DNA of 64,000 nt from Lolliginicoccus suaedae (lineage in GTDB: Bacteria > Actinomycetota > Actinomycetes > Mycobacteriales > Mycobacteriaceae), in assembly GCF_008312885.1 (NCBI RefSeq), contig NZ_VSSO01000002.1, positions 1 through 64,000 of the forward strand, read 5' to 3'. The position numbers and the translations under genes were made by a program. Positions 1 to 64,000 of this stretch are shown here, piece by piece. The notes beneath the pieces are model-generated. The model worked only from the letters and a program-made list of their open reading frames with translations. It did no database searches and had not been told where the DNA came from. Within the stretch, counting starts at the first letter, position 1; the number at the start of each line of letters is the position of its first letter.

Positions 1-196
1 GGAGGCAACAACGCCCCTCCGCGATCCGGTTCCGCCTCGTGCCCGTCCCCCGCTTCGAGCGGGGCCCGCGCACCGGCTGGCTCCAAGAAAGTTACACACC
101 CCCGATCCCAATCACAAATCCGCTGTTCACGTGCCGTTCGCCGGGATGAGCACCCACGACGACCAGCGGTGCGCGGCACTGCCCGAGGGACAGCTC
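1..196. other. Left-edge intergenic segment
   Basis: No gene could be supported in this edge segment. It holds a small GC hairpin at about 48-64 (CCCCGCT, TCG loop, AGCGGGG) with no U tract, lying about 130 bases beyond the stop of the leftward xanthine dehydrogenase gene. It could end that transcript or one entering from outside the window. Confidence 0.4.
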
Positions 197-2788
197 CTAG
201 TCGCGCCCGTGGAGCCCGCGCCACACCCGCGCAGGGTTCATGGGCTGCTCGCGCAGGCGCACGCCAGTGGCATCACGGATGGCATTGGCCAGGGCGGGCG
301 CGACGGGGTTGTAGGGCGATTCGCTCATGGACTTCGCACCGAGGGGGCCAAGCTGGTCGTAGGTATCGGCGAAGCAGATCTCGGTCGCGGGAATGTCGGC
401 GAGCTGGGGGATGTGATAGTTCCGCAGGGTGTTGACGGTGTTCGCACCTTCCTGGGTCGGCACTTCCTCCCAGAGGGCGGAGCCAATGCCTTGGGCGATC
501 CCGCCTTCGATCTGGCCGCGGCACTGCTCAGCATTGAGGACTGTCCCTGCATCGGCGGCGTGCACGGACTGGAGGACGCGCACGACGCCGGTCCCGGTAT
601 CCACCGCCACGCGGAACGCATGGACGTTGAAGGCGACCGAGCGGGGCGAGCCATCCTGCCGGGAGTGCTCGGCGAGCGGTCCGTGCTCGGCAGCGACTTC
701 GGCCAGATCACCATTGAACTGCTCGATGCGGCGGGCGAGCGCCGTAGCTGCCTGGTGCACGGCCTTGCCGGCAACCACTGTTCCGGCGGAGCCGAACGCG
801 CCGGTGTCGTGCTCGACGGCGTCGGTGTCGGACTGGATGATGCGGATCGCGCCGGGCTCGATACCGAGAGCCTCGTCCACGAGCTGCGCGTGGATGGTGG
901 TCGTGCCGTTGCCGAACTCCGCGGTACCCACTCGCACGGTGACAGTGCCGTCGCGCTCGAGGGTGACGCTGGCATCGGCGATGTGCCCGCGCGGCGGGAT
1001 GGTCGCGATCATGGCGATGGCCATCCCCTCCCCCACTTGCTCCCGGGGCGTGGCCGGCGCGCTGGAGCTGCGGCCTCGAGCGAGGGCTGCCTCAGCAAGG
1101 TCGAGGCATTGGTCGAGGCCATAGCTGCCGAAGATGAGGTCGTCATCATGAGGGGCTGCGTCGACGAACACATCACCGGGGACGACAACGTTGCGGCGGC
1201 GCAGGTCGAACGGGGAGATGCCGATCTCGCGCGCGAGATCATCGAGCGCTTGCTCGATGGCGAACATGAGCTGCCCGAGCCCGTATCCGCGGAAAGCACC
1301 AGAGGGAGGGTTGTTGGTGTAGACGGCGCGGGCGTCGACGCGCTTGTTGGCGCAGCGGTACTGGGCCACGGATTCGCTGCAGCCGTGGAACATGACACCC
1401 GGCGAGTGGTTGCCATAGGCACCCGCATCGGAGAGCACGTCGACAGCGAGCGAGGTGAGCCGGCCGTCCGGCGTGGCCGCGGCGGTGACGTCGATGCGCA
1501 TGGGGTGCCGGTGGGCGGCGCGATCGAACTCGTCGGAGCGGCTGTATTCGTACTGGACGGGTCGGCCGGTGCGCTGGACGGCGAGGGCAACGATGTCCTC
1601 GGTGAACATCTCCTGCTTGCCCCCGAAGCCGCCACCAACGCGCGCGGTGTGGACGCGGACCTGCTCGCGGGGCAGGTCAAGGATGCGGGCAAGCTCATCG
1701 CGCACGAGGAACGGCACCTGGCTGCTGGTCCGCAGAACGAGGCGCTGATCGTCATCGATCCAGCCGATCGTCGCGTGGGTCTCCATATGGACGTTCTGCA
1801 CGCGAGCAGTGCGCCAGGTTCCGCGGACGACCGCTCCCCCTGCTTGCTCCGCTGCCTGGATGCCGCGGGCGATGCTGCCGGTCTCGCCATGCAGCTCTGC
1901 GACGACGTTGCGCGGGGATACCGACGGATGCAGGACGGGCGCACCGGGCTCGGTGGCCTGCTCGGGATCGTGCACCGCGTCCAGGAGGGTGTACTCGACC
2001 GTGATGGCCGCGGCAGCGCGGTGTGCGTCGCGCGGGGTCTCGGCGATGACGGCGGCGACGCGCTGGCCCACGAACCGGACGGTGTCGTCGAGGATGCGGG
2101 TGTCCTCGGGATCGTCGGCGTAGTGGTGGTGGCGGGCGGTGGAGAAGCGCGCCGGCGGGCTGTCCTCGTGAGTGAGGATGGCGACCACGCCTGGCATGCT
2201 GCGCGCTTGCGCCGTGTCGATGCGCTCTATGCGCGCGTGCGCATGGGGGCTGGCCACGATCGCGAGGTGCAGCAGGCCCGGGATGGTGGTGTCGAGGGTG
2301 TAAGGCTCGGTGCCGGTCACGACACTGTCCGCGGCGGGGGGCAGCGTGGTTCCAGCAGGGACGGCTCGTCCTTCGAGGGCATCGCGGATGGAGCGGTAGC
2401 CGGTGCAGCGGCAGAGGTTGCCCTTCATGGCGCGGGGCAGGTCCGCGCGCTGCTCGTCGGTGAGCGCCGCCGCCGTCATGATCATGCCGGGGGTGCAGTA
2501 GCCGCATTGGAAGCCCATGGCGTCGCGGAAGGCCTGCTGGGCGGGGTGGAGGTTGCCGGGCTGGCCGAGCCCCGCCGGGGTGGTGATGGTCGCGCCGGCG
2601 GCGCGGTGGGCAGGGGTGATGCACGAGTGCTGGGGCTTGCCGTCGATGTGGACGGTGCAGGCGCCGCAGTCGCCGGCGTCGCAGCCCTTCTTCACGTCGT
2701 GGTTGCCATGCTCGCGCAGGTAGGTGCGCAGGCATTGGCCGGGGCGGGGCGGGGTGGTGATCTCGCGGCCGTTGACATTCATGGTCAT
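197..2788 (-). CDS. Xanthine dehydrogenase, fused [2Fe-2S] and molybdopterin subunits
   Basis: Oxidises hypoxanthine/xanthine to urate. The 863-residue protein joins two parts that are often separate. The N-terminal ~160 residues are the iron-sulfur part: a plant-ferredoxin domain (KKGCDAGDCGACTVHIDGK) followed by the second cluster domain (FQCGYCTPGMIM, GNLCRCTGYRSI). The remainder is the molybdenum domain, with VGGGFGGKQEMF, GAFRGYG and a C-terminal AKSMSESPYNPVAPAL stretch that supplies the expected active-site Glu. The chosen ATG at 2788 overlaps the FAD-subunit stop (ATGA). A second ATG at 2782 lies 8 bases from the GGAGG and could be the true start. It forms an operon with the FAD subunit and a deaminase. 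Substrate is inferred from the purine context. Confidence 0.9.
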   Translation of the reverse strand: MTMNVNGREITTPPRPGQCLRTYLREHGNHDVKKGCDAGDCGACTVHIDGKPQHSCITPAHRAAGATITTPAGLGQPGNLHPAQQAFRDAMGFQCGYCTPGMIMTAAALTDEQRADLPRAMKGNLCRCTGYRSIRDALEGRAVPAGTTLPPAADSVVTGTEPYTLDTTIPGLLHLAIVASPHAHARIERIDTAQARSMPGVVAILTHEDSPPARFSTARHHHYADDPEDTRILDDTVRFVGQRVAAVIAETPRDAHRAAAAITVEYTLLDAVHDPEQATEPGAPVLHPSVSPRNVVAELHGETGSIARGIQAAEQAGGAVVRGTWRTARVQNVHMETHATIGWIDDDQRLVLRTSSQVPFLVRDELARILDLPREQVRVHTARVGGGFGGKQEMFTEDIVALAVQRTGRPVQYEYSRSDEFDRAAHRHPMRIDVTAAATPDGRLTSLAVDVLSDAGAYGNHSPGVMFHGCSESVAQYRCANKRVDARAVYTNNPPSGAFRGYGLGQLMFAIEQALDDLAREIGISPFDLRRRNVVVPGDVFVDAAPHDDDLIFGSYGLDQCLDLAEAALARGRSSSAPATPREQVGEGMAIAMIATIPPRGHIADASVTLERDGTVTVRVGTAEFGNGTTTIHAQLVDEALGIEPGAIRIIQSDTDAVEHDTGAFGSAGTVVAGKAVHQAATALARRIEQFNGDLAEVAAEHGPLAEHSRQDGSPRSVAFNVHAFRVAVDTGTGVVRVLQSVHAADAGTVLNAEQCRGQIEGGIAQGIGSALWEEVPTQEGANTVNTLRNYHIPQLADIPATEICFADTYDQLGPLGAKSMSESPYNPVAPALANAIRDATGVRLREQPMNPARVWRGLHGRD

Positions 2789-3594
2789 GTCCTCCGCTCC
2801 ACGAGCTCGGCGACCAGGTCCTCGGCGAGCATCGCGGTGACGTGCTCGCGCCAGTCGGCCGTGCCGTGGGGGTCGGTGTACCAGCGCTCGCTGCTGATCC
2901 TGCTGATCGCGGAGCGCGTTTCCGCTGGGCTGCCCGCTTCGAGGAGCAGCGGACGGTCTGTCGCGGCGGTGATGGCGAGGATGTAGCCGTCCGCGGTGGC
3001 CCGGCCGATGAGCAGCGCGCCGGACCGGCCGAGGGGCGCTTGGGATATGCGGCGCAGCGTGACGTCCTGGCGCAGGGCGGTCTCGGGCAGGTGGATGGAG
3101 CGGAGGATCTCGCCGGGTGCCAGGGTGGTGCGGCGCGGCCCGGTGATGAGCTCGGTGATGGTGGTGGTGCGGTCGGTGCCGTCCGGCTGCCAGATCGTGA
3201 GAGTGGCGTCGAGGGCGGCGGCGAGGGCGATCATCGACCCGGCGGGGAGGGCGAGGCAGATGTTGCCGCCGACGGTGGCGGTGGTCCATATCTTGAACGA
3301 GGCGACGAGCGCGTCGGCGCACTGGCGGAACAGGCTGGTGGCGGTCCATTCCGGGGGGAATGATGCTTCGATGAGCTGCTCGATGGTGCAGGTGGCCGCG
3401 ATGTCGAGGCCATCGTCGGTGATCGCGAGCGATGGCCAGCCGAGCGCGGTGATGTCGATGAGCCGGTCGGTTCCTGGCTGGGGCTCGGAGTAGAGCCAGG
3501 TGCCCCCGCCGAGGATCGCATCGCCTGGCGCTGGCAGGGGAACCTCGCGGCGCGCGCGGGGCTCGACGATGGTGTCGATGGTGTGCAGGTCCAC
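2785..3594 (-). CDS. Xanthine dehydrogenase FAD-binding subunit
   Basis: Carries the FAD that passes electrons from the iron-sulfur clusters of the molybdenum enzyme to the acceptor. The 269-residue product has the CoxM/XdhB flavin motif ILGGGTWLYSEPQ and the second loop TTATVGGNICLALPAGSM. The start is taken as the GTG at 3594 (VDLHTIDTI), which lies 8 bases after the upstream deaminase stop and matches where this family usually begins. No good ribosome site is visible, so translational coupling is likely. Upstream codons in the same frame overlap the deaminase and look non-coding. Its stop overlaps the next gene by 4 bases. Confidence 0.85.
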   Translation of the reverse strand: MDLHTIDTIVEPRARREVPLPAPGDAILGGGTWLYSEPQPGTDRLIDITALGWPSLAITDDGLDIAATCTIEQLIEASFPPEWTATSLFRQCADALVASFKIWTTATVGGNICLALPAGSMIALAAALDATLTIWQPDGTDRTTTITELITGPRRTTLAPGEILRSIHLPETALRQDVTLRRISQAPLGRSGALLIGRATADGYILAITAATDRPLLLEAGSPAETRSAISRISSERWYTDPHGTADWREHVTAMLAEDLVAELVERRT

Positions 3595-3602
3595 GCGATG
3601 GC

Positions 3603-4976
3603 CTATCCGTTGTGCCCGCGTGCCATGACGAGCTGGGCGGTGAGCACGACCTTCGCGGCCTTCTCGGCGTCCACGGTGGTGACCTCCCCGTTCTCGACAA
3701 TGACGCGCCCGTCGACGATCAGGCGCTCGAGCGGCGGCGCGACGCCCATGACGAGCGCGACCACGGGATCGTCGATGCCAGCGTGGGGCAGGGTGTCCAT
3801 GCGCCACAGCGCGAGGTCGGCGAGCTTGCCCTCCTCGATGGAACCGATGTCGTTGGCGCGACCAAGCAGGCGGGCTCCTCCTAGTGTCGCGAGCTCGAGC
3901 GCCTGGCGCGCGCTGAGCGCGGCGGCTCCGTCGCGGGCCCGGGCGAACAGCAGCGCGTGACGTGCTTCCTCGATGAGGGAGCCGCCCTCGTTGCTCGCCG
4001 CGCCATCGACGCCGAGGCCCACGGCCACCCCGGCGCGGACGAGGTCGCGGAGGCGTGCGATTCCTGCTCCGAGGCGGGCGTTGGAGGTGGGACAGTGCGC
4101 GACCCCGGTGCGGGTGTCGGCGAGCTGGACGATCTCGCGGTCCTCGAGGTGCACGGCGTGGGCGAACCAGACATCGGGGCCGGTCCAGCCAAGCCCGGCG
4201 ACATACTCGAGGGGGGTGCCGCCGAGGTTCTGCCGGCAGAACGCGACCTCCTCGCGGGTCTCGGCGAGGTGGGTGTGCAGGCGCGCGCCGTAGTCGCGGG
4301 CGAGGGCGGCGGTCTCGCGCATGAGGTCGGCGCTGGCGGAGAACGGGGAGCAGGGCGCGAGCCCGATGCGCAGCATCGATCCGGGCGAAGCGTCATGCCA
4401 TTCCGTCAGTGCTTTCTCGCTGGCGGCGAGGATGTCGCGGAGCGGCTCGACGAGCGAGTCGGGGGGCAGCCCGCCCTGGGACCGGCCGAGGTCCATGGAG
4501 CCGCGAGTGGGGTGGAAGCGCATGCCGATCGCGGCGGCGGCGGTGATCTCGCTGCCGAGCATGTCGGCGCGGGCACCCTTGTCGCCGGTGGGCGGGAAGA
4601 CGTAGTGGTGGTCGGTGGTGGTGGTGCAGCCGGTGGCGGCGAGCCTGACGAGGGACGCGATGGCCGCGGTGTAGGCGGTGTCGCGGGTGAGCTCTGACCA
4701 GCGGGGGTAGAGGGTGACGAGCCAGTGGAAGAGGTCGAGGTCGGCCGCGTGGCCGCGGGTTATCCATTGGTAGAGGTGGTGGTGGGTGTTGACGAGCCCC
4801 GGGGTGAGCAGGCAGCCGCGGCCGTCGATGATGGTGGCGCGCTCGGGCAGGTCGGCGGGCTCGTCGCCCACGGCGGTGATGCGGTTGCCCTCGATGACGA
4901 CGCTGCCGGTGAGCTCGCGCCGCTGCCCGTCCATGGTGACGATGCGAGCGTTGCGAATTACTTTGGTCACCGACAT
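3603..4976 (-). CDS. 8-oxoguanine deaminase-like amidohydrolase
   Basis: A 457-residue zinc amidohydrolase of the ATZ/TRZ/8-oxoguanine deaminase group, which turns 8-oxoguanine or a related purine into the oxo product (urate from 8-oxoguanine). Visible metal ligands: GLVNTHHHLYQ (His-x-His), HTHLAET, FAHAVHLED, and VDGAASNEGG near the C-terminus. It leads the leftward operon with the xanthine dehydrogenase FAD and molybdenum subunits and is divergent from guanine deaminase. Both context and length fit a purine deaminase. Exact substrate is inferred; cytosine or triazine deaminases share the fold but are less likely here. Confidence 0.8.
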   Translation of the reverse strand: MSVTKVIRNARIVTMDGQRRELTGSVVIEGNRITAVGDEPADLPERATIIDGRGCLLTPGLVNTHHHLYQWITRGHAADLDLFHWLVTLYPRWSELTRDTAYTAAIASLVRLAATGCTTTTDHHYVFPPTGDKGARADMLGSEITAAAAIGMRFHPTRGSMDLGRSQGGLPPDSLVEPLRDILAASEKALTEWHDASPGSMLRIGLAPCSPFSASADLMRETAALARDYGARLHTHLAETREEVAFCRQNLGGTPLEYVAGLGWTGPDVWFAHAVHLEDREIVQLADTRTGVAHCPTSNARLGAGIARLRDLVRAGVAVGLGVDGAASNEGGSLIEEARHALLFARARDGAAALSARQALELATLGGARLLGRANDIGSIEEGKLADLALWRMDTLPHAGIDDPVVALVMGVAPPLERLIVDGRVIVENGEVTTVDAEKAAKVVLTAQLVMARGHNG

Positions 4977-5061
4977 ACCTGTGAATGTAGTGATCCCGCA
5001 TTACACACTGGTGACGTTCGGGGCGCAATGGCTGTCATCTTGGTGTGCAAGAGTGTGCGAC

Positions 5062-6444
5062 GTGCTCCTGTACCGAGGTCATGTGCTGCATATCGCCGGT
5101 CGCCCCAGCGTCAATGAAGCAGGGGATGCGCTGGTCAGCGAGCCGGATGGCGCGCTGGTCGTGGACGATGCCGGCCGGATCGCCTACTCGGGACCGTTCA
5201 GCGAGGTTCCGCCCGATCTTGCTGCGGCGACAGTAGTGGATCGGCGGGGCTGCCTGTTGCTGCCCGGATTCGTCGATGCGCACATCCATTTCCCGCAGGT
5301 CTACACCACGGATGCGCACGGTGGTGGCACGTTGCTGAGCTGGCTGGATCGATGCGTCTTCCCGGCCGAGGCCCGTTTCGCTGATGCTGGCTTCGCGCGG
5401 GAGGCGGCGCGGGAGTTCTGCGCGGCCCGCATCGCGGCGGGCACGACAGCGGCGATGGTGTTCGGCTCGGCGTTCCCGGTCGCGCAGGACGCCTTGTTCG
5501 AGGAGACCGCGCGGACGGGGCTGCGGATGGTCAGCGGGCGCGGCGTGCAGACCCGCGGCCCGGCCTCGGCATCGCCGTTGATCACCTCGGAGGGCGATGC
5601 GGAGCGCTCGTGCCGGGCCGAGATCGCTCGCTGGCATTGCGCGGATGATCCAGGGCGGCCTGATCGGGCGATGCTCCAGGTGGCGCTGGTGCCCCGTTTC
5701 GCGCTGTCAGTGACGCCGGAGACGCTTGGCTGGATGGGCGAGCTGCATCGGCAGCATCACGCCTCGGGGGTGTACTTCCACACGCACCTGAGCGAGAACG
5801 ATGCCCCAGGGGTGGGCGAGATCGATTCGGTGCTGCGCGACTTCGGCACGTCCTCGTACCTCGATACCTATGATGGCCGCTTCGGTCCGGGCGGCGAGGT
5901 AGCAGGCGAGTCGCTACTAGGGCGACGAAGCATCCTGGCCCATGCGGTTCACTGCAGCGATAGCGAGCTCGATCGCGTCGCGGCGGCCCGGGCATCGATC
6001 GCCCACTGCCCCACGTCGCAGCTGTTCCTGGGCTCGGGGACTATGCCCTGGAAGCGGATGGCGGCGCGCGGGATCACGGTGGCACTCGGCTCGGATGTGG
6101 GCGCGGGCGACGAGTGGCTGGTGAGCCGGGTCGCCAACGATTGCTTCAAGGTCCACATGAGCGCGAGCGCTGATCGCGTAGTGCCCCTGGAGCCTGCTGC
6201 ATTGCTGTTCAGCGCAACGCTGGCGGGCGCGAGGGCGCTGGACATGGAGGATGCGTTCGGGAATCTGGATGCAGGCAAGGACGCGGACTTCCTTGTCGTG
6301 GATCCCTCGGCCTGGCCACCGCTGTCCCGATCGATCGACGCCGCCTCGGGCCCGGCCGCGCTGGCGTTCGCCGTGATGATGGCATTGCGCGAGCCGGCGA
6401 TCGCAGAGGTGTTCGTGCGGGGCAGGCGGGTCTCGGTCTCGTGA
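5062..6444 (+). CDS. guaD: Guanine deaminase
   Basis: Converts guanine to xanthine, feeding the xanthine dehydrogenase encoded divergently. The protein has the family zinc site: VDAHIHFPQ at the N-terminus, then THLSEN, LAHAVHCSDSE, IAHCPTSQLFLGSG and the metal Asp in LGSDVGAG. The frame is open far upstream, but that part is antisense to the neighbouring deaminase. GTG codons at 5053 and 5062 (VLLYRGHVLH) are the plausible starts, and neither has a clear ribosome site. The gap to the divergent gene is under 90 bases, so the two promoters must be close together. At the 3' end a leftward frame opens in antisense. Confidence 0.88.
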   Translation: MLLYRGHVLHIAGRPSVNEAGDALVSEPDGALVVDDAGRIAYSGPFSEVPPDLAAATVVDRRGCLLLPGFVDAHIHFPQVYTTDAHGGGTLLSWLDRCVFPAEARFADAGFAREAAREFCAARIAAGTTAAMVFGSAFPVAQDALFEETARTGLRMVSGRGVQTRGPASASPLITSEGDAERSCRAEIARWHCADDPGRPDRAMLQVALVPRFALSVTPETLGWMGELHRQHHASGVYFHTHLSENDAPGVGEIDSVLRDFGTSSYLDTYDGRFGPGGEVAGESLLGRRSILAHAVHCSDSELDRVAAARASIAHCPTSQLFLGSGTMPWKRMAARGITVALGSDVGAGDEWLVSRVANDCFKVHMSASADRVVPLEPAALLFSATLAGARALDMEDAFGNLDAGKDADFLVVDPSAWPPLSRSIDAASGPAALAFAVMMALREPAIAEVFVRGRRVSVS

Positions 6445-6641
6445 GGGGTGCCGCGTTCCGGTCGCGGCGCTGTGAGGTGGGCGCGGGTCCGGGCCCTGGT
6501 GGTCCGGCCGATGTGGAGGGCCAGTGCGGCGCCGGCGAGGAGGACTAACGAGCCGAAGCCACCAGCGACGACGACGAACAGCAGTTCCTCGTTGCCGAGG
6601 AACTCGCCGAAGCCTCGTATGGCATTGGTGTCGCGCGTCAT
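5949..6641 (-). CDS. Small membrane protein, possible long antisense C-terminus
   Basis: Not recognised. The start is well supported: an ATG at 6641 preceded by GGGGGTAGGT. The first ~50 residues look like a real protein, with a short polar start and one membrane segment (LLFVVVAGGFGSLVLLAGAA) followed by a basic stop-transfer stretch. After about residue 66 the frame runs antisense to the end of guanine deaminase and becomes low-complexity Ala/Ser/Arg-rich, as shadow frames do. The true product may be shorter, through a sequencing or natural frameshift near 6440, or it may genuinely overlap by about 500 bases. It sits between guanine deaminase and urate oxidase. Confidence 0.4.
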   Translation of the reverse strand: MTRDTNAIRGFGEFLGNEELLFVVVAGGFGSLVLLAGAALALHIGRTTRARTRAHLTAPRPERGTPHETETRLPRTNTSAIAGSRNAIITANASAAGPEAASIDRDSGGQAEGSTTRKSASLPASRFPNASSMSSALAPASVALNSNAAGSRGTTRSALALMWTLKQSLATRLTSHSSPAPTSEPSATVIPRAAIRFQGIVPEPRNSCDVGQWAIDARAAATRSSSLSLQ

Positions 6642-6662
6642 GACCTACCCCCGTTCAACAGT

Positions 6663-6678
6663 CGTTGATACCTCAACG
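6663..6678. promoter_or_regulatory. Inverted repeat CGTTGA-N4-TCAACG
   Basis: Perfect 6-base arms with a 4-base centre, 22 bases upstream of the small membrane-protein start at 6641. The position suits a repressor operator or the edge of a promoter. No regulator is identified. Confidence 0.35.
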
Positions 6679-6733
6679 TTATGTCTGTTGTACGGGAAAG
6701 TGACCTTGTAGCGTTAGGGGCCACGCCACCAAG

Positions 6734-6758
6734 GTGACAGAAGTAACTCTGGTGTCAC
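6734..6758. promoter_or_regulatory. Inverted repeat GTGACA-N13-TGTCAC
   Basis: Two exact inverted 6-base half-sites in the 211-base gap between the small membrane protein and the 3' end of urate oxidase. It could be a dimeric-regulator site or a weak hairpin after the urate oxidase gene. No family is assigned. Confidence 0.3.
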
Positions 6759-6852
6759 TGATTGTTTACACAACATCTCTGCCAGCAAAAATGCGGTGCA
6801 CCTGCGCGAAGCTGCCCCAAAAAGCGCAACCCTGGCCCCCCGCGCAGCCCAC

Positions 6853-7761
6853 CTACCCCAGCCAGGCCAGCTGCGGCACCCACGCGTCGCCAGCGGCAGG
6901 GGCATCGTCGCGCGCCACTGTCGCCTGGATCAGCCCGTATGGCCGGTCGTCGGCGTGGAAGACCTCGTTATTGTTCTCGATGCCAAACCGCTCCAGGTCA
7001 TAGAGGAAGTGATGCTTGTTCGGCGCGGACATGCGCACCTCCACCACTTCCGGACGTGCTTCCAGGATCCGTCGACCGATCGCATAGAGAGTCTGCTGCA
7101 GAGCCTTCGAGTGCTGCGTCGCGAACGTCTCGACGATGATCTTCCGGATGGCTGCGTAGGCCTCGTCCCATGCCACGTCGACGCCATCAAACCGCCACTG
7201 CGCTACCAGGGACGTCGCCATCACGCGATCATCCGTTGGCTCGAGAACCGTGAACTCGTCCTCGAGGAAGCCCTGGAACTCCGAACCGGTCGACTTGAGC
7301 AGTACCAGGTCCTTGATGCCGCCGATCACATGCTCCCGGCGCTCCCCGCCCGAGCCTGACACCGTCACTGCCGCGGTGCGGACCTCGGGCCCGGTGCGCG
7401 TCCACGCATGATCGTGGCCGCCCTCCCCCACCGGCACCCGCTCCCACCCGAGCTCCTCGATCTCGATGCGAGACCCTTGCACGGGCTCCACGTCATCGAC
7501 GAAGTGCCGCGCGAGCGCCAGCCCGTACTCCTCGATGCTGCCGTCGCAATGCGTCCGCGCATAGGCATACACCGTCTGCTTCTGCGTATCGGTCGGCAGC
7601 ACGGGCGACTGGTCGCCCTCGGTGTGCGCGATGGTGAAATCACCACGCAGCGCCGTGGAGACCGTCATGTCACGGATGCCGTGGCGCGGCGAGCCCCGAT
7701 AGATGCGCACCACGCGGTTCTCCGCCTTGCCGTACTGGTTGGGCCCCAACACGATTCCCAT
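6853..7761 (-). CDS. Urate oxidase (uricase)
   Basis: Cofactor-free oxidation of urate to 5-hydroxyisourate. The 302-residue product has the uricase features: the N-terminal Lys in NQYGKAENRVVRIYR, the LPTDTQKQTVYAYAR segment with the catalytic Thr, LKSTGSEFQGF in the middle, and MSAPNKHHFLYDL with ENNNEVF near the C-terminus. The start is the ATG at 7761 (MGIVLGPNQYG) with GGAAGG 7 bases upstream; codons further upstream are read-through. It follows the OHCU decarboxylase after 23 bases in the same operon. No 5-hydroxyisourate hydrolase is present in the window to take the product forward. Confidence 0.95.
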   Translation of the reverse strand: MGIVLGPNQYGKAENRVVRIYRGSPRHGIRDMTVSTALRGDFTIAHTEGDQSPVLPTDTQKQTVYAYARTHCDGSIEEYGLALARHFVDDVEPVQGSRIEIEELGWERVPVGEGGHDHAWTRTGPEVRTAAVTVSGSGGERREHVIGGIKDLVLLKSTGSEFQGFLEDEFTVLEPTDDRVMATSLVAQWRFDGVDVAWDEAYAAIRKIIVETFATQHSKALQQTLYAIGRRILEARPEVVEVRMSAPNKHHFLYDLERFGIENNNEVFHADDRPYGLIQATVARDDAPAAGDAWVPQLAWLG

Positions 7762-7784
7762 GCCGCATCCTTCCTGCGAGCCTG

Positions 7785-8288
7785 CTAGCTCTCCGCATCG
7801 AACATTGCCGCGAGCCGGAACTCCGTGATCCGGCACAACTCCCTGCGCGCCACCCGCCACTCCGAGTCGGGATCGTTGCCCAGCCGCTCCTCGAGCACCG
7901 CGAGCAGCTCCTCGGCACCGCGCCCGTGCGCGAAGACCAGGTAGACGTGGCCGAACCGCTCCTCGTACGCACGGTTCGCCTCCACCAGCCGTGACAGCAC
8001 CGCATCACCGGCGGCCGCGACCCGCGATTGCTCCGTCGCCGAGCGCCCGCCCGTGACCCGATCACCGATGCGGGGGTGCCCGGCGAGCCCCGCGCGGATA
8101 TCCGCATCATCGGTGGCCGCGAGCTCGGCCACGGCCTGCTCGCACAATTCATCCACGCTGGCGAACGGGCGCAGCGCCGCTACACGCCGGGCCCAGCGGG
8201 GCGCCGCGCACGCCTCGGCCAGCACGCGCACGGCAAGCGCCAGGTCCGCGTCATTGAACGCGGCCAGCGGCATCCCGCGCACCGTCAC
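7785..8288 (-). CDS. OHCU decarboxylase (stand-alone)
   Basis: Decarboxylates 2-oxo-4-hydroxy-4-carboxy-5-ureidoimidazoline to S-allantoin, the last step of urate breakdown. The 167-residue protein has the canonical active-site segments: GHPRIGDR with catalytic His71, SATEQ (Glu86-Gln87), and NRAYEERFGHVYLVFAHGR, followed by ERLGNDPDSEW. The GTG start at 8288 overlaps the permease-fusion stop by 4 bases (GTGA), so translation is probably coupled. It contrasts with the decarboxylase domain of the upstream fusion, which lacks these residues. Confidence 0.92.
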   Translation of the reverse strand: MTVRGMPLAAFNDADLALAVRVLAEACAAPRWARRVAALRPFASVDELCEQAVAELAATDDADIRAGLAGHPRIGDRVTGGRSATEQSRVAAAGDAVLSRLVEANRAYEERFGHVYLVFAHGRGAEELLAVLEERLGNDPDSEWRVARRELCRITEFRLAAMFDAES

Positions 8289-10237
8289 CGCAGCGACTCC
8301 AGTCGCGCCAGGTAGGAATCGGTCACCGGGTTCGCCTCCGCCACGAGATCATCAAACCTGTAGTTCAGGATCTTCGCCACCTCGACGAGCGCGAACGAGC
8401 GCTCGCTCGCGGGCTGGTTGTCCAAGCGTGACGCCCCCGTGCGCAGCACCGCATCGAAACGGTCGATCTCGCGGGCACAAATGATCAGCGGAAAACCGAA
8501 ATGCATCCGATACGCCGTCGCCAGCTTCACCACCGCCAGGTGCTCGCCCTCCTGCAGCGTCGACAACGCCACGTGGTCCACCGCGATCGGTGTGCCCGTC
8601 TCATCCTCGGCTCCGAGATCCGGGAACGCCCGCAGCAGCTCCAGCTTCTCCGCGTCCGAGGCCATCAGCATCGCCTCCTGGAACGCTGCCCGCAGGTCAT
8701 GCGCGTCCGCGAACGGCGCCTGCCCGAAGGCGTGGCGTGTCACCCATCGCGTGCCATGCACCAGCGGCCCGAACGTCGCGTGGAACTGCTCCTCGTCCAT
8801 GCGATTGACGTCGGCGAGGGTGATCTCGCCGCGCCCCGCTACCGCCTGGCCGCTGCGCCCGAGGTGGAAGAACACGATGTTCAGCACGATCGCGACGACC
8901 GCGCCCATCGTGATGCCGGTGGTGAACAGGATCTCCAGCCAGCCCGGCACGGCTGTCTCCACGCCCGGGATGACCACTCCGCCGGACTCGCGGCGCGTCT
9001 GCCCCTCCTCCACGTACAGGGCTAGGCCGAGCGCGGTCCCGGCGATGATGAGGTTGCGCTGGTCGGTGAAGTCCACCTTCGCGAGCGTCTGGATGCCCAC
9101 GATCGCGACCGACGCGAACAATGTGATCGACGCCCCGCCCAGCACGGGGGCGGGGATCGCCTCCACTACCTGCGCTGCCTTCGGGAACAAGCCCAGCAGG
9201 ATCATGATCACCCCGGCCGCGGCGACCACCCAGCGGGACTTCACGCCCGTCAGCCGCACCAGCCCGACGTTCTGGTTGAACGCCGTGTACGGGAACGAGT
9301 TGAACGATCCACCCACCACCGTGGCGACGCCGTCCGCGCGCAGCGCCGCCGCGATGTCCTGGCGACCGATGCGCTTGCCCACGATCTCGCCCGCCGCGAG
9401 CACCGATCCCGTCGACTCCACCGAGGTGATCATCAGGACGATGATCATCGATACGATCGCCACCGCCCCGAACTGCGGCCAGCCGAACGCGAACGGCGGC
9501 ACGAACCCCACCCAGGCGGCATCGCCGACCTCGTCGAAGCGGGTATCGCCCAGCAGCCACGCGACCGTCGTGCCCACCACGAGCCCCACGAGCACCGCGA
9601 TGGTGCCCAGGAACCCGCGGAACACCCGGCGCAGCAGCACGATCAGCGCGATCGTGCCCAGCGCGTACGCCATCCACCGGCCATTGCCCGGCTCCGGCAG
9701 CCCCGTCACCGGGCTCGTGATCGCGTTGCCGATGCCCACCGGCAGCAACGAGACGCCGATGATCAGGATCACCGAGCCCGTCACCACCGGCGGGAAGAAC
9801 CGCACCAGCCGCGCGAAGTAGGGAGCGATCAGGAAGGTGAACACACCGGCCACGATCACCGCGCCGTAGACATGCAGCAGGCCCTCGCGGCCCCCGCCGT
9901 TATCGTTGGCGATCTTGATGACCGGCGCCAGGCTCGCGAACGTCACCCCCTGCACCAGCGGCAGCCGCACCCCGATGCGCAGCACGCCCACCGCCTGCAG
10001 GATCGACGCCACCCCGCAGGTGAACAGGTCCGCCATGATCAGCATCGTCAGGGCCTCGCCGTCCAGCCCGATCGCCATCGCGATCAGCAATGGCACCAGC
10101 ACCGCCCCGGCATAGAACGCCACCACATGCTGGGCACCGAGCACCGCGAGCACGCGGACCGGCAGCACCTCATCAACAGGGTGCCTCCGGGCAGCTGGCC
10201 GCGAGTGCTCGCGGCGCAATGACGCAACAATGGACAT
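8285..10237 (-). CDS. NCS2 purine/urate permease fused to OHCU decarboxylase-like domain
   Basis: A 650-residue fusion. Residues ~25-462 are an NCS2 (UraA/PbuX type) permease with many membrane segments, the Gln-containing ITSVESTGSV motif and the signature SFNSFPYTAFNQNVGLV at ~311-327; it should import urate or xanthine. Residues ~471-632 resemble an OHCU decarboxylase (RAFPDLG, AYRMHFGFPLIIC, SRLDNQPASE). By eye the catalytic His of HPDLG is Phe538, and the usual Glu-Gln pair aligns with Asp554-His555. The domain may therefore be inactive or have a binding role. The ATG at 10237 has only a weak ribosome site. First gene of the leftward operon with the active decarboxylase and uricase. Confidence 0.88.
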   Translation of the reverse strand: MSIVASLRREHSRPAARRHPVDEVLPVRVLAVLGAQHVVAFYAGAVLVPLLIAMAIGLDGEALTMLIMADLFTCGVASILQAVGVLRIGVRLPLVQGVTFASLAPVIKIANDNGGGREGLLHVYGAVIVAGVFTFLIAPYFARLVRFFPPVVTGSVILIIGVSLLPVGIGNAITSPVTGLPEPGNGRWMAYALGTIALIVLLRRVFRGFLGTIAVLVGLVVGTTVAWLLGDTRFDEVGDAAWVGFVPPFAFGWPQFGAVAIVSMIIVLMITSVESTGSVLAAGEIVGKRIGRQDIAAALRADGVATVVGGSFNSFPYTAFNQNVGLVRLTGVKSRWVVAAAGVIMILLGLFPKAAQVVEAIPAPVLGGASITLFASVAIVGIQTLAKVDFTDQRNLIIAGTALGLALYVEEGQTRRESGGVVIPGVETAVPGWLEILFTTGITMGAVVAIVLNIVFFHLGRSGQAVAGRGEITLADVNRMDEEQFHATFGPLVHGTRWVTRHAFGQAPFADAHDLRAAFQEAMLMASDAEKLELLRAFPDLGAEDETGTPIAVDHVALSTLQEGEHLAVVKLATAYRMHFGFPLIICAREIDRFDAVLRTGASRLDNQPASERSFALVEVAKILNYRFDDLVAEANPVTDSYLARLESLR

Positions 10238-10324
10238 CGCACCAGCCTGAACAGGCAGTATTGCCGCAAGGTTTCACGGGAAACCAAGCCCCGATGCCGC
10301 GAAGCGCCAGGAAAGGACACCGCC

Positions 10325-10903
10325 ATGCCGTCCCGCTACCTCGGTATCCTCCTCGCCGCCGGTGCCGGGACCCGCTACGGCCAGCCCAAGATCCTCGCCC
10401 ACGACGGCGCCTGGCTGCGCACCGCCACCGCAACGCTGCAGCAAGGCGGCTGCGCGCGCGTCTACATCGCCACCGGCGCCGCGCGACCACCCCTGCCACT
10501 CGGGACGACCGAGCTCCACGTTGAGGCGTGGACCAGAGGCCTCGGTGCCACCGTGCACGCCGCGATTGCCGCAGTGACCGCCCTCACCTGCAATAACGAC
10601 GAACACGACAACCTCGTTTTACACACAATTGACACACCCGACGTCGGCCCCGACGTGCTCGCCCGGCTCATCGCGCACCACCCCGGCCCCGCGGGCATCA
10701 CCCGCGCCCACTACCAAGGGCGGCCCGGGCACCCCGTGATCATTGGTCGGGACCACTGGCAGCCGCTGCTCGCGAGCCTTTCGGAGCTCTCGGGTGGGTC
10801 ATCGGATGCCGGCGCGCGCCACTACCTGCGCGAACGGGATGTGCTCGGCGTCGAATGCGGGGACCTCGCCACCGGAGCCGATATCGACTACCCGGGTTGC
10901 TAG
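10325..10903 (+). CDS. MobA/MocA-like molybdenum cofactor nucleotidyltransferase
   Basis: A 192-residue NTP-transferase (MobA-like fold) expected to add CMP or GMP to molybdopterin for a xanthine-dehydrogenase-type enzyme. The N-terminal motif LGILLAAGAGTRYGQPK is the nucleotide-binding loop with the conserved Lys. HTIDTPDVGPDVL matches the DxP metal motif, and GRPGHPVIIGRDHW is the substrate region. It is divergent from the permease fusion with an 87-base gap and has AAAGGAC upstream of the ATG. Placement beside the purine block suggests it serves the fused xanthine dehydrogenase. It lacks an XdhC neighbour; that gene is about 43 kb away. Confidence 0.8.
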   Translation: MPSRYLGILLAAGAGTRYGQPKILAHDGAWLRTATATLQQGGCARVYIATGAARPPLPLGTTELHVEAWTRGLGATVHAAIAAVTALTCNNDEHDNLVLHTIDTPDVGPDVLARLIAHHPGPAGITRAHYQGRPGHPVIIGRDHWQPLLASLSELSGGSSDAGARHYLRERDVLGVECGDLATGADIDYPGC

Positions 10904-10947
10904 CGGGGGTCGCGGCCTGCCTGCCTGTAAAAGCACTAGAAACCGCT

Positions 10948-10995
10948 AAACGCGATAGAAAAACCGGCACGATCCCGGCAGCTTCTATCGCGTTT
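10948..10995. repeat. Dispersed hairpin repeat, copy 1
   Basis: AAACGCGATAGAA (10948-10960) and its exact inverse TTCTATCGCGTTT (10983-10995) form a 13-base-pair stem with a 22-base loop. Flanking CTAGAA...CC before the stem and GCAG in the loop are shared with the copy at 17.8 kb. Both copies lie just downstream of rightward genes, so a terminator or REP-like role is possible. Confidence 0.7.
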
Positions 10996-11071
10996 GCTTC
11001 CGCGGCAACGCTACAGCCATGCGAAACCTCAATATGTGCGCAATAGCCTCTGGCTCCCTGCGATAAACAAT

Positions 11072-11087
11072 TGTGGCTCACGTCACA
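11072..11087. promoter_or_regulatory. CRP/GlxR-like binding site
   Basis: TGTGGCTCACGTCACA matches the TGTGA-N6-TCACA consensus of actinobacterial cAMP receptor regulators at nine of ten half-site positions. It is about 180 bases upstream of the exporter start. The window also encodes a class III adenylate cyclase. Confidence 0.45.
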
Positions 11088-11269
11088 GATGGCGGCGTGC
11101 GAGGCGATCAAAGACATGGGCATTCCGGGCACTGCGTGAACGCGAGGTGAATGATCGCCAAGCTGCACGGCGAGGGCCACCCACAACCGATATGTTGATA
11201 TGTGTCAATTATCGTGAGGATAAACTTCATCCGGCATGATTTACGATTGCGCGACAGAAAAGAGCGCTC

Positions 11270-13300
11270 ATGGCCAACCGTTTGAGGATCGCACATGGGA
11301 TCACCTGGATCACGGCGATCCTGTTCGGTCTCGCTCTTCTCGGATCCGCCTCGACGTTCCTGGTCGACCAGGACCGATATGGACCCGAGGGGTTCACGGA
11401 CGGAATCCACGTCACCGCCGTCGAATCAGACATTCCGTTGGCCGAGGTACTCGAAGCACTGAACGGCGCCGCCCGCGAGACGGCCGCGAACATCTACAAG
11501 TCCGCGCCTGCGGTCGCGGACAGCGTGCGCAGCACTGACTACTACCTGTTCACCGGGGATCCCGCGTCGATCATCGGGGATCCGGATACCGACTACTTTC
11601 CCACTTTCGGCAGCGCCTACCCCGCCACCCTGCTACCCGGAGAATCCCTGGGCAGGGACCAGTTGCTCGGGACGTATCTCGTGCAAGGCGACACCGGGCA
11701 GGCACGGGAAGCGGTGCGTCTGCTGCGGCTAGCGGGAACGGATGCGGTCGCGTTCAGCAACACCACACCGGCGGCGCTGCGGTGGCTGCTATCCAGCGTG
11801 GCAGCCCCGCCCTGGGGGATCGTCTTCGCGATCCTGTGGACCGCGCTGGTGCTGGCCACCGCCAATCTCGGCAGCACGCGGCTGAACATCGTGGGGCTCC
11901 GGCTCGCAGTGGGCCACGCCCGGCTGCCGGTGCTCGCGCGGGAGGCCGGCGCGCTCGCCCCCCCCGCTGCGGCTGCCGTCCTGATCCCGTTCGCCGTACT
12001 GCTGGCGTACTCACACGCCTTCGCCGATGGCTACCTCACGGCCACGATCATGCAGATCGGGGCTGTGACGCTGGTCCTGGTCCCGTCGGCCACGGTCCTG
12101 TCCGCAGCACTGCTGGCATGGGCGACGCGGAAATACACGGCGGGGCGCGCCATCCGGGGCGCCCGTCCGCTCGGCCTGCTTGCAGCACTGTCCATGGCGG
12201 CGCTCGCGCTCGCCACGGGTGGCGCGGCGCTCGGCTCCGCCCAGGCGCTCGTGCAGGCCCGCCAGTTCCAGGCCGCGACGGAGGCATACGGGTATCACGC
12301 GGCGCATCCCGAGCTGGTTAGTCCTGCCCAGAGCTATGCAGTGCTCTCGCCCGAAGGTGGAGTTCTGGCCGAGCAGCTAGGCCAGGTCCACCGCGAGCTG
12401 GAGCAGCAGGGCCAAGTATGGATGACTGATTCGCGGACCTTCGAAGCGTGGACGGAGGTCGGCGTGCCCGACATCCCGGTGCTCGTGAACTCCAGCTTCC
12501 TGGAGAGCTTGCCCGACGTGCCGAAGCCCCTGGTGCCCGAGATCCGGGCCTGCGCCACTGTCCCCGGGGGGATCTGCGTGCTCATCCCGTCGCGACTCGT
12601 CCAGGACGAGGAGGAGATCATCGCGGTGGTCCAGGAGTGGGGTGATTTCCAGCTTTCCCTGGGAGCAGACCGGGCCGTGGAACGGCTATCGATCATTACG
12701 TTCCCCGGCGTGGACCTAGGCGTGACGCCCCTTCTGGATTTCAATCGCCCCGGGGCGCCACCATTCAGCATCGATCCCGTGCTCGTCGTCACCGACTCGA
12801 GCAGTGGAATCCTGTCGGACGATTCCTACAGCCTCATCGGCGCCTACACCGACGGAGCGCGCGCCGAGCGAGAGTTGCAGGAGCGCGGAGCGTCCCGCAT
12901 CGTCATATCGTGGAAAAGCATCGCGAACCTTGCTGAGCTGGATCACGCGAACAGGGTCGCGGATTTCCGGATCGTGGTCATCGCCACCGCGATGATGGCA
13001 ATAGTATTTCTGCTCAGCGCGGCGATCTTTGCCGCGATCCATCACGCGCGCAATACCGCAGCAATCTTCCTGCTGCAATCAGTTGGCTCGGGGTTCTGGC
13101 GAATATATGGTCGGCATCTGCTAGTGGTGGGTGCGCTCTCCGTGGCGCCAACGATTGCCATGACATTCCTTATCGATCTGGCTCTCGCTCCCCAGCTGCT
13201 CATCATCGGCGGGATCAGCGCGGCGGCGCTGGCCGTGACCGTCACAACGCTGCTGCTGCTGCGCCGGGGCGTCAACCGTGCCGCGCTCGAAGCGGCCTGA
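11270..13300 (+). CDS. Bacteriocin-type ABC exporter membrane protein (DUF1430-like)
   Basis: A 676-residue membrane protein with an N-terminal membrane anchor, a large extracytoplasmic region, a cluster of membrane segments around residues 180-330, a second soluble region and about three segments at the C-terminus (VVIATAMMAIVFLLSAAIFAA onward). This arrangement resembles the bacteriocin-associated integral membrane proteins partnered with lactococcin-972-type ABC ATPases. The following gene encodes exactly such an ATPase, 41 bases on. No precursor peptide or immunity gene was found nearby, so the exported substrate is unknown. MacB/FtsX-type lipoprotein or peptide export is an alternative. 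Confidence 0.65.
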   Translation: MANRLRIAHGITWITAILFGLALLGSASTFLVDQDRYGPEGFTDGIHVTAVESDIPLAEVLEALNGAARETAANIYKSAPAVADSVRSTDYYLFTGDPASIIGDPDTDYFPTFGSAYPATLLPGESLGRDQLLGTYLVQGDTGQAREAVRLLRLAGTDAVAFSNTTPAALRWLLSSVAAPPWGIVFAILWTALVLATANLGSTRLNIVGLRLAVGHARLPVLAREAGALAPPAAAAVLIPFAVLLAYSHAFADGYLTATIMQIGAVTLVLVPSATVLSAALLAWATRKYTAGRAIRGARPLGLLAALSMAALALATGGAALGSAQALVQARQFQAATEAYGYHAAHPELVSPAQSYAVLSPEGGVLAEQLGQVHRELEQQGQVWMTDSRTFEAWTEVGVPDIPVLVNSSFLESLPDVPKPLVPEIRACATVPGGICVLIPSRLVQDEEEIIAVVQEWGDFQLSLGADRAVERLSIITFPGVDLGVTPLLDFNRPGAPPFSIDPVLVVTDSSSGILSDDSYSLIGAYTDGARAERELQERGASRIVISWKSIANLAELDHANRVADFRIVVIATAMMAIVFLLSAAIFAAIHHARNTAAIFLLQSVGSGFWRIYGRHLLVVGALSVAPTIAMTFLIDLALAPQLLIIGGISAAALAVTVTTLLLLRRGVNRAALEAA

Positions 13301-13341
13301 ACCCTGCAGCACGCACCCCCACCAGTCCCCGAGGAGCAACA

Positions 13342-14001
13342 ATGATGAAGACAGCCGAGAGCACCACCACCGGCCGTGGCGGCGTTTCCGCCACCAGCCT
13401 CGCCTACTCGTTCCCGGGCCGCACCATCTGGCAGGACCTGGCGTTCACCATCGACGACGGAACATTCGCCACGCTCGTTGGGGAGAGCGGCTCCGGGAAG
13501 ACAACCCTGCTGCAATGCCTGGGGAGCCTGGAACGGCCCACCTCGGGAACCCTCACCGTCGGAGGGCAGGAGCCTGCGGCCCTGCGCGGCGCGGCGCTTC
13601 GGCGGTTTCGCCGTTCGATGGTTGGTTTCGCGTTCCAGAACGCTGGCCTCGTGCCGGGATGGTCGGTCAGGAAGAACATCGAGGTCGGTGAGTTCCGCAT
13701 CGCGCGTGATCCCGACCGCGCCCGCGAGGTGTTCGCGCGGTTCAATCTCGCCTACGAGTTCCTCGGCACGCCGGTGTACCAGCTCAGTGGTGGCGAGCAG
13801 CAGCGAGTGGGAATCATCCGGCTGGCCCTGCAGTCGCCCTACCTGCTGCTGATGGACGAGCCGACCGCCGCGCTCGACGACCATAACGCGGGGAAGGTCG
13901 TCGACTTCATCACGCGGCACTGCGCGGGCGGCGGCATCGCCGTTGTCGCCACGCATGATCCGCGCTTGATCGATGCCTCCCAGCAGGTGATCCGGCTGTA
14001 G
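13342..14001 (+). CDS. ABC transporter ATP-binding protein (lactococcin 972 exporter type)
   Basis: A 219-residue ATPase that energises the preceding membrane protein. Walker A is VGESGSGKTTLLQ, the Q-loop is in GFAFQNAGLVPGWSV, the signature is QLSGGEQQRVGI, Walker B is LLLMDEPTAALDD, and the H-loop is VVATHDPR. The LolD/MacB-like layout and length fit the bacteriocin-export subfamily. GAGGAG lies upstream of a double ATG; the first is used. It converges with a short-chain dehydrogenase only 6 bases beyond its stop, leaving no room for a separate terminator. Confidence 0.88.
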   Translation: MMKTAESTTTGRGGVSATSLAYSFPGRTIWQDLAFTIDDGTFATLVGESGSGKTTLLQCLGSLERPTSGTLTVGGQEPAALRGAALRRFRRSMVGFAFQNAGLVPGWSVRKNIEVGEFRIARDPDRAREVFARFNLAYEFLGTPVYQLSGGEQQRVGIIRLALQSPYLLLMDEPTAALDDHNAGKVVDFITRHCAGGGIAVVATHDPRLIDASQQVIRL

Positions 14002-14007
14002 CTGCCC

Positions 14008-14907
14008 CTACAGCACGCGCTTGACGATGCCGTCGACGATCCGGTCGAACGGCTTCGGGGCGCGGGCGAGGCCTGCTCCGAGGCGCATCGCGTAGTCGCT
14101 GACGGCGGTGGGCACGACGGTATCGAGGAGGACCGCTCCCACGGCATCCGCGCCGACGAGGTAGCGGGCGCGGGGATGCTTGCTGGTCAGCGCCTTGCGG
14201 ACGGTCTGGGCGACCGGGGTGGGCGCCGGATAGCTCGCGGATTGCTCCCCGATGCGGTCAGCGAGGGCATAGGCATCGCGGTAGGCGGATGATTCGCGGT
14301 CGGGCAACTGATCCATCGCGGTCCCCCATACGCCGGTGCCGTAGCTGCCGGGCTCGATGAGCACGACCTTGATGCCGAATGCCGCGACCTCACGCCGGGC
14401 AGCGTCGGAGATGGCCTCGAGCCCGTACTTGCTGGCGGAGTACCAGCCGAGGAATGGCGGCGCGACGCGTCCGGACATGGAGGAGATGTTGATGATGCGC
14501 CCGTCGCCGCGCTCGCGCATGGCGGGCAGGGCGAGGCGCATGAGGCGGGCCGGGGCGAGGAGGTTGATGGCGAGCTGGCGCTCGGCGAACTCGCCGGAGA
14601 CGTCCTCGATGGCGCCGGCCTGGGCGATCCCGGCGTTATTGACGAGTGCCCACGGTCCGCCATCGGTGAGCAGGCTGATGCGGTCGAACGCATCGCGGGC
14701 CTGCTCGTCGTCGGTGACGTCGCACTCGATGGTGCGGATGCGCACGTTGGCGCGGTCCGCGGCATCGAGGACGGTATCGGCGGCGGCCTCGGTGCGGACG
14801 GTGCCGATGACGTCGAAGCCGTGCTGGGCGAGCTCGATGGCGGTGGCGAGCCCGATGCCACCGTTGGCGCCGGTGATGACAACGCTTCTAGACGTGGTGC
14901 TGGTCAT
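14008..14907 (-). CDS. Short-chain dehydrogenase/reductase
   Basis: A 299-residue classical SDR. It has the cofactor loop TGANGGIGLATA, the NNAGIAQAG motif, the catalytic Ser in NISSMSGRV and YSASKYGLE for Tyr-x-x-x-Lys. AAGAGG lies 7 bases before the ATG at 14907. Its first 20 bases overlap the end of the upstream membrane-protein gene, indicating coupled translation. The substrate cannot be read from the sequence; close relatives act on alcohols or ketones in lipid metabolism. Confidence 0.88.
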   Translation of the reverse strand: MTSTTSRSVVITGANGGIGLATAIELAQHGFDVIGTVRTEAAADTVLDAADRANVRIRTIECDVTDDEQARDAFDRISLLTDGGPWALVNNAGIAQAGAIEDVSGEFAERQLAINLLAPARLMRLALPAMRERGDGRIINISSMSGRVAPPFLGWYSASKYGLEAISDAARREVAAFGIKVVLIEPGSYGTGVWGTAMDQLPDRESSAYRDAYALADRIGEQSASYPAPTPVAQTVRKALTSKHPRARYLVGADAVGAVLLDTVVPTAVSDYAMRLGAGLARAPKPFDRIVDGIVKRVL

Positions 14908-15856
14908 GGTGGTGCCTCTTCTTGGTCGGACGGGCAGTGGAGCGCGCTGGCCTGCTGCGGCGCAGGTCAGCGATGATGCTGATGGTGTCGCCGATGATGA
15001 ACGCACCGATGAGGGCGACGATGATCCACGGGCTGGGCTGCGGCAGGCCGGCCTGCTCGAGGTACGCAGGATTGATGAGGCCGCTACGGGTGGCGGCGTG
15101 GATGAGGGTGGCGAGCAGCGCGATGTCCGCGAGCAGGTGAACGATCGCGAGCGGGACCGTCCACGTGCCGCGCGCGAGCCGCAGGGCGTGGAGCACCAGC
15201 ATGAGGGCCGCGAGCACCAGGATGATCGGCAGCCAGGCACGCCACAGCTGCGGATCCACGAACGGGATCTCGCGGCCAAGCTGCTGCCACACCAGGAACA
15301 CGATCAGCGCTGCCATGGCGATGATGGAGAACGCTGCGTCAGCCCGCTGGCTGGTCGCTCCCGCGCGGGGCAGTTGCTCGGGCCGCCAGCGCATATCGCG
15401 TGATCGGGAGGCGTGCCGGTCGAGGAGCACGAACACCAGCGTGGTCCAGAAGAGCAACTGGATCGCGACCATCGCCGTTGCCCAGGCGGTGCCGGCGAGA
15501 ACGGCGAGATAGTCGTCCGGGGTGGCGAGGATCTGGGGGATGCTGATGGCGAGTGCGCTGATGGGCAGCACGATCGCTGCGAGCAGCTTGATCAGCCGGA
15601 GGTAGTCGAAGTAGAAGGCGGGCCCGATGAGGTGCTGCGGCGCGCCGGTGTACTCGGCGGCGAGCCGTTGCGGGTCACCGAGCTCGATGAGGGCATCCCG
15701 CTCGGCCTGCATTGCGTCGCCCGTTTCCTGCCGCGCGATGGCGGCCTCGATCAGGGCGTGGACGTCCGCATCGATGTCGGCGCGCAAGGCCGGGGGCACG
15801 TGGCGCGCGACGGCCCAGGCGTAGCGGTCGCTGAGGTCGGTGGTGAGCGCGGCCAT
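14888..15856 (-). CDS. Membrane protein with HAAS/permease-prefix-like domain
   Basis: The N-terminal ~75 residues (LSDRYAWAVARHVPPALRADIDADV...IELGDPQRLAAEYTG) look like the small helical domain found in front of membrane proteins partnered with PadR regulators. About seven membrane segments follow, through residue ~290. No PadR gene is adjacent. The C-terminus ends in a His-rich tail (KKRHHHDQHHV) created where the gene overlaps the next gene's start by 20 bases. The ATG at 15856 is used; an in-frame GTG lies 18 bases upstream, and neither has a clear ribosome site. Function unknown. Confidence 0.65.
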   Translation of the reverse strand: MAALTTDLSDRYAWAVARHVPPALRADIDADVHALIEAAIARQETGDAMQAERDALIELGDPQRLAAEYTGAPQHLIGPAFYFDYLRLIKLLAAIVLPISALAISIPQILATPDDYLAVLAGTAWATAMVAIQLLFWTTLVFVLLDRHASRSRDMRWRPEQLPRAGATSQRADAAFSIIAMAALIVFLVWQQLGREIPFVDPQLWRAWLPIILVLAALMLVLHALRLARGTWTVPLAIVHLLADIALLATLIHAATRSGLINPAYLEQAGLPQPSPWIIVALIGAFIIGDTISIIADLRRSRPARSTARPTKKRHHHDQHHV

Positions 15857-15882
15857 GCCGTGATCATGGCACACACCGGGGG

Positions 15883-16716
15883 CTATCGCGTGGCGAGGAA
15901 GTCCCGGAAATCCGTGGCCGGGTGCCCCGCGACGCGCTCCACCACATCGGTGACGATGTCGAGCTCGCCAGTAGCGGCGGCAGCGTAGGAGGTGACCCAG
16001 CCATCGATCTCCCACTTCTCCGCATCGAACCGCTCGCGGGAGGCGTACGCCTCGTCGAGGCTCTCGGCATAGTAGGTGGTGCTCTCGCCAGTGATGGTGG
16101 TGATCATCTCGGCTGCCTCGTGAAGGGTGAACGCGCGCGGCCCGGTGACGTCGTAGGACTCGCCCTCGTGCCCGTCCTGCGTGAGCACCGCCGCCGCGAC
16201 GTCCGCCACGTCATCACGGGTGACCGCGCCGATCCGGCCGTCGCCCGCGGGCCCACGGATCACGCCGTCCTCCCCGGCGAACAACGGGATGACGTCCTGG
16301 TAGAGGTTGTCGCGCAGGAACGTGAACTCCAGCCCTGCGCCACGGATCGCCTGCTCGGTATGCCAATGATCGCGCCCGAACGTGAAGGTGCATTCCGGTG
16401 CCGCGGAGACGAACGAGACATAGACGATGCGGCGCACCCCGGCATCGGCGGCGGCCTCGACGACGCGGCGCTGCACCTCGGCGCGATCACGGGTCTCCGG
16501 CGCGGAGACGAAGAAGAAGGTATCGACGCCGTCGAGGGCCTGGCGGATCGTATCGGGATGGCCGAAGTCCCCCAGTGCGATATCCACTCCCGGCAGCTTG
16601 ACCTTCTCGGGGTCGCGGACGATCAAGCGTTGCCGCGCCCCCGCGTCCGCGAGCCGCTGAGCGACCCGGCCACCGATCTGTCCCGTTGCCCCGCTGACAG
16701 CGATCACACCACTCAT
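15883..16716 (-). CDS. NmrA-like NAD(P)-binding protein
   Basis: A 277-residue atypical SDR. The N-terminal cofactor loop is VSGATGQIGGRVAQRL, followed by the FFVSAPETRDRAE and VYVSFVSAAP segments and the NmrA-style FTFLRDNLYQDVIP. These proteins act as NADPH-dependent quinone or azo reductases or as redox sensors (QOR2 group). The start at 16716 (MSGVIAVSG) gives the normal length. The divergent esterase begins about 120 bases away, so a shared promoter region is likely. 26 bases separate it from the following membrane gene. Confidence 0.8.
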   Translation of the reverse strand: MSGVIAVSGATGQIGGRVAQRLADAGARQRLIVRDPEKVKLPGVDIALGDFGHPDTIRQALDGVDTFFFVSAPETRDRAEVQRRVVEAAADAGVRRIVYVSFVSAAPECTFTFGRDHWHTEQAIRGAGLEFTFLRDNLYQDVIPLFAGEDGVIRGPAGDGRIGAVTRDDVADVAAAVLTQDGHEGESYDVTGPRAFTLHEAAEMITTITGESTTYYAESLDEAYASRERFDAEKWEIDGWVTSYAAAATGELDIVTDVVERVAGHPATDFRDFLATR

Positions 16717-16834
16717 GGCCCCGACGTTACTCCGGGAGCGTCGGGCGGACAGCCCGATGAAGCATCGTGGGCCGACATGCCGGGAGCCTGGGACGCCGAT
16801 GCTGATCCGGACGTATCGTGAGGGAATGGTCAGC

Positions 16835-17767
16835 ATGCCCAAGCTCGATCCAGCGGTGATGCGGCTCGCGGTGCGCACCGCGGTACGACCGGTCCTCTCG
16901 GCCCGGCTTCCCGTGCGCCTGCAACGCCCGCTCATCGCCGCAGCCTCCCTCGTCTCCGCGCGTCCGAGCGGCATCACGCGCCGGACCATCACCCTGGGCG
17001 GGCTCAGCGCCGAGCAGGCCACGCACACCACATCCGACCCGGAAACCGTGGTGCTCTACCTGCATGGCGGCGGCTACACCCTCGGCTCGCCGAGCACCCA
17101 CCGCTCGATCGCCAGCTACCTGGCGCGATACGCCCAAGCCACCGTCACCACGCTGGACTATCGCCTCGCACCCGAGCATCCCTACCCGGCGGCGGTGGAG
17201 GATGCGGTGGCGGCCTACGCGGCATTGCTCGCCGATGGCATGCCGCCCGGCCGCATCGTCCTGGCCGGCGACTCCGCGGGCGGTGGGCTCGTCCTCTCCA
17301 CCGCGCTGCGCCTGCGCTCATCCGGTGCACCACTGCCCGCCGCGCTGGTCCTCATCTCGCCGTGGATCGACCTCACCGTCTCCGACCTCAGCGAGACCCG
17401 CGACCCGATGCTCAGCGCCCCCTGGCTGCGCGAATGCGCGCGCCGCTACATCGCCGGCGGCCCCCTCGACGCCGAGGTCGATCCCCTGCATGCCGATCTC
17501 GCGGGCCTGCCGCCCACCTTGATCCACGTGGGCAGCGACGAGATCCTGCTCCACGACGCCAAGCGGCTCGCCGCGCACGCGCAGGAAGCGGGCGTCGACG
17601 TGACGCTCACCGTCCTCGAGGGCCTCTGGCACGTGGTTCACCTGCACAGCGGCCTGCTGCGCGCCGCCACCCAAGCCGTCGAGGACATCGGGGACTTCGT
17701 GCGCCACCACACCGGCAGCGATACCGGCCGCGAGGCGGGCACCGCTCGGCCGACGAGCACGGAGTAG
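16835..17767 (+). CDS. Alpha/beta hydrolase, hormone-sensitive-lipase family esterase
   Basis: A ~310-residue carboxylesterase. It has the oxyanion motif LYLHGGGYTLGS, the nucleophile elbow AGDSAGGGLV, the acid residue in HVGSDEILL and the catalytic His in LEGLWHVVHL. An AGGGA lies 9 bases before the ATG at 16835. An ATG at 16826 is in frame but sits directly on the ribosome site. The reading frame is open further upstream without signals. The physiological ester is not known. A dispersed hairpin repeat follows the stop. Confidence 0.85.
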   Translation: MPKLDPAVMRLAVRTAVRPVLSARLPVRLQRPLIAAASLVSARPSGITRRTITLGGLSAEQATHTTSDPETVVLYLHGGGYTLGSPSTHRSIASYLARYAQATVTTLDYRLAPEHPYPAAVEDAVAAYAALLADGMPPGRIVLAGDSAGGGLVLSTALRLRSSGAPLPAALVLISPWIDLTVSDLSETRDPMLSAPWLRECARRYIAGGPLDAEVDPLHADLAGLPPTLIHVGSDEILLHDAKRLAAHAQEAGVDVTLTVLEGLWHVVHLHSGLLRAATQAVEDIGDFVRHHTGSDTGREAGTARPTSTE

Positions 17768-17832
17768 CGGGTGGTGGGATCGCGGGCGTGTGGCTTCGGG
17801 ACCCTGGGGCGCTAGAAGCACCGGAAAACGCC

Positions 17833-17877
17833 AAACGCGATAGAAACTGACCCGGGATCTCCGCAGCTTCTATCGCG
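17833..17877. repeat. Dispersed hairpin repeat, copy 2
   Basis: AAACGCGATAGAA (17833-17845) is identical to copy 1, and TTCTATCGCG (17868-17877) is its inverse over 10 bases before an A/T change. The shared context includes CTAGAA upstream and GCAGCTTCTATCGCG. It lies between convergent genes, just after the esterase stop. Confidence 0.7.
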
Positions 17878-17921
17878 ATTGCGGCGCGAGGTCACAGCGC
17901 CCCGGCCGCGATCAGCGCCCG

Positions 17922-18557
17922 CTACGCGAGGCCGAGCCGCTGCCGCTCGGGGAAGTACCACTGCATGACCTCGCGCAGGTTGTCCGCGTCGGGGCGGGCC
18001 CAGTTGCGCATCAGCTCGCAGCCGAACGAGATCGCGGTCACCGGGCGCGCACCGGCCGCGATCATGCGGTCGAACGCGCGGTCATGAGCCACCGGCGAGA
18101 TACCGCCGACGGCATCGGCGACCGGGTAGACGTCATACCCCTCGGCGAGCATGTCGAGGGTCGGGAAGGTCAGGCAGACCTCGGTCCACAGCCCGGCGAT
18201 GACGACCTTGCGCCGTCCCGTGGCCTCGATGGCCGCGCGGAAATCCGCGTCCTCCCAGGCGTTCACCCCGGTTCTGTCGATCTCGGTCACGCCGGGCAGC
18301 TCCGCCAGGATCGCCGGGCTGGTTCCCTCGTTGCGGCCCATGTCGACCCCGACTGTGGAGACGATGACGGGCACGCCGTAAGCGGTGGCGAGCTTGCAGA
18401 GGGCGATCACGTTGAGGTCGATCTCCTCGCGGGTGGAGGAGGTGATGGTGGAGTACTGGCCGGGCTGGTAGTCGATGAGCACGACGACGCAGTTCTCGGG
18501 GGCGAGCAGCTGGTCGGTGGCGGGGTCGCGCCGGGGCTCCTGGTCGGTCTTGGGCAT
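17922..18557 (-). CDS. Isochorismatase-family cysteine hydrolase (YcaC-like)
   Basis: A 211-residue member of the cysteine hydrolase superfamily. It shows the catalytic Asp in VVVLIDYQPGQY, a Lys in RRKVVIAG and the nucleophile Cys in LWTEVCLTFP, with the YcaC-type tail DAVGGISPVAHDRAFDRM. YcaC relatives are hydrolases of unknown substrate, so no reaction is assigned. AAGAGG stands 6 bases before the ATG at 18557 (MPKTDQEP), which decides the start against an upstream in-frame codon. It converges with the esterase across the repeat. Confidence 0.85.
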   Translation of the reverse strand: MPKTDQEPRRDPATDQLLAPENCVVVLIDYQPGQYSTITSSTREEIDLNVIALCKLATAYGVPVIVSTVGVDMGRNEGTSPAILAELPGVTEIDRTGVNAWEDADFRAAIEATGRRKVVIAGLWTEVCLTFPTLDMLAEGYDVYPVADAVGGISPVAHDRAFDRMIAAGARPVTAISFGCELMRNWARPDADNLREVMQWYFPERQRLGLA

Positions 18558-18677
18558 GGATGGCCTCTTCTGTCGGGGATCGAAGCGCGTGCCTCCCGAC
18601 ACTAGCGCTGCCCTAGCAAGCTCGCGCGCACCGTCTGATATGCGAATATCCCGTGGCGCGAGGCAGTTTTCCGCGCT

Positions 18678-19148
18678 TTACGCACTACCGAGCAGTTGCT
18701 CGTACTGGTCGAGCAGCGCGTCGGGGTCCGCGGCCGGAGCAGTCGTGCCGAGGGCTTCGGCGAGGTCGTCGAGGCAGAGGTGCCAGGCGGTGGCGGTGCG
18801 AGCAGCCTCGGTGGGGCTGGCGTCGCTCAGGCGGTGCTCGAGGGTGAGGGTGGCGCCGTCGAGAGTGGGGGTGATGGTCCATTCGAGGGTGTCATCGCCC
18901 CAGGCGTGGACGAGTCGCTGGGGTTGCGTCACGATGTGCACGGTGGTGTCGATGGGCTCGTCCGCAGGCGTCTCCTGGGTTCGGGCGGGGCCGGGGGTGG
19001 TGAGGTCGCGATCGGGGTTGACGGGCGACCATTGCATCAGCAGCGGCGCTTCGGTGAGGAAGTTCCAGAGGGTGTCCTCCTGGGCGGCGTAGTCGCGGGC
19101 GAGGGTGAGGGCGTTGCCGCGCAGGGTGGCTGTGGTGTTCTCGGGCAT
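18678..19148 (-). CDS. SRPBCC (AHSA1-like) domain protein
   Basis: A 156-residue protein with the START/Bet v1-like pattern: an N-terminal strand (LTLARDYAAQEDTLWNFLTEAPLLMQW), the WTITPTLDGATLTLEHRLSD central strands and a long C-terminal helix with HLCLDDLAEAL. These proteins bind hydrophobic ligands or act as Hsp90 co-chaperone-like factors; no ligand can be named. The ATG at 19148 lacks a clear ribosome site. It is divergent from the cobalamin-riboswitch operon. Confidence 0.75.
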   Translation of the reverse strand: MPENTTATLRGNALTLARDYAAQEDTLWNFLTEAPLLMQWSPVNPDRDLTTPGPARTQETPADEPIDTTVHIVTQPQRLVHAWGDDTLEWTITPTLDGATLTLEHRLSDASPTEAARTATAWHLCLDDLAEALGTTAPAADPDALLDQYEQLLGSA

Positions 19149-19183
19149 GGGTGCAGCCTACGGGGCCTCCCCCGTCGTCACTC

Positions 19184-19212
19184 TTGACAATCGTTTCCAT
19201 TAAGTTCTAGGG
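19184..19212 (+). promoter_or_regulatory. Putative promoter of the cobalamin operon, with weak Zur-like sequence
   Basis: A consensus -35 TTGACA (19184-19189) is followed at a usable distance by TTCTAG/TCTAGG. The same stretch, TGACAATCGTTTCCATTAA, resembles actinobacterial Zur boxes (AATCGTTTtCATT core), though it is not a strong palindrome. If it is real, zinc as well as B12 would regulate the operon. Confidence 0.4.
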
Positions 19213-19221
19213 TGGGCGTCC

Positions 19222-19420
19222 CACCGTGAATGCGCTGCTAGGGTCGAGGCGTCGTGGTGGACGGGAAGCCGGTGCAAGACCGGCGCGGCCCTCGCCACTG
19301 TGATCGGGTAGCACGCGATCGTTCTCCAGCAATCCAGCCGGGGAGCCACTGGGGCATCGAGCCCTGGGAAGGCAGATCGTGCTGCGTGACAACCCCGTCA
19401 GCCAGGAGACCGGCCACGAC
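19222..19420 (+). ncRNA. Cobalamin riboswitch
   Basis: A B12-sensing leader. It contains the core GGGAAGCCGGTGCAAGACC (from 19263), CGCCACTGTGA, the later GCCACTGGGG...CCTGGGAAGGC arm, and the B12 box AGCCAGGAGACCGGCC at 19400-19415. The binding-protein gene starts 47 bases after the box with its ribosome site AAGGCGG in between, so control is probably of translation initiation. The 5' boundary is approximate. Cobalamin binding should repress the transport operon that follows. Confidence 0.95.
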
Positions 19421-19461
19421 CAGCGATATCCGATTCCACGAGGACCTGGAAGGCGGTCACC

Positions 19462-20511
19462 TTGACCACTCGTCATCACGCCTGCGCGAAAACCCTCGCG
19501 CTCCTGGCACTGCCCCTGCTCATCTCCAGCTGCGCCCCCTCCCCCGGAGCCACCGGGAACACCGGGGCCGCCGGATCAACCACGACCACGCGCGCCAACT
19601 GCGGCATCGACGTCACCGTCACCGAGCCGCCGCGACGCATCTACGCCGCCTACCAGCCCGCCATCGAGGTGGCGCACGCCCTCGGCGCGAGCGACCGGCT
19701 CGTCGGCACCGCCTACCTCGACTCCGAGGTACTTCCCGAGCATGCCGCCGCGCAGGAGGAAACCCCCTACGTCGAGTCGCTCCCGAGCCGTGATGAGCTG
19801 CTCGCCGCCCAGCCGGACTTCATCCTCGCCGGGTTCAACGGGGTGTTCTCCGAAGCATCGTCGAGCAGCATCGGGACGCGCGCGAGCCTTGCTCCGCTCG
19901 GCATCAGCACCTGGATCCTCAGCCCGCTGTGCCCGAGTACTGACGGCCTCGCCGACGAGGCGATCGACCCGGCCACTGTCACCTTCGACAGCATCTACGC
20001 CGACCTGCGCGACCTCGGCGAGCTCTGGGGCACCCCCGAGCAGGCCAGCACCGTCGTCACCGATATGCAGGACCGCATCGCCGCTGTCGCCGAAGCTGTG
20101 GACAGCGCCCCCCGGCCCACGGTCGCGGTGGTCTCGCCCCGTGCCGACGGCACGCTCGGCATCGCGAGCGGCACCGACTTCGTCACTCGCATCATCGAGG
20201 CCGCCGGTGGCACCAACGTCTTCGCGGACCTGGCCAGCAAGCGCAACATCACGATCGGCGAGGAGGAACTGCTCGCCCGCGATCCCGATGTGATCCTCAC
20301 CAGCACCTGCTGCGACGCTTCCTACACCGAGCAGGATGCGCTGCCCGATGTGGCACGCCTCCGCGACAATCCCGCTCTCGCGACCCTGACAGCCGTGCGC
20401 GATGACCAGGTGCATCCGTTCCTGTTCGCGGATCGGGCAGCGAGCGTGCGGGCCGCGAGCGCCACCGAGAAGGTCGCGGCAATCCTGCATCCCGGCCTCG
20501 TGGAGGACTGA
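19462..20511 (+). CDS. ABC transporter substrate-binding lipoprotein (corrinoid/cobalt type)
   Basis: A 349-residue exported lipoprotein: basic N-terminus, hydrophobic core and lipobox LISSC. The mature part is a periplasmic-binding-protein-2 of the BtuF/FecB class, with PPRRIYAAYQPAIEVAHALGA, PDFILAGFNG and the C-terminal lobe RDPDVILTSTCC. It starts at TTG 19462 with GGAAGG 8 bases upstream. The riboswitch directly in front argues for corrinoid or cobalt-related import; sequence alone cannot exclude a metal-siderophore ligand. TGATG couples it to the first permease. Confidence 0.85.
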   Translation: MTTRHHACAKTLALLALPLLISSCAPSPGATGNTGAAGSTTTTRANCGIDVTVTEPPRRIYAAYQPAIEVAHALGASDRLVGTAYLDSEVLPEHAAAQEETPYVESLPSRDELLAAQPDFILAGFNGVFSEASSSSIGTRASLAPLGISTWILSPLCPSTDGLADEAIDPATVTFDSIYADLRDLGELWGTPEQASTVVTDMQDRIAAVAEAVDSAPRPTVAVVSPRADGTLGIASGTDFVTRIIEAAGGTNVFADLASKRNITIGEEELLARDPDVILTSTCCDASYTEQDALPDVARLRDNPALATLTAVRDDQVHPFLFADRAASVRAASATEKVAAILHPGLVED

Positions 20512-21563
20512 TGGCGATCCAGGGTGCCGCCATCACGGGGCAGCGCCCGGCAGCACCGCGCGCCGTCACGCCCCAGCGGCAAGCGATCGTTCTCGCTCTC
20601 GCGCTAGGCCTGCTCGCGCTGGTCTCAGCCACCTCGCTGCTCGTCGGTACGCATTCCCTCGCGCCGCACCAGATCGCGGGGACACTGCTCGACTACCAGG
20701 GCACCACGGTCGATCGGATCGTGGCGCACATCCGGCTGCCCCGCCTCGTGACCGGCCTCCTCGCGGGGCTCGCGCTTGGCGGGGCCGGGGCGATCATGCA
20801 GGGGCTCACCCGCAATCCGCTGGCCGGACCGGGCGTGCTGGGCATCAACGCCGGGGCCGCCCTTGGTGCGGTCCTCGCGATCGGGGTGCTCGGCATCGGA
20901 AGCGTCACTGGCTATATCTGGTTCGCGCTGGCCGGGGCCGCGCTCGTTGCCACGCTCGTATACCTGCTCGGGGCAATGGGACGGGGCGGCGCCACGCCCC
21001 TGGCGCTGGTGCTGACCGGTGCCGCGGTGTCCGCGCTCGCGGCGTCCATCACGTCCGCGATCAGCCTGCTTGACCGGAGCGCTTTCCAGGATTTCCGGTT
21101 CTGGGTGGTGGGCTCGCTGACCCGCGCCGACCTCGATGCAGCGGTGGCGATATTGCCGTTCATAGCGGTCGGCGCGGTGCTGGCCCTCGCGGCGGGCCGC
21201 ACCCTCGATGCCGTGGCGCTCGGTGATGACATGGCGCGTAGCCTCGGCACCCGCCTGGCCCTGGCACGGATCACGTGCGCGATCGCGGTGGTGCTGCTCG
21301 CCGGGTCCGCCACTGCCATCGCGGGGCCCATCGCATTCATCGGACTCGTCGTTCCGCACCTCGCGCGCGCCCTGGTGGGCACCGGCTACCGGGTGGTCAC
21401 GCTCATGTCGATGCTGCTCGCCCCGCTGGTGCTCATCGCCGCCGACGCTGGTGGCCGCTTGCTCGTGGCGCCGCAGGAACTTCAGGTCGGCATCGTCACG
21501 GGCCTGCTCGGGGCGCCGTTCTTCCTGGCGCTGGTCGGTCGGCGGAAGATGGCGGCGCTGTGA
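20511..21563 (+). CDS. FecCD/BtuC-type ABC permease 1
   Basis: A 350-residue inner-membrane permease with about ten membrane segments. It has the family motifs RLPRLVTGLLAGLALGGAGAI, NPLAGPGVLGINAGA and the cytoplasmic coupling loop (ALGDDMARSLGTRL), then the GPIAFIGLVVPHLAR segment. The ATG overlaps the binding-protein stop by one base, and its stop overlaps the next start by 4, so the operon is translationally coupled. It forms a heterodimer with permease 2, unlike the homodimeric BtuC of enterobacteria. Confidence 0.9.
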   Translation: MAIQGAAITGQRPAAPRAVTPQRQAIVLALALGLLALVSATSLLVGTHSLAPHQIAGTLLDYQGTTVDRIVAHIRLPRLVTGLLAGLALGGAGAIMQGLTRNPLAGPGVLGINAGAALGAVLAIGVLGIGSVTGYIWFALAGAALVATLVYLLGAMGRGGATPLALVLTGAAVSALAASITSAISLLDRSAFQDFRFWVVGSLTRADLDAAVAILPFIAVGAVLALAAGRTLDAVALGDDMARSLGTRLALARITCAIAVVLLAGSATAIAGPIAFIGLVVPHLARALVGTGYRVVTLMSMLLAPLVLIAADAGGRLLVAPQELQVGIVTGLLGAPFFLALVGRRKMAAL

Positions 21564-22633
21564 AACTTCCTGCTGGGACCATTCCCCCCGCGAGCGTCCT
21601 CCCAGCCCGCGCCACCGTGCTGCGCCGTGGCAGTACGTCACTGCTCGTGGACCGGCGCGGCACCTGTCTCGGGATCCTCGCGCTACTGCTCGCCGGAGGG
21701 CTTGCTGCCTGGTCGCTGGGCCTAGGTGAATTCCGCTTCACCAGCGAGGACATCGGGCGCATCCTGCTCGGCGGCGGAACGCTCATCGAGCATGACGTGG
21801 TGGTCGGCACGCGCCTGCCCCGGGCGATCGTCGCGGTGCTCGTCGGGGCCGCGCTCGGTGCATCAGGGCAAGTGCTGCAGCGCATCGCCGCGAACCCGCT
21901 GGCTAGCCCGGATGTGCTCGGCATCAGCACAGGTGCATCGCTGGGCGCGCTGGTATCGCTGCTGGTGATCGGCGGCTCCGCCGTGGTGACCATGATGGGC
22001 GCGCTGGCCGGCGCCGCCGTCGCGAGCGTGCTGGTGATCGGCATCGCCCACAAGCACGGCGCCTCGGGCTATCGGATCATCCTCGTCGGCATCGGTGTGG
22101 GCGCGCTCGGTTCGTCGCTGATCGCGCTGCTCCTCACGCGGGCCGATAACTATGCCGCCCACTCAGCGGCGATCTGGCTGACCGGCAGCCTCTCCAACCG
22201 CGGCTGGACGCATGTACAGGTCATCGTGGTGGCGTTGCTGCTGGGTGTGCCTGCGCTGGTAGTGCTTGCCCGGCACCTGCCAGTCCTCGAGCTGGGTGAT
22301 GATCTGGCGCAGATGCTCGCGGGCCGGGCGGCGGCGCTGCGGATCGGACTGGTGGCGGTGGCGTGCGGGCTGGCGGCGCTCGCCACGGCGGCCGCGGGCC
22401 CGATCGCGTTCGTGGCACTGGTGGCGCCGCAGATCGCGCGACTGCTGCTCGGTGGCCGTGCGGCCGGACCGTTCCTCGCCGCAGCGGTCGGTTCCGTGCT
22501 GGTGATCAGCGCTGACCTCGCGGCGAAGCACCTGTTTCCCGTGGAGCTGCCTGTAGGCATCCTCACCGCCTGCCTCGGGGCTCCGGTCCTGCTTGTCCTG
22601 CTTGCTCGTGCTGCCCGGAAAGGAAGTGGCTGA
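21560..22633 (+). CDS. FecCD/BtuC-type ABC permease 2
   Basis: A 357-residue partner permease. It begins at GTG 21560 inside the previous stop (GTGA). It has the matching motifs RLPRAIVAVLVGAALGASGQV, NPLASPDVLGISTGASLGAL, LELGDDLAQMLAGR and GPIAFVALVAPQIAR. The N-terminal ~50 residues before the first core helix are longer than in permease 1. Its TGA overlaps the ATPase ATG by one base. Two unlike permeases are usual in actinobacterial siderophore or metal uptake systems. Confidence 0.9.
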   Translation: MKLPAGTIPPASVLPARATVLRRGSTSLLVDRRGTCLGILALLLAGGLAAWSLGLGEFRFTSEDIGRILLGGGTLIEHDVVVGTRLPRAIVAVLVGAALGASGQVLQRIAANPLASPDVLGISTGASLGALVSLLVIGGSAVVTMMGALAGAAVASVLVIGIAHKHGASGYRIILVGIGVGALGSSLIALLLTRADNYAAHSAAIWLTGSLSNRGWTHVQVIVVALLLGVPALVVLARHLPVLELGDDLAQMLAGRAAALRIGLVAVACGLAALATAAAGPIAFVALVAPQIARLLLGGRAAGPFLAAAVGSVLVISADLAAKHLFPVELPVGILTACLGAPVLLVLLARAARKGSG

Positions 22634-23418
22634 TGGCTCTCGCAACAACCAGCCTCACGCTCGGCTATGGCGATCGGCGCATCGTCGAGGACGTGACCCT
22701 CGCCGTCGAGCCCGGCACGTTCACGGTGATCGTGGGCCCCAATGGGTGTGGCAAGTCCACCTTGCTGCGCGGGATGGCGCGCCTGCTGCGGCCCCGCGCC
22801 GGATCAGTCCTGCTCGATGGTCGCATGCTCGCCGAGCTGCCTGCCCGCGAGCTTGCCCGATCGATCGGCATGCTGCCGCAGCACCCGCTCGCGCCGGAAG
22901 GTGTGACCGTGGCCGAGCTCGTGGCGCGTGGTCGGCACCCGCACCAGAGCTGGTTGCGGCAGTGGTCCGTCGCGGACGAGGATGCGGTGCGAGGGGCGCT
23001 CGACGCGGCCGGTCTCTCCGATCTGGCCGAGAATCGGGTGGATGAGCTCTCTGGCGGGCAGCGGCAGCGCGCGTGGATCGCGCTCGCCCTCGCGCAGGAC
23101 GCGCCCGTGATGCTCCTCGATGAGCCCACCACGTTCCTGGATCTCGCGCACCAGCTGGAGGTCCTGGACCTGTTGGCCGGGCTTCGGGGCTCCCGGGGCC
23201 GCACGATCGTCGCCGTGCTGCATGACTTGGATCTCGCGTCGCGCTACGCCGACCGACTGGTGGTGATGAGCGCGGGCGCGGTGGTGGCGAGCGGGCCGCC
23301 GAGCGAGGTTGTCACCCCGGAGCTGGTACGGGAGGTGTTCGGCGTGGACTGCATCATTGTGGATGATCCGCTCTCCGGGACGCCGATGGTGATCCCCCGG
23401 CCCAGGAGGTATTCATGA
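22633..23418 (+). CDS. ABC transporter ATP-binding protein (FepC/BtuD type)
   Basis: A 261-residue ATPase of the iron/B12 uptake class: Walker A VGPNGCGKSTLLRG, signature LSGGQRQRAWIALAL, Walker B APVMLLDEPTTFLD and switch His in AVLHDLDLASRYAD. The C-terminal ASGPPSEVVTPELVREVFGVDC segment is typical of FepC proteins. Its end overlaps the ferredoxin-fusion start by 4 bases (ATGA), so the fifth gene belongs to the same coupled unit. Confidence 0.92.
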   Translation: MALATTSLTLGYGDRRIVEDVTLAVEPGTFTVIVGPNGCGKSTLLRGMARLLRPRAGSVLLDGRMLAELPARELARSIGMLPQHPLAPEGVTVAELVARGRHPHQSWLRQWSVADEDAVRGALDAAGLSDLAENRVDELSGGQRQRAWIALALAQDAPVMLLDEPTTFLDLAHQLEVLDLLAGLRGSRGRTIVAVLHDLDLASRYADRLVVMSAGAVVASGPPSEVVTPELVREVFGVDCIIVDDPLSGTPMVIPRPRRYS

Positions 23419-24086
23419 GCGCCGAGCCGGAGAGCCAGGTGGTGCTGGTCGCGCGGCCCACTCCCTCGGGCGTGGACGAGCGGTCGGTGCGGTCGCTCGC
23501 CGAGGCAGTGGGGGCGCGCTGGGCGATGCTGGACCAGGGCGAGCCGTCCGTGCATGACGAGCTCGATCACGCTGCCCGTTCGTGCGTGCCTGTCGTGCTG
23601 GTGCCGCTGGCGGTCCCACGGGATCGATACCTGGAGACGTGGCTGGCGCGGGCGGTGGCGAACTGGCGGGAGACCCGCAGCAACCACGAGCTGGAGGTGC
23701 GGGTCACCGACGGCCTCGATGCCACGGATGGACTGGCGGGGGCGGTGCGGGAACTGATCGCTGCCGGTGGCCGGGAGTCGCGAGCGAGCCCGCGGGCGTT
23801 CCGGAGCCCGGAGTGGTCGGAGATCCCCGAGCACCAGGTTCACGTGATGGTGTGCCGGGGCCCGCGCTGCACGGCGCACGGTGCGGGCGAGGTGCAGCGG
23901 GCGCTGGTGCTGGAGCTGCTCGATTCTCCGGTGCTGATGTCGGCGAGCGGATGCCTCACGCCGTGCAACCTCGGACCACTGGTGGTGACGTATCCGGATG
24001 GCACGTGGCATGCGAACCTCACGGCCGATAATGCGAGGGAGGTCGCTCAGAGAATTCGGGAAACAATTAACGACAATACGTTGTGA
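23415..24086 (+). CDS. CbiX-like domain fused to thioredoxin-like [2Fe-2S] ferredoxin
   Basis: A 223-residue two-domain protein ending the cobalamin operon. Residues ~7-115 have the alternating pattern of CbiX/sirohydrochlorin chelatases (VVLVARPTPSG, VPVVLVPLAVPRDRY), but the metal-binding His residues expected in GHGSR and later G-x-H are absent. Residues ~140-220 are a thioredoxin-like ferredoxin with Cys147-x4-Cys152 and Cys180-x3-Cys184. A redox or metal-handling role linked to corrinoid import, such as reductive release of cobalt, is inferred. A degenerate chelatase acting as a binding module is an alternative. Confidence 0.75.
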   Translation: MSAEPESQVVLVARPTPSGVDERSVRSLAEAVGARWAMLDQGEPSVHDELDHAARSCVPVVLVPLAVPRDRYLETWLARAVANWRETRSNHELEVRVTDGLDATDGLAGAVRELIAAGGRESRASPRAFRSPEWSEIPEHQVHVMVCRGPRCTAHGAGEVQRALVLELLDSPVLMSASGCLTPCNLGPLVVTYPDGTWHANLTADNAREVAQRIRETINDNTL

Positions 24087-24307
24087 TTTCTTACCCGTAG
24101 ATCATCAATGCATCACGTGAGACCACCCCTAGCGCTTGCGGAATATGCACATTCTGTCACAAACACGCAGGCAAGAGGCATGTTTCACAAGTCAGTGTTA
24201 TTAATAAATGCTTCAATCATCTCAGGAAACATGCAGGAATTCTTGCTATCCTGGACCTGACTCACAACGCCGATGGCTTGGGGAGGTGTCGCTATAGGAA
24301 GCCACAA

Positions 24308-24331
24308 CGAAATGAAGCACGACCCATTTCG
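24308..24331 (+). promoter_or_regulatory. Hairpin in leader of glycine-rich protein gene
   Basis: CGAAATG and CATTTCG pair across a 10-base loop, 26 bases before the start codon at 24357. The leader upstream is unusually AT-rich and has a -10-like TATCCT near 24248. No known riboswitch class was recognised. Confidence 0.4.
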
Positions 24332-24356
24332 GATACACCCAAAGGCGGTAGCACCC

Positions 24357-24698
24357 ATGGCACGATCACTCTCCACGCGCGCACGCACCAGCCTCGTCGC
24401 GGCAGCATCAGCAACCGCACTGCTCCTCGCCCCAGCTAGCGCCCTCGCCGGCGGATTCAGCTTCGGCGGCAACGCAGGCGGCGGCGGTGGGTTCTCCTTC
24501 TCCTGCTGCAGCTTCTCCCTCGACGGCGGAGCCAGCGCGGGCGGTGGCGGAACCACCTCGGGCGGCGACGGCAGCGCCGAAGGCTCGGCCACCGCGACGT
24601 TCGGCGACTTCACCGTCGGAGGCGGCGGTAGCGCAGGCGGCTCCGGAGACTCCACCGGCGGCAGCGGCAACCTTGGTGCGTTCTTCGGCTTCGGCTAG
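24357..24698 (+). CDS. Exported glycine-rich small protein
   Basis: Not assigned to a family. The 113-residue product has a clear Sec signal peptide (MARSLSTRARTSLVAAASA... then ASALAGG as cleavage site). The mature region of about 80 residues is Gly/Ser-rich, with phenylalanine-containing FSFGG and FTVGGGG units and one vicinal Cys pair in FSFSCCSFSLDGG. Tandem GGG runs and aromatic residues suggest an extended surface or matrix protein. A second, longer glycine-rich exported protein lies at 52.6 kb. An 11-base-pair terminator stem follows inside the convergent gene. Confidence 0.7.
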   Translation: MARSLSTRARTSLVAAASATALLLAPASALAGGFSFGGNAGGGGGFSFSCCSFSLDGGASAGGGGTTSGGDGSAEGSATATFGDFTVGGGGSAGGSGDSTGGSGNLGAFFGFG

Positions 24699-25099
24699 TC
24701 CGCACTCTCCCTACTACCCGGCCCGGCACGGAACACTGCCGGGCCGGACCCATGCGCAGGAGCGGCCACCCCGATCGCGAGGATCCCTGCGGCCACCAGC
24801 ACGAGCGGGATGCCGAATGCTGGGTCTCCAGATCGATGCAGCAACGGAGCTATTGCGATCACAGCACCAACCACGATCACGCCGATCGCACCGCGTACCC
24901 AGCGCCGCACGAACCTCTCCGGGGCCAAGCGCTGCCCGGCGAGAACTAGCACGCCGATTCCCGCGACCACGGCACAAGCCAGCCAGTACTTCCCTGCCGC
25001 CTCACTCTCGTCGCTGATCAACGCCCCGAGCCCGAGGCCAATCACGACTATCCCGATAGCGGAAAGATCGAGAATCTTCTGCCTGCGAATCGATTTCAT
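24695..25099 (-). CDS. Small membrane protein, four predicted segments
   Basis: Unrecognised 134-residue protein. GGAGG 7 bases before the ATG at 25099 (MKSIRRQKILDLSAIG) fixes the start. Hydrophobic stretches at IGIVVIGLGLGALI, WLACAVVAGIGVLVLAG, GAIGVIVVGAVIAIAPLL and IPLVLVAAGILAIGVAA suggest four membrane helices. The C-terminal tail is encoded by DNA that also forms the terminator of the convergent glycine-rich gene, and its stop overlaps that gene by 4 bases. Confidence 0.6.
   Translation of the reverse strand: MKSIRRQKILDLSAIGIVVIGLGLGALISDESEAAGKYWLACAVVAGIGVLVLAGQRLAPERFVRRWVRGAIGVIVVGAVIAIAPLLHRSGDPAFGIPLVLVAAGILAIGVAAPAHGSGPAVFRAGPGSRESAD
24718..24747 (+). terminator. Terminator hairpin embedded in convergent gene
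   Basis: CCGGCCCGGCA and TGCCGGGCCGG form a perfect 11-base-pair stem with an 8-base loop, 20 bases after the glycine-rich gene stop. There is no U tract, as is common in actinobacteria. Confidence 0.7.
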
Positions 25100-25234
25100 C
25101 CAGGGACCTCCATGCACATGGAATCACTCCACGCGCCTGCTCGCCACACGAGCAGGCATCGTGATCGCCTGCCTGCCTAGATGGGATGGCCGAGTCCGGA
25201 CAGGGGGGCCGATCATCGATCTGTCAGCTCCCCC

Positions 25235-26053
25235 TCACTTCCCCAGCCGCTGCTCCAGCTCCGCCAGCCGCGCGTTGACCGAGCGCAGCAGCTCCAGCAT
25301 CTCGGTGCGCTCGTCGTGGGCCTGCCGGTCTTCCTCGGCCCGCTCGGCACGGACTTCCTCGTCGTGGACCTCCTGGGTGGCACTCACGATGATGGCGATG
25401 AACAGGTTGAGCACCATGAAGCTGGAGATGAGGATGAACGGCACGAAGTACACCCACGCGTAGGGGTATTCCTCCATGACGGGGCGGGCGATGCCCATCG
25501 ACCAGCTCTCGAGCGTCATTACTTGGAAGAGGCTGTAGATGCTGCGGCCGAGGGTGCCGAACCAGTCGGGGAAGCGGTCGCCGAACAGCTCGGTGCCCAT
25601 GACGCCGAAGATGTAGAACATCATGCCGAGCAGCGCTGCGGTCCATCCGATGCCGGGCATGGCCTGGATGAGTGATTCGATGATCATCCGCAGCCGCTTG
25701 ACGGTGGAGAGCAGCCGCAGCACGCGCAGGATGCGTAGCGTGCGCAGGATCGCCAGCGGGCCGGAGGTCGGCACTAGCGCGATCGCGACGATCACGAAGT
25801 CGAACACGTTCCAGCCGGATCGGAAGAACCGCGGCCCGAACGCGATCAGCTTCGCCGCGATCTCCACCACGAACACCGCGAGGATCGCCTGGTTGAGCGC
25901 CGTGAGCACCGGTCCGACTGCTGCCCGCACCGAATCCGAGGTCTCGAGCCCCAGGATCACGGCATTGAGCAGGATCAGCACCGTGATCACGCCCCGTGCC
26001 CGGCGTGATTCCACGAGATCCCCGAGCTGTTTCCGCCATGCGCTGAGCGCCAT
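25235..26053 (-). CDS. NaChBac-type voltage-gated sodium channel
   Basis: A 272-residue six-helix ion channel subunit expected to act as a tetramer. The voltage sensor S4 carries regularly spaced Arg (ILRTLRILRVLRLLS), followed by the S4-S5 linker. The pore loop has the selectivity filter TLESWSMG, close to the TLESWAS of NaChBac, so Na+ selectivity is likely. S6 is ILISSFMVLNLFIAIIVSATQ. The C-terminus is a charged coiled coil (EEVRAERAEEDRQAHDERTE) as in bacterial channels, ending LAELEQRLGK. GAAGAGG precedes the ATG at 26053; the frame extending further upstream is antisense to a peptidase. Confidence 0.9.
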   Translation of the reverse strand: MALSAWRKQLGDLVESRRARGVITVLILLNAVILGLETSDSVRAAVGPVLTALNQAILAVFVVEIAAKLIAFGPRFFRSGWNVFDFVIVAIALVPTSGPLAILRTLRILRVLRLLSTVKRLRMIIESLIQAMPGIGWTAALLGMMFYIFGVMGTELFGDRFPDWFGTLGRSIYSLFQVMTLESWSMGIARPVMEEYPYAWVYFVPFILISSFMVLNLFIAIIVSATQEVHDEEVRAERAEEDRQAHDERTEMLELLRSVNARLAELEQRLGK

Positions 26054-26161
26054 CCCCGCCTCTTCTCCCCCATGTCGAGCGTGCATCGCGGATTCTAGCG
26101 AGAACCACCCAATCCCGGCGGTCGGCGGCTCCCTCGTGCTCCCGGCGCTAGCATCGGGGGC

Positions 26162-27595
26162 ATGGTTGCTGGCGGCATGGATTCTCAGGTACTTCGGGAC
26201 GAGACGTCGTGGCGGTGGCGGGATGCGCTGCCGAGCTTGATGGACTTCGTGCGGATCCCGGCGCTCTCCCCGGCTTTCGATGCCCGCTGGGACGAGACTG
26301 GGCACCTGGACGCCGCGATCGAGCATGCGCGTTCCTGGATCGCCTCTCGGGACATCCCGGGCGCGAGCATCGTGGTGGAGCGCTTGCCCCGCCGCTCCCC
26401 GCTGCTGGTGGTGGATGTTCCTGCCACGCCCGGCTCGACCGCGCTGGGAACGACGCTGCTGTATGGGCATCTCGACAAGCAGCCGGGCCTCGATGGCTGG
26501 TCGGAGGGGCTGGGGCCGTGGGAGCCGGTGATGCGCGAGGGCCGGTTGTTCGGCCGGGGCTCGGTGGACGATGGCTATGCCGGGTTCGCCGCGATCACCG
26601 CGATCGAGGCGGTGCAGGCCGCGGGTGGCGAGCATCCGCGGTGCGTGCTGTTGCTCGAGACGAGCGAGGAGTCCGGCAGTCCTGATCTTCCCGCGTACCT
26701 CGACCATCTCGCGGACATCCTGGGCACGGTCTCGCTGGTGGTGTGCCTGGATTCCGGTGCCGGGGACTACGAGCGCATGTGGTTGACGACGTCGCTGCGG
26801 GGGCTTGCCTCGGTGACGCTGACGGTCTCCACCTTGCGCTCGGGCGTGCATTCGGGCATGGCCGGGGGGCCAGTGGCATCCTCGTTCCGCATCGCGCGGG
26901 CCTTGCTCGACCGCATCGAGGATCCCAAGACCGGCGAGATCCTGGTGCCGGAGCTGCACGCGAACATCCCCGCCGACCGCATCGCCGAGACCGAGGCAGC
27001 CGCCGCGACCCTGCCGGGCGCGTGGCAGGCGATGCTGCCGCTGCAGGAGGGCGTGGTCCTCGACAGCGACGACGAGGTGGAGCTGCACCTGCTCAACACC
27101 TGGCGGCCCTCGCTGGAGGTCATCGGTGCGGACGGGCTGCCACTGCCTGCCGATGCGGGCAACGTGCTGCGACCGTCCACGACGCTGCGGCTGAGCTTCC
27201 GCCTCCCCCCGACCGTCGATGCCGAGACCGCCGTGGCGGCGATCACCCGGACATTGACGGCCGACCCGCCCCGCGGGGCACGCGTGACCGTGAGCGACAG
27301 CGAGGCCGCGAACGGCTGGAACGCGCCCGCCACCGCCCCCTGGCTCGCCAACGCTCTCGACGCGGTGAGCGATACCGTTTTCGGCAGTCCGTGGCGCGCG
27401 CTCGGCGTGGGTGGATCGATCCCCTTCATGGGCCTGCTGCACGAGGCGCACCCTGGCGCCCAATTCGTCATCACCGGGGCGCTCGGCCCCGACAGCAACG
27501 CGCACGTGCCCGACGAGTCGCTGAACGTCGCGTTCGCCGGACGCATCACCGAGGGCATCGCCCACATCCTCCACAGCGCCGCTACCAGCATGTAG
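26162..27595 (+). CDS. M20-family metallopeptidase (dipeptidase-like)
   Basis: A 477-residue zinc peptidase of the M20 family. Ligands and catalytic residues visible: LLYGHLDKQPGLDGW (His, Asp), GRGSVDDGYAGF (Asp), ETSEESGSPD (catalytic Glu-Glu), VCLDSGAGDY, and the terminal zinc His in NAHVPDESLN. The dimerisation insert VHSGMAGGPV is present. This matches the carnosinase/dipeptidase subgroup. ATGs at 26162 and 26177 are possible starts, neither with a strong ribosome site. No operon partner is evident; the downstream purine permease begins 135 bases later. Confidence 0.88.
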   Translation: MVAGGMDSQVLRDETSWRWRDALPSLMDFVRIPALSPAFDARWDETGHLDAAIEHARSWIASRDIPGASIVVERLPRRSPLLVVDVPATPGSTALGTTLLYGHLDKQPGLDGWSEGLGPWEPVMREGRLFGRGSVDDGYAGFAAITAIEAVQAAGGEHPRCVLLLETSEESGSPDLPAYLDHLADILGTVSLVVCLDSGAGDYERMWLTTSLRGLASVTLTVSTLRSGVHSGMAGGPVASSFRIARALLDRIEDPKTGEILVPELHANIPADRIAETEAAAATLPGAWQAMLPLQEGVVLDSDDEVELHLLNTWRPSLEVIGADGLPLPADAGNVLRPSTTLRLSFRLPPTVDAETAVAAITRTLTADPPRGARVTVSDSEAANGWNAPATAPWLANALDAVSDTVFGSPWRALGVGGSIPFMGLLHEAHPGAQFVITGALGPDSNAHVPDESLNVAFAGRITEGIAHILHSAATSM

Positions 27596-27730
27596 CGGTG
27601 TGACGTCGGGCACGCGGTCGCGAATGTTGCGGGCCTGCAATGCCGGCGTCACCAATGAGCCCCACACTCATCGGAGATCCCTGCTGCGATGGAGCACGCA
27701 GCGACACGGGCACGGATGAAGGAGGAGCCA

Positions 27731-29062
27731 GTGGGCAGATCACGGACCGCGCAGGCCCACCGGGCCACCGACGAGTACTTCGGGCTGTCCGCCGAGGGCA
27801 CCACCGTGCGCGCCGAGGTCGTGGGCGGCACCACGACGTTCCTCGCGATGGCGTACATCCTGTTCGTCAATCCGCAGATCCTCGGCACTACCGGCATGGA
27901 CGTCAACGCCGTGTTCGTCGCCACCGCCCTCGCTGCGGCGCTCGGCTCGCTCGTCATGGGATTGTGGGCGCGCTATCCGATCGCGCTCGCTCCCGGCATG
28001 GGCCTCAACGCCTACTTCGCGTTCACCGTGGTGCTGGTCATGGGAATCCCGTGGCAGACCGCGCTCGCGGGGACCCTCGTCTCGGGCGTGCTGTTCTTCA
28101 TCCTCGCCGTCACCGGCATCCGCGGCGTGCTGGTCAATGCGATCCCGCTGCACCTGAAGTTCGCCACGGGCGCGGGCATCGGCCTGTTCATCGCGTTCAT
28201 CGGGCTGAAGAACGCCGGCATCGTCGTGGCGAACGAGTCAACGCTGGTGGGGCTCGGCGACATCTCGCGCCCGGAGACGCTGCTCGCCATCTTCGGCGTC
28301 CTCGTCACCGCTACGTTCCTGATCCGCGGCTACAAGGGCGGGGTGTTCTACGGTCTGCTGCTCACCGCCACGGCCGGTGTCGTCACGGGGCTCACATCCG
28401 CGCCCGACGGGGTGGTCAGCTCCGTTCCCAGCATCGCCCCAACGTTCGGCCAGGCCATCGGCTCGCTCGATCAGCTGTGGACCACCCAGATGATCATCGT
28501 CATCCTGACCATGCTGTTCGTGGACTTCTTCGACACCTCCGGCACCCTCATCGCCGTGGCGCATCAGGCCGGTTTCCTGCAGAACGGCAAGCTGCCCCGT
28601 GCCAACAAGGCACTCATGGCCGATTCGGTGGCCACTATGGGCGGTGCGGTGCTCGGCACCTCCACCACCACGTCCTACATCGAGTCGTCGTCCGGAGTGA
28701 GCGCGGGTGCCCGCACCGGCCTCGCCTCGGTGGTGACGGCGGGCTACTTCCTGCTCGCGATCTTCTTCTCGCCCCTGCTTGCTGTGATCACCCCGGAGGT
28801 GACCGCGCCGGCCCTGATCATCGTGGGCGTGCTCATGGCGCAAGCGCTCGGCGACATCGAATGGGGCAAGCTCGAGTACGCCATACCTGCGTTCATGACG
28901 ATCGTGGCGATGCCACTGACCTACTCCATCGCCAATGGCATCGCGTTCGGCTTGTTCCTGTACCCGATCATGATGGTGCTCAAGGGCCGCTGGCGGGACG
29001 TGCACCCCATCACCTACCTGCTGTTCCTCGCGGTGACGGCGTACTTCATCTGGCTGATCTAG
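27731..29062 (+). CDS. NCS2-family purine permease (AzgA/GhxP-like)
   Basis: A 443-residue permease of the adenine/guanine/hypoxanthine branch of NCS2. It has the motifs TTFLAMAYILFVNP, ALAPGMGLNAYFAF, LFVDFFDTSGTLIAVA and the signature GTSTTTSYIESSSGVSAGARTG. Twelve to fourteen membrane segments are evident. The start is set at GTG 27731 because AAGGAGG lies 5 bases before it; ATGs at 27689 and 27716 are in frame but lack this signal. It probably supplies purine bases to the salvage and breakdown genes at the left end, though it is 17 kb away. Confidence 0.9.
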   Translation: MGRSRTAQAHRATDEYFGLSAEGTTVRAEVVGGTTTFLAMAYILFVNPQILGTTGMDVNAVFVATALAAALGSLVMGLWARYPIALAPGMGLNAYFAFTVVLVMGIPWQTALAGTLVSGVLFFILAVTGIRGVLVNAIPLHLKFATGAGIGLFIAFIGLKNAGIVVANESTLVGLGDISRPETLLAIFGVLVTATFLIRGYKGGVFYGLLLTATAGVVTGLTSAPDGVVSSVPSIAPTFGQAIGSLDQLWTTQMIIVILTMLFVDFFDTSGTLIAVAHQAGFLQNGKLPRANKALMADSVATMGGAVLGTSTTTSYIESSSGVSAGARTGLASVVTAGYFLLAIFFSPLLAVITPEVTAPALIIVGVLMAQALGDIEWGKLEYAIPAFMTIVAMPLTYSIANGIAFGLFLYPIMMVLKGRWRDVHPITYLLFLAVTAYFIWLI

Positions 29063-29139
29063 CGCACAGCCCGTGGCCGGAACCGGCATGCCGAGGCTCG
29101 CGACGGGACAGGCACGCAGCAGTCGGGCAGGATGACGGG

Positions 29140-29934
29140 GTGACCACTGTCGTTTTCGTCCATGCTCACCCTGATGATGAGAGCTCCCAGACCTCCGGCT
29201 CCATGGCGCGGGCATCGCGGGACGGTCACCGCGTAGTGGTCGTCTATTGCACCAATGGCGAGCACGGGGAGGTCCCCGAGGATCTCGCGCCGGGCGAGTC
29301 ACTCGTGGACCGCCGCCGCACCGAGGCCGAGGCATCCGCGCTCGCGACCGGTACGAGCCGCATCGCATGGCTCGGCTACTCCGACTCCGGCATGAACGGC
29401 TGGGCGCAGAACAACGACCCCAGCTGCTTCCACCAGGCCGACCTCGAGGAAGCAGCCACCCGGCTCGCCGGGATCCTCGACGAGGAGCACGCCAGCATCG
29501 TCACCGGCTACGACTGGCATGGCGGATACGGCCACCCCGACCACATCAAGGTGCATCAGGTGGTCCATCGCGCCGCGAAGCTAGCCGCGCAAGCACCGCG
29601 CTTGCTCGAATCCACGTTCAACCGCGACCGCTTGCGCATGTGGCGCGATGCGCTCGTCGCGGCCGGGGAGACTCCCGAATTCGACCCCGATGCTCCCGCC
29701 GACGACGGCAACCCCCTGGGCTCCCCCGAGGCCGACATCCACTGGCAAGTGGACGTCTCGGAGTTCCTCGGCCAGCGCCGCGCCGCGATGCAAGCACACG
29801 CCAGCCAGGCCACCGACATCGGAGGCTTCATGGCGATGCCGCCCGAGATCTTTGCCGCGGTCTTCGGGATGGAGTTCTACATCGAGCCAGGCCGCGCGCC
29901 CGGCATGCGCGAGGGCTGGTTCCTGGACGACTAG
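29140..29934 (+). CDS. PIG-L/LmbE-family deacetylase (MshB/Mca-like)
   Basis: A 264-residue zinc N-acetylglucosamine deacetylase-family protein. The motif VFVHAHPDDESS supplies His-Pro-Asp-Asp and GYGHPDHIKVHQ the second ligand His. MshB and Mca, the mycothiol deacetylase and amidase, share this layout, but exact identity is not certain. The start is GTG 29140 (VTTVVFVHAHPDD), with AGGA about 7 bases upstream. The C-terminal region with GFMAMPPEIFAAVFGMEFYI resembles small PIG-L proteins of mycobacteria. Confidence 0.82.
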   Translation: MTTVVFVHAHPDDESSQTSGSMARASRDGHRVVVVYCTNGEHGEVPEDLAPGESLVDRRRTEAEASALATGTSRIAWLGYSDSGMNGWAQNNDPSCFHQADLEEAATRLAGILDEEHASIVTGYDWHGGYGHPDHIKVHQVVHRAAKLAAQAPRLLESTFNRDRLRMWRDALVAAGETPEFDPDAPADDGNPLGSPEADIHWQVDVSEFLGQRRAAMQAHASQATDIGGFMAMPPEIFAAVFGMEFYIEPGRAPGMREGWFLDD

Positions 29935-29953
29935 ATCGCGCCCGGGAAAGCCC

Positions 29954-30139
29954 CTAGTCGCGGTGCTCGACGAGGCAATCCGTGCCGGGGAACAGCAACG
30001 ACTCGTGCCCGTCCTCGAACCGCACCCGGTACGGCGGCTCCCCGCTCGGGCCGCGCACCTCGAGGACCTCGCAGTCCTGCTCGGGACGGCCCACCGTGGA
30101 GCTCTTGATGTGGAGGTGGTCGCCAATGACAGCGTGCAT
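29954..30139 (-). CDS. DUF1918 protein
   Basis: A 61-residue protein that fits DUF1918: MHAVIGDHLHIKS at the start, then the SH3-like PYRVRFEDGHESLLFPGTDC core and a short tail. GGGGAGAGA precedes the ATG at 30139. The family is common in actinobacteria and its function is unknown; the small beta-barrel suggests nucleic acid or protein binding. It converges with the deacetylase 19 bases away. Confidence 0.85.
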   Translation of the reverse strand: MHAVIGDHLHIKSSTVGRPEQDCEVLEVRGPSGEPPYRVRFEDGHESLLFPGTDCLVEHRD

Positions 30140-30292
30140 GCGTCTCTCCCCGCATTCGACGTGTGATCCGTGGCACTTCCCATTCTGGTCGTGATCGGCA
30201 GCTCGGGCAATGCCAGATCGTGTCCTGATCGAGCAGTATTCTCAGTAACTTCCTATGGCGGCGGCACGCCGATGCGGACACACTCGAGGACG

Positions 30293-30874
30293 ATGAGACA
30301 AAGCTGGCCCGTGGCACTGTTCGTGGGGGCGCTCGGCGTGGCCGGATGCGCCGCCTACTTCGACAGCGACCGCGAGTACCCCGACTACGCCCCGCGCACC
30401 GTCACCAACGGATTCAACGACGAGTACCGCGAGTGGATCCTGCGCGCCGCCGAGACCTGCGAGGCCATCACCCCGCAACTGCTCGCCGCGCAGATCGAGG
30501 CCGAGTCCAGCTTCCGCAGCGACGCCCTCTCCCCCGCCGGGGCCATGGGCCCCGCCCAGTTCATCCCGTCCACCTGGGAGATCTGGGGCATCGACGCCGA
30601 CGAGGATGGCATGGCCGACCCCTACAGCATTCCCGACGCCATCACCGCGCAGGCCGCATTCATGTGCGACAACCACCGCCGCGCCACCGAGGGCGTCGCC
30701 ACCGGGCAGCTCGACGGCGACCCCCTCGACCTCGCGCTCGCCGCGTACAACGCTGGGTTCGGCGCCGTGCAGCGCTTCCAGGGCCTCCCCGAGGGCGGCG
30801 AGTACACCACCCAGACACGGCCCTACGTCGAGCGGATCCGGGCGCGGGAGGCGCACTACGTCGGCGAGCTCTGA
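30293..30874 (+). CDS. Lytic murein transglycosylase lipoprotein
   Basis: A ~193-residue peptidoglycan-cleaving enzyme anchored by lipid at LGVAGC. The SLT/MltB-type catalytic region has the essential Glu in AQIEAESSFRSDALS, then AGAMGPAQFIPSTWEIWG with an EF-hand-like DADEDGMADPYS loop that probably binds calcium, and AAYNAGFGAVQRF. A GAGGA lies only 3 bases before the ATG at 30293. An in-frame ATG at 30272 would give a longer signal peptide and is a real alternative. The product should act in the cell wall. Confidence 0.85.
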   Translation: MRQSWPVALFVGALGVAGCAAYFDSDREYPDYAPRTVTNGFNDEYREWILRAAETCEAITPQLLAAQIEAESSFRSDALSPAGAMGPAQFIPSTWEIWGIDADEDGMADPYSIPDAITAQAAFMCDNHRRATEGVATGQLDGDPLDLALAAYNAGFGAVQRFQGLPEGGEYTTQTRPYVERIRAREAHYVGEL

Positions 30875-30985
30875 GGGCTGGTTGGCGCGGCGCGACCGTT
30901 GGCAAAGCGCAACACGGAGGCAACCCTCGCCTTGTGCGCGCTGCGAACTGGTGCGAAGCCGCACAAGCCTGTTCCGCGCCAGCCC
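30875..30985. repeat. Imperfect inverted-repeat segment after the transglycosylase
   Basis: GGGCTGGTTGGCGCGG begins immediately after the stop codon and is mirrored by CCGCGCCAGCCC 83 bases later, with a 4-base insertion in the left arm. It could be a small element remnant or a long hairpin. No gene is seen in the 268 bases to the next start. Confidence 0.3.
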
Positions 30986-31142
30986 GTCGCGGGGTCTGTG
31001 GTGAAGATTCTGCTCATGCACCTGATGGGCAGCAGCTAGTTGGGCCAGCCCGAGGACCGCACCCAAGAACTTGCCCCGCATCGCTCCGATCCTGACCACA
31101 CCGTGCCGCGTGATGTCACACCCCACCGGTAGCGTGCGGCAC

Positions 31143-31727
31143 ATGAGCATCGAGTGGAACTGGCAGCGTGTCCTCACCTGGTGCGCGCACCACGCCCCCG
31201 TCACCGCCTCCCGCATCCGGCCCCCCGCCGACCCCCAAGAAGTCCGTGACGCCGAGACTGCCACCGGAAGACCCTGGCCCGAGCAGTTGCGCCAGTGGTT
31301 CGCCCTGCATGACGGCAGTCCCCAGGACCGGCCCGTCGCCCAGGTCCTGCCCGGGTTCATCCCCTGCTCTGCATCCGAGGCAGCCACCACAAACGCAGAG
31401 ATGGTCGAGATCTGGCAGGAGAACACCGACGAGTTGGGCGGAGCCGAGGCCCTCGAAGCAGGGCAGACCTCGTACACCTACCTCCCCGCCTACATCCCCA
31501 TCGCGCACGACGGGGGACGGGGCTACCTACTCGTCGACACGCGTCCCGGCCCGCTCAGCGGCTGTGTTCTCGAGTTCACCGGCGAGGATGCCGACCAGTT
31601 CGGCCCGCAGTGGCGTTCTATCGATGAGATGCTCGGGGAGATCGCGGATGCACTAGAGCACGGGGGCAACGTCGCGGAGTGGACACCGCGCGCAGGCGGC
31701 GGAGAGCTCGACTGGGAGATCGAGTAG
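31143..31727 (+). CDS. SMI1/KNR4 (SUKH) family protein
   Basis: A 194-residue protein with the SUKH pattern: EVRDAETATGRPWPEQLRQWFALHDG early, then VLPGFIPCSASEA, YLPAYIPIAHDGGRGYLLVDTRPG and a trailing SIDEMLGEIADALEHG helix. SUKH proteins often give immunity to contact-dependent or polymorphic toxins, but many are stand-alone house proteins. No toxin gene is adjacent. The ATG at 31143 is preceded by no strong ribosome site and may be leaderless. The lower-GC patch begins just after it. Confidence 0.8.
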   Translation: MSIEWNWQRVLTWCAHHAPVTASRIRPPADPQEVRDAETATGRPWPEQLRQWFALHDGSPQDRPVAQVLPGFIPCSASEAATTNAEMVEIWQENTDELGGAEALEAGQTSYTYLPAYIPIAHDGGRGYLLVDTRPGPLSGCVLEFTGEDADQFGPQWRSIDEMLGEIADALEHGGNVAEWTPRAGGGELDWEIE

Positions 31728-31739
31728 TCCCGCGCACGA

Positions 31740-31943
31740 ATGCAACGCCAACAAGCCGTCAAACTACGCAGCAAAGGCCTCAAATACACCCAAATCGCCG
31801 AAAGATGGAATTCACCCCTGGTGCGGAAGCTCGTCTACTCCATGATGCGTGCACACACGGTGGATCGACGCGCGAGGAACGCATACCGGCCAAGAAGCTG
31901 GGGTCAAAGGCTTCCACTAGCCACAAGCGATCGCAGAATATAA
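31740..31943 (+). pseudogene. Possible relic of a helix-turn-helix protein
   Basis: The first ~25 codons read QRQQAVKLRSKGLKYTQIAER, which looks like a recombinase- or excisionase-type helix-turn-helix. The rest (NSPLVRKLVYSMMRAHTVDRRARN...) shows no recognisable fold, and the stretch is poorer in GC than its surroundings. It is probably a decayed mobile-element gene or a short gene of unknown type. There is no convincing ribosome site. Confidence 0.25.
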
Positions 31944-31952
31944 ACCTGCGAC

Positions 31953-32342
31953 CTACGACTGCTCACCGGATGAAAGCAATCGCCGGGTCGTCACTACCGC
32001 AGCCGCCCCCACAAGGACTGCCAGCACAAGTGAACCCGCGCTCCAGCGATCGCCGAAACCTCCTGGCGTCAGGCCAACGACTCCCATCAGGGTCGCTGCA
32101 ATAAGGCCAACTCCAAATGGAAGAACTTCGGAAGTGCGCATGCTTCGCGTAGGCGAGGAGGCTATGAAAACCGAATAGGAAAGAAAAGCCATCCAACCGA
32201 GCGCCATGACGAGCAGGAACGCGTTGCCCAGAGACGTGCCGATCGCCAAGGTGCCGACCAGTCCGAGACTGAAAACTGCTGGTACCCAGGGGGACATCCC
32301 ACCGAAGTATTCGCGACTCTGTGAGTAAATACCAGCCATCAT
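31953..32342 (-). CDS. Small membrane protein in lower-GC patch
   Basis: Unrecognised 129-residue protein with about four membrane helices (PWVPAVFSLGLVGTLAIGTS, NAFLLVMALGWMAFLSYSVF, VLPFGVGLIAATLMGVVGL, SLVLAVLVGAAAVVTT). GGAAGG lies 6 bases before the ATG at 32342, with other ATGs 3 and 6 bases either side. Codon use is less GC-biased than the neighbours, consistent with acquisition. Confidence 0.55.
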   Translation of the reverse strand: MMAGIYSQSREYFGGMSPWVPAVFSLGLVGTLAIGTSLGNAFLLVMALGWMAFLSYSVFIASSPTRSMRTSEVLPFGVGLIAATLMGVVGLTPGGFGDRWSAGSLVLAVLVGAAAVVTTRRLLSSGEQS

Positions 32343-32869
32343 TCTCATCCTTCCCAGCATGCTACAGGTAGTGCCAGACGATACCGCCCATGCACGAAAC
32401 GGCACCGATAACGCCAAGACGCCGAACCGCGGACTAGCACGTTTTTCACGTTCTTTCCCTATCGTCCTATTTACCGTTTTTTCCAAGGGGAACCCGAATA
32501 CCCTGCGAGCTTAAACCAAGATCAACTGATTTACAGCGCATGCAAGCGAGAATCATTCAAAGGGATGATCAACTGCTGGCGTGAGTCCTACTTTGGTATG
32601 ACTCACACCAAATTGGGACAAATGCCTATGACTGCCATCGCTGAGAACGGGCGCATCTCTCGCGGTCAGGGGCAACTAGCCGCAGCCTGTGCTGTACGAG
32701 GCGCGCTGGGGAGCGCGCCGCGACCGGCAGCTAGGCGCACGCCTCCGCGTAGTGGTCAAGGTGTCAGCGGAATAGCCGGGGCACCCGTACGCGCCGGACC
32801 GCACTCGGAGAGCTTCACGCACACTCGGCGCGTCACGGACGCGGCAAGGACCGCTCCCGAGCGCAGCTC
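32343..32869. other. Non-coding lower-GC stretch
   Basis: 527 bases with no supported gene. The part at 32400-32650 is markedly richer in A and T than the window. It contains two overlapping inverted repeats, GTGAGTC-N12-GACTCAC (32581-32606) and TTTGGT-N9-ACCAAA (32592-32612), which could be an operator or the end of a lost element. The right third is GC-rich again. A rightward frame with the ATG near 32629 was judged non-coding. Confidence 0.5.
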
Positions 32870-33241
32870 CTACTGATTCCGAAGCAGGTCTACAAGGTTG
32901 AGGACGCCCGCGAGCAGCAGTCCCGCGCCGAAGTAGGCGACGAACACGGGCGAGAACAGGATCTCCGTGCTGCCCTGGTTGCCGAGGTACCAGTTGGTGC
33001 CGTACGCGATGCCTGCGGCGCCGAGCAGCAGCGAAGCGATATGCACCGCCATTGCTCGGCCCGAGAGAAACACCGAGAAGACGACTGACAGCACGGCGGC
33101 CATGCACGCCAGGATGGAGGCGACCAAGAGCGGGCCTGAATCGAGCACTATCGCCGCCGCGACTCCGGCCCCGCCCACGATGAAGATCACCAGCTCGGCC
33201 GTCGGTTGCCGGATCCGCCTTCCGGGACCACTACTCGCCAC
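32870..33241 (-). CDS. Small membrane protein, four segments, downstream of MerR gene
   Basis: Unrecognised 123-residue protein. The start is GTG 33241, with GGAG 7 bases upstream, overlapping the end of the MerR gene by 11 bases, so the two are probably co-translated. Hydrophobic runs ELVIFIVGGAGVAAAIVL, LLVASILACMAAVLSVVF, VHIASLLLGAAGIAYG and PVFVAYFGAGLLLAGVL indicate four helices. It may be part of the stimulus-response unit of the regulator. Confidence 0.6.
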   Translation of the reverse strand: MASSGPGRRIRQPTAELVIFIVGGAGVAAAIVLDSGPLLVASILACMAAVLSVVFSVFLSGRAMAVHIASLLLGAAGIAYGTNWYLGNQGSTEILFSPVFVAYFGAGLLLAGVLNLVDLLRNQ

Positions 33242-33989
33242 AGTTGTTCTCCGCCCAGTGGATGAGGGCATCGCGGACGTGGATGGCGCCACCGTCGCCA
33301 GGTGCCATCTCGTAGTTCGCGGCGAACCGCGGGTCGTCCACGTACATGCGGGCGAGTCCGATGAGGTGCTCCTTTCCGGGCTTCTTTCCCTGGTGGGCGG
33401 CGGTGAGCCACTGGACGTGTCGGCCTGCGAGCTGCTGCGCGGCATCGCTGGCCGGATCGTCTCCGGCGGCGAATGATTCCTTCCATGCCTGGGCTAGCGC
33501 CTGGGTCTCTGCCATGAAGCCGGCCTTGTCGGTGGTGCTGAGGCCGCGCCACCAGCGGTCACTGTCGGCGTAGGCCTTCGCTCCCCAGCGTTGCTGCACC
33601 TCGTCCTTGTACTGGGTGTGGTCGAATCCGTCGAGCATGTCGTGTGCCATGGGGGTTGTTCCTTCCGTGTGGGTGATGATGGTGTGCTTGACGGCCTGGA
33701 TCTGCCGCGCGATGCGTTCCTGCTCGGCCTCGAGCCACACGAGGTGGTCGCGGAGCGCGCTGATGTCGTTGTGCTGCCCGTCGAGCACGTCCGCGATGGC
33801 GGGCAGTCCGAGCCCGAGCTGGCGGAGCATGAGGATCCGCTGGAGCCGCATCAGGGCGGGGGCGTCGTAATGGCGCAAGCCGCTTGAGGATGTGCGGCTC
33901 GGCGGGAGCAGGCCGATCTGGTCGTAGTGGCGCAGGGTGCGGGTGGTGATCCCGCTGAGCCGCGCGACCTCCTGGATGGGCCAGTCCAT
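33231..33989 (-). CDS. MerR-family regulator with TipAS ligand domain
   Basis: A 252-residue activator. Residues 1-70 form the MerR winged helix (IQEVARLSGITTRTLRHYDQ), followed by a dimerising coiled coil. The C-terminal ~140 residues are a TipAS-type antibiotic-binding domain (YKDEVQQRWGAKAYADSDRWW, QWLTAAHQGK, GLARMYVDDPRFAANYE). In TipA this domain traps thiopeptides and triggers transcription. GGAGG lies 5 bases before the ATG at 33989. A perfect 17-base palindrome at 34071-34087 upstream is the likely operator for autoregulation. Confidence 0.9.
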   Translation of the reverse strand: MDWPIQEVARLSGITTRTLRHYDQIGLLPPSRTSSSGLRHYDAPALMRLQRILMLRQLGLGLPAIADVLDGQHNDISALRDHLVWLEAEQERIARQIQAVKHTIITHTEGTTPMAHDMLDGFDHTQYKDEVQQRWGAKAYADSDRWWRGLSTTDKAGFMAETQALAQAWKESFAAGDDPASDAAQQLAGRHVQWLTAAHQGKKPGKEHLIGLARMYVDDPRFAANYEMAPGDGGAIHVRDALIHWAENNCGE

Positions 33990-34015
33990 GCTTGCCTCCT
34001 CGCGCGTGGTTCCGG

Positions 34016-34042
34016 GGTTTTCCCGCCGTCGGCAACGGGTAT
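34016..34042 (+). promoter_or_regulatory. SigB/SigF-like promoter toward the DJ-1 gene
   Basis: GGTTT (34016-34020), 16 bases, then GGGTAT (34037-34042): an exact fit to the mycobacterial SigF pattern. It faces the DJ-1/PfpI gene 190 bases on, which would then have a long leader. Confidence 0.5.
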
Positions 34043-34070
34043 GCCGACTGGATGCATCTCGACAGTAGGC

Positions 34071-34087
34071 GTTGACGCTGCGTCAAC
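34071..34087. promoter_or_regulatory. MerR operator palindrome
   Basis: GTTGACGCTGCGTCAAC is a perfect 8-1-8 palindrome 82 bases upstream of the MerR start. TTGAC-GTCAA dyads overlapping the -35 are typical of TipA/MerR-controlled promoters. Confidence 0.65.
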
Positions 34088-34124
34088 CGCAAGGGTTGTG
34101 CTCGACGGTCCGGGTTTCCCACTA

Positions 34125-34163
34125 GTGGAAGCTTTTCCCGGCCCAGGCGGGAAATGTTTCCAC
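34125..34163 (+). promoter_or_regulatory. Two-tier hairpin in DJ-1 leader
   Basis: GTGGAA pairs with TTCCAC and, inside it, TTTCCCG pairs with CGGGAAA around a 7-base loop. It lies 67 bases before the DJ-1 start. The adjacent CCACTAGTGG is a second, competing palindrome. It could be an RNA switch, a terminator-like structure or a DNA operator. Confidence 0.45.
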
Positions 34164-34229
34164 TGAGCCGTGGAGGCCACCGGGCGTACGGTCGGGAGCG
34201 AGGAAGCACATCACGAGAGGAGCTATGAC

Positions 34230-34778
34230 GTGGGCAATTTCGACATCTCGGGCGCAAGGGTGGCGTTCCTGTGCACCAACGGCGTCGAGCAGGTGGAACT
34301 GACCCGGCCCTGGCAAGCAGTCAAGGAAGCGGGCGGCAAGCCCATCCTCATCGCGCCGGAGGAAGGGGTCATCACGGCCATGGAGAACGATTGGGATCAT
34401 GCCGATTCCTTCGAGGTCGACGTGGTCCTCGGGGAAGCCAGCGTCGATCAGTTCGATGCCCTCGTGCTGCCCGGCGGAACGGTGAACGCTGACTCGATGC
34501 GCCTGGCCGAGGGCGCGGCAGACTTCGTGCGGTCGTTCTTCGAGGAGGAGAAGCCGGTCGCGGCGATCTGCCATGCCCCGTGGATCCTCATCGATGCGGG
34601 CGTGGCCAAGGGGCGAACGCTGACTTCGTACAAGTCGGTGGCGCTGGACCTGAAGAACGCGGGGGCCGTGTGGATCGACGAGGAGGTCGTCGCGGATGGC
34701 AACCTGACCACTTCCCGCAACCCTGGTGACCTCGATGCTTTCTGCGCCAAGCTCGTCGAGCGGATCTCTGTCGCGTAG
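34230..34778 (+). CDS. DJ-1/PfpI-family stress protein
   Basis: A 182-residue protein of the PfpI/YhbO class, which act as deglycases or stress chaperones. The N-terminal strand is GARVAFLCTNGVEQVEL; FDALVLPGGTVNADSMR precedes the nucleophile elbow AAICHAPWILIDAG with the catalytic Cys-His; the tail has LTTSRNPGDLDAF. Start GTG 34230 has GAGAGGAG 7 bases upstream. A SigB/SigF-like promoter and a structured leader precede it, and the sigma-factor cluster lies 1 kb downstream. A general-stress role is therefore likely. Confidence 0.88.
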   Translation: MGNFDISGARVAFLCTNGVEQVELTRPWQAVKEAGGKPILIAPEEGVITAMENDWDHADSFEVDVVLGEASVDQFDALVLPGGTVNADSMRLAEGAADFVRSFFEEEKPVAAICHAPWILIDAGVAKGRTLTSYKSVALDLKNAGAVWIDEEVVADGNLTTSRNPGDLDAFCAKLVERISVA

Positions 34779-34934
34779 GTCGCGCGCGCATCACGATCTG
34801 GTGATCGTTGGCTGGTTCACGGGACGGCAGCGGCGCGGATTGGTCACTGTGAGATACCCATCACTGGCAGGAGCGGCGGGCATCGCGTCCCGTAGCATTC
34901 CTGCCGGATACGACCACTCGTGCTTGGAGGCACC

Positions 34935-35090
34935 ATGAACTTTTCCATCTTCGATCTCTCGACCGTCGGCGAGGAGCAGCTCGGTGTTGCTCCGTCCGAG
35001 ATCTACGCCGCCATCTTCGACGGCCTGCTCGGTGCGGCTTCCTTCTTCCAGGACCTGCTTCCCGGAATCGTCAACATCCCCGGCGTCTGA
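34935..35090 (+). CDS. Short acidic amphipathic peptide, PorA/PorH-like
   Basis: A 51-residue peptide starting MNFSIFDLSTVGEEQL and ending LLPGIVNIPGV. GGAGG lies 4 bases before the ATG, and an exceptionally strong terminator begins 19 bases after the stop, so it looks like a highly expressed single gene. There is no signal peptide, Cys or Lys; it has six acidic residues and no basic one, with hydrophobic residues spaced as in an amphipathic helix. Size, charge and lack of a signal resemble the PorA/PorH channel peptides of the corynebacterial mycomembrane. No close family is recognised; a membrane-active peptide is an alternative. Confidence 0.65.
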   Translation: MNFSIFDLSTVGEEQLGVAPSEIYAAIFDGLLGAASFFQDLLPGIVNIPGV

Positions 35091-35108
35091 TAGCCAGCGG
35101 CACCATGC

Positions 35109-35146
35109 GATGTGGGCCCGGGAGCTTCGGCTCCCGGGCCCACATC
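35109..35146 (+). terminator. Strong terminator with UUCG loop
   Basis: A perfect 17-base-pair stem (GATGTGGGCCCGGGAGC and its inverse) closed by a TTCG tetraloop, 19 bases after the short-peptide stop. No U tract. It is symmetric, so it may also end leftward transcription. Confidence 0.9.
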
Positions 35147-35216
35147 TCGTGACCAGCCCCGGCGTGGACTTAGCTGGGAGGCGTCGATCAGCCGGGCCTG
35201 GCAGGCTTCCCGATGG

Positions 35217-35429
35217 TTACGGGCTCGGCTCGGGCAGGTCGCACTGCCCGACCTGTGGGTTGACGCCCGCATAGTTCAGCGGGCCCGCAACGACCGTGAT
35301 GGCGAGCGTGCTGATGCCCGCGCAATCCGGATTGGTGCTGCTGAAGTAGCCCCGCTGCCCCGCAGCGATGGCACCCACGATGAGCCAGATGATGACGAGC
35401 AGAGTGATGATGCCGCCAAGTCCTCGCAT
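35217..35429 (-). CDS. Small membrane-anchored protein
   Basis: Unrecognised 70-residue protein with one N-terminal membrane helix (GGIITLLVIIWLIVGAIAAGQ) and a ~45-residue outer part with two Cys (NPDCAGIS and QVGQCDLPEPSP) that could form a disulfide. GGGGAG lies 8 bases before the ATG at 35429. It follows the other small membrane gene after 18 bases, so both probably share the SigB/SigF-like promoter upstream. Confidence 0.7.
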   Translation of the reverse strand: MRGLGGIITLLVIIWLIVGAIAAGQRGYFSSTNPDCAGISTLAITVVAGPLNYAGVNPQVGQCDLPEPSP

Positions 35430-35447
35430 GATTCTCGCTCCCCTCCG

Positions 35448-35603
35448 CTAATACCACGTGCGACGGCCACCGACGGGCCGCCCGATCGCGCCGAGAATGG
35501 CGAGAATGACACCGATGACCAGTGCCACGATGCCCAGCGTCCAGACGATCTGGATGCCGGTCAGCCACCCCACGACGAGCAGGATGATGCCGAGTACGAT
35601 CAT
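35448..35603 (-). CDS. Small two-helix membrane protein (DUF6131-like)
   Basis: A 51-residue protein that is almost entirely two membrane helices (MIVLGIILLVVGWLTGI and WTLGIVALVIGVILAILGAIG) with a short basic tail GGRRTWY, resembling the small actinobacterial DUF6131 proteins. GAGGAGGA precedes the ATG at 35603, and a near-perfect SigB/SigF-like promoter lies about 50 bases upstream. Its role is probably in envelope stress, by association with the sigma gene next door. Confidence 0.75.
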   Translation of the reverse strand: MIVLGIILLVVGWLTGIQIVWTLGIVALVIGVILAILGAIGRPVGGRRTWY

Positions 35604-35651
35604 GTTCCTGTCCTCCTCACTGCTGCCGCTTTGTGGCCAGCTATAGGAGGT

Positions 35652-35677
35652 GTACCCCGAAGGCATCGGTGGCAAAC
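35652..35677 (-). promoter_or_regulatory. SigB/SigF-like promoter of the small membrane-protein pair
   Basis: On the minus strand GTTT (35677-35674), 16 bases, GGGTAC (35657-35652), matching the GTTT-N15-17-GGGTA pattern. The predicted start of transcription is about 35 bases before the gene at 35603. Confidence 0.6.
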
Positions 35678-35678
35678 A

Positions 35679-36404
35679 TCACATTCCGGCAGATGCTCGC
35701 TCGCGCAGCAGGACCAGTGCCCGGGAGAGCAGCCGGGATACGTGCATCTGGGATATTCCCAGGCAGCTAGCGATCTCGGACTGGGTGCGGTCCTCGAGGA
35801 ACCGCATGCCGACGATGACTTTCTCGCGCTCGGGCAGCGCGGCGATGAGCTCGCCCAGCGCGAGCCTCTGGTCGGCAGCCTGGTAGTCGATATCGTGATC
35901 GTTGACGAGATCCCCGAGATCGGTGTCGCGGTAGATGGTGCCCGCATGCATCGCCTCGGTGATGTCCTCCACGCTTGCTCCGGCCTTGGCCGCGATGTCC
36001 TGTGCTCGTGGCGTCCTGCCGAGCCCCTGCGCCAGAATGGGCATGTCCTGCGCGATGCGCGCGCGCAGCTCGTGGATGCGACGTGGCACTCGCACGAGGT
36101 CACGCTTGTCACGCAAGTGGTGCCGGATCTCGCCGACGATGGTCGGCACGGCGAACGGGATGAATCCTTTGTCGCGCGAGCAATCGAACCGGTCGATAGC
36201 CGTGATGAGGGCGAGCCGCGCTACCTGCAAAACATCATCGGGGTCCTCGCCGCGATACCGGAAGCGGCTCGCGATGTTGCGGGCAAGCCCGAGGCACCGG
36301 GTGATGATCTCCTCGCGCAGGTCCTCGGCAGCAGGATGACCGGGGGGCAGGGCCGCTCGCCTAGCGAGCAGCGCGTTCACGTGCTCGACCTCGTCGGGCT
36401 CCAT
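35679..36404 (-). CDS. RNA polymerase sigma factor, SigB/SigF type
   Basis: A 241-residue stress/sporulation sigma factor. Region 2 is LARNIASRFRYRGEDPDDVLQVARLALITAIDRFD, with GFIPFAVPTIVGEIRHHLRDK; region 3 is VPRRIHELRARIAQDM; and region 4 has LPEREKVIVGMRFLEDRTQSEIA then the helix-turn-helix GISQMHVSRLLSRAL. It follows the RsbW-like gene, the usual sigB operon order. The ATG at 36404 is used; a TTG at 36410 would overlap the upstream stop by 4 bases. Its own cluster carries matching promoter sequences. Confidence 0.92.
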   Translation of the reverse strand: MEPDEVEHVNALLARRAALPPGHPAAEDLREEIITRCLGLARNIASRFRYRGEDPDDVLQVARLALITAIDRFDCSRDKGFIPFAVPTIVGEIRHHLRDKRDLVRVPRRIHELRARIAQDMPILAQGLGRTPRAQDIAAKAGASVEDITEAMHAGTIYRDTDLGDLVNDHDIDYQAADQRLALGELIAALPEREKVIVGMRFLEDRTQSEIASCLGISQMHVSRLLSRALVLLRERASAGM

Positions 36405-36406
36405 GG

Positions 36407-36802
36407 TCAATCAGTATCGCGGCGGGACTGGAACCCCACCATGGCACGCGCTCCCTCGGTCCGGTACTCGAGCTCGCTCGTGACACTGGCCAGCACATGC
36501 CATCCGATGCTGTCCTGGTCGGGATGACGCACCTCGTCATGGTCCACGCTAGCGATGACGTGGACCTCGCCGGGCGCGAACTGGAACTCGCACAGCAGCT
36601 CCTTGTCGGGCAGCGCCACCGCTATCAGCTGCGTGCATGCCTCATCGACAGCGAGCCGGACCTCCTCGACGCTGGTGAGGTCGAGGTCAGCCCGCGCGGC
36701 CACGCTCGCGGCAACGAGCCGCCCCAGTGCCAAGTACTCCGCTCGCGCGGGCACGCTCAGCGCGATCGTGTCCGAAAGGCTGGTTCTCCTGCTGATACTC
36801 AC
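36407..36802 (-). CDS. RsbW-like anti-sigma factor (HATPase_c)
   Basis: A 131-residue serine-protein-kinase-type anti-sigma factor expected to bind the adjacent sigma factor and phosphorylate a STAS antagonist. The N-box is EVRLAVDEACTQLIA, with Gln where many kinases have Asn, which may weaken ATP or magnesium binding. Later parts of the fold are shorter than in RsbW of Bacillus. It starts at GTG 36802 with GGAGCAGGA directly upstream, and only 2 bases lie between its stop and the sigma ATG. Confidence 0.82.
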   Translation of the reverse strand: MSISRRTSLSDTIALSVPARAEYLALGRLVAASVAARADLDLTSVEEVRLAVDEACTQLIAVALPDKELLCEFQFAPGEVHVIASVDHDEVRHPDQDSIGWHVLASVTSELEYRTEGARAMVGFQSRRDTD

Positions 36803-36872
36803 TCCTGCTCCCCGCTCGTGGCAGCGCCGATGCTGCCTCGTCCACGAAGACTACCCAGGGCGGGCCCAGGAT

Positions 36873-36900
36873 ATTCCCCCGTTAGCGAGAAGCATGAAAC
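36873..36900 (-). promoter_or_regulatory. SigB/SigF-like promoter of the rsbW-sigma operon
   Basis: On the minus strand GTTTC (36900-36896), 16 bases, GGGGAAT (36879-36873). It is a weaker match at the -10 than the other two, and would give autoregulation of the sigma operon starting at 36802. Confidence 0.4.
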
Positions 36901-37062
36901 AAGGACAATCCGGTCACTTGTTCCGCTGCGGACTGTGATCCAGGTAATATTGGATACCGGTTGAGCAAACAGCCTAGTTGGGACGCGCGCATCGGCACGT
37001 CTCGTGTCCTCGCCAGGCGAGTGCTCGCTCCCATTGTCGTCAACATTCGATGGGAGGCCAAT

Positions 37063-37509
37063 ATGACTAGCTCAACTCAGAGCAAGCGGTTCCGTACGGT
37101 GGCGCGCGCCCCGGGGCGCGCGCCGACCTTGATCGCCTTCACCGGCGACGTGGATGCCCGGCGCATCAGCGACCCCGAGGCGTGGGCGGCGCGCCATGCG
37201 CCAGGGATCTGCCCCGCGCACTGCATCGTGGACCTCACTCGCGCCACATTCCTCGGCGCCTCGGGCATCGCGGCGATCAGCGCGCTCGCGGACGCGCTGC
37301 GCGACCGCGGCGGGTGCTGCGTGGTGGTCGCCGGAGGATCACTGCGCCACATCCTGTCCGCCACCCGCGCCGATCAGCAGATCGCCGTCGTGGGCACGAT
37401 CCGCGAGGCCCAGCAGTCCATCATGCGCTTCGTCGAGACCGGACGCCTCGACGCGCTCCTCGATGCTGATGCTCAACCGGGCATTTGCCATGCTAGGCAG
37501 AGTCAGTGA
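37063..37509 (+). CDS. STAS-domain anti-sigma factor antagonist
   Basis: A 148-residue protein with a STAS fold: LIAFTGDVDARRISDPEAW, CIVDLTRATFLGASGIAAISALADAL and GCCVVVAGGSLRHIL. The Ser in GASG aligns with the phosphorylated Ser of RsbV/SpoIIAA. It is longer at both ends than the usual ~110 residues. Start ATG 37063 has GGAGG 5 bases upstream. It is divergent from the rsbW-sigma operon and overlaps the GAF-ANTAR gene by 4 bases. It likely releases the sigma factor when dephosphorylated. Confidence 0.82.
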   Translation: MTSSTQSKRFRTVARAPGRAPTLIAFTGDVDARRISDPEAWAARHAPGICPAHCIVDLTRATFLGASGIAAISALADALRDRGGCCVVVAGGSLRHILSATRADQQIAVVGTIREAQQSIMRFVETGRLDALLDADAQPGICHARQSQ

Positions 37510-38216
37510 GCGGCTTTCCTCCGATGGCGGAGCTCCTGGCCGATGCTGCTCGCGCGATGGAGAGCGAGCCGGAGCATAACGCCACCCTCGAGGCGATCGT
37601 CCGCGAGGCGCAGAAATCCATCCCCGGCACCGACCATGCCGGGCTGAGCGTCCTCGAGAATGGGCGGGTGGCTACCGCCGCGCCCACCTCCGAGCTCGTG
37701 GAGGCAATCGACTCGTTCCAGTACACCTTGCAGGAGGGCCCGTGCGTGGATGCTGTGCTCGACGGTGGCGTGTACCGCACCGGGAACCTCGCGCGGGAGA
37801 CGCGCTGGCCTAGGTTCGCGGAGGCCGCGAGCAGCCTCGGGGTGCATTCGATGCTCGCGTTCCGCCTGCACCTCGATGGCCGTGTGCTCGGCGCGCTCAA
37901 CCTGTACTCGACCAATCCCGATGCCTTCGACGAGGAATCCGTCTACATCGGGCAGCCCTTCGCCGCGCATGCCTCCATCGCGGTGGCGCACTCCCGGGAA
38001 CGGGTGCAACTGCTCGACGCGCTCGATTCGCGGGACGTGATCGGCATGGCCAAGGGCATCATCATGCAATCCATGACGGTGACCGACGAGCGAGCGTTCT
38101 CGGTGCTCGTCGCATTGTCCCAGCGCACGCAGGAAAAGCTGCGCACCGTGGCGGAGAAGGTCGTCGAGGACGCCCGGTCCCGCGCGCTGCACCAGCCCGG
38201 GAGGGGGCGGAGGTAG
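37506..38216 (+). CDS. GAF-ANTAR sensor/antiterminator protein
   Basis: A 236-residue regulator. Residues ~20-165 are a GAF sensor domain (TDHAGLSVLENG, LQEGPCVDAVLDGGVYR, SMLAFRLHLDGRVLGALNLYS). Residues ~175-230 are an ANTAR RNA-binding domain (RDVIGMAKGIIMQSMTVTDERAFSVLVALSQRTQEKLRTVA). ANTAR proteins bind paired hairpins in nascent RNA and prevent termination. The GTG start overlaps the STAS stop (GTGA). The ligand is unknown, and targets within the window are not obvious. Confidence 0.9.
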   Translation: MSGFPPMAELLADAARAMESEPEHNATLEAIVREAQKSIPGTDHAGLSVLENGRVATAAPTSELVEAIDSFQYTLQEGPCVDAVLDGGVYRTGNLARETRWPRFAEAASSLGVHSMLAFRLHLDGRVLGALNLYSTNPDAFDEESVYIGQPFAAHASIAVAHSRERVQLLDALDSRDVIGMAKGIIMQSMTVTDERAFSVLVALSQRTQEKLRTVAEKVVEDARSRALHQPGRGRR

Positions 38217-38376
38217 GGGCTCGCGGGCCCTCGCGCCCCGGCCGGACGCGCACGACTCATAAGTCAATCCTCAGGCAAATCCCCGGTTACGGCTGTCCAA
38301 ATTGCCGTAGCCTGGAGGTGCTTTCCACGTAGGACCGAGCCCGCGCGTCCGGCAGTACCACGAGGGAGGATTGCCC

Positions 38377-39429
38377 GTGTCGCCACGCCTGCTTGGTCGC
38401 GTCCGGTCCACGATCTCGGCCGCTCGCGACCAGTTCCCCAGCCGGGCACGCATCGCGCGATCCGTGCTGCTCGCGGGCCTGGGCATGCGGAGCATGGGGT
38501 GGCCTTCCGCGGTGCCGGGCGAGCAGCACTGGTATGGCGTGGTCCGCACCTTCACCGCCGAGGAGCTCATCGACGGGCAGCCCCGCACCACCGCATGCGC
38601 CATCGCGGTGGTGTGCGATGGTGACTACTCGGCGTTCCATTTCTTCTCCCGCCCGCACGAGGGCACGAGCGGGCGGCGGCGCGAGGCAACTCTCGGCCTC
38701 GTCGGCGTCGATGCGTTCGAGTACCTGTACAAGATCGTGGAGGGGCACGAGCGCGACATCGTCGTGTACCTGCACCAGCCGCACCTGCGCGACCTGCTGC
38801 GCTCCGCCGCGCCCGCGTTCCCGCAGTGCACCATGCGCGAGAGCCTCGAGGATGAGCGGCTCGCCCGCCTCAATGGGATCGCTGGCACCCAGATCGATAT
38901 GCGGGTGCATCGCCAGCAGGCCCGCCTAGCGGGCATCCCCCGCAAGGAGCATGGACGGCTCATGATCGCCACCGACGCGTCCCTGCGCAGCCGGCATCGT
39001 GGCGCCGGCATCGCCTGCGTGAGCGAGGAAGGGATCGCCGAGTCGGCCTTCCGCGCCCATCTGGGCCGGATCGATGTCGCCGAGCTCGCCGCGATCGATC
39101 TCGCCCTCTCCACCTTCTGCGATGGCCGCGCGCTGCACATCCTCGTCGACAGCCGGCACGCGCTGAACTATCTGCAGGGCACCGGCAAGGTCCGCGACCG
39201 TGCGATCGCCTCGCTGGTGGACAGCATCCGCGGAAAGTCCCGCAGCCGGTCAGTGACGTTCGAATGGGTGCGCGCGCACAACGGCCAGCCGCTCAACGAG
39301 ACCGCGCACCGCCTCGCCGTGGCCGCGCGCAGGTGCCACACCAGCAATGTGCCCGCGGATACGCAACAGCGCATCGTGTCGGGGATCCTCGAGGACCTCA
39401 CCGCCAATAGTGTCGATCAGACCGTGTAG
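38377..39429 (+). CDS. Protein with C-terminal RNase HI-like domain
   Basis: A ~350-residue protein. Residues ~193-315 have the RNase H fold: Asp200 in MIATDASLRSRHRGAGIA, Glu236 in VAELAAIDLAL, Asp258 in HILVDSRHALNYLQ, and WVRAHNGQPLNETAHRLA. In the last, the flexible-loop His is kept (His301), but the fourth carboxylate aligns with His311. The first ~190 residues are an unrecognised domain. Start GTG 38377 has GAGGGAGGA upstream. Its last 13 bases overlap the convergent aminotransferase. A structure-specific nuclease is possible; loss of the fourth acid may reduce activity. Confidence 0.7.
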   Translation: MSPRLLGRVRSTISAARDQFPSRARIARSVLLAGLGMRSMGWPSAVPGEQHWYGVVRTFTAEELIDGQPRTTACAIAVVCDGDYSAFHFFSRPHEGTSGRRREATLGLVGVDAFEYLYKIVEGHERDIVVYLHQPHLRDLLRSAAPAFPQCTMRESLEDERLARLNGIAGTQIDMRVHRQQARLAGIPRKEHGRLMIATDASLRSRHRGAGIACVSEEGIAESAFRAHLGRIDVAELAAIDLALSTFCDGRALHILVDSRHALNYLQGTGKVRDRAIASLVDSIRGKSRSRSVTFEWVRAHNGQPLNETAHRLAVAARRCHTSNVPADTQQRIVSGILEDLTANSVDQTV

Positions 39430-40820
39430 GAATCACCGATCTTGAGCACCTCGTCGAGGATGCGCAGCCCCTCGCGGGCCTCGTCGGTGGTGATGGTGCA
39501 CGGCGGCGCGCAGTGGATGCGGTTGGAGACCATCAGGGGCAGCAGGCCCTGGCGCTTGCACTCCGCCATCATCTGGCCCATGGCCGCGCTGGTGCCCGCG
39601 TAGGGAGCGAGCGGCTCGCGGGTGGTCGCGTCGGCGACGAGCTCGAGCGCCCAGAAGACGCCCCTCCCCCGGACCTCGCCGACGCAGGGGTGCCGGTCGG
39701 CGATCTCGGCGAGCCCCGGGCCGAGCACTGTCTCGCCGATGCGCCGCGCGTTCTCCACGATGCCCTCGTCGGTCATCGCCGTGATCGTGGCGACCGCGGC
39801 CGCGCACGCGAGCGGATGTCCCGAGTAGGTCAGGCCGCCCGGATAGGGGCGCTCATCGAAGGTCGCGGCCACCTCCCCGGAGATCGCTACCCCGCCGAGC
39901 GGCACGTAGCCCGAGTTGACGCCCTTGGCGAAGGTCAGCAGGTCGGGCGCGATGCCGGCCTCGTCGATGGCGAACCAGTTCCCGGTGCGCCCGAAGCCGC
40001 ACATCACCTCGTCGGCGATCATGACGATGCCGTGCAGGTCGCACAGCTCGCGCACGCCCCGCAGGTAGCCGGGCGGCGGGGGAATGATGCCGGGCCCGCC
40101 GGGGATGGTCTCGAGGATGATCGCCGCGATGGTGCCGGGGCCCTCGAGCTCGATGACCTGCTGGAGGTGCTGCAGCGCCCGCTGCTCCTCCTCTGCCTCG
40201 GTGGTGGCGTGGAACGCGGAGCGGTAGAGGAACGGGCCGAAGAAGTGGGCAGTGCCCTCGGTCGCGCGGTCGTTCGCCCAGCGCCGTGGATCACCGGTCA
40301 CGTTGATCGCTAGCGCCGTGGCGCCGTGGTAGGAGCGGTACTGGGAGAGGATCTTGTTGCGACCGGTGTGCACGCGCGCCATGCGGATCGCATGCTCGAC
40401 CGCCTCGGCCCCGCTGTTGGTGAAGAACACCTTGTCGAGGTCGCCCGGGGCGCGCTCGGCGATCAGCCGGGCCGCTTCGCTGCGCTGGTCGTTGACGTGG
40501 TGCGGGGCGATCGTGGCGAGGCGCTGCGCTTGCTCGACGATCCCGGCGACGACAGCCGGATGCTGGTGCCCGATGTTGGTGTTGACGAGCTGGCTGGAGA
40601 AGTCGAGCAGGCGATCGCCGTTGCCGTCCCACACGTGGGAGCCGCGCGCGGCGGTGACGACCATCGGCGTGAACGATCCCTGCGCCACCCACGAATGGAA
40701 GACATGCTTCCGATCGAGCTCATAGGCGCGAGCGGCCGAGGCGCGGGCCTCGTCCACGCTGCCGAACCCGGGAACCGCGGCTTCCGCCGAGGCCCTCGAC
40801 ACATCCTGCTGGTCAACCAT
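39417..40820 (-). CDS. Class III PLP-dependent aminotransferase
   Basis: A 467-residue omega-aminotransferase-type enzyme. It has the DGNGDRLLDFSSQLVNTNIGHQHP entry region, phosphate-binding NSGAEAVEHAIRMAR, YRSYHGAT, and the cofactor Asp in IVMIADEVMCGFGRTG. The Schiff-base Lys is in LLTFAKGVNSGYVPLGG. Likely donors are omega-amino acids, taurine or diamines; the exact one is not readable. The start ATG 40820 has GGAAGGA about 10 bases upstream. A divergent AraC regulator and an 18-base direct repeat in the intergenic region suggest it is the regulated target. Confidence 0.88.
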   Translation of the reverse strand: MVDQQDVSRASAEAAVPGFGSVDEARASAARAYELDRKHVFHSWVAQGSFTPMVVTAARGSHVWDGNGDRLLDFSSQLVNTNIGHQHPAVVAGIVEQAQRLATIAPHHVNDQRSEAARLIAERAPGDLDKVFFTNSGAEAVEHAIRMARVHTGRNKILSQYRSYHGATALAINVTGDPRRWANDRATEGTAHFFGPFLYRSAFHATTEAEEEQRALQHLQQVIELEGPGTIAAIILETIPGGPGIIPPPPGYLRGVRELCDLHGIVMIADEVMCGFGRTGNWFAIDEAGIAPDLLTFAKGVNSGYVPLGGVAISGEVAATFDERPYPGGLTYSGHPLACAAAVATITAMTDEGIVENARRIGETVLGPGLAEIADRHPCVGEVRGRGVFWALELVADATTREPLAPYAGTSAAMGQMMAECKRQGLLPLMVSNRIHCAPPCTITTDEAREGLRILDEVLKIGDSYTV

Positions 40821-40848
40821 GCGTGCTCGTTCCTTCCCGCCACCAATG

Positions 40849-40890
40849 GGTGCAACCCGGCCACTGCACCAAGGTGCAACCCGGCCACTG
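40849..40890. promoter_or_regulatory. 18-base direct repeat, likely AraC operator
   Basis: GGTGCAACCCGGCCACTG occurs exactly at 40849-40866 and 40873-40890, a 24-base period, each preceded by CACCAA. It sits 29 bases upstream of the aminotransferase start, in the gap shared with the AraC gene. Confidence 0.75.
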
Positions 40891-41094
40891 TAGTACGCCC
40901 AGGCTCGCGGGAGGGGGGAAACGTCGCGCGGGTCGCGCGGGCCCGGCACCATCGGGCAGGAGGAATTGCGCCGGGCCGCGCCGGCATCATTGGCGGCGCG
41001 CCCGACGCATCGTCCGCAACGGGGATGAATGCCGACGCCATGGGTTAATCTATGCCCTCATGAGGCGTGGATCACGGTCGAAACCGGACAAGCA

Positions 41095-41976
41095 ATGGTG
41101 ATTCCTGGACACTCCCCTGTCCGGGCGATCCCCTACATGCCCGCGACCCCGGCGGCCCGGCATGGGGTGGAGATCATGACCCTGCGATCCCTGCGCGAAC
41201 GGATGGGGCCGGGCGAGTTCATCGCGCCCCAGTGCCCGCGCTTCCACATGATCGCCCTCGTCACCAAGGGGCATGGCACCCATGCGGTGGATTTCCGCAC
41301 CGGCGCGCTGAGCCCCGGGACCGTGTGGTGGGTGCGCCCCGGGCAGGTGCAGCAATGGGGCAACGTCTACGGCTACGAGGCCACCATCGTCCTGCTCGAA
41401 GAGGGCGTGCTCGGCCCCATCGCGCGATCCTCCCTGACCGGCAGCCCCATGCGCTGGCGCTGCTGCTGGCACCTTGACCCGCGCGATAGCGGCAGCAATC
41501 TCGTGCCAGCGCTCATCGCCCACCTCGGCACCGTCTTCGACCAATCCGGCGCGGGCGCGGCGCCCCTCCTGCGGCACCTGGCGAACACTCTGCTGCTCAC
41601 GCTGCTCGACATCGCGCCCCCCGATGGCGGGCCCGGGCCGGCGATCGCTCCCTCGACGGTGGACAGGTTCGCGCAGGCCGTCGAGGATGGCTTCGCCCGC
41701 ACGCGCTCGGTCAGTGACTACGCCCGCGAGCTCGGCTACTCGGAGAAGACAGTCACGCGGGCGGTGCGGACCGCGACCGGGCTGACCGCGAAGCAGTTCA
41801 TCGATGAGAGGGTGATCCTCGAGTGCAAGCGGTTGCTCGCCCACACCGAGCGCACCACGGGCAGCATCGCCGACTCGCTCGGCTTCAGCGATGTCTCCAA
41901 CTTCACGAAGTTCTTCGCGGCCCGCGCTGGGATGTCACCGACGGAGTTCCGGCGATCGGCGCAGCTACCCCGCTAG
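41095..41976 (+). CDS. AraC-family transcriptional regulator
   Basis: A 293-residue regulator with an N-terminal cupin sensor (FHMIALVTKGHGTHAVDF, GTVWWVRPGQVQQWG) and a C-terminal double helix-turn-helix (VSDYARELGYSEKTVTRAVRTATG, IADSLGFSDVSNFTKFFAARAGMSPTEFRRS). The start is set at ATG 41095, with no ribosome site; an upstream frame to 41029 is open but promoter-like (TTAATCTATG). It is divergent from the aminotransferase and probably senses an amine or its product. Confidence 0.85.
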   Translation: MVIPGHSPVRAIPYMPATPAARHGVEIMTLRSLRERMGPGEFIAPQCPRFHMIALVTKGHGTHAVDFRTGALSPGTVWWVRPGQVQQWGNVYGYEATIVLLEEGVLGPIARSSLTGSPMRWRCCWHLDPRDSGSNLVPALIAHLGTVFDQSGAGAAPLLRHLANTLLLTLLDIAPPDGGPGPAIAPSTVDRFAQAVEDGFARTRSVSDYARELGYSEKTVTRAVRTATGLTAKQFIDERVILECKRLLAHTERTTGSIADSLGFSDVSNFTKFFAARAGMSPTEFRRSAQLPR

Positions 41977-41981
41977 CCTCT

Positions 41982-43145
41982 CTAGAGGCCTAGCTCGCGG
42001 GCGATCAGCATGAGCTGCACCTCCGTGGTACCCTCGCCGATCTCGAGGATCTTGCTGTCGCGGTAGTGGCGGGCGACGAGGTACTCGTTCATGTAGCCGT
42101 AGCCACCGAAGACCTGGGTGGCATCGCGCGCGTTGTCCATCGCGGCCTCGCTCGAGACGAGCTTGGCAATGGAAGCTGCCTTCTTGAAGGTCTTGCCCGA
42201 GAGCATGAGCGCGGCGGCGTCGAAGTAGGCAGCGCGGGATGCTGCGGCCCGTGCCTCCATGCGCGCGATCTTGAACGCGATGGCCTGGTTCTCGCCGATG
42301 GGTTTGCCGAAGGCAGTGCGTTCCTTCGCGTAGCGGACGCACTCGTCGACGCAGCCCTGTGCCACCCCGGTGCCCACCGCGGCGATGGCGATGCGCCCCT
42401 CGTCGAGGATGCTCAGGAAGTTGGCGTAGCCGCGGCCGGCCTCCCCGAGCAGGTTCGCCTCGGGCACGCGGAGATCATCGAACGACAGCGGATGGGTATC
42501 GGAGGCGTGCCAGCCGACCTTGGAGTAGGCGGGCTGCACCGTGAGGCCCGGCGTGCCGGCAGGAACGATGATCGTGGAGATCTCCTTCTTCCCGCTGGGC
42601 GTGGTTCCGGTCACGGCGGTGACGGTGATCAGCTCGGTGATGTCGGTGCCAGAGTTAGTGATGAACTGCTTGCTGCCGTTGATGACCCATTCACCGCCAT
42701 CGAGCCGCGCGGTGGTCCGGGTGCCACCGGCGTCGCTGCCCGCTCCTGGCTCGGTCAGGCCGAACGCGCCGAGCCGGGCACCGCTGGCCAGCTGGGGCAG
42801 CCATTGCTGCTTCTGCTCGTCGGTACCGAAGCGGTAGATCGGCATGGCACCGAGGGACACTGCCGCCTCGAGCGTCATCGCGACGGACTGATCGACCTTG
42901 CCGAGTTCCTCGAGAGCGAGGCACAGGGCGAAGTAGTCGCCGCCCATGCCGCCGTGCTCCTCCGGGAACGGAAGCCCGAACAGGCCCATCTGCCCCATCC
43001 CGCGGACCACGTCGTAGGGGAAGGTCTTGTTCTCGTCGTGCTCGGCGGCGACCGGTGCCACGACCTCCCGGGCGAACTCCTCGACGGTGCGGCGGAGCTG
43101 CTCGTACTCGTCGGGCAGCGCTGCGGTGGACAGGAAGGTGGTCAT
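41982..43145 (-). CDS. Acyl-CoA dehydrogenase (FadE19/isovaleryl-CoA type)
   Basis: A 387-residue flavoenzyme. Features: GLFGLPFPEEHGGMGGDY, the FAD loop GLTEPGAGSDAGGTRT, the WVINGSKQFITNSG motif and the catalytic Glu in SKILEIGEGTTEVQLML. Coupled to accA (7 bases between stop and ATG), it matches the accA1-fadE19 pair of mycobacteria, which act in leucine breakdown: isovaleryl-CoA to methylcrotonyl-CoA followed by carboxylation. Isovaleryl-CoA or a similar branched acyl-CoA is the inferred substrate. Confidence 0.9.
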   Translation of the reverse strand: MTTFLSTAALPDEYEQLRRTVEEFAREVVAPVAAEHDENKTFPYDVVRGMGQMGLFGLPFPEEHGGMGGDYFALCLALEELGKVDQSVAMTLEAAVSLGAMPIYRFGTDEQKQQWLPQLASGARLGAFGLTEPGAGSDAGGTRTTARLDGGEWVINGSKQFITNSGTDITELITVTAVTGTTPSGKKEISTIIVPAGTPGLTVQPAYSKVGWHASDTHPLSFDDLRVPEANLLGEAGRGYANFLSILDEGRIAIAAVGTGVAQGCVDECVRYAKERTAFGKPIGENQAIAFKIARMEARAAASRAAYFDAAALMLSGKTFKKAASIAKLVSSEAAMDNARDATQVFGGYGYMNEYLVARHYRDSKILEIGEGTTEVQLMLIARELGL

Positions 43146-43151
43146 GGCTGC

Positions 43152-45188
43152 TCAGGACTCCTTGGTCTCATCGGTGCCAGTCTCGTCGTGGGAGGTCGTC
43201 GCGGTGATGCGGGCCAGCAGCTGGTCGACAGTGACCTGATCGCCGGGGGCCGCCTTCAGGTCGACGGTGCCATCGACGGGCGACGAGAGGGTGTGCTCCA
43301 TCTTCATGGCCTCGACCACGATGATCGGTGTGCCCGCCGCGACCTCGTCGCCCGAGGCGACGTGGATGGCTATCACCGAGCCAGGCATGGGGCTGAGGAT
43401 CTCGGCATCGCCCCGGTGCGCGTCGTGGTGGCGCACGCTGGCCTCGCGGACCACCTGCACCGACCAGGTGCCGTGCGGCAGGGTCACCCAGATGTGGTGG
43501 TGGTCCTCGGTGATCGTGACGGGCTGGCGCCGGCCGTCGAGGACGAGGGCCCCTCCGGCGCTGATGCCGACGGTGTGCTCGTTCTCGCCGATGCGGGCGC
43601 GGGCATCATCGGGCGTGCCGGTGAGCTCGACGGCCGCGGTGCGGTCGCTTCCGGAGAGGCGCACGCGGTAGGGAGCCTGGTCGCCGCTCCGCCATCCGCT
43701 GGGCACGTCCCACATGCTGCGGGGCCGCTCGGGCCAGTGCGCGCGCCAGCGGTGGACGGCGGCGGCGGCGAATACCTCGTCGGGCGCCGGGGCAGGCTCG
43801 TAGTCGGGCATCACTCGATCGATCAGCGCGGTGTCGAGGTTGCCTGCCCGCACGTCCTCGTTGGCGAGGAGGTAGCGCAGGAACTCGATGTTCGTGACCA
43901 GCCCGTGCACGGTGGTCACAGCGAGCGCATCATCGAGGCGCTGCAGGGCGGTCGCCCGGTCGGGGCCGTGCGCGATGATCTTCGACAGCATCGGGTCGTA
44001 GTCGCTGCCGATGACGCTGCCGGGGCGGATGCCGGAGTCCACGCGCGCGCTGGCGGGCTCGTCGAGGGCGAGGACCGTGCCGCCCGTGGGGAGGAAGCCG
44101 CGAGCGGGGTCCTCCGCGTAGACCCGCGCCTCGATGGCGTGCCCGGTGAGGGTGATGTCGTCCTGGACGCGGTCGAGCGGCTGGCCGGCGGCTACGCGTA
44201 CTTGCCATTCGACGAGGTCGATGCCGGTGACCATCTCGGTGACGGGATGCTCGACCTGCAGGCGAGTGTTCATCTCCATGAAGAAGAACTCGTCGGGCCG
44301 GTCGGCGGAGACGATGAACTCGACGGTTCCCGCGCCGAGGTAGTCGACGCTGCGGGCGGTGTCGCAGGCTGCCTTGCCGATCCGGTCGCGCGTGGCGGCG
44401 TCGAGCAGCGGGGAAGGCGCTTCCTCGATGACCTTCTGGTGGCGGCGCTGCAACGAGCACTCACGCTCGCCGAGGTGGAGCACGGTTCCGTGCGCGTCGG
44501 CGATGACCTGCACCTCGATGTGCCGGGGGCTGGTGATGAAGCGCTCGATGAAGAGCGTGTCGTCGCCGAAAGCCGAGGCGGCCTCCCGACGGGCGGAGCG
44601 CAGTGCCTCGGGGAGGTCGGCGGGGTCATCGACGCGGCGCATGCCCTTGCCACCCCCGCCGGCCGAGGGCTTGACGAGGACGGGGAACCCGATGCCGGGG
44701 GCGGCGTCGAGCAGTTCCTCGTCGGTGAGCCCGGGCCGGGCGATGCCGGGAACGGTGGGCACGCCGCTGGCCGCGACGGTGGTCTTGGCGGTGATCTTGT
44801 CGCCCATGACGGTGATCGCTGCGGCGGAGGGGCCGAGGAACACGATGCCGGCATCGGCGCAGGCCTGGGCGAACGCGGTGTTCTCGGAGAGGAACCCGTA
44901 GCCAGGATGGATCGCCTCGGCGCCGGTGCGGCGGGCCGCGTCGATGATGGCAGGGATGTCGAGGTAGCTCTGGCGCGCGGCGGCGGGCCCGATGCGCACG
45001 GCCTCGTCGGCGGAGCGCACGTGCAGGGCATCGCGGTCGGCGTCGCTGTAGACGGCGATGGAGCGGATCCCGAGCTCGCGCAGGGTGCGGATGACGCGCA
45101 CGGCGATCTCGCCGCGGTTGGCCACGAGCACGGTGCCGAACAGGCGCGTGCCGGTCGGCGGGGTGTGTTGTGGTGCGGCAACGCCCAT
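43152..45188 (-). CDS. Acyl-CoA carboxylase alpha subunit (biotin carboxylase + BCCP)
   Basis: A 678-residue biotin-dependent subunit, probably of 3-methylcrotonyl-CoA carboxylase (AccA1 type). It has an N-terminal biotin carboxylase with [16 protein letters not shown], the glycine loop [29 protein letters not shown] and [14 protein letters not shown] middle linker contains the BT-binding region. The C-terminal carrier has the biotinylation site VVEAMKMEH. The ATG at 45188 lies 41 bases after a GTTAAT-N6-TCAC motif shared with accD and a TetR gene. The partner accD is 5.3 kb upstream rather than adjacent. Confidence 0.92.
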
Positions 45189-45228
45189 GAGCGACTCCGG
45201 GTTCGGGGGTGACGGGTAGCAAATTTAG

Positions 45229-45244
45229 GTTAATCGCCATTCAC
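45229..45244. promoter_or_regulatory. Putative TetR operator upstream of accA
   Basis: GTTAATCGCCATTCAC, of the form GTTAAT-N6-TMAC. The same pattern occurs upstream of accD (52131) and the TetR gene (54402). Confidence 0.5.
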
Positions 45245-45354
45245 TGAGTTGTCCAGGTCACAGCATCCAGCTCGCCCCCACCGTGGGACGATAGAAATTC
45301 CACGAGACGCACACGCCAGCCACTCACGCCAGCCACCCACGCCGGAGGTCCCTG

Positions 45355-45936
45355 ATGGCGCAGCCCAGTACCTACCCTCGAAGCCCCAGCCGCAGGAACC
45401 CCTCCGCCCGGTGGTACCTGCTGGTCGTCGCCCTCGCCGTCATCGGCATCACGATCGGCGCGGTGCTCGCCTGGCGAGCGGTCGCGGCCTTCCCGTCCGT
45501 TGTCGCCGAGGCACGCGCCAACCAGCAGCTCGAGGTATCGCTCGACGACGAGGGCCTGGCCATCTTCGCCGATAGCGGCTCGGCCCGGCTCGACTGCTCG
45601 GCCACCGATGCCCAGGGCGCCAGCGTGCCCCTCGAGCGCCTCACCGCGTCCGAGACGATCACCGTCGGCTCCCGCACCTGGCATGTGGTCCTGCGCTCCC
45701 CGGAGCCAACGCCGCCCGGCACATACACGGTGCTCTGCGCCAGCGAGGACACGAGCACCGTCTATGGCGTAGGTCCCCGCGCCTCGGTGTTCGGGTTCGT
45801 CGGCCTCGTCCTCGGTGCTGTCGCCGCGCTCGGGGTCGGCATCTTCGGTGGGTTCCTGCTGTGGCTGGTGATCTTCCTGCTGCGGCGCCGCACCCCGCCC
45901 GGGCAGGTAGCGGCCCCCGGGTACCCGCCCGCTTAG
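45355..45936 (+). CDS. Two-helix membrane protein with extracytoplasmic domain
   Basis: Unrecognised 193-residue protein: an N-terminal membrane helix (WYLLVVALAVIGITIGAVLAW), a ~95-residue outside domain with two Cys (RLDCSATD and YTVLCASE) that could form a disulfide, a second helix (SVFGFVGLVLGAVAALGVGIFGGFLLWL) and a Pro-rich tail. GGAGG lies 6 bases before the ATG. Its stop codon's last base is also the first base of the MITE-like element, so insertion probably altered the original C-terminus. Confidence 0.7.
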   Translation: MAQPSTYPRSPSRRNPSARWYLLVVALAVIGITIGAVLAWRAVAAFPSVVAEARANQQLEVSLDDEGLAIFADSGSARLDCSATDAQGASVPLERLTASETITVGSRTWHVVLRSPEPTPPGTYTVLCASEDTSTVYGVGPRASVFGFVGLVLGAVAALGVGIFGGFLLWLVIFLLRRRTPPGQVAAPGYPPA

Positions 45937-46260
45937 GGCGTGTCCGGTGAATGCGTTCAGCGCCGTTGGTGCTGCATGGCTGCCCTGTCGATCAAGCTTG
46001 CTGCCACCTCTAGCTCCTTGCTGCCACCCTTGTGCGGACCTGCCACGGATATAGCCGTGGCAGCTGTGCGCTAACGGTGGCAGCTGGGCGCCGACCAAGC
46101 CCCGGCAAGGCCGAGCGCGGGCCCGCGCCCTCGTCGAGGGGCGCTCCAACCGGCTCACGTCATCCCGCAGGCCGCTACGCCAGGCGTGCAGCCCGCCACC
46201 AGGGCGGGCCTGCCATCGCTGCGATCATTCTTTGGCTCGAATGATTCACAGGACACGCCC
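45936..46260. mobile_element. MITE-like element, 325 bp
   Basis: Terminal inverted repeats GGGCGTGTCCGGTGAATG (45936-45953) and the inverse of GGGCGTGTCCTGTGAATC (46243-46260) differ at two of 18 positions. Between them are no transposase gene, a 9-base-pair hairpin around ATATAG (46040-46063), repeated GCTGCCACC words and a subterminal GATCATTC/GAATGATT pair. The length and ends fit a non-autonomous relative of an insertion sequence. No clear target-site duplication is seen. Confidence 0.7.
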
Positions 46261-46368
46261 AGCAGCCTGGCCGCCTCGGAAGTGTTGGCTTTCGCACCCT
46301 CTCGCGGGTTTCCGTGGGTGCAGAACCGCACACAACCGGGCAACCGTCGCAGGGACAATCAGGCTGCC

Positions 46369-46824
46369 CTAGCCGAGCCCAGCGGCGCGCTTGATGGCGG
46401 CCCGGATGCGCGGGTAGGTGCCGCACCGGCACACGTTGATGACCTCATCGATGTCGGCATCGGTGGGGCGCGGGTTGCGGCGCAGCAGGTCAACGGCGGA
46501 CATGATCTGCCCGGGCTGGCAGTACCCGCACTGCGCGACGTCGAGGTCGATCCAGGCTTGCTGCACGGCGTGCAGCTGCCCGCCGCTGGCGAGCCCCTCG
46601 ATGGTCGTGACCTCGCGCCCCGCCACCTCCTCGACGGGGGTGACGCAGGGCCGGATCGCGGAGCCGTCGAGGTGGCTGGTGCAGGCCTTGCACACGTCGA
46701 TGCCGCAGCCGAACTTGGGCCCGGTGATGCCGAGCTTGTCGCGCAGCACCCACATCAGCGGCAGGCCACGGGCGGCCTCGACCGTGACGTCGCGACCGTT
46801 GACACGGAACGTATAGCTGGGCAT
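46369..46824 (-). CDS. [2Fe-2S] subunit of a molybdenum hydroxylase (IorA-like)
   Basis: A 151-residue electron-transfer subunit. The first cluster is in [18 protein letters not shown] with a fourth Cys in IRPCVTP; the second is [12 protein letters not shown] and [15 protein letters not shown]. This matches the small subunit of isoquinoline 1-oxidoreductase-type enzymes. GGAGG precedes the ATG at 46824. It lies 27 bases after the large subunit, reversing the usual small-then-large order. The MITE-like element is 108 bases beyond its stop. Confidence 0.92.
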
Positions 46825-46851
46825 GCGGGGACACCTCCGGACGTGCTTGGG

Positions 46852-49077
46852 CTATCGGGGGAAGGGCTCGAAGTCGATGTCGAAATTGATGGGGAACGAG
46901 CGTGGCCTGGTTCCCGTGGCACGGGCGTAGGCATTGGCCACGGCACCGACCGAGGCGGGGACGCCGAGCTCCCCCGCTCCGCCCGGCTCGTCGCTGCCCT
47001 CGAGGATGTGCACGGTGACGTCCGGGGGCGAATCACCCTGCCGCGGGTAGTGGTACTGCGAGTACGAGCCCTCGAGGGGCAGCCCGTCGACGATGTGCAG
47101 CCCGGCGGTGAGCGTGGTGGCGATGGCGTCGCTGAGGCCGCCATGCATCTGCGCCTCGAGGCCGAGGGGATTGATCGTCTTGCCGACGTCGACGGCGATG
47201 ACGGCCTTGGTGACGCGGGGCTTGCGGGGGTCGCGCGCATCGATCTCGACGAGCACGGCGATGGCGGAGCGGTACTCCTCGTGCACGCCGACTCCCTGGC
47301 CGAAGCCGGGAGGCATGGCGCGGCCCCAGTTGCCCTCGCGGGCGACGGTATCGAGCACATCGCGGACGCGGTGGTCCTTGATGATGGCGCGCCGGTACTC
47401 GACGGGATCACGGCCGAGGTGCTCGGCGATCTCGTCGATGAACATCTCCTCGCAGCCGCGGGTGTTTCCGGAGTACACACCGCGCCAGCTGCCGGTGGGC
47501 ATGCGCAAGGGGATCTCGAACAGCTCGTGGCTCTTGGCGCCCACCTCGTAGGGGGTGAACTGGGTGAGGTGGAAGAGCGTCTGCCCGAACACGGGGTTGC
47601 CGACGACGGGGAGCTGGGTATAGGCGGCGGTGAGGATCTCGCCGAGCCCGTGTCGGAAGTCGGTCTCGACGAAGCCGGCGCGGTGGTGGAACCCGGCGAC
47701 GGCGCTGGTGCCGATGCGCGCGCGGAGACGATGGTGGGAGGCGGGCCTGGCGCGGCCGTGGCGCATGTCGTCGATGCGGCTCCACATCAGCTTGACGGGC
47801 TTGCCCATGGCGCGGGAGATGCGCGCGGCCTCGAGCGCGCCGTCGTAGAAGAGGCGCCGCCCGAAGCTGCCCCCGGCCTGGGTGACGTGCACGATGACCT
47901 TGTCGAGCGGCAGGCCGAGCTCGAGGGCGATGTGCTCGCGGGTGATGATCGGGGATTGCAGCGCGGACCAGATCTCGGCGCGGTCGGGGCGCACATCGGC
48001 GATGGCGGTGTTGGGCTCGAGGGGGGCGTGGCTGGCGAACGCGAAGTCATACTCGGCGTCGAGTACTCCTCCGTCGAGGCTGCCGGAACCGAGGGGCGGG
48101 TCGTCGAACGCAGGGATGGCACCGCGGATCTGGGCGCGGATATCGGGGTCGGAGAGGCCATCGATGGTGCCGGGCTTCCACGTGACGTCGAAGGCGCGGG
48201 TGGCGGCGAGGGCCTCGCCGAACGTCTCGGCCATGATCGCGATGCCGGTGGGGATCATGGCGACATCGATGACGCCGGGCTGCTGGCGGGCGGTGGCCGC
48301 GTCGAACCATTCCGGGCTGCCGTTGATGGTGGGCGGGCGGCGCACCATGACGGGCTTGGCACCGGGTATGTCGAGGTCGAGGGTGTAGGGCAGTTCCCCG
48401 GTGACCATGGCCCGGGCATCCTTGCGGCGGGTGGGGGTGCCAACGGTGTGGTGGCTGGTCTTGGGCCGGGCGGTGACGTCGGCGAGGGAAGGATTGGCCG
48501 CGCCGGCGGAGAGCTCGCCGTAGCCGAGGGACCGGCCGTCGCGGGCGATGACGCGCCCGTTCTCGGTGCGCAGATCCGTGGGCAGGACGAGCAGGCGGGC
48601 GGCCGCGGCGGCAACGAGCCGGGCGCGCACCACCGAGGCGACAGCGCGCAGCGGGTGCCAGAGCGAGCGGATGGTGTTGGAGCTTCCGGTGAACTGGTTG
48701 AACAGCAGCTCGGGCTTGGCCGGGGCGAGGCGCACATCGACGCGGTCGACGGGAACATCGAGCTCGTCGGCAACGATCATCGCGGTCGCGGTAGTGATGC
48801 CCTGGCCGATCTCGGCGCGGGGCAGCTCGAAGCGGATGCGACCGTCCGGGGTGACCTCGATGACGAGGATCAGCGCGGTGGGCAGCCCGACGGTGATGAA
48901 GAGATCCCCGATGTCGACGATCTGCCCGGCCTCGGGGTTGCTGGGGATGCCGGGGACCCCTGGCTGCGCGCTCGCCGTGGGGCTCGCTCCCGGGGCTGCC
49001 CATTGGGCTCCGACGGTGAGGATCGGTGCGGCAACGAGGAAGGTGAGGAACTGGCGACGTGCCATGCTCTCGACCAC
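46852..49077 (-). CDS. Molybdopterin subunit of a molybdenum hydroxylase (IorB-like, Tat-exported)
   Basis: A 741-residue large subunit of the isoquinoline 1-oxidoreductase/aldehyde dehydrogenase group. A twin-arginine signal (ARRQFLTFLVAAPILTVG) indicates folded export with its cofactor. Motifs include LPRAEIGQGITTATAMI, TQAGGSFGRRLFYDG, a Tat-family GNTRGCEEMFIDE stretch and the active-site Glu in GGAGELGVPASVGAV. GTG 49077 is used, with AGGTGG nearby; an ATG at 49065 is also plausible. Substrate is unknown (an N-heterocycle or aldehyde is likely). The XdhC gene 4 kb upstream may mature it. Confidence 0.9.
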   Translation of the reverse strand: MVESMARRQFLTFLVAAPILTVGAQWAAPGASPTASAQPGVPGIPSNPEAGQIVDIGDLFITVGLPTALILVIEVTPDGRIRFELPRAEIGQGITTATAMIVADELDVPVDRVDVRLAPAKPELLFNQFTGSSNTIRSLWHPLRAVASVVRARLVAAAAARLLVLPTDLRTENGRVIARDGRSLGYGELSAGAANPSLADVTARPKTSHHTVGTPTRRKDARAMVTGELPYTLDLDIPGAKPVMVRRPPTINGSPEWFDAATARQQPGVIDVAMIPTGIAIMAETFGEALAATRAFDVTWKPGTIDGLSDPDIRAQIRGAIPAFDDPPLGSGSLDGGVLDAEYDFAFASHAPLEPNTAIADVRPDRAEIWSALQSPIITREHIALELGLPLDKVIVHVTQAGGSFGRRLFYDGALEAARISRAMGKPVKLMWSRIDDMRHGRARPASHHRLRARIGTSAVAGFHHRAGFVETDFRHGLGEILTAAYTQLPVVGNPVFGQTLFHLTQFTPYEVGAKSHELFEIPLRMPTGSWRGVYSGNTRGCEEMFIDEIAEHLGRDPVEYRRAIIKDHRVRDVLDTVAREGNWGRAMPPGFGQGVGVHEEYRSAIAVLVEIDARDPRKPRVTKAVIAVDVGKTINPLGLEAQMHGGLSDAIATTLTAGLHIVDGLPLEGSYSQYHYPRQGDSPPDVTVHILEGSDEPGGAGELGVPASVGAVANAYARATGTRPRSFPINFDIDFEPFPR

Positions 49078-49137
49078 GGGCCACCTGCTTTCGTGCCTAT
49101 CGCTTGCCGGGCACTAGCAAAGGTGGCACGGATCACA

Positions 49138-50451
49138 TTAGGGGCGGGGTGTTTTGCCGGAAATCGCGTATAGCGCCGCGTCGACGCGGTCGCCCGCGGC
49201 AGCCTTGTCGGCGTCGCGCTCGGCGTGGTCGATGTACTCGTCGCGAAGCCGCGCGAGGTGGTCGACCACGAGCGATCGGAGGTGCGCGTGCTTGGTCGTC
49301 GTCCCGATGCGCTCGGCGAGGCGGATGGTGGCCTTGATCGCGAGCGGGCTATCGAGCGCGTAGTGGCGCATGGCGTCGAGCACGCCTCCGATCAGCCTGG
49401 CGGGCGGCACCCTGGCCACGACGAGCCGCAGCGTGCCCTCCTCATCGACCCTGCCCAGTAGCGGTTCGGGCCGTCGCGCGAGGGGAACCAGCCCGACGGC
49501 GAGCTCGTCGAGGGCATTGCTCGCGGTGTAGGGGTCGTTCATGCTCGGCGAGAGCGCCCGGATCGCCATCTCGGTGAGCTGCTGGACGGCGAACATGATG
49601 TCCTGGCGGGGGCTACGGGACTCGGCGAGCACGAACGCTGCCCGGATCGCGGCGACGAGATCCTTGCTGGGCTCCTCCACGCCGTGGACCGTCGCGAGCA
49701 TCTCCCCCGCGACGAGGTGCGTTCCTGTTCCCGCGCGCACCTCGATGCGGCACTCATGCTCGCTGGCGAGGACGAGCAGCCGGTCCTCGTCGATGATCAT
49801 CACGAAGCCAAAGCCCTCGGCCGGCACGGCGGCACCGGTGCCCGGGCTGGACGGGGCCGCGATGGTGGCCTCGTCCGGCGGATCCTCGGGGTAGAGGTCG
49901 TCGAGCGCGCTGACCATCTCGCCGCGGACCCGCGCGAGCAGCGTCGGCACCTGGATGGAGTCGGCGATGTGATGGATGAAGAAGACGAGGACCGCGACGT
50001 CGAGCACGGCGAGGAGGACGGCGATGTTCACCGCGAGATCAGGGATGAACGCCCCGCCCTGGTCGGTCTCCGAGCGGATCGAGCGCAGCACCATCAGGCA
50101 GTACAGGAACGTCGCGCCGTAGACGCCCAGGACGAACTGGTTGGCCCGGTCGGCCATGAAGTTGCGCACGAGGCGCGGCCCGTAGGTGGAGCTCGCGATG
50201 GCGAGCACGGAGATGGTGATGGAGAACGATGTCGCGGCCACAGCGAGCATGGAGCCGCCGATGGCGGTGAGGATATCGCGGCTGCCGCTGGCCCCGATGC
50301 TGTAGAACAGCGAGCCGGCCAGGCCCGGGTCGCTTCGCTGGATGGTCACATCGATGCGGATGAGCAGCTGCGACAGCGCCAGCGCGACGAGGCCCAGGAT
50401 GGTGGGCAGGAACCAGAAGGAGTCGCGGAACGTGATGATCCACTTGCGCAT
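49138..50451 (-). CDS. DUF2254 membrane protein
   Basis: A 437-residue protein of the DUF2254 family. It has four membrane helices in the first ~155 residues (WFLPTILGLVALALSQLLI, GGSMLAVAATSFSITISVLAI, FVLGVYGATFLYCLMVLRS, IAVLLAVLDVAVLVFFIHH) and then a cytoplasmic half with IQVPTLLARVRGEM, SPRQDIMFAVQQLTEMAIRALSPSMNDPYTA, which is the family signature. Function is unknown. It lies between accD and the molybdenum hydroxylase in the same direction, with gaps of 60-81 bases. Confidence 0.88.
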   Translation of the reverse strand: MRKWIITFRDSFWFLPTILGLVALALSQLLIRIDVTIQRSDPGLAGSLFYSIGASGSRDILTAIGGSMLAVAATSFSITISVLAIASSTYGPRLVRNFMADRANQFVLGVYGATFLYCLMVLRSIRSETDQGGAFIPDLAVNIAVLLAVLDVAVLVFFIHHIADSIQVPTLLARVRGEMVSALDDLYPEDPPDEATIAAPSSPGTGAAVPAEGFGFVMIIDEDRLLVLASEHECRIEVRAGTGTHLVAGEMLATVHGVEEPSKDLVAAIRAAFVLAESRSPRQDIMFAVQQLTEMAIRALSPSMNDPYTASNALDELAVGLVPLARRPEPLLGRVDEEGTLRLVVARVPPARLIGGVLDAMRHYALDSPLAIKATIRLAERIGTTTKHAHLRSLVVDHLARLRDEYIDHAERDADKAAAGDRVDAALYAISGKTPRP

Positions 50452-50532
50452 GGCGTCGTGCCTGGCCTTCCTGCCGCGATCACTCCGTGGCAGGAAGGCG
50501 GCACCCTCACTGTAGGTCGCGGGGCGGGGCTA

Positions 50533-52110
50533 TCACATGCGGAACACTCCGTGGGCGATCGGCTCGAGGGGGGCGTGCGCGCAGGCATCGAGGGCGAGTC
50601 CGAGCACGGTGCGGGTGTCCGCGGGGTCGATGATCCCGTCGTCCCAGAGCCGCGCGGTGGAGTAGTAGGGGTTGCCCTGGGCCTCGTACTGGTCGCGGAT
50701 GGGCTTCTTGAAGGCCTCCTCGTCGTCGGCCGACCATTCCGTGCCCTGGGCCTCGAGCTGGTCGCGGCGCACGGTGGACAGCACGGACGCTGCTTGCTCG
50801 CCGCCCATCACCGAGATCCGCGCGTTGGGCCACATCCACAGGAACCGGGGCGAGTAGGCCCGCCCGCACATCGAGTAGTTCCCGGCTCCGTATGAGCCGC
50901 CGATGACGACGGTCAGCTTGGGCACGCGAGCGCAGGCCACGGCGGTGACCATCTTTGCGCCGTGCTTGGCGATGCCGCCGGCCTCGTAGTCGCGGCCCAC
51001 CATGAAGCCGCTGATGTTCTGCAGGAACAGCAGCGGGATGCGGCGCTGGTCGCACAGCTCGATGAAGTGGGCGCCCTTGACCGCGGACTCCCCGAACAGG
51101 ATGCCGTTGTTGGCGATGATGCCGACGGGATGGCCGTGGATGCGGGCGAAAGCGGTGACCAGCGTCTTGCCGTACTCGGCCTTGAACTCCTGGTAGTGGC
51201 CGCCGTCGACGAGGATGTCGAGCACGTCGTGGACGTCGTAGGGGATCCTCGAATCGGTGGGCACGACGTCATAGAGGGCGGACTGGTCGCGCTCCGGTGC
51301 GGTGGCGGGCTGGTGGTTCCAGGGCACGGGCGGCGCCGGGGGCAGGGTGTCGACGATGCCGCGGACGATGCGCAGGGCGTCCTGGTCATCCTCGGCGAGG
51401 TGGTCGGTCACGCCGGATACCTTGGCGTGCAGCTCCCCGCCACCCAGCTCCTCGGCGGTGACGATCTCGCCGGTGGCGGCCTTCACCAGGGGCGGCCCGC
51501 CGAGGAAGATGGTGCCCTGGCCGCGAACGATGACAGTCTCGTCGCTCATGGCGGGCACGTAGGCGCCGCCGGCGGTGCAGGATCCCATGACGGCGGCGAT
51601 CTGGGCGATCCCGCGCGCGCTCATGTTGGCCTGGTTGTAGAAGATGCGGCCGAAGTGCTCGCGATCGGGGAATACCTCGTCCTGCTTGGGGAGGTAGCCG
51701 CCGCCGGAGTCCACGAGGTAGACGCAGGGCAGGTTGTTCTGCATGGCGATCTCTTGCGCCCGCAGGTGCTTCTTGACGCTCATCGGGTAGTAGGTGCCGC
51801 CCTTGACGGTGGCGTCGTTGGCGAGGACGAGGCACAGTCGCCCCGCGATGCGCCCGATGCCACCGATGACACCGGCGCCGGGCGCCTCGTCGTTGTACAT
51901 GCCGTTGGCGGCGAGCGGGGCGATCTCGAGGAAGGGGCTGCCGTGGTCGAGGAGCTGGTCCACGCGATCGCGGGGTAGCAGCTTGCCCCGGGCGAGGTGC
52001 TTCTCGCGGGCCCGCTCGCTGCCACCGAGCCTGGTGGCGCGTGTGGCCTCGTTGAGCTCCGCGACGAGCCGCTGATGCGCGGATCGGTTGGCTTCCCGAT
52101 CTAGTGCCAT
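50533..52110 (-). CDS. Acyl-CoA carboxylase beta subunit (methylcrotonyl-CoA carboxylase type)
   Basis: A 525-residue carboxyltransferase, AccD1-like. It has the N-terminal acyl-CoA half ([40 protein letters not shown]) and the C-terminal biotin-binding half ([64 protein letters not shown]). In mycobacteria this gene directly precedes accA1 and fadE19; here 5.3 kb of other genes intervene. The ATG at 52110 is used; a GTG at 52116 is possible. A GTTAAT-N6-TAAC motif lies 20 bases upstream. Confidence 0.93.
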
Positions 52111-52587
52111 GCCCACACCCCATGATTTGAGTTAATGATGAGTAACCGAACCGAGGCTAGCGCGCGAGCCCCGTGTTGTCCATATCACTCCTGCGCAAGC
52201 CCGCGCGGGCACCAATCCGGGACAGGCCCGGATCCGGATTATCCCTTGAGCAGGCCCTCGGGAATGGAATACTGGGCCGATCACGAGTTGATGACACCGT
52301 GAAGCCATTCACGGCCGCATTGATCACGGTTCGTTCACGCGTACTGGGCCACCTGGCCCCGGAGCATCCCGCAAGGCGGTAAAATATGCGCTGATCAGGA
52401 GGTTCCCCGAACAATGCAATGCTGACGCGTACGGTGGAAAATTTCTTTCCGGACCTGTAACAATCACAGCAGGATCAACGATCTACAGTTCGACAGTGCG
52501 CAACAGCGGTATCGCTCACGAAACCCGACTTTCCCGTGAGACACTGCTCGCGTCTGATCTCAACCAACATCTTCAGGAGGAATCACA
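52111..52587. other. Intergenic region between accD and the glycine-rich protein gene
   Basis: 477 bases with no supported gene. It carries the accD operator-like motif at its left end and a long AT-richer leader for the rightward gene on the right, including a CTCACG-N14-CGTGAG inverted repeat (52515-52540). Short rightward and leftward frames around 52160-52410 lack ribosome sites and plausible composition. Confidence 0.55.
52131..52146. promoter_or_regulatory. Putative TetR operator upstream of accD
   Basis: GTTAATGATGAGTAAC, partly palindromic (12 of 16 positions), 21 bases upstream of the accD start. It matches the GTTAAT-N6-TMAC pattern seen before accA and the TetR gene. Confidence 0.55.
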
Positions 52588-53298
52588 ATGAAGGCATTCA
52601 CCCGCGTCGCCGCGATCGCTGCAACCTCGGCCGCCCTCGCCATCCCGTTCGCCGGAGCTGCTTCGGCGCAGCCGACCGTTGACCTCGGTGGAGACCTCGG
52701 CGTCAACCTCGGCACCGGCAGTGGCGACCTCGGCGCCGGCGGCGGCATCGACCTCGGCGCGCTCCTCGGACTCGGTGGCACCGCTGACGGCGGCGCGAAC
52801 GTCGGCGGCGGCGTTGAGTTCGACACCGCGAGCATCGAGCAGCTGTTCAACGTCAACGTCGAGGGCCAGGGCGGATTCGACCTCGAGGCCGCGATCGCAC
52901 AGGCCGAGGCTGACTTCAACGCCTGGCTCGAGAGCAACTTCGGCGCCCAGGGTGGCGGCACCGGCGGCGGCGAGTTCAACGGCACCATCGACCTCGAGCA
53001 GGCATGGCTCGACTTCCTCGCACAGGCCGAGGCTGACATCCAGGCCTTCTTCGGCGCCCAGGGCGGCACCAACGGTGGCGGCACCGGTGGCGCTGAGTTC
53101 ACCATCGACACCTCCAGCATCGACGCCCTCATCGGCGGCGGCGCGAACGTCGAGGGTGGCGGCGACCTCGGGCTCGACCTCGGCACCGGCAGCGCTGACT
53201 TCGGCATCGGTGGCGACCTCGGCGCCGGCGGCGGCTTCGACCTCAACAACCTGCTGGGCGGCAACATCGACCTCGGCCTCGGTGGCACCGTCAACTGA
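52588..53298 (+). CDS. Exported glycine-rich repeat protein
   Basis: Not assigned to a family. A 236-residue protein with a clear signal peptide (MKAFTRVAAIAATSAALAIP, cleavage near AASAQP). The mature region is acidic and nearly free of basic residues. It is built as a duplicated pattern: GGDLGVNLGTGSGDLGAGG and GGDLGLDLGTGSADFG flank two copies of an AQAEADFNAWLE/AQAEADIQAFFG helix followed by FGAQGG-GTGGG-EF, and DTASIEQL pairs with DTSSIDAL. AGGAGG lies 7 bases before the ATG. A long leader and a strong terminator suggest high expression. An envelope or matrix protein is likely. Confidence 0.72.
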   Translation: MKAFTRVAAIAATSAALAIPFAGAASAQPTVDLGGDLGVNLGTGSGDLGAGGGIDLGALLGLGGTADGGANVGGGVEFDTASIEQLFNVNVEGQGGFDLEAAIAQAEADFNAWLESNFGAQGGGTGGGEFNGTIDLEQAWLDFLAQAEADIQAFFGAQGGTNGGGTGGAEFTIDTSSIDALIGGGANVEGGGDLGLDLGTGSADFGIGGDLGAGGGFDLNNLLGGNIDLGLGGTVN

Positions 53299-53331
53299 CA
53301 CCTGCACTAGCTGGCAGCCAGCTCTAGCTGG

Positions 53332-54363
53332 CTAGCCCTGCAGCACCATCGCGCCGGTGGGGCCGAGCACTCGCTCGGCCCCACCGGCCTTTGCGTGCCC
53401 GGTCGCCACGAGCTGCGCGGCGATCGACACCGCCACCTCCTGCGGCAACCGTCCCGCCGCACCCAGGCCCACGGGCGAGACCAGCATCTCCAGCGCGGCC
53501 TCCCCCACGCCCCGCCGCCGCAACTCCGCGCGCCGCTGCGAAGCGGTCGCAGAGGAGCCCAGCGCGCCCACGAAACCGAGCGGCTGATCGCCCGCGAGCG
53601 CGCGCTCCAGCACATCCACATCCACGCCGTCGGCATGGGTCATCACCAGCACCACGGTGCGATCATCGACCCGCCCGCGACGGATCTCGGCATCGAGGTA
53701 CGCGGCGGGCCGGGCCACCACGACCTCGTGCGCGCCCGGGAAGCGGGCCTGAGTGGTGAACACTGGCCGCTGGTCGCACACGGTCACGGCGAAGCCGAGG
53801 AAGCGGCCCATCTCCGCCATCGCCGCCACATGCGGCGTGGAGCCGAGGATCAGCATGCGCGGCACCGGGGCGAAATCCATGGTGAACATGTCGTCGCGCA
53901 ACGCAACGCCGTACTGCCGGCCCCCCGCGATGGTGCATCGCTGCCCCAATCGATGCCCCGGCTCCTGCGCGCCCGGCTCGATCGTGACAGCGACAGTCGC
54001 TGGACCACCCGCCGCCACCGCCTCGTGCAGCGCGGCAAGACCCGGAAAAGTCGATTCATCCACTCGCTCCACGAGGATCTCGACCTGACCGCCGCAGGTG
54101 AGCGAGATGCCGCCGAGCTCGCCACCCGGCCCGTACCCCACCCGCTCGGCGATGCCCGTGGACAGCGCACGCATCGCGCGCGCGTGCGCATCCGCCTCCA
54201 CGCACCCACCCGACACGCCACCCACCACCGCGCCGGCGATGTCGATCGCCATCGCAGCACCTGGCTCGCGCGGCGCGGAGCCGCGAGTCCCGATCACGGT
54301 CACCAGTCCGCAGGCCCCGTCCCGTGCGACCCGGTGATGCAGCCAGGGCAGAATCTCGCGCAT
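53332..54363 (-). CDS. XdhC-family molybdenum cofactor insertion protein
   Basis: A 343-residue XdhC/CoxI protein, which binds molybdopterin cofactor and delivers it, sulfurated, to a xanthine-dehydrogenase-type enzyme. The N-terminal XdhC domain has VTVIGTRGSAPREPGAAMAI, GGVSGGCVEADAHARA and LTCGGQVEILVE. The C-terminal Rossmann domain has LILGSTPHVAAMAEMG, YLDAEIRRG, VLVMTHADGVDVDVLERAL and GFVGALGSSATASQRRAEL. The start ATG at 54363 lacks a ribosome site. The client could be the exported IorAB enzyme 4 kb away or the fused xanthine dehydrogenase at the left end. Confidence 0.9.
   Translation of the reverse strand: MREILPWLHHRVARDGACGLVTVIGTRGSAPREPGAAMAIDIAGAVVGGVSGGCVEADAHARAMRALSTGIAERVGYGPGGELGGISLTCGGQVEILVERVDESTFPGLAALHEAVAAGGPATVAVTIEPGAQEPGHRLGQRCTIAGGRQYGVALRDDMFTMDFAPVPRMLILGSTPHVAAMAEMGRFLGFAVTVCDQRPVFTTQARFPGAHEVVVARPAAYLDAEIRRGRVDDRTVVLVMTHADGVDVDVLERALAGDQPLGFVGALGSSATASQRRAELRRRGVGEAALEMLVSPVGLGAAGRLPQEVAVSIAAQLVATGHAKAGGAERVLGPTGAMVLQG
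53353..53388 (+). terminator. Terminator embedded in the 3' end of xdhC
   Basis: A perfect 16-base-pair stem (GCCGGTGGGGCCGAGC and its inverse) with an ACTC loop and a short CTTT after it, 55 bases past the glycine-rich gene stop. It lies inside the convergent xdhC coding sequence. Confidence 0.85.
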
Positions 54364-54401
54364 GCAGCCACGGTAGCGGCACCGGCGCATCAGTGACGTG
54401 G

Positions 54402-54417
54402 GTTAATGTGGTTTCAC
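54402..54417. promoter_or_regulatory. Putative TetR operator, autoregulatory
   Basis: GTTAATGTGGTTTCAC, 20 bases upstream of the TetR start and in the gap with xdhC. It shares GTTAAT-N6-TMAC with the accA and accD upstream regions. Confidence 0.5.
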
Positions 54418-54436
54418 CTGGATCGAAGGGAGCGGC

Positions 54437-55063
54437 ATGACGGAGTCGGCCACGTCGTCGCGTGTCGCGGGAAGCGAGTCAACGAGGCGCTCCCGGCTCA
54501 AGGCGGACCGGCGCGAGCAGCTGCTGCGCGCCGCTGCCCGGCTGACCGCTGAGCGCGGCTTCAGCGGGGTGCGGCTCGAGGACATCGGTGCCGCCGTCGG
54601 GATCAGCGGCCCCGCCATCTATCGCCACTTCTCCAGCAAGGAAGCCCTGCTCGTCGAGCTGCTGAGCAGCGTGAGCCGCCGCCTGCTCATGGGCGCGCGG
54701 GCTGTCGCGGGGCAGGCATCGTCAGCGGAGCAGGCCATCGAGGACCTCATCGACCACCACCTCGACTTCGCGCTGGGGCAGCCGGACCTCATCCGGGTCC
54801 AGGACCGCGACCTGCACAGCCTGCCGGCCGAGGCGCGCCGCGAGATCCGGCACATGCAGCGCCGCTACGTCGAGCTCTGGGTCGGCGCGCTGATCGAGAA
54901 GGACCCCCGGATCGATGCGAGGGATGCCCGGATCAAGGCGCACGCCGTGTTCGGGCTGCTGAACTCCACGGCGCACAGCCTGGTGGAGCGCGAGCTGCCC
55001 GATGCTGCCGGGCAGGCACGGATAGTGCTTCGCTCGATGGCTCTTGGTGCTCTTTTCCATTGA
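54437..55063 (+). CDS. TetR-family regulator (SACE_7040-like)
   Basis: A 208-residue repressor. The N-terminal helix-turn-helix (RRSRLKADRREQLLRAAARLTAERGF, VRLEDIGAAVGISGPAIYRHFSSKEALLVELL) closely resembles the TetR regulators found beside accD1 in mycobacteria and relatives. The C-terminal ligand domain has LIRVQDRDLHSLP and HAVFGLLNSTAHSL. GGGAG precedes the ATG. The shared motif in front of itself, accD and accA supports control of methylcrotonyl-CoA carboxylase, perhaps with a branched acyl-CoA as inducer (inference). Confidence 0.88.
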   Translation: MTESATSSRVAGSESTRRSRLKADRREQLLRAAARLTAERGFSGVRLEDIGAAVGISGPAIYRHFSSKEALLVELLSSVSRRLLMGARAVAGQASSAEQAIEDLIDHHLDFALGQPDLIRVQDRDLHSLPAEARREIRHMQRRYVELWVGALIEKDPRIDARDARIKAHAVFGLLNSTAHSLVERELPDAAGQARIVLRSMALGALFH

Positions 55064-55220
55064 TCGAGCCCCGTGCATTCCCTGGCCCCTGTGCGCATGC
55101 GAGTAACGCAGGTAACAACAGCCAGCAGCTTTGACTGTGACGCAGCTGATATTCCCCAGCGGAATGCAAAAGTAGCATTATCCGTTATTAGGCTCACCAT
55201 CCCGAAAAACGGAGAAACCC

Positions 55221-55514
55221 ATGCCTGAATCAGTCGCTCGCATCGCTACCGATCGCGCGGATCGCTATGTCAAGCAACTGGCGAGCCACTTCGGGCACAA
55301 GGTGCCAGTGGTCCAGGAGGGACGCCAGATCGAGATCCTGTTCGATCTGGGAGTAGCGATGTGCACCGCCAGCTCGCGCGGGATCACCGTGACCGTGCAG
55401 GCCCACCGGGAGAGCGACGTCGCGGAGGTCCAGGGGATCATCACCCGGCACCTCGAGGCATTCGGCCAGCGCGACGAGCTGCGCGTGAGCTGGACGCCCA
55501 CCATCGACGCCTGA
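55221..55514 (+). CDS. DUF2218 protein
   Basis: A 97-residue protein fitting DUF2218: RYVKQLASHFGHKVPV at the start, then a sheet with IEILFDLGVAMCTASSRGITVTVQA and a helix VQGIITRHLEAFG. The family is common next to siderophore or metal genes in actinobacteria but has no proven role. GGAG precedes the ATG at 55221. Its stop is 24 bases from the convergent antiporter. Confidence 0.85.
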   Translation: MPESVARIATDRADRYVKQLASHFGHKVPVVQEGRQIEILFDLGVAMCTASSRGITVTVQAHRESDVAEVQGIITRHLEAFGQRDELRVSWTPTIDA

Positions 55515-55537
55515 GCCAGCTAGGCCGACGAGGCTAC

Positions 55538-57148
55538 CTACCGCGATGGCTCCGGACCGTCCTCGTCGAGGATCGGCTCGAGACCCTTGACCTGGGCGGC
55601 CCGGCCCGCGAGCGCGTAGCCTGCGCCGCCATAGAGGTGGAACACATCGTCGGCGCCATGCTCGTACATCTTCTCGATCTCGTCGCGATGCTGCACCACT
55701 GCCGCTATCTCGCCGTTGTATCCCAGTCCCTTGAGGTAATCGAGGGCCTGGGCGTTGGAGTCGTAGAGCGGTAGCGCGAGGATGATGATCGCCACGGAGT
55801 CCTCCAGCGCGAGCTTCTCCCAGAAGTCCTCGTCGGTGGCGTCGCCCTCGACGACGTTGTAGCTCTTCTGGTGGAGGTCATGGATGCGGTCCGCATCGGT
55901 GTCGATCCCCAGCACATCGAGGCCGAACTCCTCCTCGAGCCGTTCGTAGGCGGCTCGTCCCACGCGGCCCATGCCCAGCACCACGGCCTGCGCCTCACCG
56001 ATCTCGATCGGGCGCTCCATCGGATTGAGGCGCGCGTCGTCCACCTCGGGCCAGAAGCGCTCCACGCTCGCGTAGGTCTCGGCCGAGAAGCGATTGACCA
56101 CGGCGGATATCCCGAAGCTCAGTGCCACCGCGAGCGAGAGCACCACAAGCCAGGTATCGGTGATCCACCCGTTGCTCGCGGCGAGCACTGCCACGATCAA
56201 CCCGAACTCGGAGTAATTCATCAGGCCGAGAGCGCCGAGGAACGACGTGCGGTGGCGCAGCCGGAACGCGCGGAAGAGAACGATGAACAGCAGCGACTTC
56301 GCGAAGATCAGCACCAGCAGCATCGAGGCCAGGCCGAAGTGCTCCCAGGTGGGGAGCCCGGCGAGGCCGATGGAGACGAAGAACCCCACGAGGAAGAGTT
56401 CCTTCATCATGAACAGCGCGCGCGACATGCTCACCGCCGCCGGGTGGGGCGCCAGCATCATCCCGATGATCAGCGCGCCGAGGTCGCCCTTGAGCCCGAC
56501 GAAGTCGAACAGCGCATACCCCGCGCCGAGAGCGAGCACCACGCCGTAGAGGATCTGCATCTCGCCATGCCCGACGACCTCGAGCATCGACCGGAGCAGG
56601 GGGGCCAGCGGGATCAGCGCGAGCAGCGCGAACGCCAGGGGACTCGGCAGCTCGCCCGTGGACGCGGTGAGGAAGACGACCGCGAAGATGTCCTGCATGA
56701 TCAGGATGCCGATGGCGAGGCGCCCATAGAGCGCCTTGGCCTCGCCCCGGTCATCGAGGATCTTCACCGCGAAGACCGTGCTGGAGAAGGACAGCGCGAA
56801 CCCGAGGACGAGCAGCATCGGCAACCCTGCTCCCGCGAGCGCGGTGAAGCCGATGATCTTCAGCACCGCGAGGAAGCCCACCATCATCGTGGTCGACAGC
56901 ACGAGGTGCGCGCTAGCGGTGGCCCACACCTCCTTGAGCAGGAGCGTCCGCACATTGAGCTTGAGACCGATCGTGAACAGCAGCAGCGTCACACCGAGAT
57001 CCGCGATGGTCGACAACGCGGGCAGCTCCCCGTAGCCGAGGGCGTTGAGAAGGAACCCGGCCGCGAGGAAGCCCACGAGCGGTGGCACCCGGAGACCGAG
57101 CGCGAGCATCCCACCGAGGAAGGGGATGACGATGTAGGCGATGTCCAA
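55538..57148 (-). CDS. Kef-type K+/H+ antiporter with TrkA-N domain
   Basis: A 536-residue CPA2-family transporter. About twelve membrane helices (residues ~1-370) include FLAAGFLLNALGYGEL, GFALSFSSTVFAVKIL and DFVGLKGDLGALIIGMMLAPHP, followed by an RCK/TrkA-N NAD-binding domain (VVLGMGRVGRAAYERLEEEFG, DTDADRIHDLHQ, VVEGDATDEDFWEKLA). It probably expels potassium in exchange for protons under electrophile or pH stress. The TTG start at 57148 is supported by AGGAG 6 bases upstream. Confidence 0.9.
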   Translation of the reverse strand: MDIAYIVIPFLGGMLALGLRVPPLVGFLAAGFLLNALGYGELPALSTIADLGVTLLLFTIGLKLNVRTLLLKEVWATASAHLVLSTTMMVGFLAVLKIIGFTALAGAGLPMLLVLGFALSFSSTVFAVKILDDRGEAKALYGRLAIGILIMQDIFAVVFLTASTGELPSPLAFALLALIPLAPLLRSMLEVVGHGEMQILYGVVLALGAGYALFDFVGLKGDLGALIIGMMLAPHPAAVSMSRALFMMKELFLVGFFVSIGLAGLPTWEHFGLASMLLVLIFAKSLLFIVLFRAFRLRHRTSFLGALGLMNYSEFGLIVAVLAASNGWITDTWLVVLSLAVALSFGISAVVNRFSAETYASVERFWPEVDDARLNPMERPIEIGEAQAVVLGMGRVGRAAYERLEEEFGLDVLGIDTDADRIHDLHQKSYNVVEGDATDEDFWEKLALEDSVAIIILALPLYDSNAQALDYLKGLGYNGEIAAVVQHRDEIEKMYEHGADDVFHLYGGAGYALAGRAAQVKGLEPILDEDGPEPSR

Positions 57149-57499
57149 GTCATGCTCCTCGCGGTGCCGTGATTGCCTGCATCCTACAGCGTGGCTGCGC
57201 GCCGCCCGTTTCGTGGTTTTTCCTTGTGAAGCAGCCCCTTATTCGGTTTTCACGTGATTATCGCCATACCAGCCACACCAGAATAAACTCAACGATCTCT
57301 CACGATTTTCCTACACTTGTTCCAGGACCTTCGCGTGGCCTGTCCCGATGACGAGGCAAGCACAATGGAGCGGAGCTGCATCCGACACTCGCGGAAAGAT
57401 CACCGACGCTCTTTCACACATGCCCCGGCCACATCGTGGTGGCCGGGGCATGCGCGTTCGGAGATCAGGCCCGCGCCGCAGGGCGCGGCGGCGGGCACA
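57149..57499. other. Intergenic region before the ArsR gene
   Basis: 351 bases without a supported gene, AT-richer at 57220-57320. Its main feature is the terminator-like hairpin at 57421-57450. The rightward frame that is open across it reads as basic, low-complexity sequence without a ribosome site. Confidence 0.5.
57421..57450. terminator. Hairpin upstream of the ArsR gene
   Basis: TGCCCCGGCCAC and GTGGCCGGGGCA form a perfect 12-base-pair stem with an ATCGTG loop, 50 bases before the ArsR start. No rightward gene lies immediately upstream, so it may be an attenuator or end an antisense transcript. Confidence 0.55.
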
Positions 57500-57853
57500 A
57501 TGGACGATATGGCTGATCCCACCCTTGATGACGACCAGCGGGCCCGCGAGGCCGTCGCCGCGGTCACCCTGGTTCCCGATGTGGACTTCTGGGCCCAGCG
57601 GTTCGCGCTGCTCTCCGACTCCAACCGGCTACGGATCCTGCTCGCCATGCACCGGGCCCCGGGCATCACCGTCACCAGCCTGGCCGAGGCACTCGATATG
57701 TCCAGCTCAGCCGTATCGCACGCGCTGCGGCTGCTCCGCGGCCACAACTGGGTACGGGTGCAGCGCGACGGCCGCAACATGCGCTACTACCTCGACGATC
57801 CCGTGGTGCACTCGATGCTGCACGGCATAGGCGGCACCCACGCCCACGGGTAG
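57500..57853 (+). CDS. ArsR/SmtB-family regulator
   Basis: A 117-residue winged-helix repressor: FWAQRFALLSDSNRLRILLAMHRAPGITVTSLAEAL, the recognition helix MSSSAVSHALRLLRGHNWV and the wing VQRDGRNMRYYLDD. The C-terminal end GIGGTHAHG with nearby His and Asp residues (DDPVVHSMLH) could form the alpha-5 zinc site of SmtB-like sensors; there is no CxC arsenic motif. ATGs at 57500 and 57509 are possible. It converges with a small membrane gene 9 bases away. Confidence 0.88.
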   Translation: MDDMADPTLDDDQRAREAVAAVTLVPDVDFWAQRFALLSDSNRLRILLAMHRAPGITVTSLAEALDMSSSAVSHALRLLRGHNWVRVQRDGRNMRYYLDDPVVHSMLHGIGGTHAHG

Positions 57854-57862
57854 GGACCCCTG

Positions 57863-58237
57863 CTAGGCGTGCGCGCGGACCTGGCCGTGCTCGGCGAACA
57901 GGTCGCGCACCGACCGCAGCAAGTAGATGCTGCCGCTGGTCACGAGGACGAATCCGGTGGCCGGCACCCCGGCGAACGTCACCAGGGTGGCGAGCTCGGG
58001 CAACAGGCCCTCGCCGGCGAGCGTGCCGGGCTCGATGAGGAAGATCGAGCCAAGGAACCCCGCCACGCCAGCGATTATCAGGCCGAGCGGGAACGCCCAG
58101 CGCGCCCGGTGCCCCTCATCGAGGACCAGGCCGAGCGCGGAGATGCCGGCGCTGAGAGCGAGCAGCCCGACCGCGAGGACAGTCATGGGTCCATCGACCC
58201 GCGACCATACGTCGATCATCATCTGCACACTGGTCAT
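57863..58237 (-). CDS. Small membrane protein, three segments
   Basis: Unrecognised 124-residue protein: helices at MTVLAVGLLALSAGISALGL, WAFPLGLIIAGVAGFLGSIFL and LATLVTFAGVPATGFVLVTSG, with a cytoplasmic tail YLLRSVRDLFAEHGQ. AGGGG lies 7 bases before the ATG at 58237. It lies convergent to the ArsR gene, which suggests a possible metal link but no more. A 19-base palindrome is just upstream. Confidence 0.6.
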   Translation of the reverse strand: MTSVQMMIDVWSRVDGPMTVLAVGLLALSAGISALGLVLDEGHRARWAFPLGLIIAGVAGFLGSIFLIEPGTLAGEGLLPELATLVTFAGVPATGFVLVTSGSIYLLRSVRDLFAEHGQVRAHA

Positions 58238-58261
58238 GCCTGCACCCCTGGTTCCCTGCTC

Positions 58262-58280
58262 GGTGCGCGGCCCGCGCACC
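58262..58280. promoter_or_regulatory. 19-base palindrome
   Basis: GGTGCGCGGCCCGCGCACC is a perfect 9-1-9 palindrome between the divergent small membrane gene (25 bases away) and the adenylate cyclase gene. A tight operator or a strong small hairpin is possible. Confidence 0.5.
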
Positions 58281-58484
58281 AGAAGCCATATCCATCACTC
58301 TCTGTTGCGGTGATCGGGCACAGGGATGATCTTGTTACGGAATACGGGCACGAATGGGACGAGGATCACGTGCTCGAGCGGCGTGACGCCGCCGACGCGG
58401 CAAATGCAGGGGTTTGCCCACGGCATCACCGACCATAGAGGACACCGGCACTCATCGATCGGACGACAACCAGGGACGGCAGAG

Positions 58485-59606
58485 ATGGCATCGTTTGACG
58501 ACATCGCCCACGCGAACGCCACCGCGCCCACCGAGCCGTTGTTCGTGCCACCGCGCAGGACCAAGAGCGGCGACGAGAAGACCGAGCCACGTCCGTTGAT
58601 CATGCGCCTGATCCAGACGGAGGTGGAGAAGGCGCTCCTCGGCGAGGCCCGCCGCTACACCCGCTCCCAGGTAGCCGAGCGTGCCGGGGTGAGCCCCGAG
58701 TACGCGCAGGAGCTGTGGCGCGCGCTCGGCTTCGCCACGGCCCCGAGCGCCGACTCCGTGCTCTACACCGAGTCCGACATCAATGCGATCCGCACCCTCG
58801 CGCAGCTCGAGACGGCGGGCATCCTCACCCCGGAGCTGGCCGTGGGCATGACCCGCGCCCTGGGGCAGTCGTTCTCCCGCATCGCCGAATGGCAGGTGCC
58901 GCTGCTCAACGAGCGGGTCCTCGAGCTCGTCGAGCAGCGCATGGCGGCCGACCCGCCGCTCTCCCCCACCGAGCTGCTCGACGACGCTGCCGATCTCGTT
59001 CGCGAATGGGTACCCGTCGTGCATGCCATGCAGACCTATGTGTGGCGCCGCCACCTCGCTGCCCGTGCCGGCCGCTACCTCGCCGGGCCCGACGAGGACA
59101 CCTCCAGCCAGGCGCTCGTCGTGGGGTTCGCGGACATGGTCGGCTACACCGATCTCACGCGGCTGAACAGCATCACCAGCCTCGCGAGCCTGCTCAACAC
59201 CTTCGAGCACACCGTCACCTCGATCATCGCCGCGCACGGCGGGTCGGTGATCAAGAACGTGGGCGACGAGATCATGTTCTCCGTCGAGCAGCCCGCCGCG
59301 GCCGCCCGCATCGCGATCGCGCTGCAGGATGCCATCGGCAGCCACGAGTCCCTGCCCCTGCTGCACATCGGCCTCGCCTATGGCGTGGCGCTGACCCGCT
59401 TCGGCGACCTGTACGGGCAAGTGGTCAATACCGCGGCCAGGCTGACCAGCGCCGCGCCCGGCGGGGACATACTCGTCGACGGCGAGCTCGCCGACATCCT
59501 GCGCCACCACCCGGCATTCCGTGTCAAGGCCGTGAAGTCGGCCCGGCACCGGGGCTTCATGAAGTACAAGCCGCACGAGCTGCTCCGGTCCGCGCCCCAG
59601 CGGTGA
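58485..59606 (+). CDS. Class III adenylate cyclase (Rv2212-like)
   Basis: A 373-residue soluble cyclase making cAMP. Residues ~30-180 are an N-terminal regulatory helical domain (RRYTRSQVAERAGVSPEYAQELWRALG is helix-turn-helix-like, LTPELAVGMTRALGQSF). The catalytic domain (~205-370) has the metal Asp in VGFADMVGYTDLTR, the second Asp in IKNVGDEIMF and a late Asn/Arg segment GQVVNTAARLTSAA. AGGGA lies 8 bases before the ATG at 58485. The order resembles mycobacterial pH- and lipid-sensing cyclases. A CRP/GlxR-like site lies at 11 kb. Confidence 0.9.
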   Translation: MASFDDIAHANATAPTEPLFVPPRRTKSGDEKTEPRPLIMRLIQTEVEKALLGEARRYTRSQVAERAGVSPEYAQELWRALGFATAPSADSVLYTESDINAIRTLAQLETAGILTPELAVGMTRALGQSFSRIAEWQVPLLNERVLELVEQRMAADPPLSPTELLDDAADLVREWVPVVHAMQTYVWRRHLAARAGRYLAGPDEDTSSQALVVGFADMVGYTDLTRLNSITSLASLLNTFEHTVTSIIAAHGGSVIKNVGDEIMFSVEQPAAAARIAIALQDAIGSHESLPLLHIGLAYGVALTRFGDLYGQVVNTAARLTSAAPGGDILVDGELADILRHHPAFRVKAVKSARHRGFMKYKPHELLRSAPQR

Positions 59607-59692
59607 GCGGCCGCCGCGCCGGGAACCAAGCCCGTCACCACCGGTGTAGGTTCGGATAGCGAGTGATCGAGCCGATCGAGAGGTGGACCACG

Positions 59693-60532
59693 ATGGGACT
59701 GACCGATGGGTTGTGGGGGCGGGGCCTCGCCGTGGGCGGCGCCGGGCTCGCTGTCGCGGGAGCAGCGGGCTCCGTGGCGTGGGCCATGCAGCGCAAGCTC
59801 ATCTACTACACCGACGACGCTGCGGTGCCCGCCGCGCACTCCGTCCTCCCCACTGCCGAGGAGGTTCGCCTCCGCACCGATGACGGGCTCGCCCTCGACG
59901 CGTGGCATGTATCGCCCGCGCCCGGTACCGAGCCGCGCGGCATCACCGTGCTCATCGCCCACGGCAACGCCGGCAACCGGGCCGACCGGGCGCCGCTCGC
60001 CGAGGCGCTCGCCCGCCACGGCATCGCCAGCCTGCTGCTCGACTACCGCGGCTACGGCGGCAACCCGGGCTCCCCGTCCGAGGCGGGCCTCGCGCTCGAT
60101 GCCCGGGCCGCCTACTGGTACCTGCGCCGGGAACGCTCGGTCCCGGCGGAGCGATTGATCTACTTCGGCGAGAGCCTCGGCTGCGGCGTCATGGCCTCGC
60201 TCGCGCTGCGCTACCCGCCAGCGGGCCTGGTCCTGCGCTCGCCCTTCACCGACCTCGCCGCGGTCAGCCGCATCCACTATCCATACCTCCCGCACGGCCT
60301 GCTGCGCGACCGGTTCCGGGTGCTCGATGCCGTCAAGCGCATCACCGCGCCCACGGTCGTCGCCTACGGCACCGCCGACGAGATCATCCCCGCATCGATG
60401 AGCGCCGAGGTCGCCGACGCCGCACGCAACCTTCATTCGCGGGTCGTGCTTCCGGGGGCCGGCCACAACGATGCCGAGATGCTCGTGGGCACGCCCCTCA
60501 TCGACGTCATCGCGGGGCTCCTCCCGGCATGA
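59693..60532 (+). CDS. Alpha/beta hydrolase, BEM46/ABHD13-like
   Basis: A 279-residue membrane-anchored hydrolase: an N-terminal hydrophobic stretch (LAVGGAGLAVAGAAGSVAWAM), then IAHGNAGNRADRAPL, the nucleophile elbow YFGESLGCGVM, the Asp in YGTADEIIPAS and the His in PGAGHNDAEML. The ATG at 59693 has AGGTGG 6 bases upstream; a GTG at 59663 is in frame. Its stop overlaps the next start (ATGA), making a two-gene unit with the LON-domain protein. Substrate unknown. Confidence 0.85.
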   Translation: MGLTDGLWGRGLAVGGAGLAVAGAAGSVAWAMQRKLIYYTDDAAVPAAHSVLPTAEEVRLRTDDGLALDAWHVSPAPGTEPRGITVLIAHGNAGNRADRAPLAEALARHGIASLLLDYRGYGGNPGSPSEAGLALDARAAYWYLRRERSVPAERLIYFGESLGCGVMASLALRYPPAGLVLRSPFTDLAAVSRIHYPYLPHGLLRDRFRVLDAVKRITAPTVVAYGTADEIIPASMSAEVADAARNLHSRVVLPGAGHNDAEMLVGTPLIDVIAGLLPA

Positions 60533-61179
60533 CCATCTCGCCCATGTTCCCGCTCGGTTCCGTCCTGCTACCCGGCGGTGCCATGCCGCTGCACGTCTTC
60601 GAGCCGCGCTACCAGGCGATGGTGCGCCACTGCCTCAAGGAGGCCAGCGCACCAACGTTCGGGCAGGTGCTCATCGCGCGCGGCACCGAGGTCGGCGGCG
60701 GCGAGCAGCGCCACGATGTCGGAACCCTCGCCGAGATCATCGCCCACGTGGAGGTCGGTGCCGGCCAGCACGCGCTCGACTGCCGCGGCCGCGAGCGCAT
60801 CCGCGTCACCAGGTGGCTCGACGACGCCCCGTACCCGCGCGCGGAGATCGAGCCCTGGCCCGACGAGAACGATGGCCCCGTCGAGCCCGGTTTCCACACG
60901 TTCGCCGCCCGCATCGCCGAGCTCTACAGCCTCCTCGCGGAGCTTGCCCGTCGGCAGGACGTGCCCGGCAGCGAGGTGGCCATGCCTGAGCTGCCCGTGC
61001 TCGGCGGCACCTCCGACACTCCCGCCCGGCACCTCTACGAGCTCGCTGATCACATTCCGCTCGGCGACGTGGACCGGTACCGGCTGCTCACCGCCCCCGG
61101 TGTGCATGAACGATCGCTCGCGCTATCCGAAGCGCTCGATGGCCTCCTCGAGATGGCCGAGTTCGCCTTGCTCGAGTAG
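60529..61179 (+). CDS. LON peptidase substrate-binding-domain protein
   Basis: A 216-residue stand-alone LON N-terminal domain without protease or ATPase parts. It opens with MFPLGSVLLPGGAMPLHVFEPRYQAMV, the family hallmark, and continues with GTLAEIIAHVEV, CRGRERIRVTRWLDDAPYPRAEIE and a helical C-terminus ending LLEMAEFALLE. Such proteins are thought to bind unfolded substrates. It overlaps the hydrolase gene by 4 bases. Confidence 0.88.
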   Translation: MTISPMFPLGSVLLPGGAMPLHVFEPRYQAMVRHCLKEASAPTFGQVLIARGTEVGGGEQRHDVGTLAEIIAHVEVGAGQHALDCRGRERIRVTRWLDDAPYPRAEIEPWPDENDGPVEPGFHTFAARIAELYSLLAELARRQDVPGSEVAMPELPVLGGTSDTPARHLYELADHIPLGDVDRYRLLTAPGVHERSLALSEALDGLLEMAEFALLE

Positions 61180-61227
61180 AGCGCGAGCAGGGGCGCGGGG
61201 GCCAGGAAGGCACTAGCCTCGGTAAGC

Positions 61228-61794
61228 GTGGATTGGAACGAGCGGTATCGCACCGAGTCGCGGCCGTGGGGCGGGGAGCCCGCGGCCCTGCTGCCCGGCC
61301 TCGTCAAGGATCTCGCGCCGGGCTCGGCGATCGATCTGGGCTGCGGGGAGGGCCGCAACGCGCGCTGGCTGGCCAGCACGGGCTGGCAGGTGACGGGCGT
61401 CGATTCGTCCGAGCAAGCGATCACCAACGCCCAGGGCTCCGATCCGGACGGTCGCATCGCCTGGGTGGTCGGCGACGCCACGACGTGGCAGCCGGAAAAG
61501 CCTGTGGACCTGGTGCTGATGTCGTACCTGCACCTGCCCGGGGAGGCGCTCGCCGACGTGATCCGCGGCGCTGGCCACTGGCTATCGCCCGGGGGCACGC
61601 TGCTCTACCTGGGTCATGCCCGCGAGAACCTCGATCGCGGGGTGGGCGGGCCGCCGGACCCCGCGGTGCTGCCCACTATCCCGCTGCTCGCCGCTGCCGC
61701 CGCGGGACTTCGCGTGGAGCAGTTGCATCACGAGTTCCGCGCCACGCCCAAGGGCCGCGCCATCGACGTGGTGCTGCGCGCCCACCCCTGGTGA
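61228..61794 (+). CDS. SAM-dependent class I methyltransferase
   Basis: A 188-residue methyltransferase (methyltransf_25-like). Motif I is AIDLGCGEGRNARWLA, the acidic end of strand 2 is VTGVDSS, and motifs II/III are VVGDATTW and VDLVLMSYLHLPG, followed by LSPGGTLLYLGHA. The start is GTG 61228 (VDWNERYRTESRPWGGEP), a beginning typical of the tellurite-resistance/thiopurine-type group. The acceptor is unknown. Confidence 0.85.
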   Translation: MDWNERYRTESRPWGGEPAALLPGLVKDLAPGSAIDLGCGEGRNARWLASTGWQVTGVDSSEQAITNAQGSDPDGRIAWVVGDATTWQPEKPVDLVLMSYLHLPGEALADVIRGAGHWLSPGGTLLYLGHARENLDRGVGGPPDPAVLPTIPLLAAAAAGLRVEQLHHEFRATPKGRAIDVVLRAHPW

Positions 61795-61827
61795 TCCCTG
61801 CACGCTTCTTTGATGGAAAGGCTCCAC

Positions 61828-62493
61828 ATGTCGCATCGCGTTGTCATTGCCGGTGGCCACGGGCAGATCGCCCGGCACCTGATCGAACTGCTCGTCGCGC
61901 GCGGGGATTCCGCGGTGGCACTGATCCGCAACCCGAGCCATGCCCATGACATCCATGCGCTCGGTGGCGAGGCGATCCTGCTGGACCTCGAGCACTCCAC
62001 GGTCACGGAGGCCGCGCTCTCCCTCGAGGGCGCGGATGCCGCCGTGTTCGCCGCCGGGGCGGGACCGGGCAGCAGCGCCGAGCGCAAGGACACCGTGGAC
62101 CGCGGAGCCGCGGTACTGCTCGCTGCCGCGGCCGAGCGGGCTGGGGCGCGCCGGTTCATCCAGATCTCCACCTTCGGAGCGGGCGAGCCGATCCCCGTCG
62201 ATGCCGGCGAGGTGTGGGCGGCATACCTGCGCGCCAAGACCGCCGCGGAGGAGGACCTGCGCGGGCGCGACAACCTCGACTGGACGATCCTTCGGCCTGG
62301 CCGGCTGACGAACGATCCCCCGACAGGCCTCGTCGCGCTGTCCGCGCCACCGCTGCCCAAGGACGAGGTGCCGCGGGCTGACGTCGCCGCGGTGGTGGCG
62401 GCTCTCATCGATGCGCCCGCCACCGTGGGCGCGACGTTACTGTTGACGCGAGGGGCCACCACGATTCCCGAGGCCGTGGCAGACTCGGTCTAG
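61828..62493 (+). CDS. NAD(P)-binding SDR-like protein (YwnB/BLVRB type)
   Basis: A 221-residue atypical SDR: cofactor loop VVIAGGHGQIARHLIELL, ADAAVFAAGAGPGSSAERKDTVDRGA and RFIQISTFGAG, with YLRAKTAAEEDLRGRDNLDWTILRPGRL in place of the classic Tyr-Lys. AAAGG lies 6 bases before the ATG at 61828 (MSHRVVIAGG); upstream TTG and ATG codons in frame look incidental. Probably an NAD(P)H-dependent reductase or a redox sensor; substrate unknown. Confidence 0.85.
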   Translation: MSHRVVIAGGHGQIARHLIELLVARGDSAVALIRNPSHAHDIHALGGEAILLDLEHSTVTEAALSLEGADAAVFAAGAGPGSSAERKDTVDRGAAVLLAAAAERAGARRFIQISTFGAGEPIPVDAGEVWAAYLRAKTAAEEDLRGRDNLDWTILRPGRLTNDPPTGLVALSAPPLPKDEVPRADVAAVVAALIDAPATVGATLLLTRGATTIPEAVADSV

Positions 62494-62533
62494 CTCGACC
62501 GAGAATCGGTGAACGCGTGGGAGGTTGGACGTT

Positions 62534-63460
62534 GTGACGGTGGATTTCCGGATCTTCACAGAGCCCCAGCAGGGCGCGAGCTATGACACGCTGCTCGCGG
62601 TCGCCCGCACGGCCGAGCGGCTCGGCTTCGAAGGCTTCTTCCGGTCCGATCACTTCCTGCGGATGGGAAGCGCGGACGGCCTGCCCGGCCCCACCGATGC
62701 CTGGACGACCCTCGCCGGGCTTGCCCGCGAGACCTCCCGCATCCGCCTGGGCACCCTGATGACCTCGGCCACGTTCCGGCATCCGGCGATCCTCGCGGTG
62801 CAGGCGGCACAGGTCGATCACATGTCGGGCGGGCGGGTCGAGCTCGGCATCGGATCGGGATGGTTCGAGGCGGAGCATCGCGCGTTCGGCATCCCGTTCC
62901 CGCCGAAGCTGTTCGACCGGTTCGAGGAGCAGCTCGCCATCATCACTGGCCTCTGGGACACCCCGGATGGCGTGTCGTTCACCTTCCGCGGCGAGCACTA
63001 CGCGCTGGAGGACAATCCCGCGCTGCCCAAGCCATTCCAGTCTGAGCTGCCGATCATCATCGGTGGCAATGGGCCCACCCGCACGCCCGAGTTCGCCGCG
63101 CGGTTCGCCAACGAGTACAACGCGGCGTTCCCCGAGCTCGAGGCGGTCCGGGGACGCTTCGCCACGATCCGCGATACGTGCGAGCGGCTCGAGCGCAACC
63201 CCGGCGACCTGGTGTACTCGGCGGCACTGGTGGCGTGCGTGGGCAGCACGGAGCAGGAGTTCCAGCGCCGGGCGGCGATCATCGGCCGCGATCCGCAGGA
63301 GCTGCGCGAGCACGGGATCTGTGGCACGCCCAGCGAGGCGGCGGACCGGATCGGCGCGTTCGTCCGCGAAGGCGTGGAGCGGTTCTACCTGCAGATCCTC
63401 GATGTGAACGATCTGGATCACATCGAGCTGATCGCGCGCGAGGTCATCGCGGCGCTGTGA
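62534..63460 (+). CDS. LLM-class F420-dependent oxidoreductase
   Basis: A 308-residue luciferase-like TIM barrel of the F420 type. It has GFEGFFRSDHFLRMGSADG, ARETSRIRLGTLMTSATFRHPAILAVQAAQVDHMSGGR and LGIGSGWFEAEHRAFG, which mark the family, plus the PIIIGGNGPTRTPEFAARFANEYN phosphate region. It starts at GTG 62534, 9 bases after GGGAGG. Coupled to the next gene (GTGA). The substrate cannot be read; F420 use is inferred from the family and an actinomycete host. Confidence 0.85.
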   Translation: MTVDFRIFTEPQQGASYDTLLAVARTAERLGFEGFFRSDHFLRMGSADGLPGPTDAWTTLAGLARETSRIRLGTLMTSATFRHPAILAVQAAQVDHMSGGRVELGIGSGWFEAEHRAFGIPFPPKLFDRFEEQLAIITGLWDTPDGVSFTFRGEHYALEDNPALPKPFQSELPIIIGGNGPTRTPEFAARFANEYNAAFPELEAVRGRFATIRDTCERLERNPGDLVYSAALVACVGSTEQEFQRRAAIIGRDPQELREHGICGTPSEAADRIGAFVREGVERFYLQILDVNDLDHIELIAREVIAAL

Positions 63461-64000
63461 GCGGGCTCGAGCTATTCACCTCGCTGGCGCTGCTGATGAC
63501 GGGAGCAGCGATACTGGCCCTCGCGGTGAACGCGCTATGGCCCCGCACGTCGGGGCGCTCGGTGATCGTCAGCTGGCCGGCGGCGTGGCTCGCCATCGAG
63601 CTGCCGGTCCATGTCCTGCTCGGCGGGACCATCGCCGTCATCGTGCTGGTGGCGGTGGGTGGCATCCATCCGCTGGGAATGGCCGGGCTGGTCCTGTTCG
63701 GGGCGGGCGCCGCGTTCCTCGCGCGGTTCGCGTTCCTCGCCCGCACCGCCGCGATCACGGCCGAGCCCCCGCTGCCCGAGGTCGCCCGAGGGCATGGCTC
63801 TGGGGATGGCCGGGCATATCCTGGCTCGCACGTGCTGCTGCCGTGGCTGCCGTGGCGCCGGCGCGACATCAAGCGCATCAACAACGTCGTGTACTCGCGG
63901 CACGGCAACCTCGCGCTCAAGCTCGACATCACCCTGCCCCGCGATGGCGAGGCCCCGCCGGGCGGCAGGCCCGCAATCATCCAGGTGCATGGGGGCGGCT
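63457..64000 (+). CDS. Membrane-anchored alpha/beta hydrolase, partial
   Basis: Starts at GTG 63457 inside the oxidoreductase stop and runs off the window after 181 codons. The visible part has three or four hydrophobic segments (TSLALLMTGAAILALAVN, HVLLGGTIAVIVLVAVGG, MAGLVLFGAGAAFLARFAFL), a basic region (LPWRRRDIKRINNVVYSR) and then LKLDITLPRDG leading to IIQVHGGG, the oxyanion motif of hormone-sensitive-lipase or carboxylesterase enzymes. The catalytic residues lie beyond the edge. Resembles membrane-bound mycobacterial esterases of the LipQ type. Confidence 0.75.
   Translation, partial: MSGLELFTSLALLMTGAAILALAVNALWPRTSGRSVIVSWPAAWLAIELPVHVLLGGTIAVIVLVAVGGIHPLGMAGLVLFGAGAAFLARFAFLARTAAITAEPPLPEVARGHGSGDGRAYPGSHVLLPWLPWRRRDIKRINNVVYSRHGNLALKLDITLPRDGEAPPGGRPAIIQVHGGG

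Follow-up and report, generated by a model that had tools for sequence, protein, structure and literature searches.

A 51-codon frame on the forward strand of Lolliginicoccus suaedae, at 34935..35090 of the window (the 64,000 nucleotides analysed, with which contig 2 of a 3.47 Mb genome begins), is, with virtually no room for doubt, a real gene. It encodes an acidic leaderless peptide of 51 aa, MNFSIFDLSTVGEEQLGVAPSEIYAAIFDGLLGAASFFQDLLPGIVNIPGV, marked by conservation, purifying selection and a shared motif. According to the sequence searches, its family is specific to the Lolliginicoccus-Hoyosella lineage, and has been found so far only there. By analogy and structure modelling, the peptide may be a small helical protein of the mycomembrane, new and confined to its lineage, that works as a homo-oligomeric channel, a reading we put forward tentatively, as something short of probable.

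Gene structure and flanking signals

The frame opens with an ATG at 34935 and closes with a TGA at 35088-35090 (+), and a ribosome-binding site, GGAGG, lies at 34926..34930 (+), 4 bases before the ATG. The product contains six acidic residues (D/E) and no K, R or H, has a pI of 4.05, and carries no Sec-type signal. The original prediction is confirmed in its sequence details, i.e., the ATG, the GGAGG at 4 bases, the 51 codons, the six acidic residues, and the lack of basic residues and of a leader. The same GGAGG precedes the main-locus copy in seven of seven species; in front of the two paralogues described below it was not observed. The copies encode 46-52 aa with a net charge of -5 to -6, and none of those at the main locus has a basic residue.

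Sequence comparison suggests a putative -10 element, TAGCAT (TANNNT), at 34893..34898 (+). It reads CCGTAGCAT at the corresponding positions of all four genus genomes, and its counterpart in the sister genus is CCGTAAACT in two genomes and ACGTAACAT in the third. No -35 match accompanies it, and no sigma-70 promoter was found by consensus upstream of the peptide gene. Farther upstream, the block TTGGTCACTGTGAGATACCCATCACT at 34840-34865 (+) is conserved in the genus, partly in genus mate G003, and TGTGATGCAGACCACA is found upstream of the main peptide gene in two sister-genus genomes. The conserved TGTGA block is possibly a Crp-type site, with a spacing that differs between the genera.

Past the stop codon, a 17-bp hairpin with a TTCG loop occupies 35109..35146 (+), where 35109-35125 pairs perfectly with 35130-35146. 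Its fold is -49.2 kcal/mol with z -7.6, and no shuffled sequence folded as well. The hairpin announced by the original prediction is therefore present, while its description as a terminator comes from its position, given that no T run follows the stem and that a simple terminator scan of it gave no match. Terminators without a T run are common in actinobacteria, and the hairpin is probably a terminator shared by the convergent genes. Hairpins of unrelated sequence stand at the same place after the stop in G003 and in the sister genus (loci L006, L061 and L062), hence the layout is kept and the letters are not.

Distribution and selection

The gene is present in four of four genomes of the genus, and the relatives' copies are 73-92% identical; Lolliginicoccus levis and L. 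lacisalsi are among the publicly available genus mates. A profile of the four genus sequences (A2), searched against 401 genomes of the GTDB family, had matches in three genomes, all from a single further genus (g24), with E-values of 1e-13 to 3e-16, and two of these genomes hold a second copy elsewhere. We take this sister genus to be Hoyosella. In all three of its genomes drawn, the peptide gene lies beside the same convergent neighbours as in Lolliginicoccus. Core-genome analysis nests Lolliginicoccus inside Hoyosella (PMC12451644).

A nine-sequence profile (A3), built from the alignment of all main-locus copies plus the paralogues, recovered the same nine sequences at E <= 1.4e-22. Nothing else fell below E 0.003 in the 401 family genomes, where the remaining matches lay inside long frames, and an order-wide sample of 299 genomes yielded no further members, both genome samples being partial. 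Searches of Pfam, NCBIfam, PHROGs, PDB sequences and PDB folds returned no significant match to the peptide. The original prediction was to be abandoned if a small-ORF search in relatives met no conservation; conservation was what the search found.

Across seven species, dN/dS values of 0.02-0.39 indicate purifying selection. Codon differences are mostly at third positions; the most similar pair of g24 genomes, for example, shows a 1/0/15 distribution over the three codon positions. When the window was simulated 60 times with a Markov model, no ORF of 40-65 codons with no K/R/H and at least five acidic residues arose, whereas the real window holds a single one; 400 kb sampled from this genome contain one other such ORF with a ribosome-binding site. 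A chance ORF in a structured non-coding transcript might be suspected from the strong hairpin downstream. Against it stand the codon-position pattern and the dN/dS values, a protein motif that persists at 35-51% identity in diverged DNA, and the existence of paralogues at other loci, so this explanation is most improbable. With synteny conserved in seven species in addition, the small gene proposed from the window alone stands.

Peptide anatomy

The best-conserved segment of the A3 alignment is the N-terminal motif [FIL]D[LF]STxGxxQLG, in which D7, S9, T10, G12, Q15, L16 and G17 are invariant in nine of nine sequences. In the window, this core corresponds to residues 5-17, IFDLSTVGEEQLG, at 34947..34985 (+). 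By analogy with mycoloylated peptides, the invariant S9 and T10 are candidate O-mycoloylation residues, a modification for which no strict consensus exists (PMC11066868).

A long amphipathic helix is predicted for residues 20-46 (34992..35072, +) by AlphaFold2, hydrophobic moment and helical wheel. From the single sequence, AlphaFold2 placed helices at residues 8-16 and 20-46 with a pLDDT of 76 overall and of 80-89 across most of the long helix; with three sequences, the same layout was obtained at lower confidence. On the helical wheel, E22, D29, S36, D40 and N47 fall between 160 and 200 degrees, forming a polar strip whose last member, N47, lies just past the predicted helix end.

The hydrophobic moment of the 51-aa peptide is 0.352 against a shuffle mean of 0.129 (p 0.001), and three genus sequences reach 0.34-0.35 against 0.13 (p 0.001-0.003). 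The moment is lower, 0.22-0.25 with p of about 0.05, in G003 and the main g24 copies, and is not significant in the sister-genus paralogues (p 0.33-0.39). The 19-residue hydrophobicity maximum of 1.2-1.7 is near the transmembrane range.

Gene neighbourhood and paralogues

Facing the peptide gene on the reverse strand are its constant convergent neighbour, encoding a 70-aa membrane protein with no Pfam family (35217..35429), and a second constant neighbour, encoding a DUF6131 membrane protein (PF19626; 35448..35603). These are followed on the same strand by two genes, one for a SigF-type sigma factor (35679..36410) and one for an RsbW-like anti-sigma factor, a kinase (36407-36802). Beyond RsbW come a STAS protein and then a GAF-ANTAR protein on the other strand, an order conserved in both genera. 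The upstream neighbour is a DJ-1/PfpI gene in three genus genomes and a lytic transglycosylase gene in G003. The original prediction had placed the peptide in a stress cluster: the SigF, RsbW and STAS neighbours are indeed there, but nothing shows that the peptide gene is part of their cluster, and its layout is that of a separate convergent unit.

The 70-aa protein is found in 112 of 251 family genomes and in 18 of 31 genera. It occurs in multiple copies in some genomes, and its C-terminal part, PLNYAGVNPQVGQC, recurs in relatives. Diverged copies of the peptide were sought beside it in other genera, and none was present in the loci read. Given that the 70-aa protein is widespread, with no adjacent peptide in those other-genus loci, the peptide is a lineage-specific gene in an older block.

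An inner-membrane or cytoplasmic peptide, e.g., a regulator or partner of the 70-aa protein, DUF6131 or SigF/RsbW, would fit a block that is conserved with its neighbour genes in both genera and a hydrophobicity close to the transmembrane range; a moderately hydrophobic helix of 27 residues would suit such a peptide too. Yet the gene is convergent and by layout separately transcribed; its 70-aa neighbour is encoded in 18 of 31 genera while the peptide is absent from the other-genus loci read; its paralogues are found at other sites, next to PRiA4_ORF3 and CHAP-domain genes; and the peptide lacks the positive charges that would orient a helix in the inner membrane. We thus regard this alternative as unlikely, though one to be taken seriously. 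A secreted or intercellular peptide, either a signal or a leaderless bacteriocin, would likewise be small, amphipathic and leaderless, with its own transcription unit as the layout suggests. This is very unlikely, since an adjacent immunity or transporter gene is absent, the peptide is strongly acidic rather than cationic, and purifying selection on it is strong.

The second copies in g24 adjoin a PRiA4_ORF3 gene and a convergent gene for a membrane-anchored CHAP-domain protein. These paralogues, at about 4785-4931 (-) of locus L063 and about 4512-4658 (+) of locus L064, encode 49 aa (MPPFSVLDFSTLGEDQLG...) with one Arg and a helix less amphipathic than that of the main-locus copy.

A second acidic ORF without K/R/H lies outside the window, at 277890-278063 (-) of contig C1 of genome G000 (L150:17890-18063). 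It encodes 57 aa, MPEFIAQILAGSLGGTALGLGGLALGIAGAVGGPQLLEAILPLITDLDPGMLDTLLP, with AGGGAG before the ATG and a strong hairpin plus a T-rich tail just past the stop. Its layout is that of the 51-aa peptide gene, while its sequence is unrelated and matches no family, and in the stretches read no counterpart was found by synteny in G003. It is possibly a partner or a second envelope peptide. Elsewhere in the window, at a distance from the peptide gene, a cobalamin riboswitch is located at 19238-19432 (+; Rfam RF00174, 84 bits), and the Rfam scan of the window returned nothing else. The frame at 38371-39429 (+) encodes a 352-aa protein conserved in the genus, with a C-terminal RNase H domain and an N-terminal half that has no Pfam match.

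Comparison with PorA, PorH and ProtX

The likeness to PorA and PorH that the original prediction had noted holds for size and charge, for the missing leader and for the predicted amphipathic helix, and does not hold for homology: hhalign gave probabilities of 4.4% for PorH and 0.1% for PorA. In control comparisons, split PorH, split PorA and sub-groups of the peptide family each found one another at 97.8-99.5%. The PorH query had PorH-like matches in 15 Corynebacterium genomes, with PorA beside most, and its identity is supported by a 75%-identical match that has an adjacent PorA. PorA and PorH also fail to detect each other (0.3%), which means that the functional class is not delimited by homology alone. 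Considering in addition that ProtX has no homology to either, the failure excludes membership and not the same working mode. In terms of sequence, the peptide is not a PorA or PorH member; it resembles both in kind.

Location gives the same picture of membership. The PorA/PorH genes are marked by their place between groEL2 and ppk2 (PMC5944148), whereas the peptide gene lies beside the SigF block. Around seven groEL genes of three clade genomes, up to 1.5 kb away, no credible PorA/PorH-like acidic ORF was found; the sole frame, of 34 codons with three basic residues and three Cys, was judged spurious. The same scan recovered porA and porH in a Corynebacterium locus.

As in the PorA/PorH class, whose members are short (about 37-68 aa), acidic and without signal peptide, the peptide is predicted to form an amphipathic helix with a charged strip, which is weaker in the sister genus. 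In comparison with PorA, including the homo-oligomeric PorA of C. jeikeium and C. urealyticum, lengths are 46-52 aa in the peptide family vs 41-48, GRAVY values 0.61-0.95 vs 0.30-0.83, and the peptide's pI 4.05 vs 4.05-4.87. PorA and the peptide are thus both acidic and leaderless, of about 40-50 residues and with GRAVY near 0.8, have their own ribosome-binding site and a mycolate-containing host, and place the amphipathic helix after a stretch in which one Ser is invariant (LSSTG in PorA, LSTxG in the peptide). The peptide differs in having no Trp, another locus and an isolated gene with no adjacent PorH. Like PorH, it is small, acidic and leaderless, with a predicted amphipathic helix, but it has neither the Ser-rich hydrophilic tail nor the FxTFGKNIG core, and forms no operon with PorA. 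A precedent exists in homo-oligomeric channels built from leaderless peptides of 37 and 40 aa (PMC5944148), and an AlphaFold model of the PorA-PorH pore has been published (PMC12632848).

ProtX of C. glutamicum (cg2875) is similar by description, being very small, leaderless and predicted helical, and belonging to no known family. It has 38 aa, is mycoloylated, and shows no homology to PorA/PorH (PMC5310785); it is linked to the cell wall (PMC12632848) and required for phage Cog adsorption (PMC9671496). Mycoloylation is demonstrated for ProtX, whereas S9 and T10 are candidates only. On these precedents, the peptide could instead be a mycoloylated surface peptide, structural and non-conducting, anchored in the mycomembrane or the wall. 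The N-terminal Ser-Thr segment, better conserved than the helix, and the weaker amphipathic helix of the paralogues point this way, while the regular acidic strip suggests that the main-locus helix turns one side to water from end to end, and the absence of MspA leaves room for a channel role. We consider this surface role fairly improbable, yet it is the main rival within the envelope to a homo-oligomeric channel, which by analogy would be the likeliest function.

Mycolate host and absence of MspA

The PorA/PorH class is associated with a mycolic acid outer membrane and mycoloyltransferases, and the host has the genes for both. Its mycolate/arabinogalactan cluster includes GlfT2, AftB-like, mycoloyltransferase-type, FadD32, Pks13 and AccD4-type carboxylase genes, and its genome holds six strong esterase-family mycoloyltransferase candidates, one with LGFP repeats. 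Hoyosella is reported to make mycolic acids, early reports of their absence having been corrected (PMC5936774).

Two main channel classes have been described in mycolate bacteria, MspA and PorA/PorH (PMC9233653, PMC5944148). MspA porins (PF09203) were found in none of the seven genomes of the two genera, and in 14 of 19 other family genera by the same search, which serves as positive control. As MspA is common elsewhere in the family, the clade would need another channel, as Corynebacterium does. The peptide, a possible functional counterpart as an outer-membrane channel of mycolate bacteria, has no PF09203 or other Pfam match and differs plainly: MspA-type proteins have about 200 residues and a Sec signal (PMC9233653), vs 51 leaderless residues. 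Five other MspA-free family genera also have no peptide, hence the correlation between MspA absence and the peptide is weak. With mycolate genes in the host and no MspA in the clade, a mycomembrane channel is nevertheless plausible. A clade without MspA but with a peptide resembling PorA/PorH is suggestive of a mycomembrane role and not proof of it.

Proposed function and significance

By analogy, an envelope (mycomembrane) location is modestly favoured, and channel function is a possibility to be held with more reserve. The channel reading has against it the lack of homology to any protein of known function and the sister-genus second copies with no significant helical moment. Under a homo-oligomeric channel model, a short N-terminal helix is predicted to start at the invariant Ser-Thr and to be followed by the 27-residue helix with its hydrophobic faces. 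The peptide would be exported by the same leaderless route as PorA, PorH and ProtX, be O-mycoloylated, with S9 or T10 as the best candidates, and settle in the mycomembrane. Several copies might then bundle, their acidic strips lining a cation-preferring, water-filled pore that would fill the place taken elsewhere by MspA porins or PorA/PorH.

Extending the analogy, homo-oligomeric bundles of these leaderless acidic peptides of about 50 residues could stand in for MspA and PorA/PorH in the Hoyosella lineage, as a third kind of mycomembrane channel with an origin of its own and, among small helical channels of this type, the first outside Corynebacterium; this we consider rather doubtful. Corynebacterium supplies the worked examples of leaderless peptides, 40-60 residues long, that get across the plasma membrane and assemble pores in the mycomembrane. 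If the channel reading is true, an unrelated second set in an MspA-free lineage would mean that small-peptide pores arose more than once. It would also offer a comparative handle on the export route of leaderless peptides, and point to a gene class overlooked in other MspA-free mycolate bacteria.
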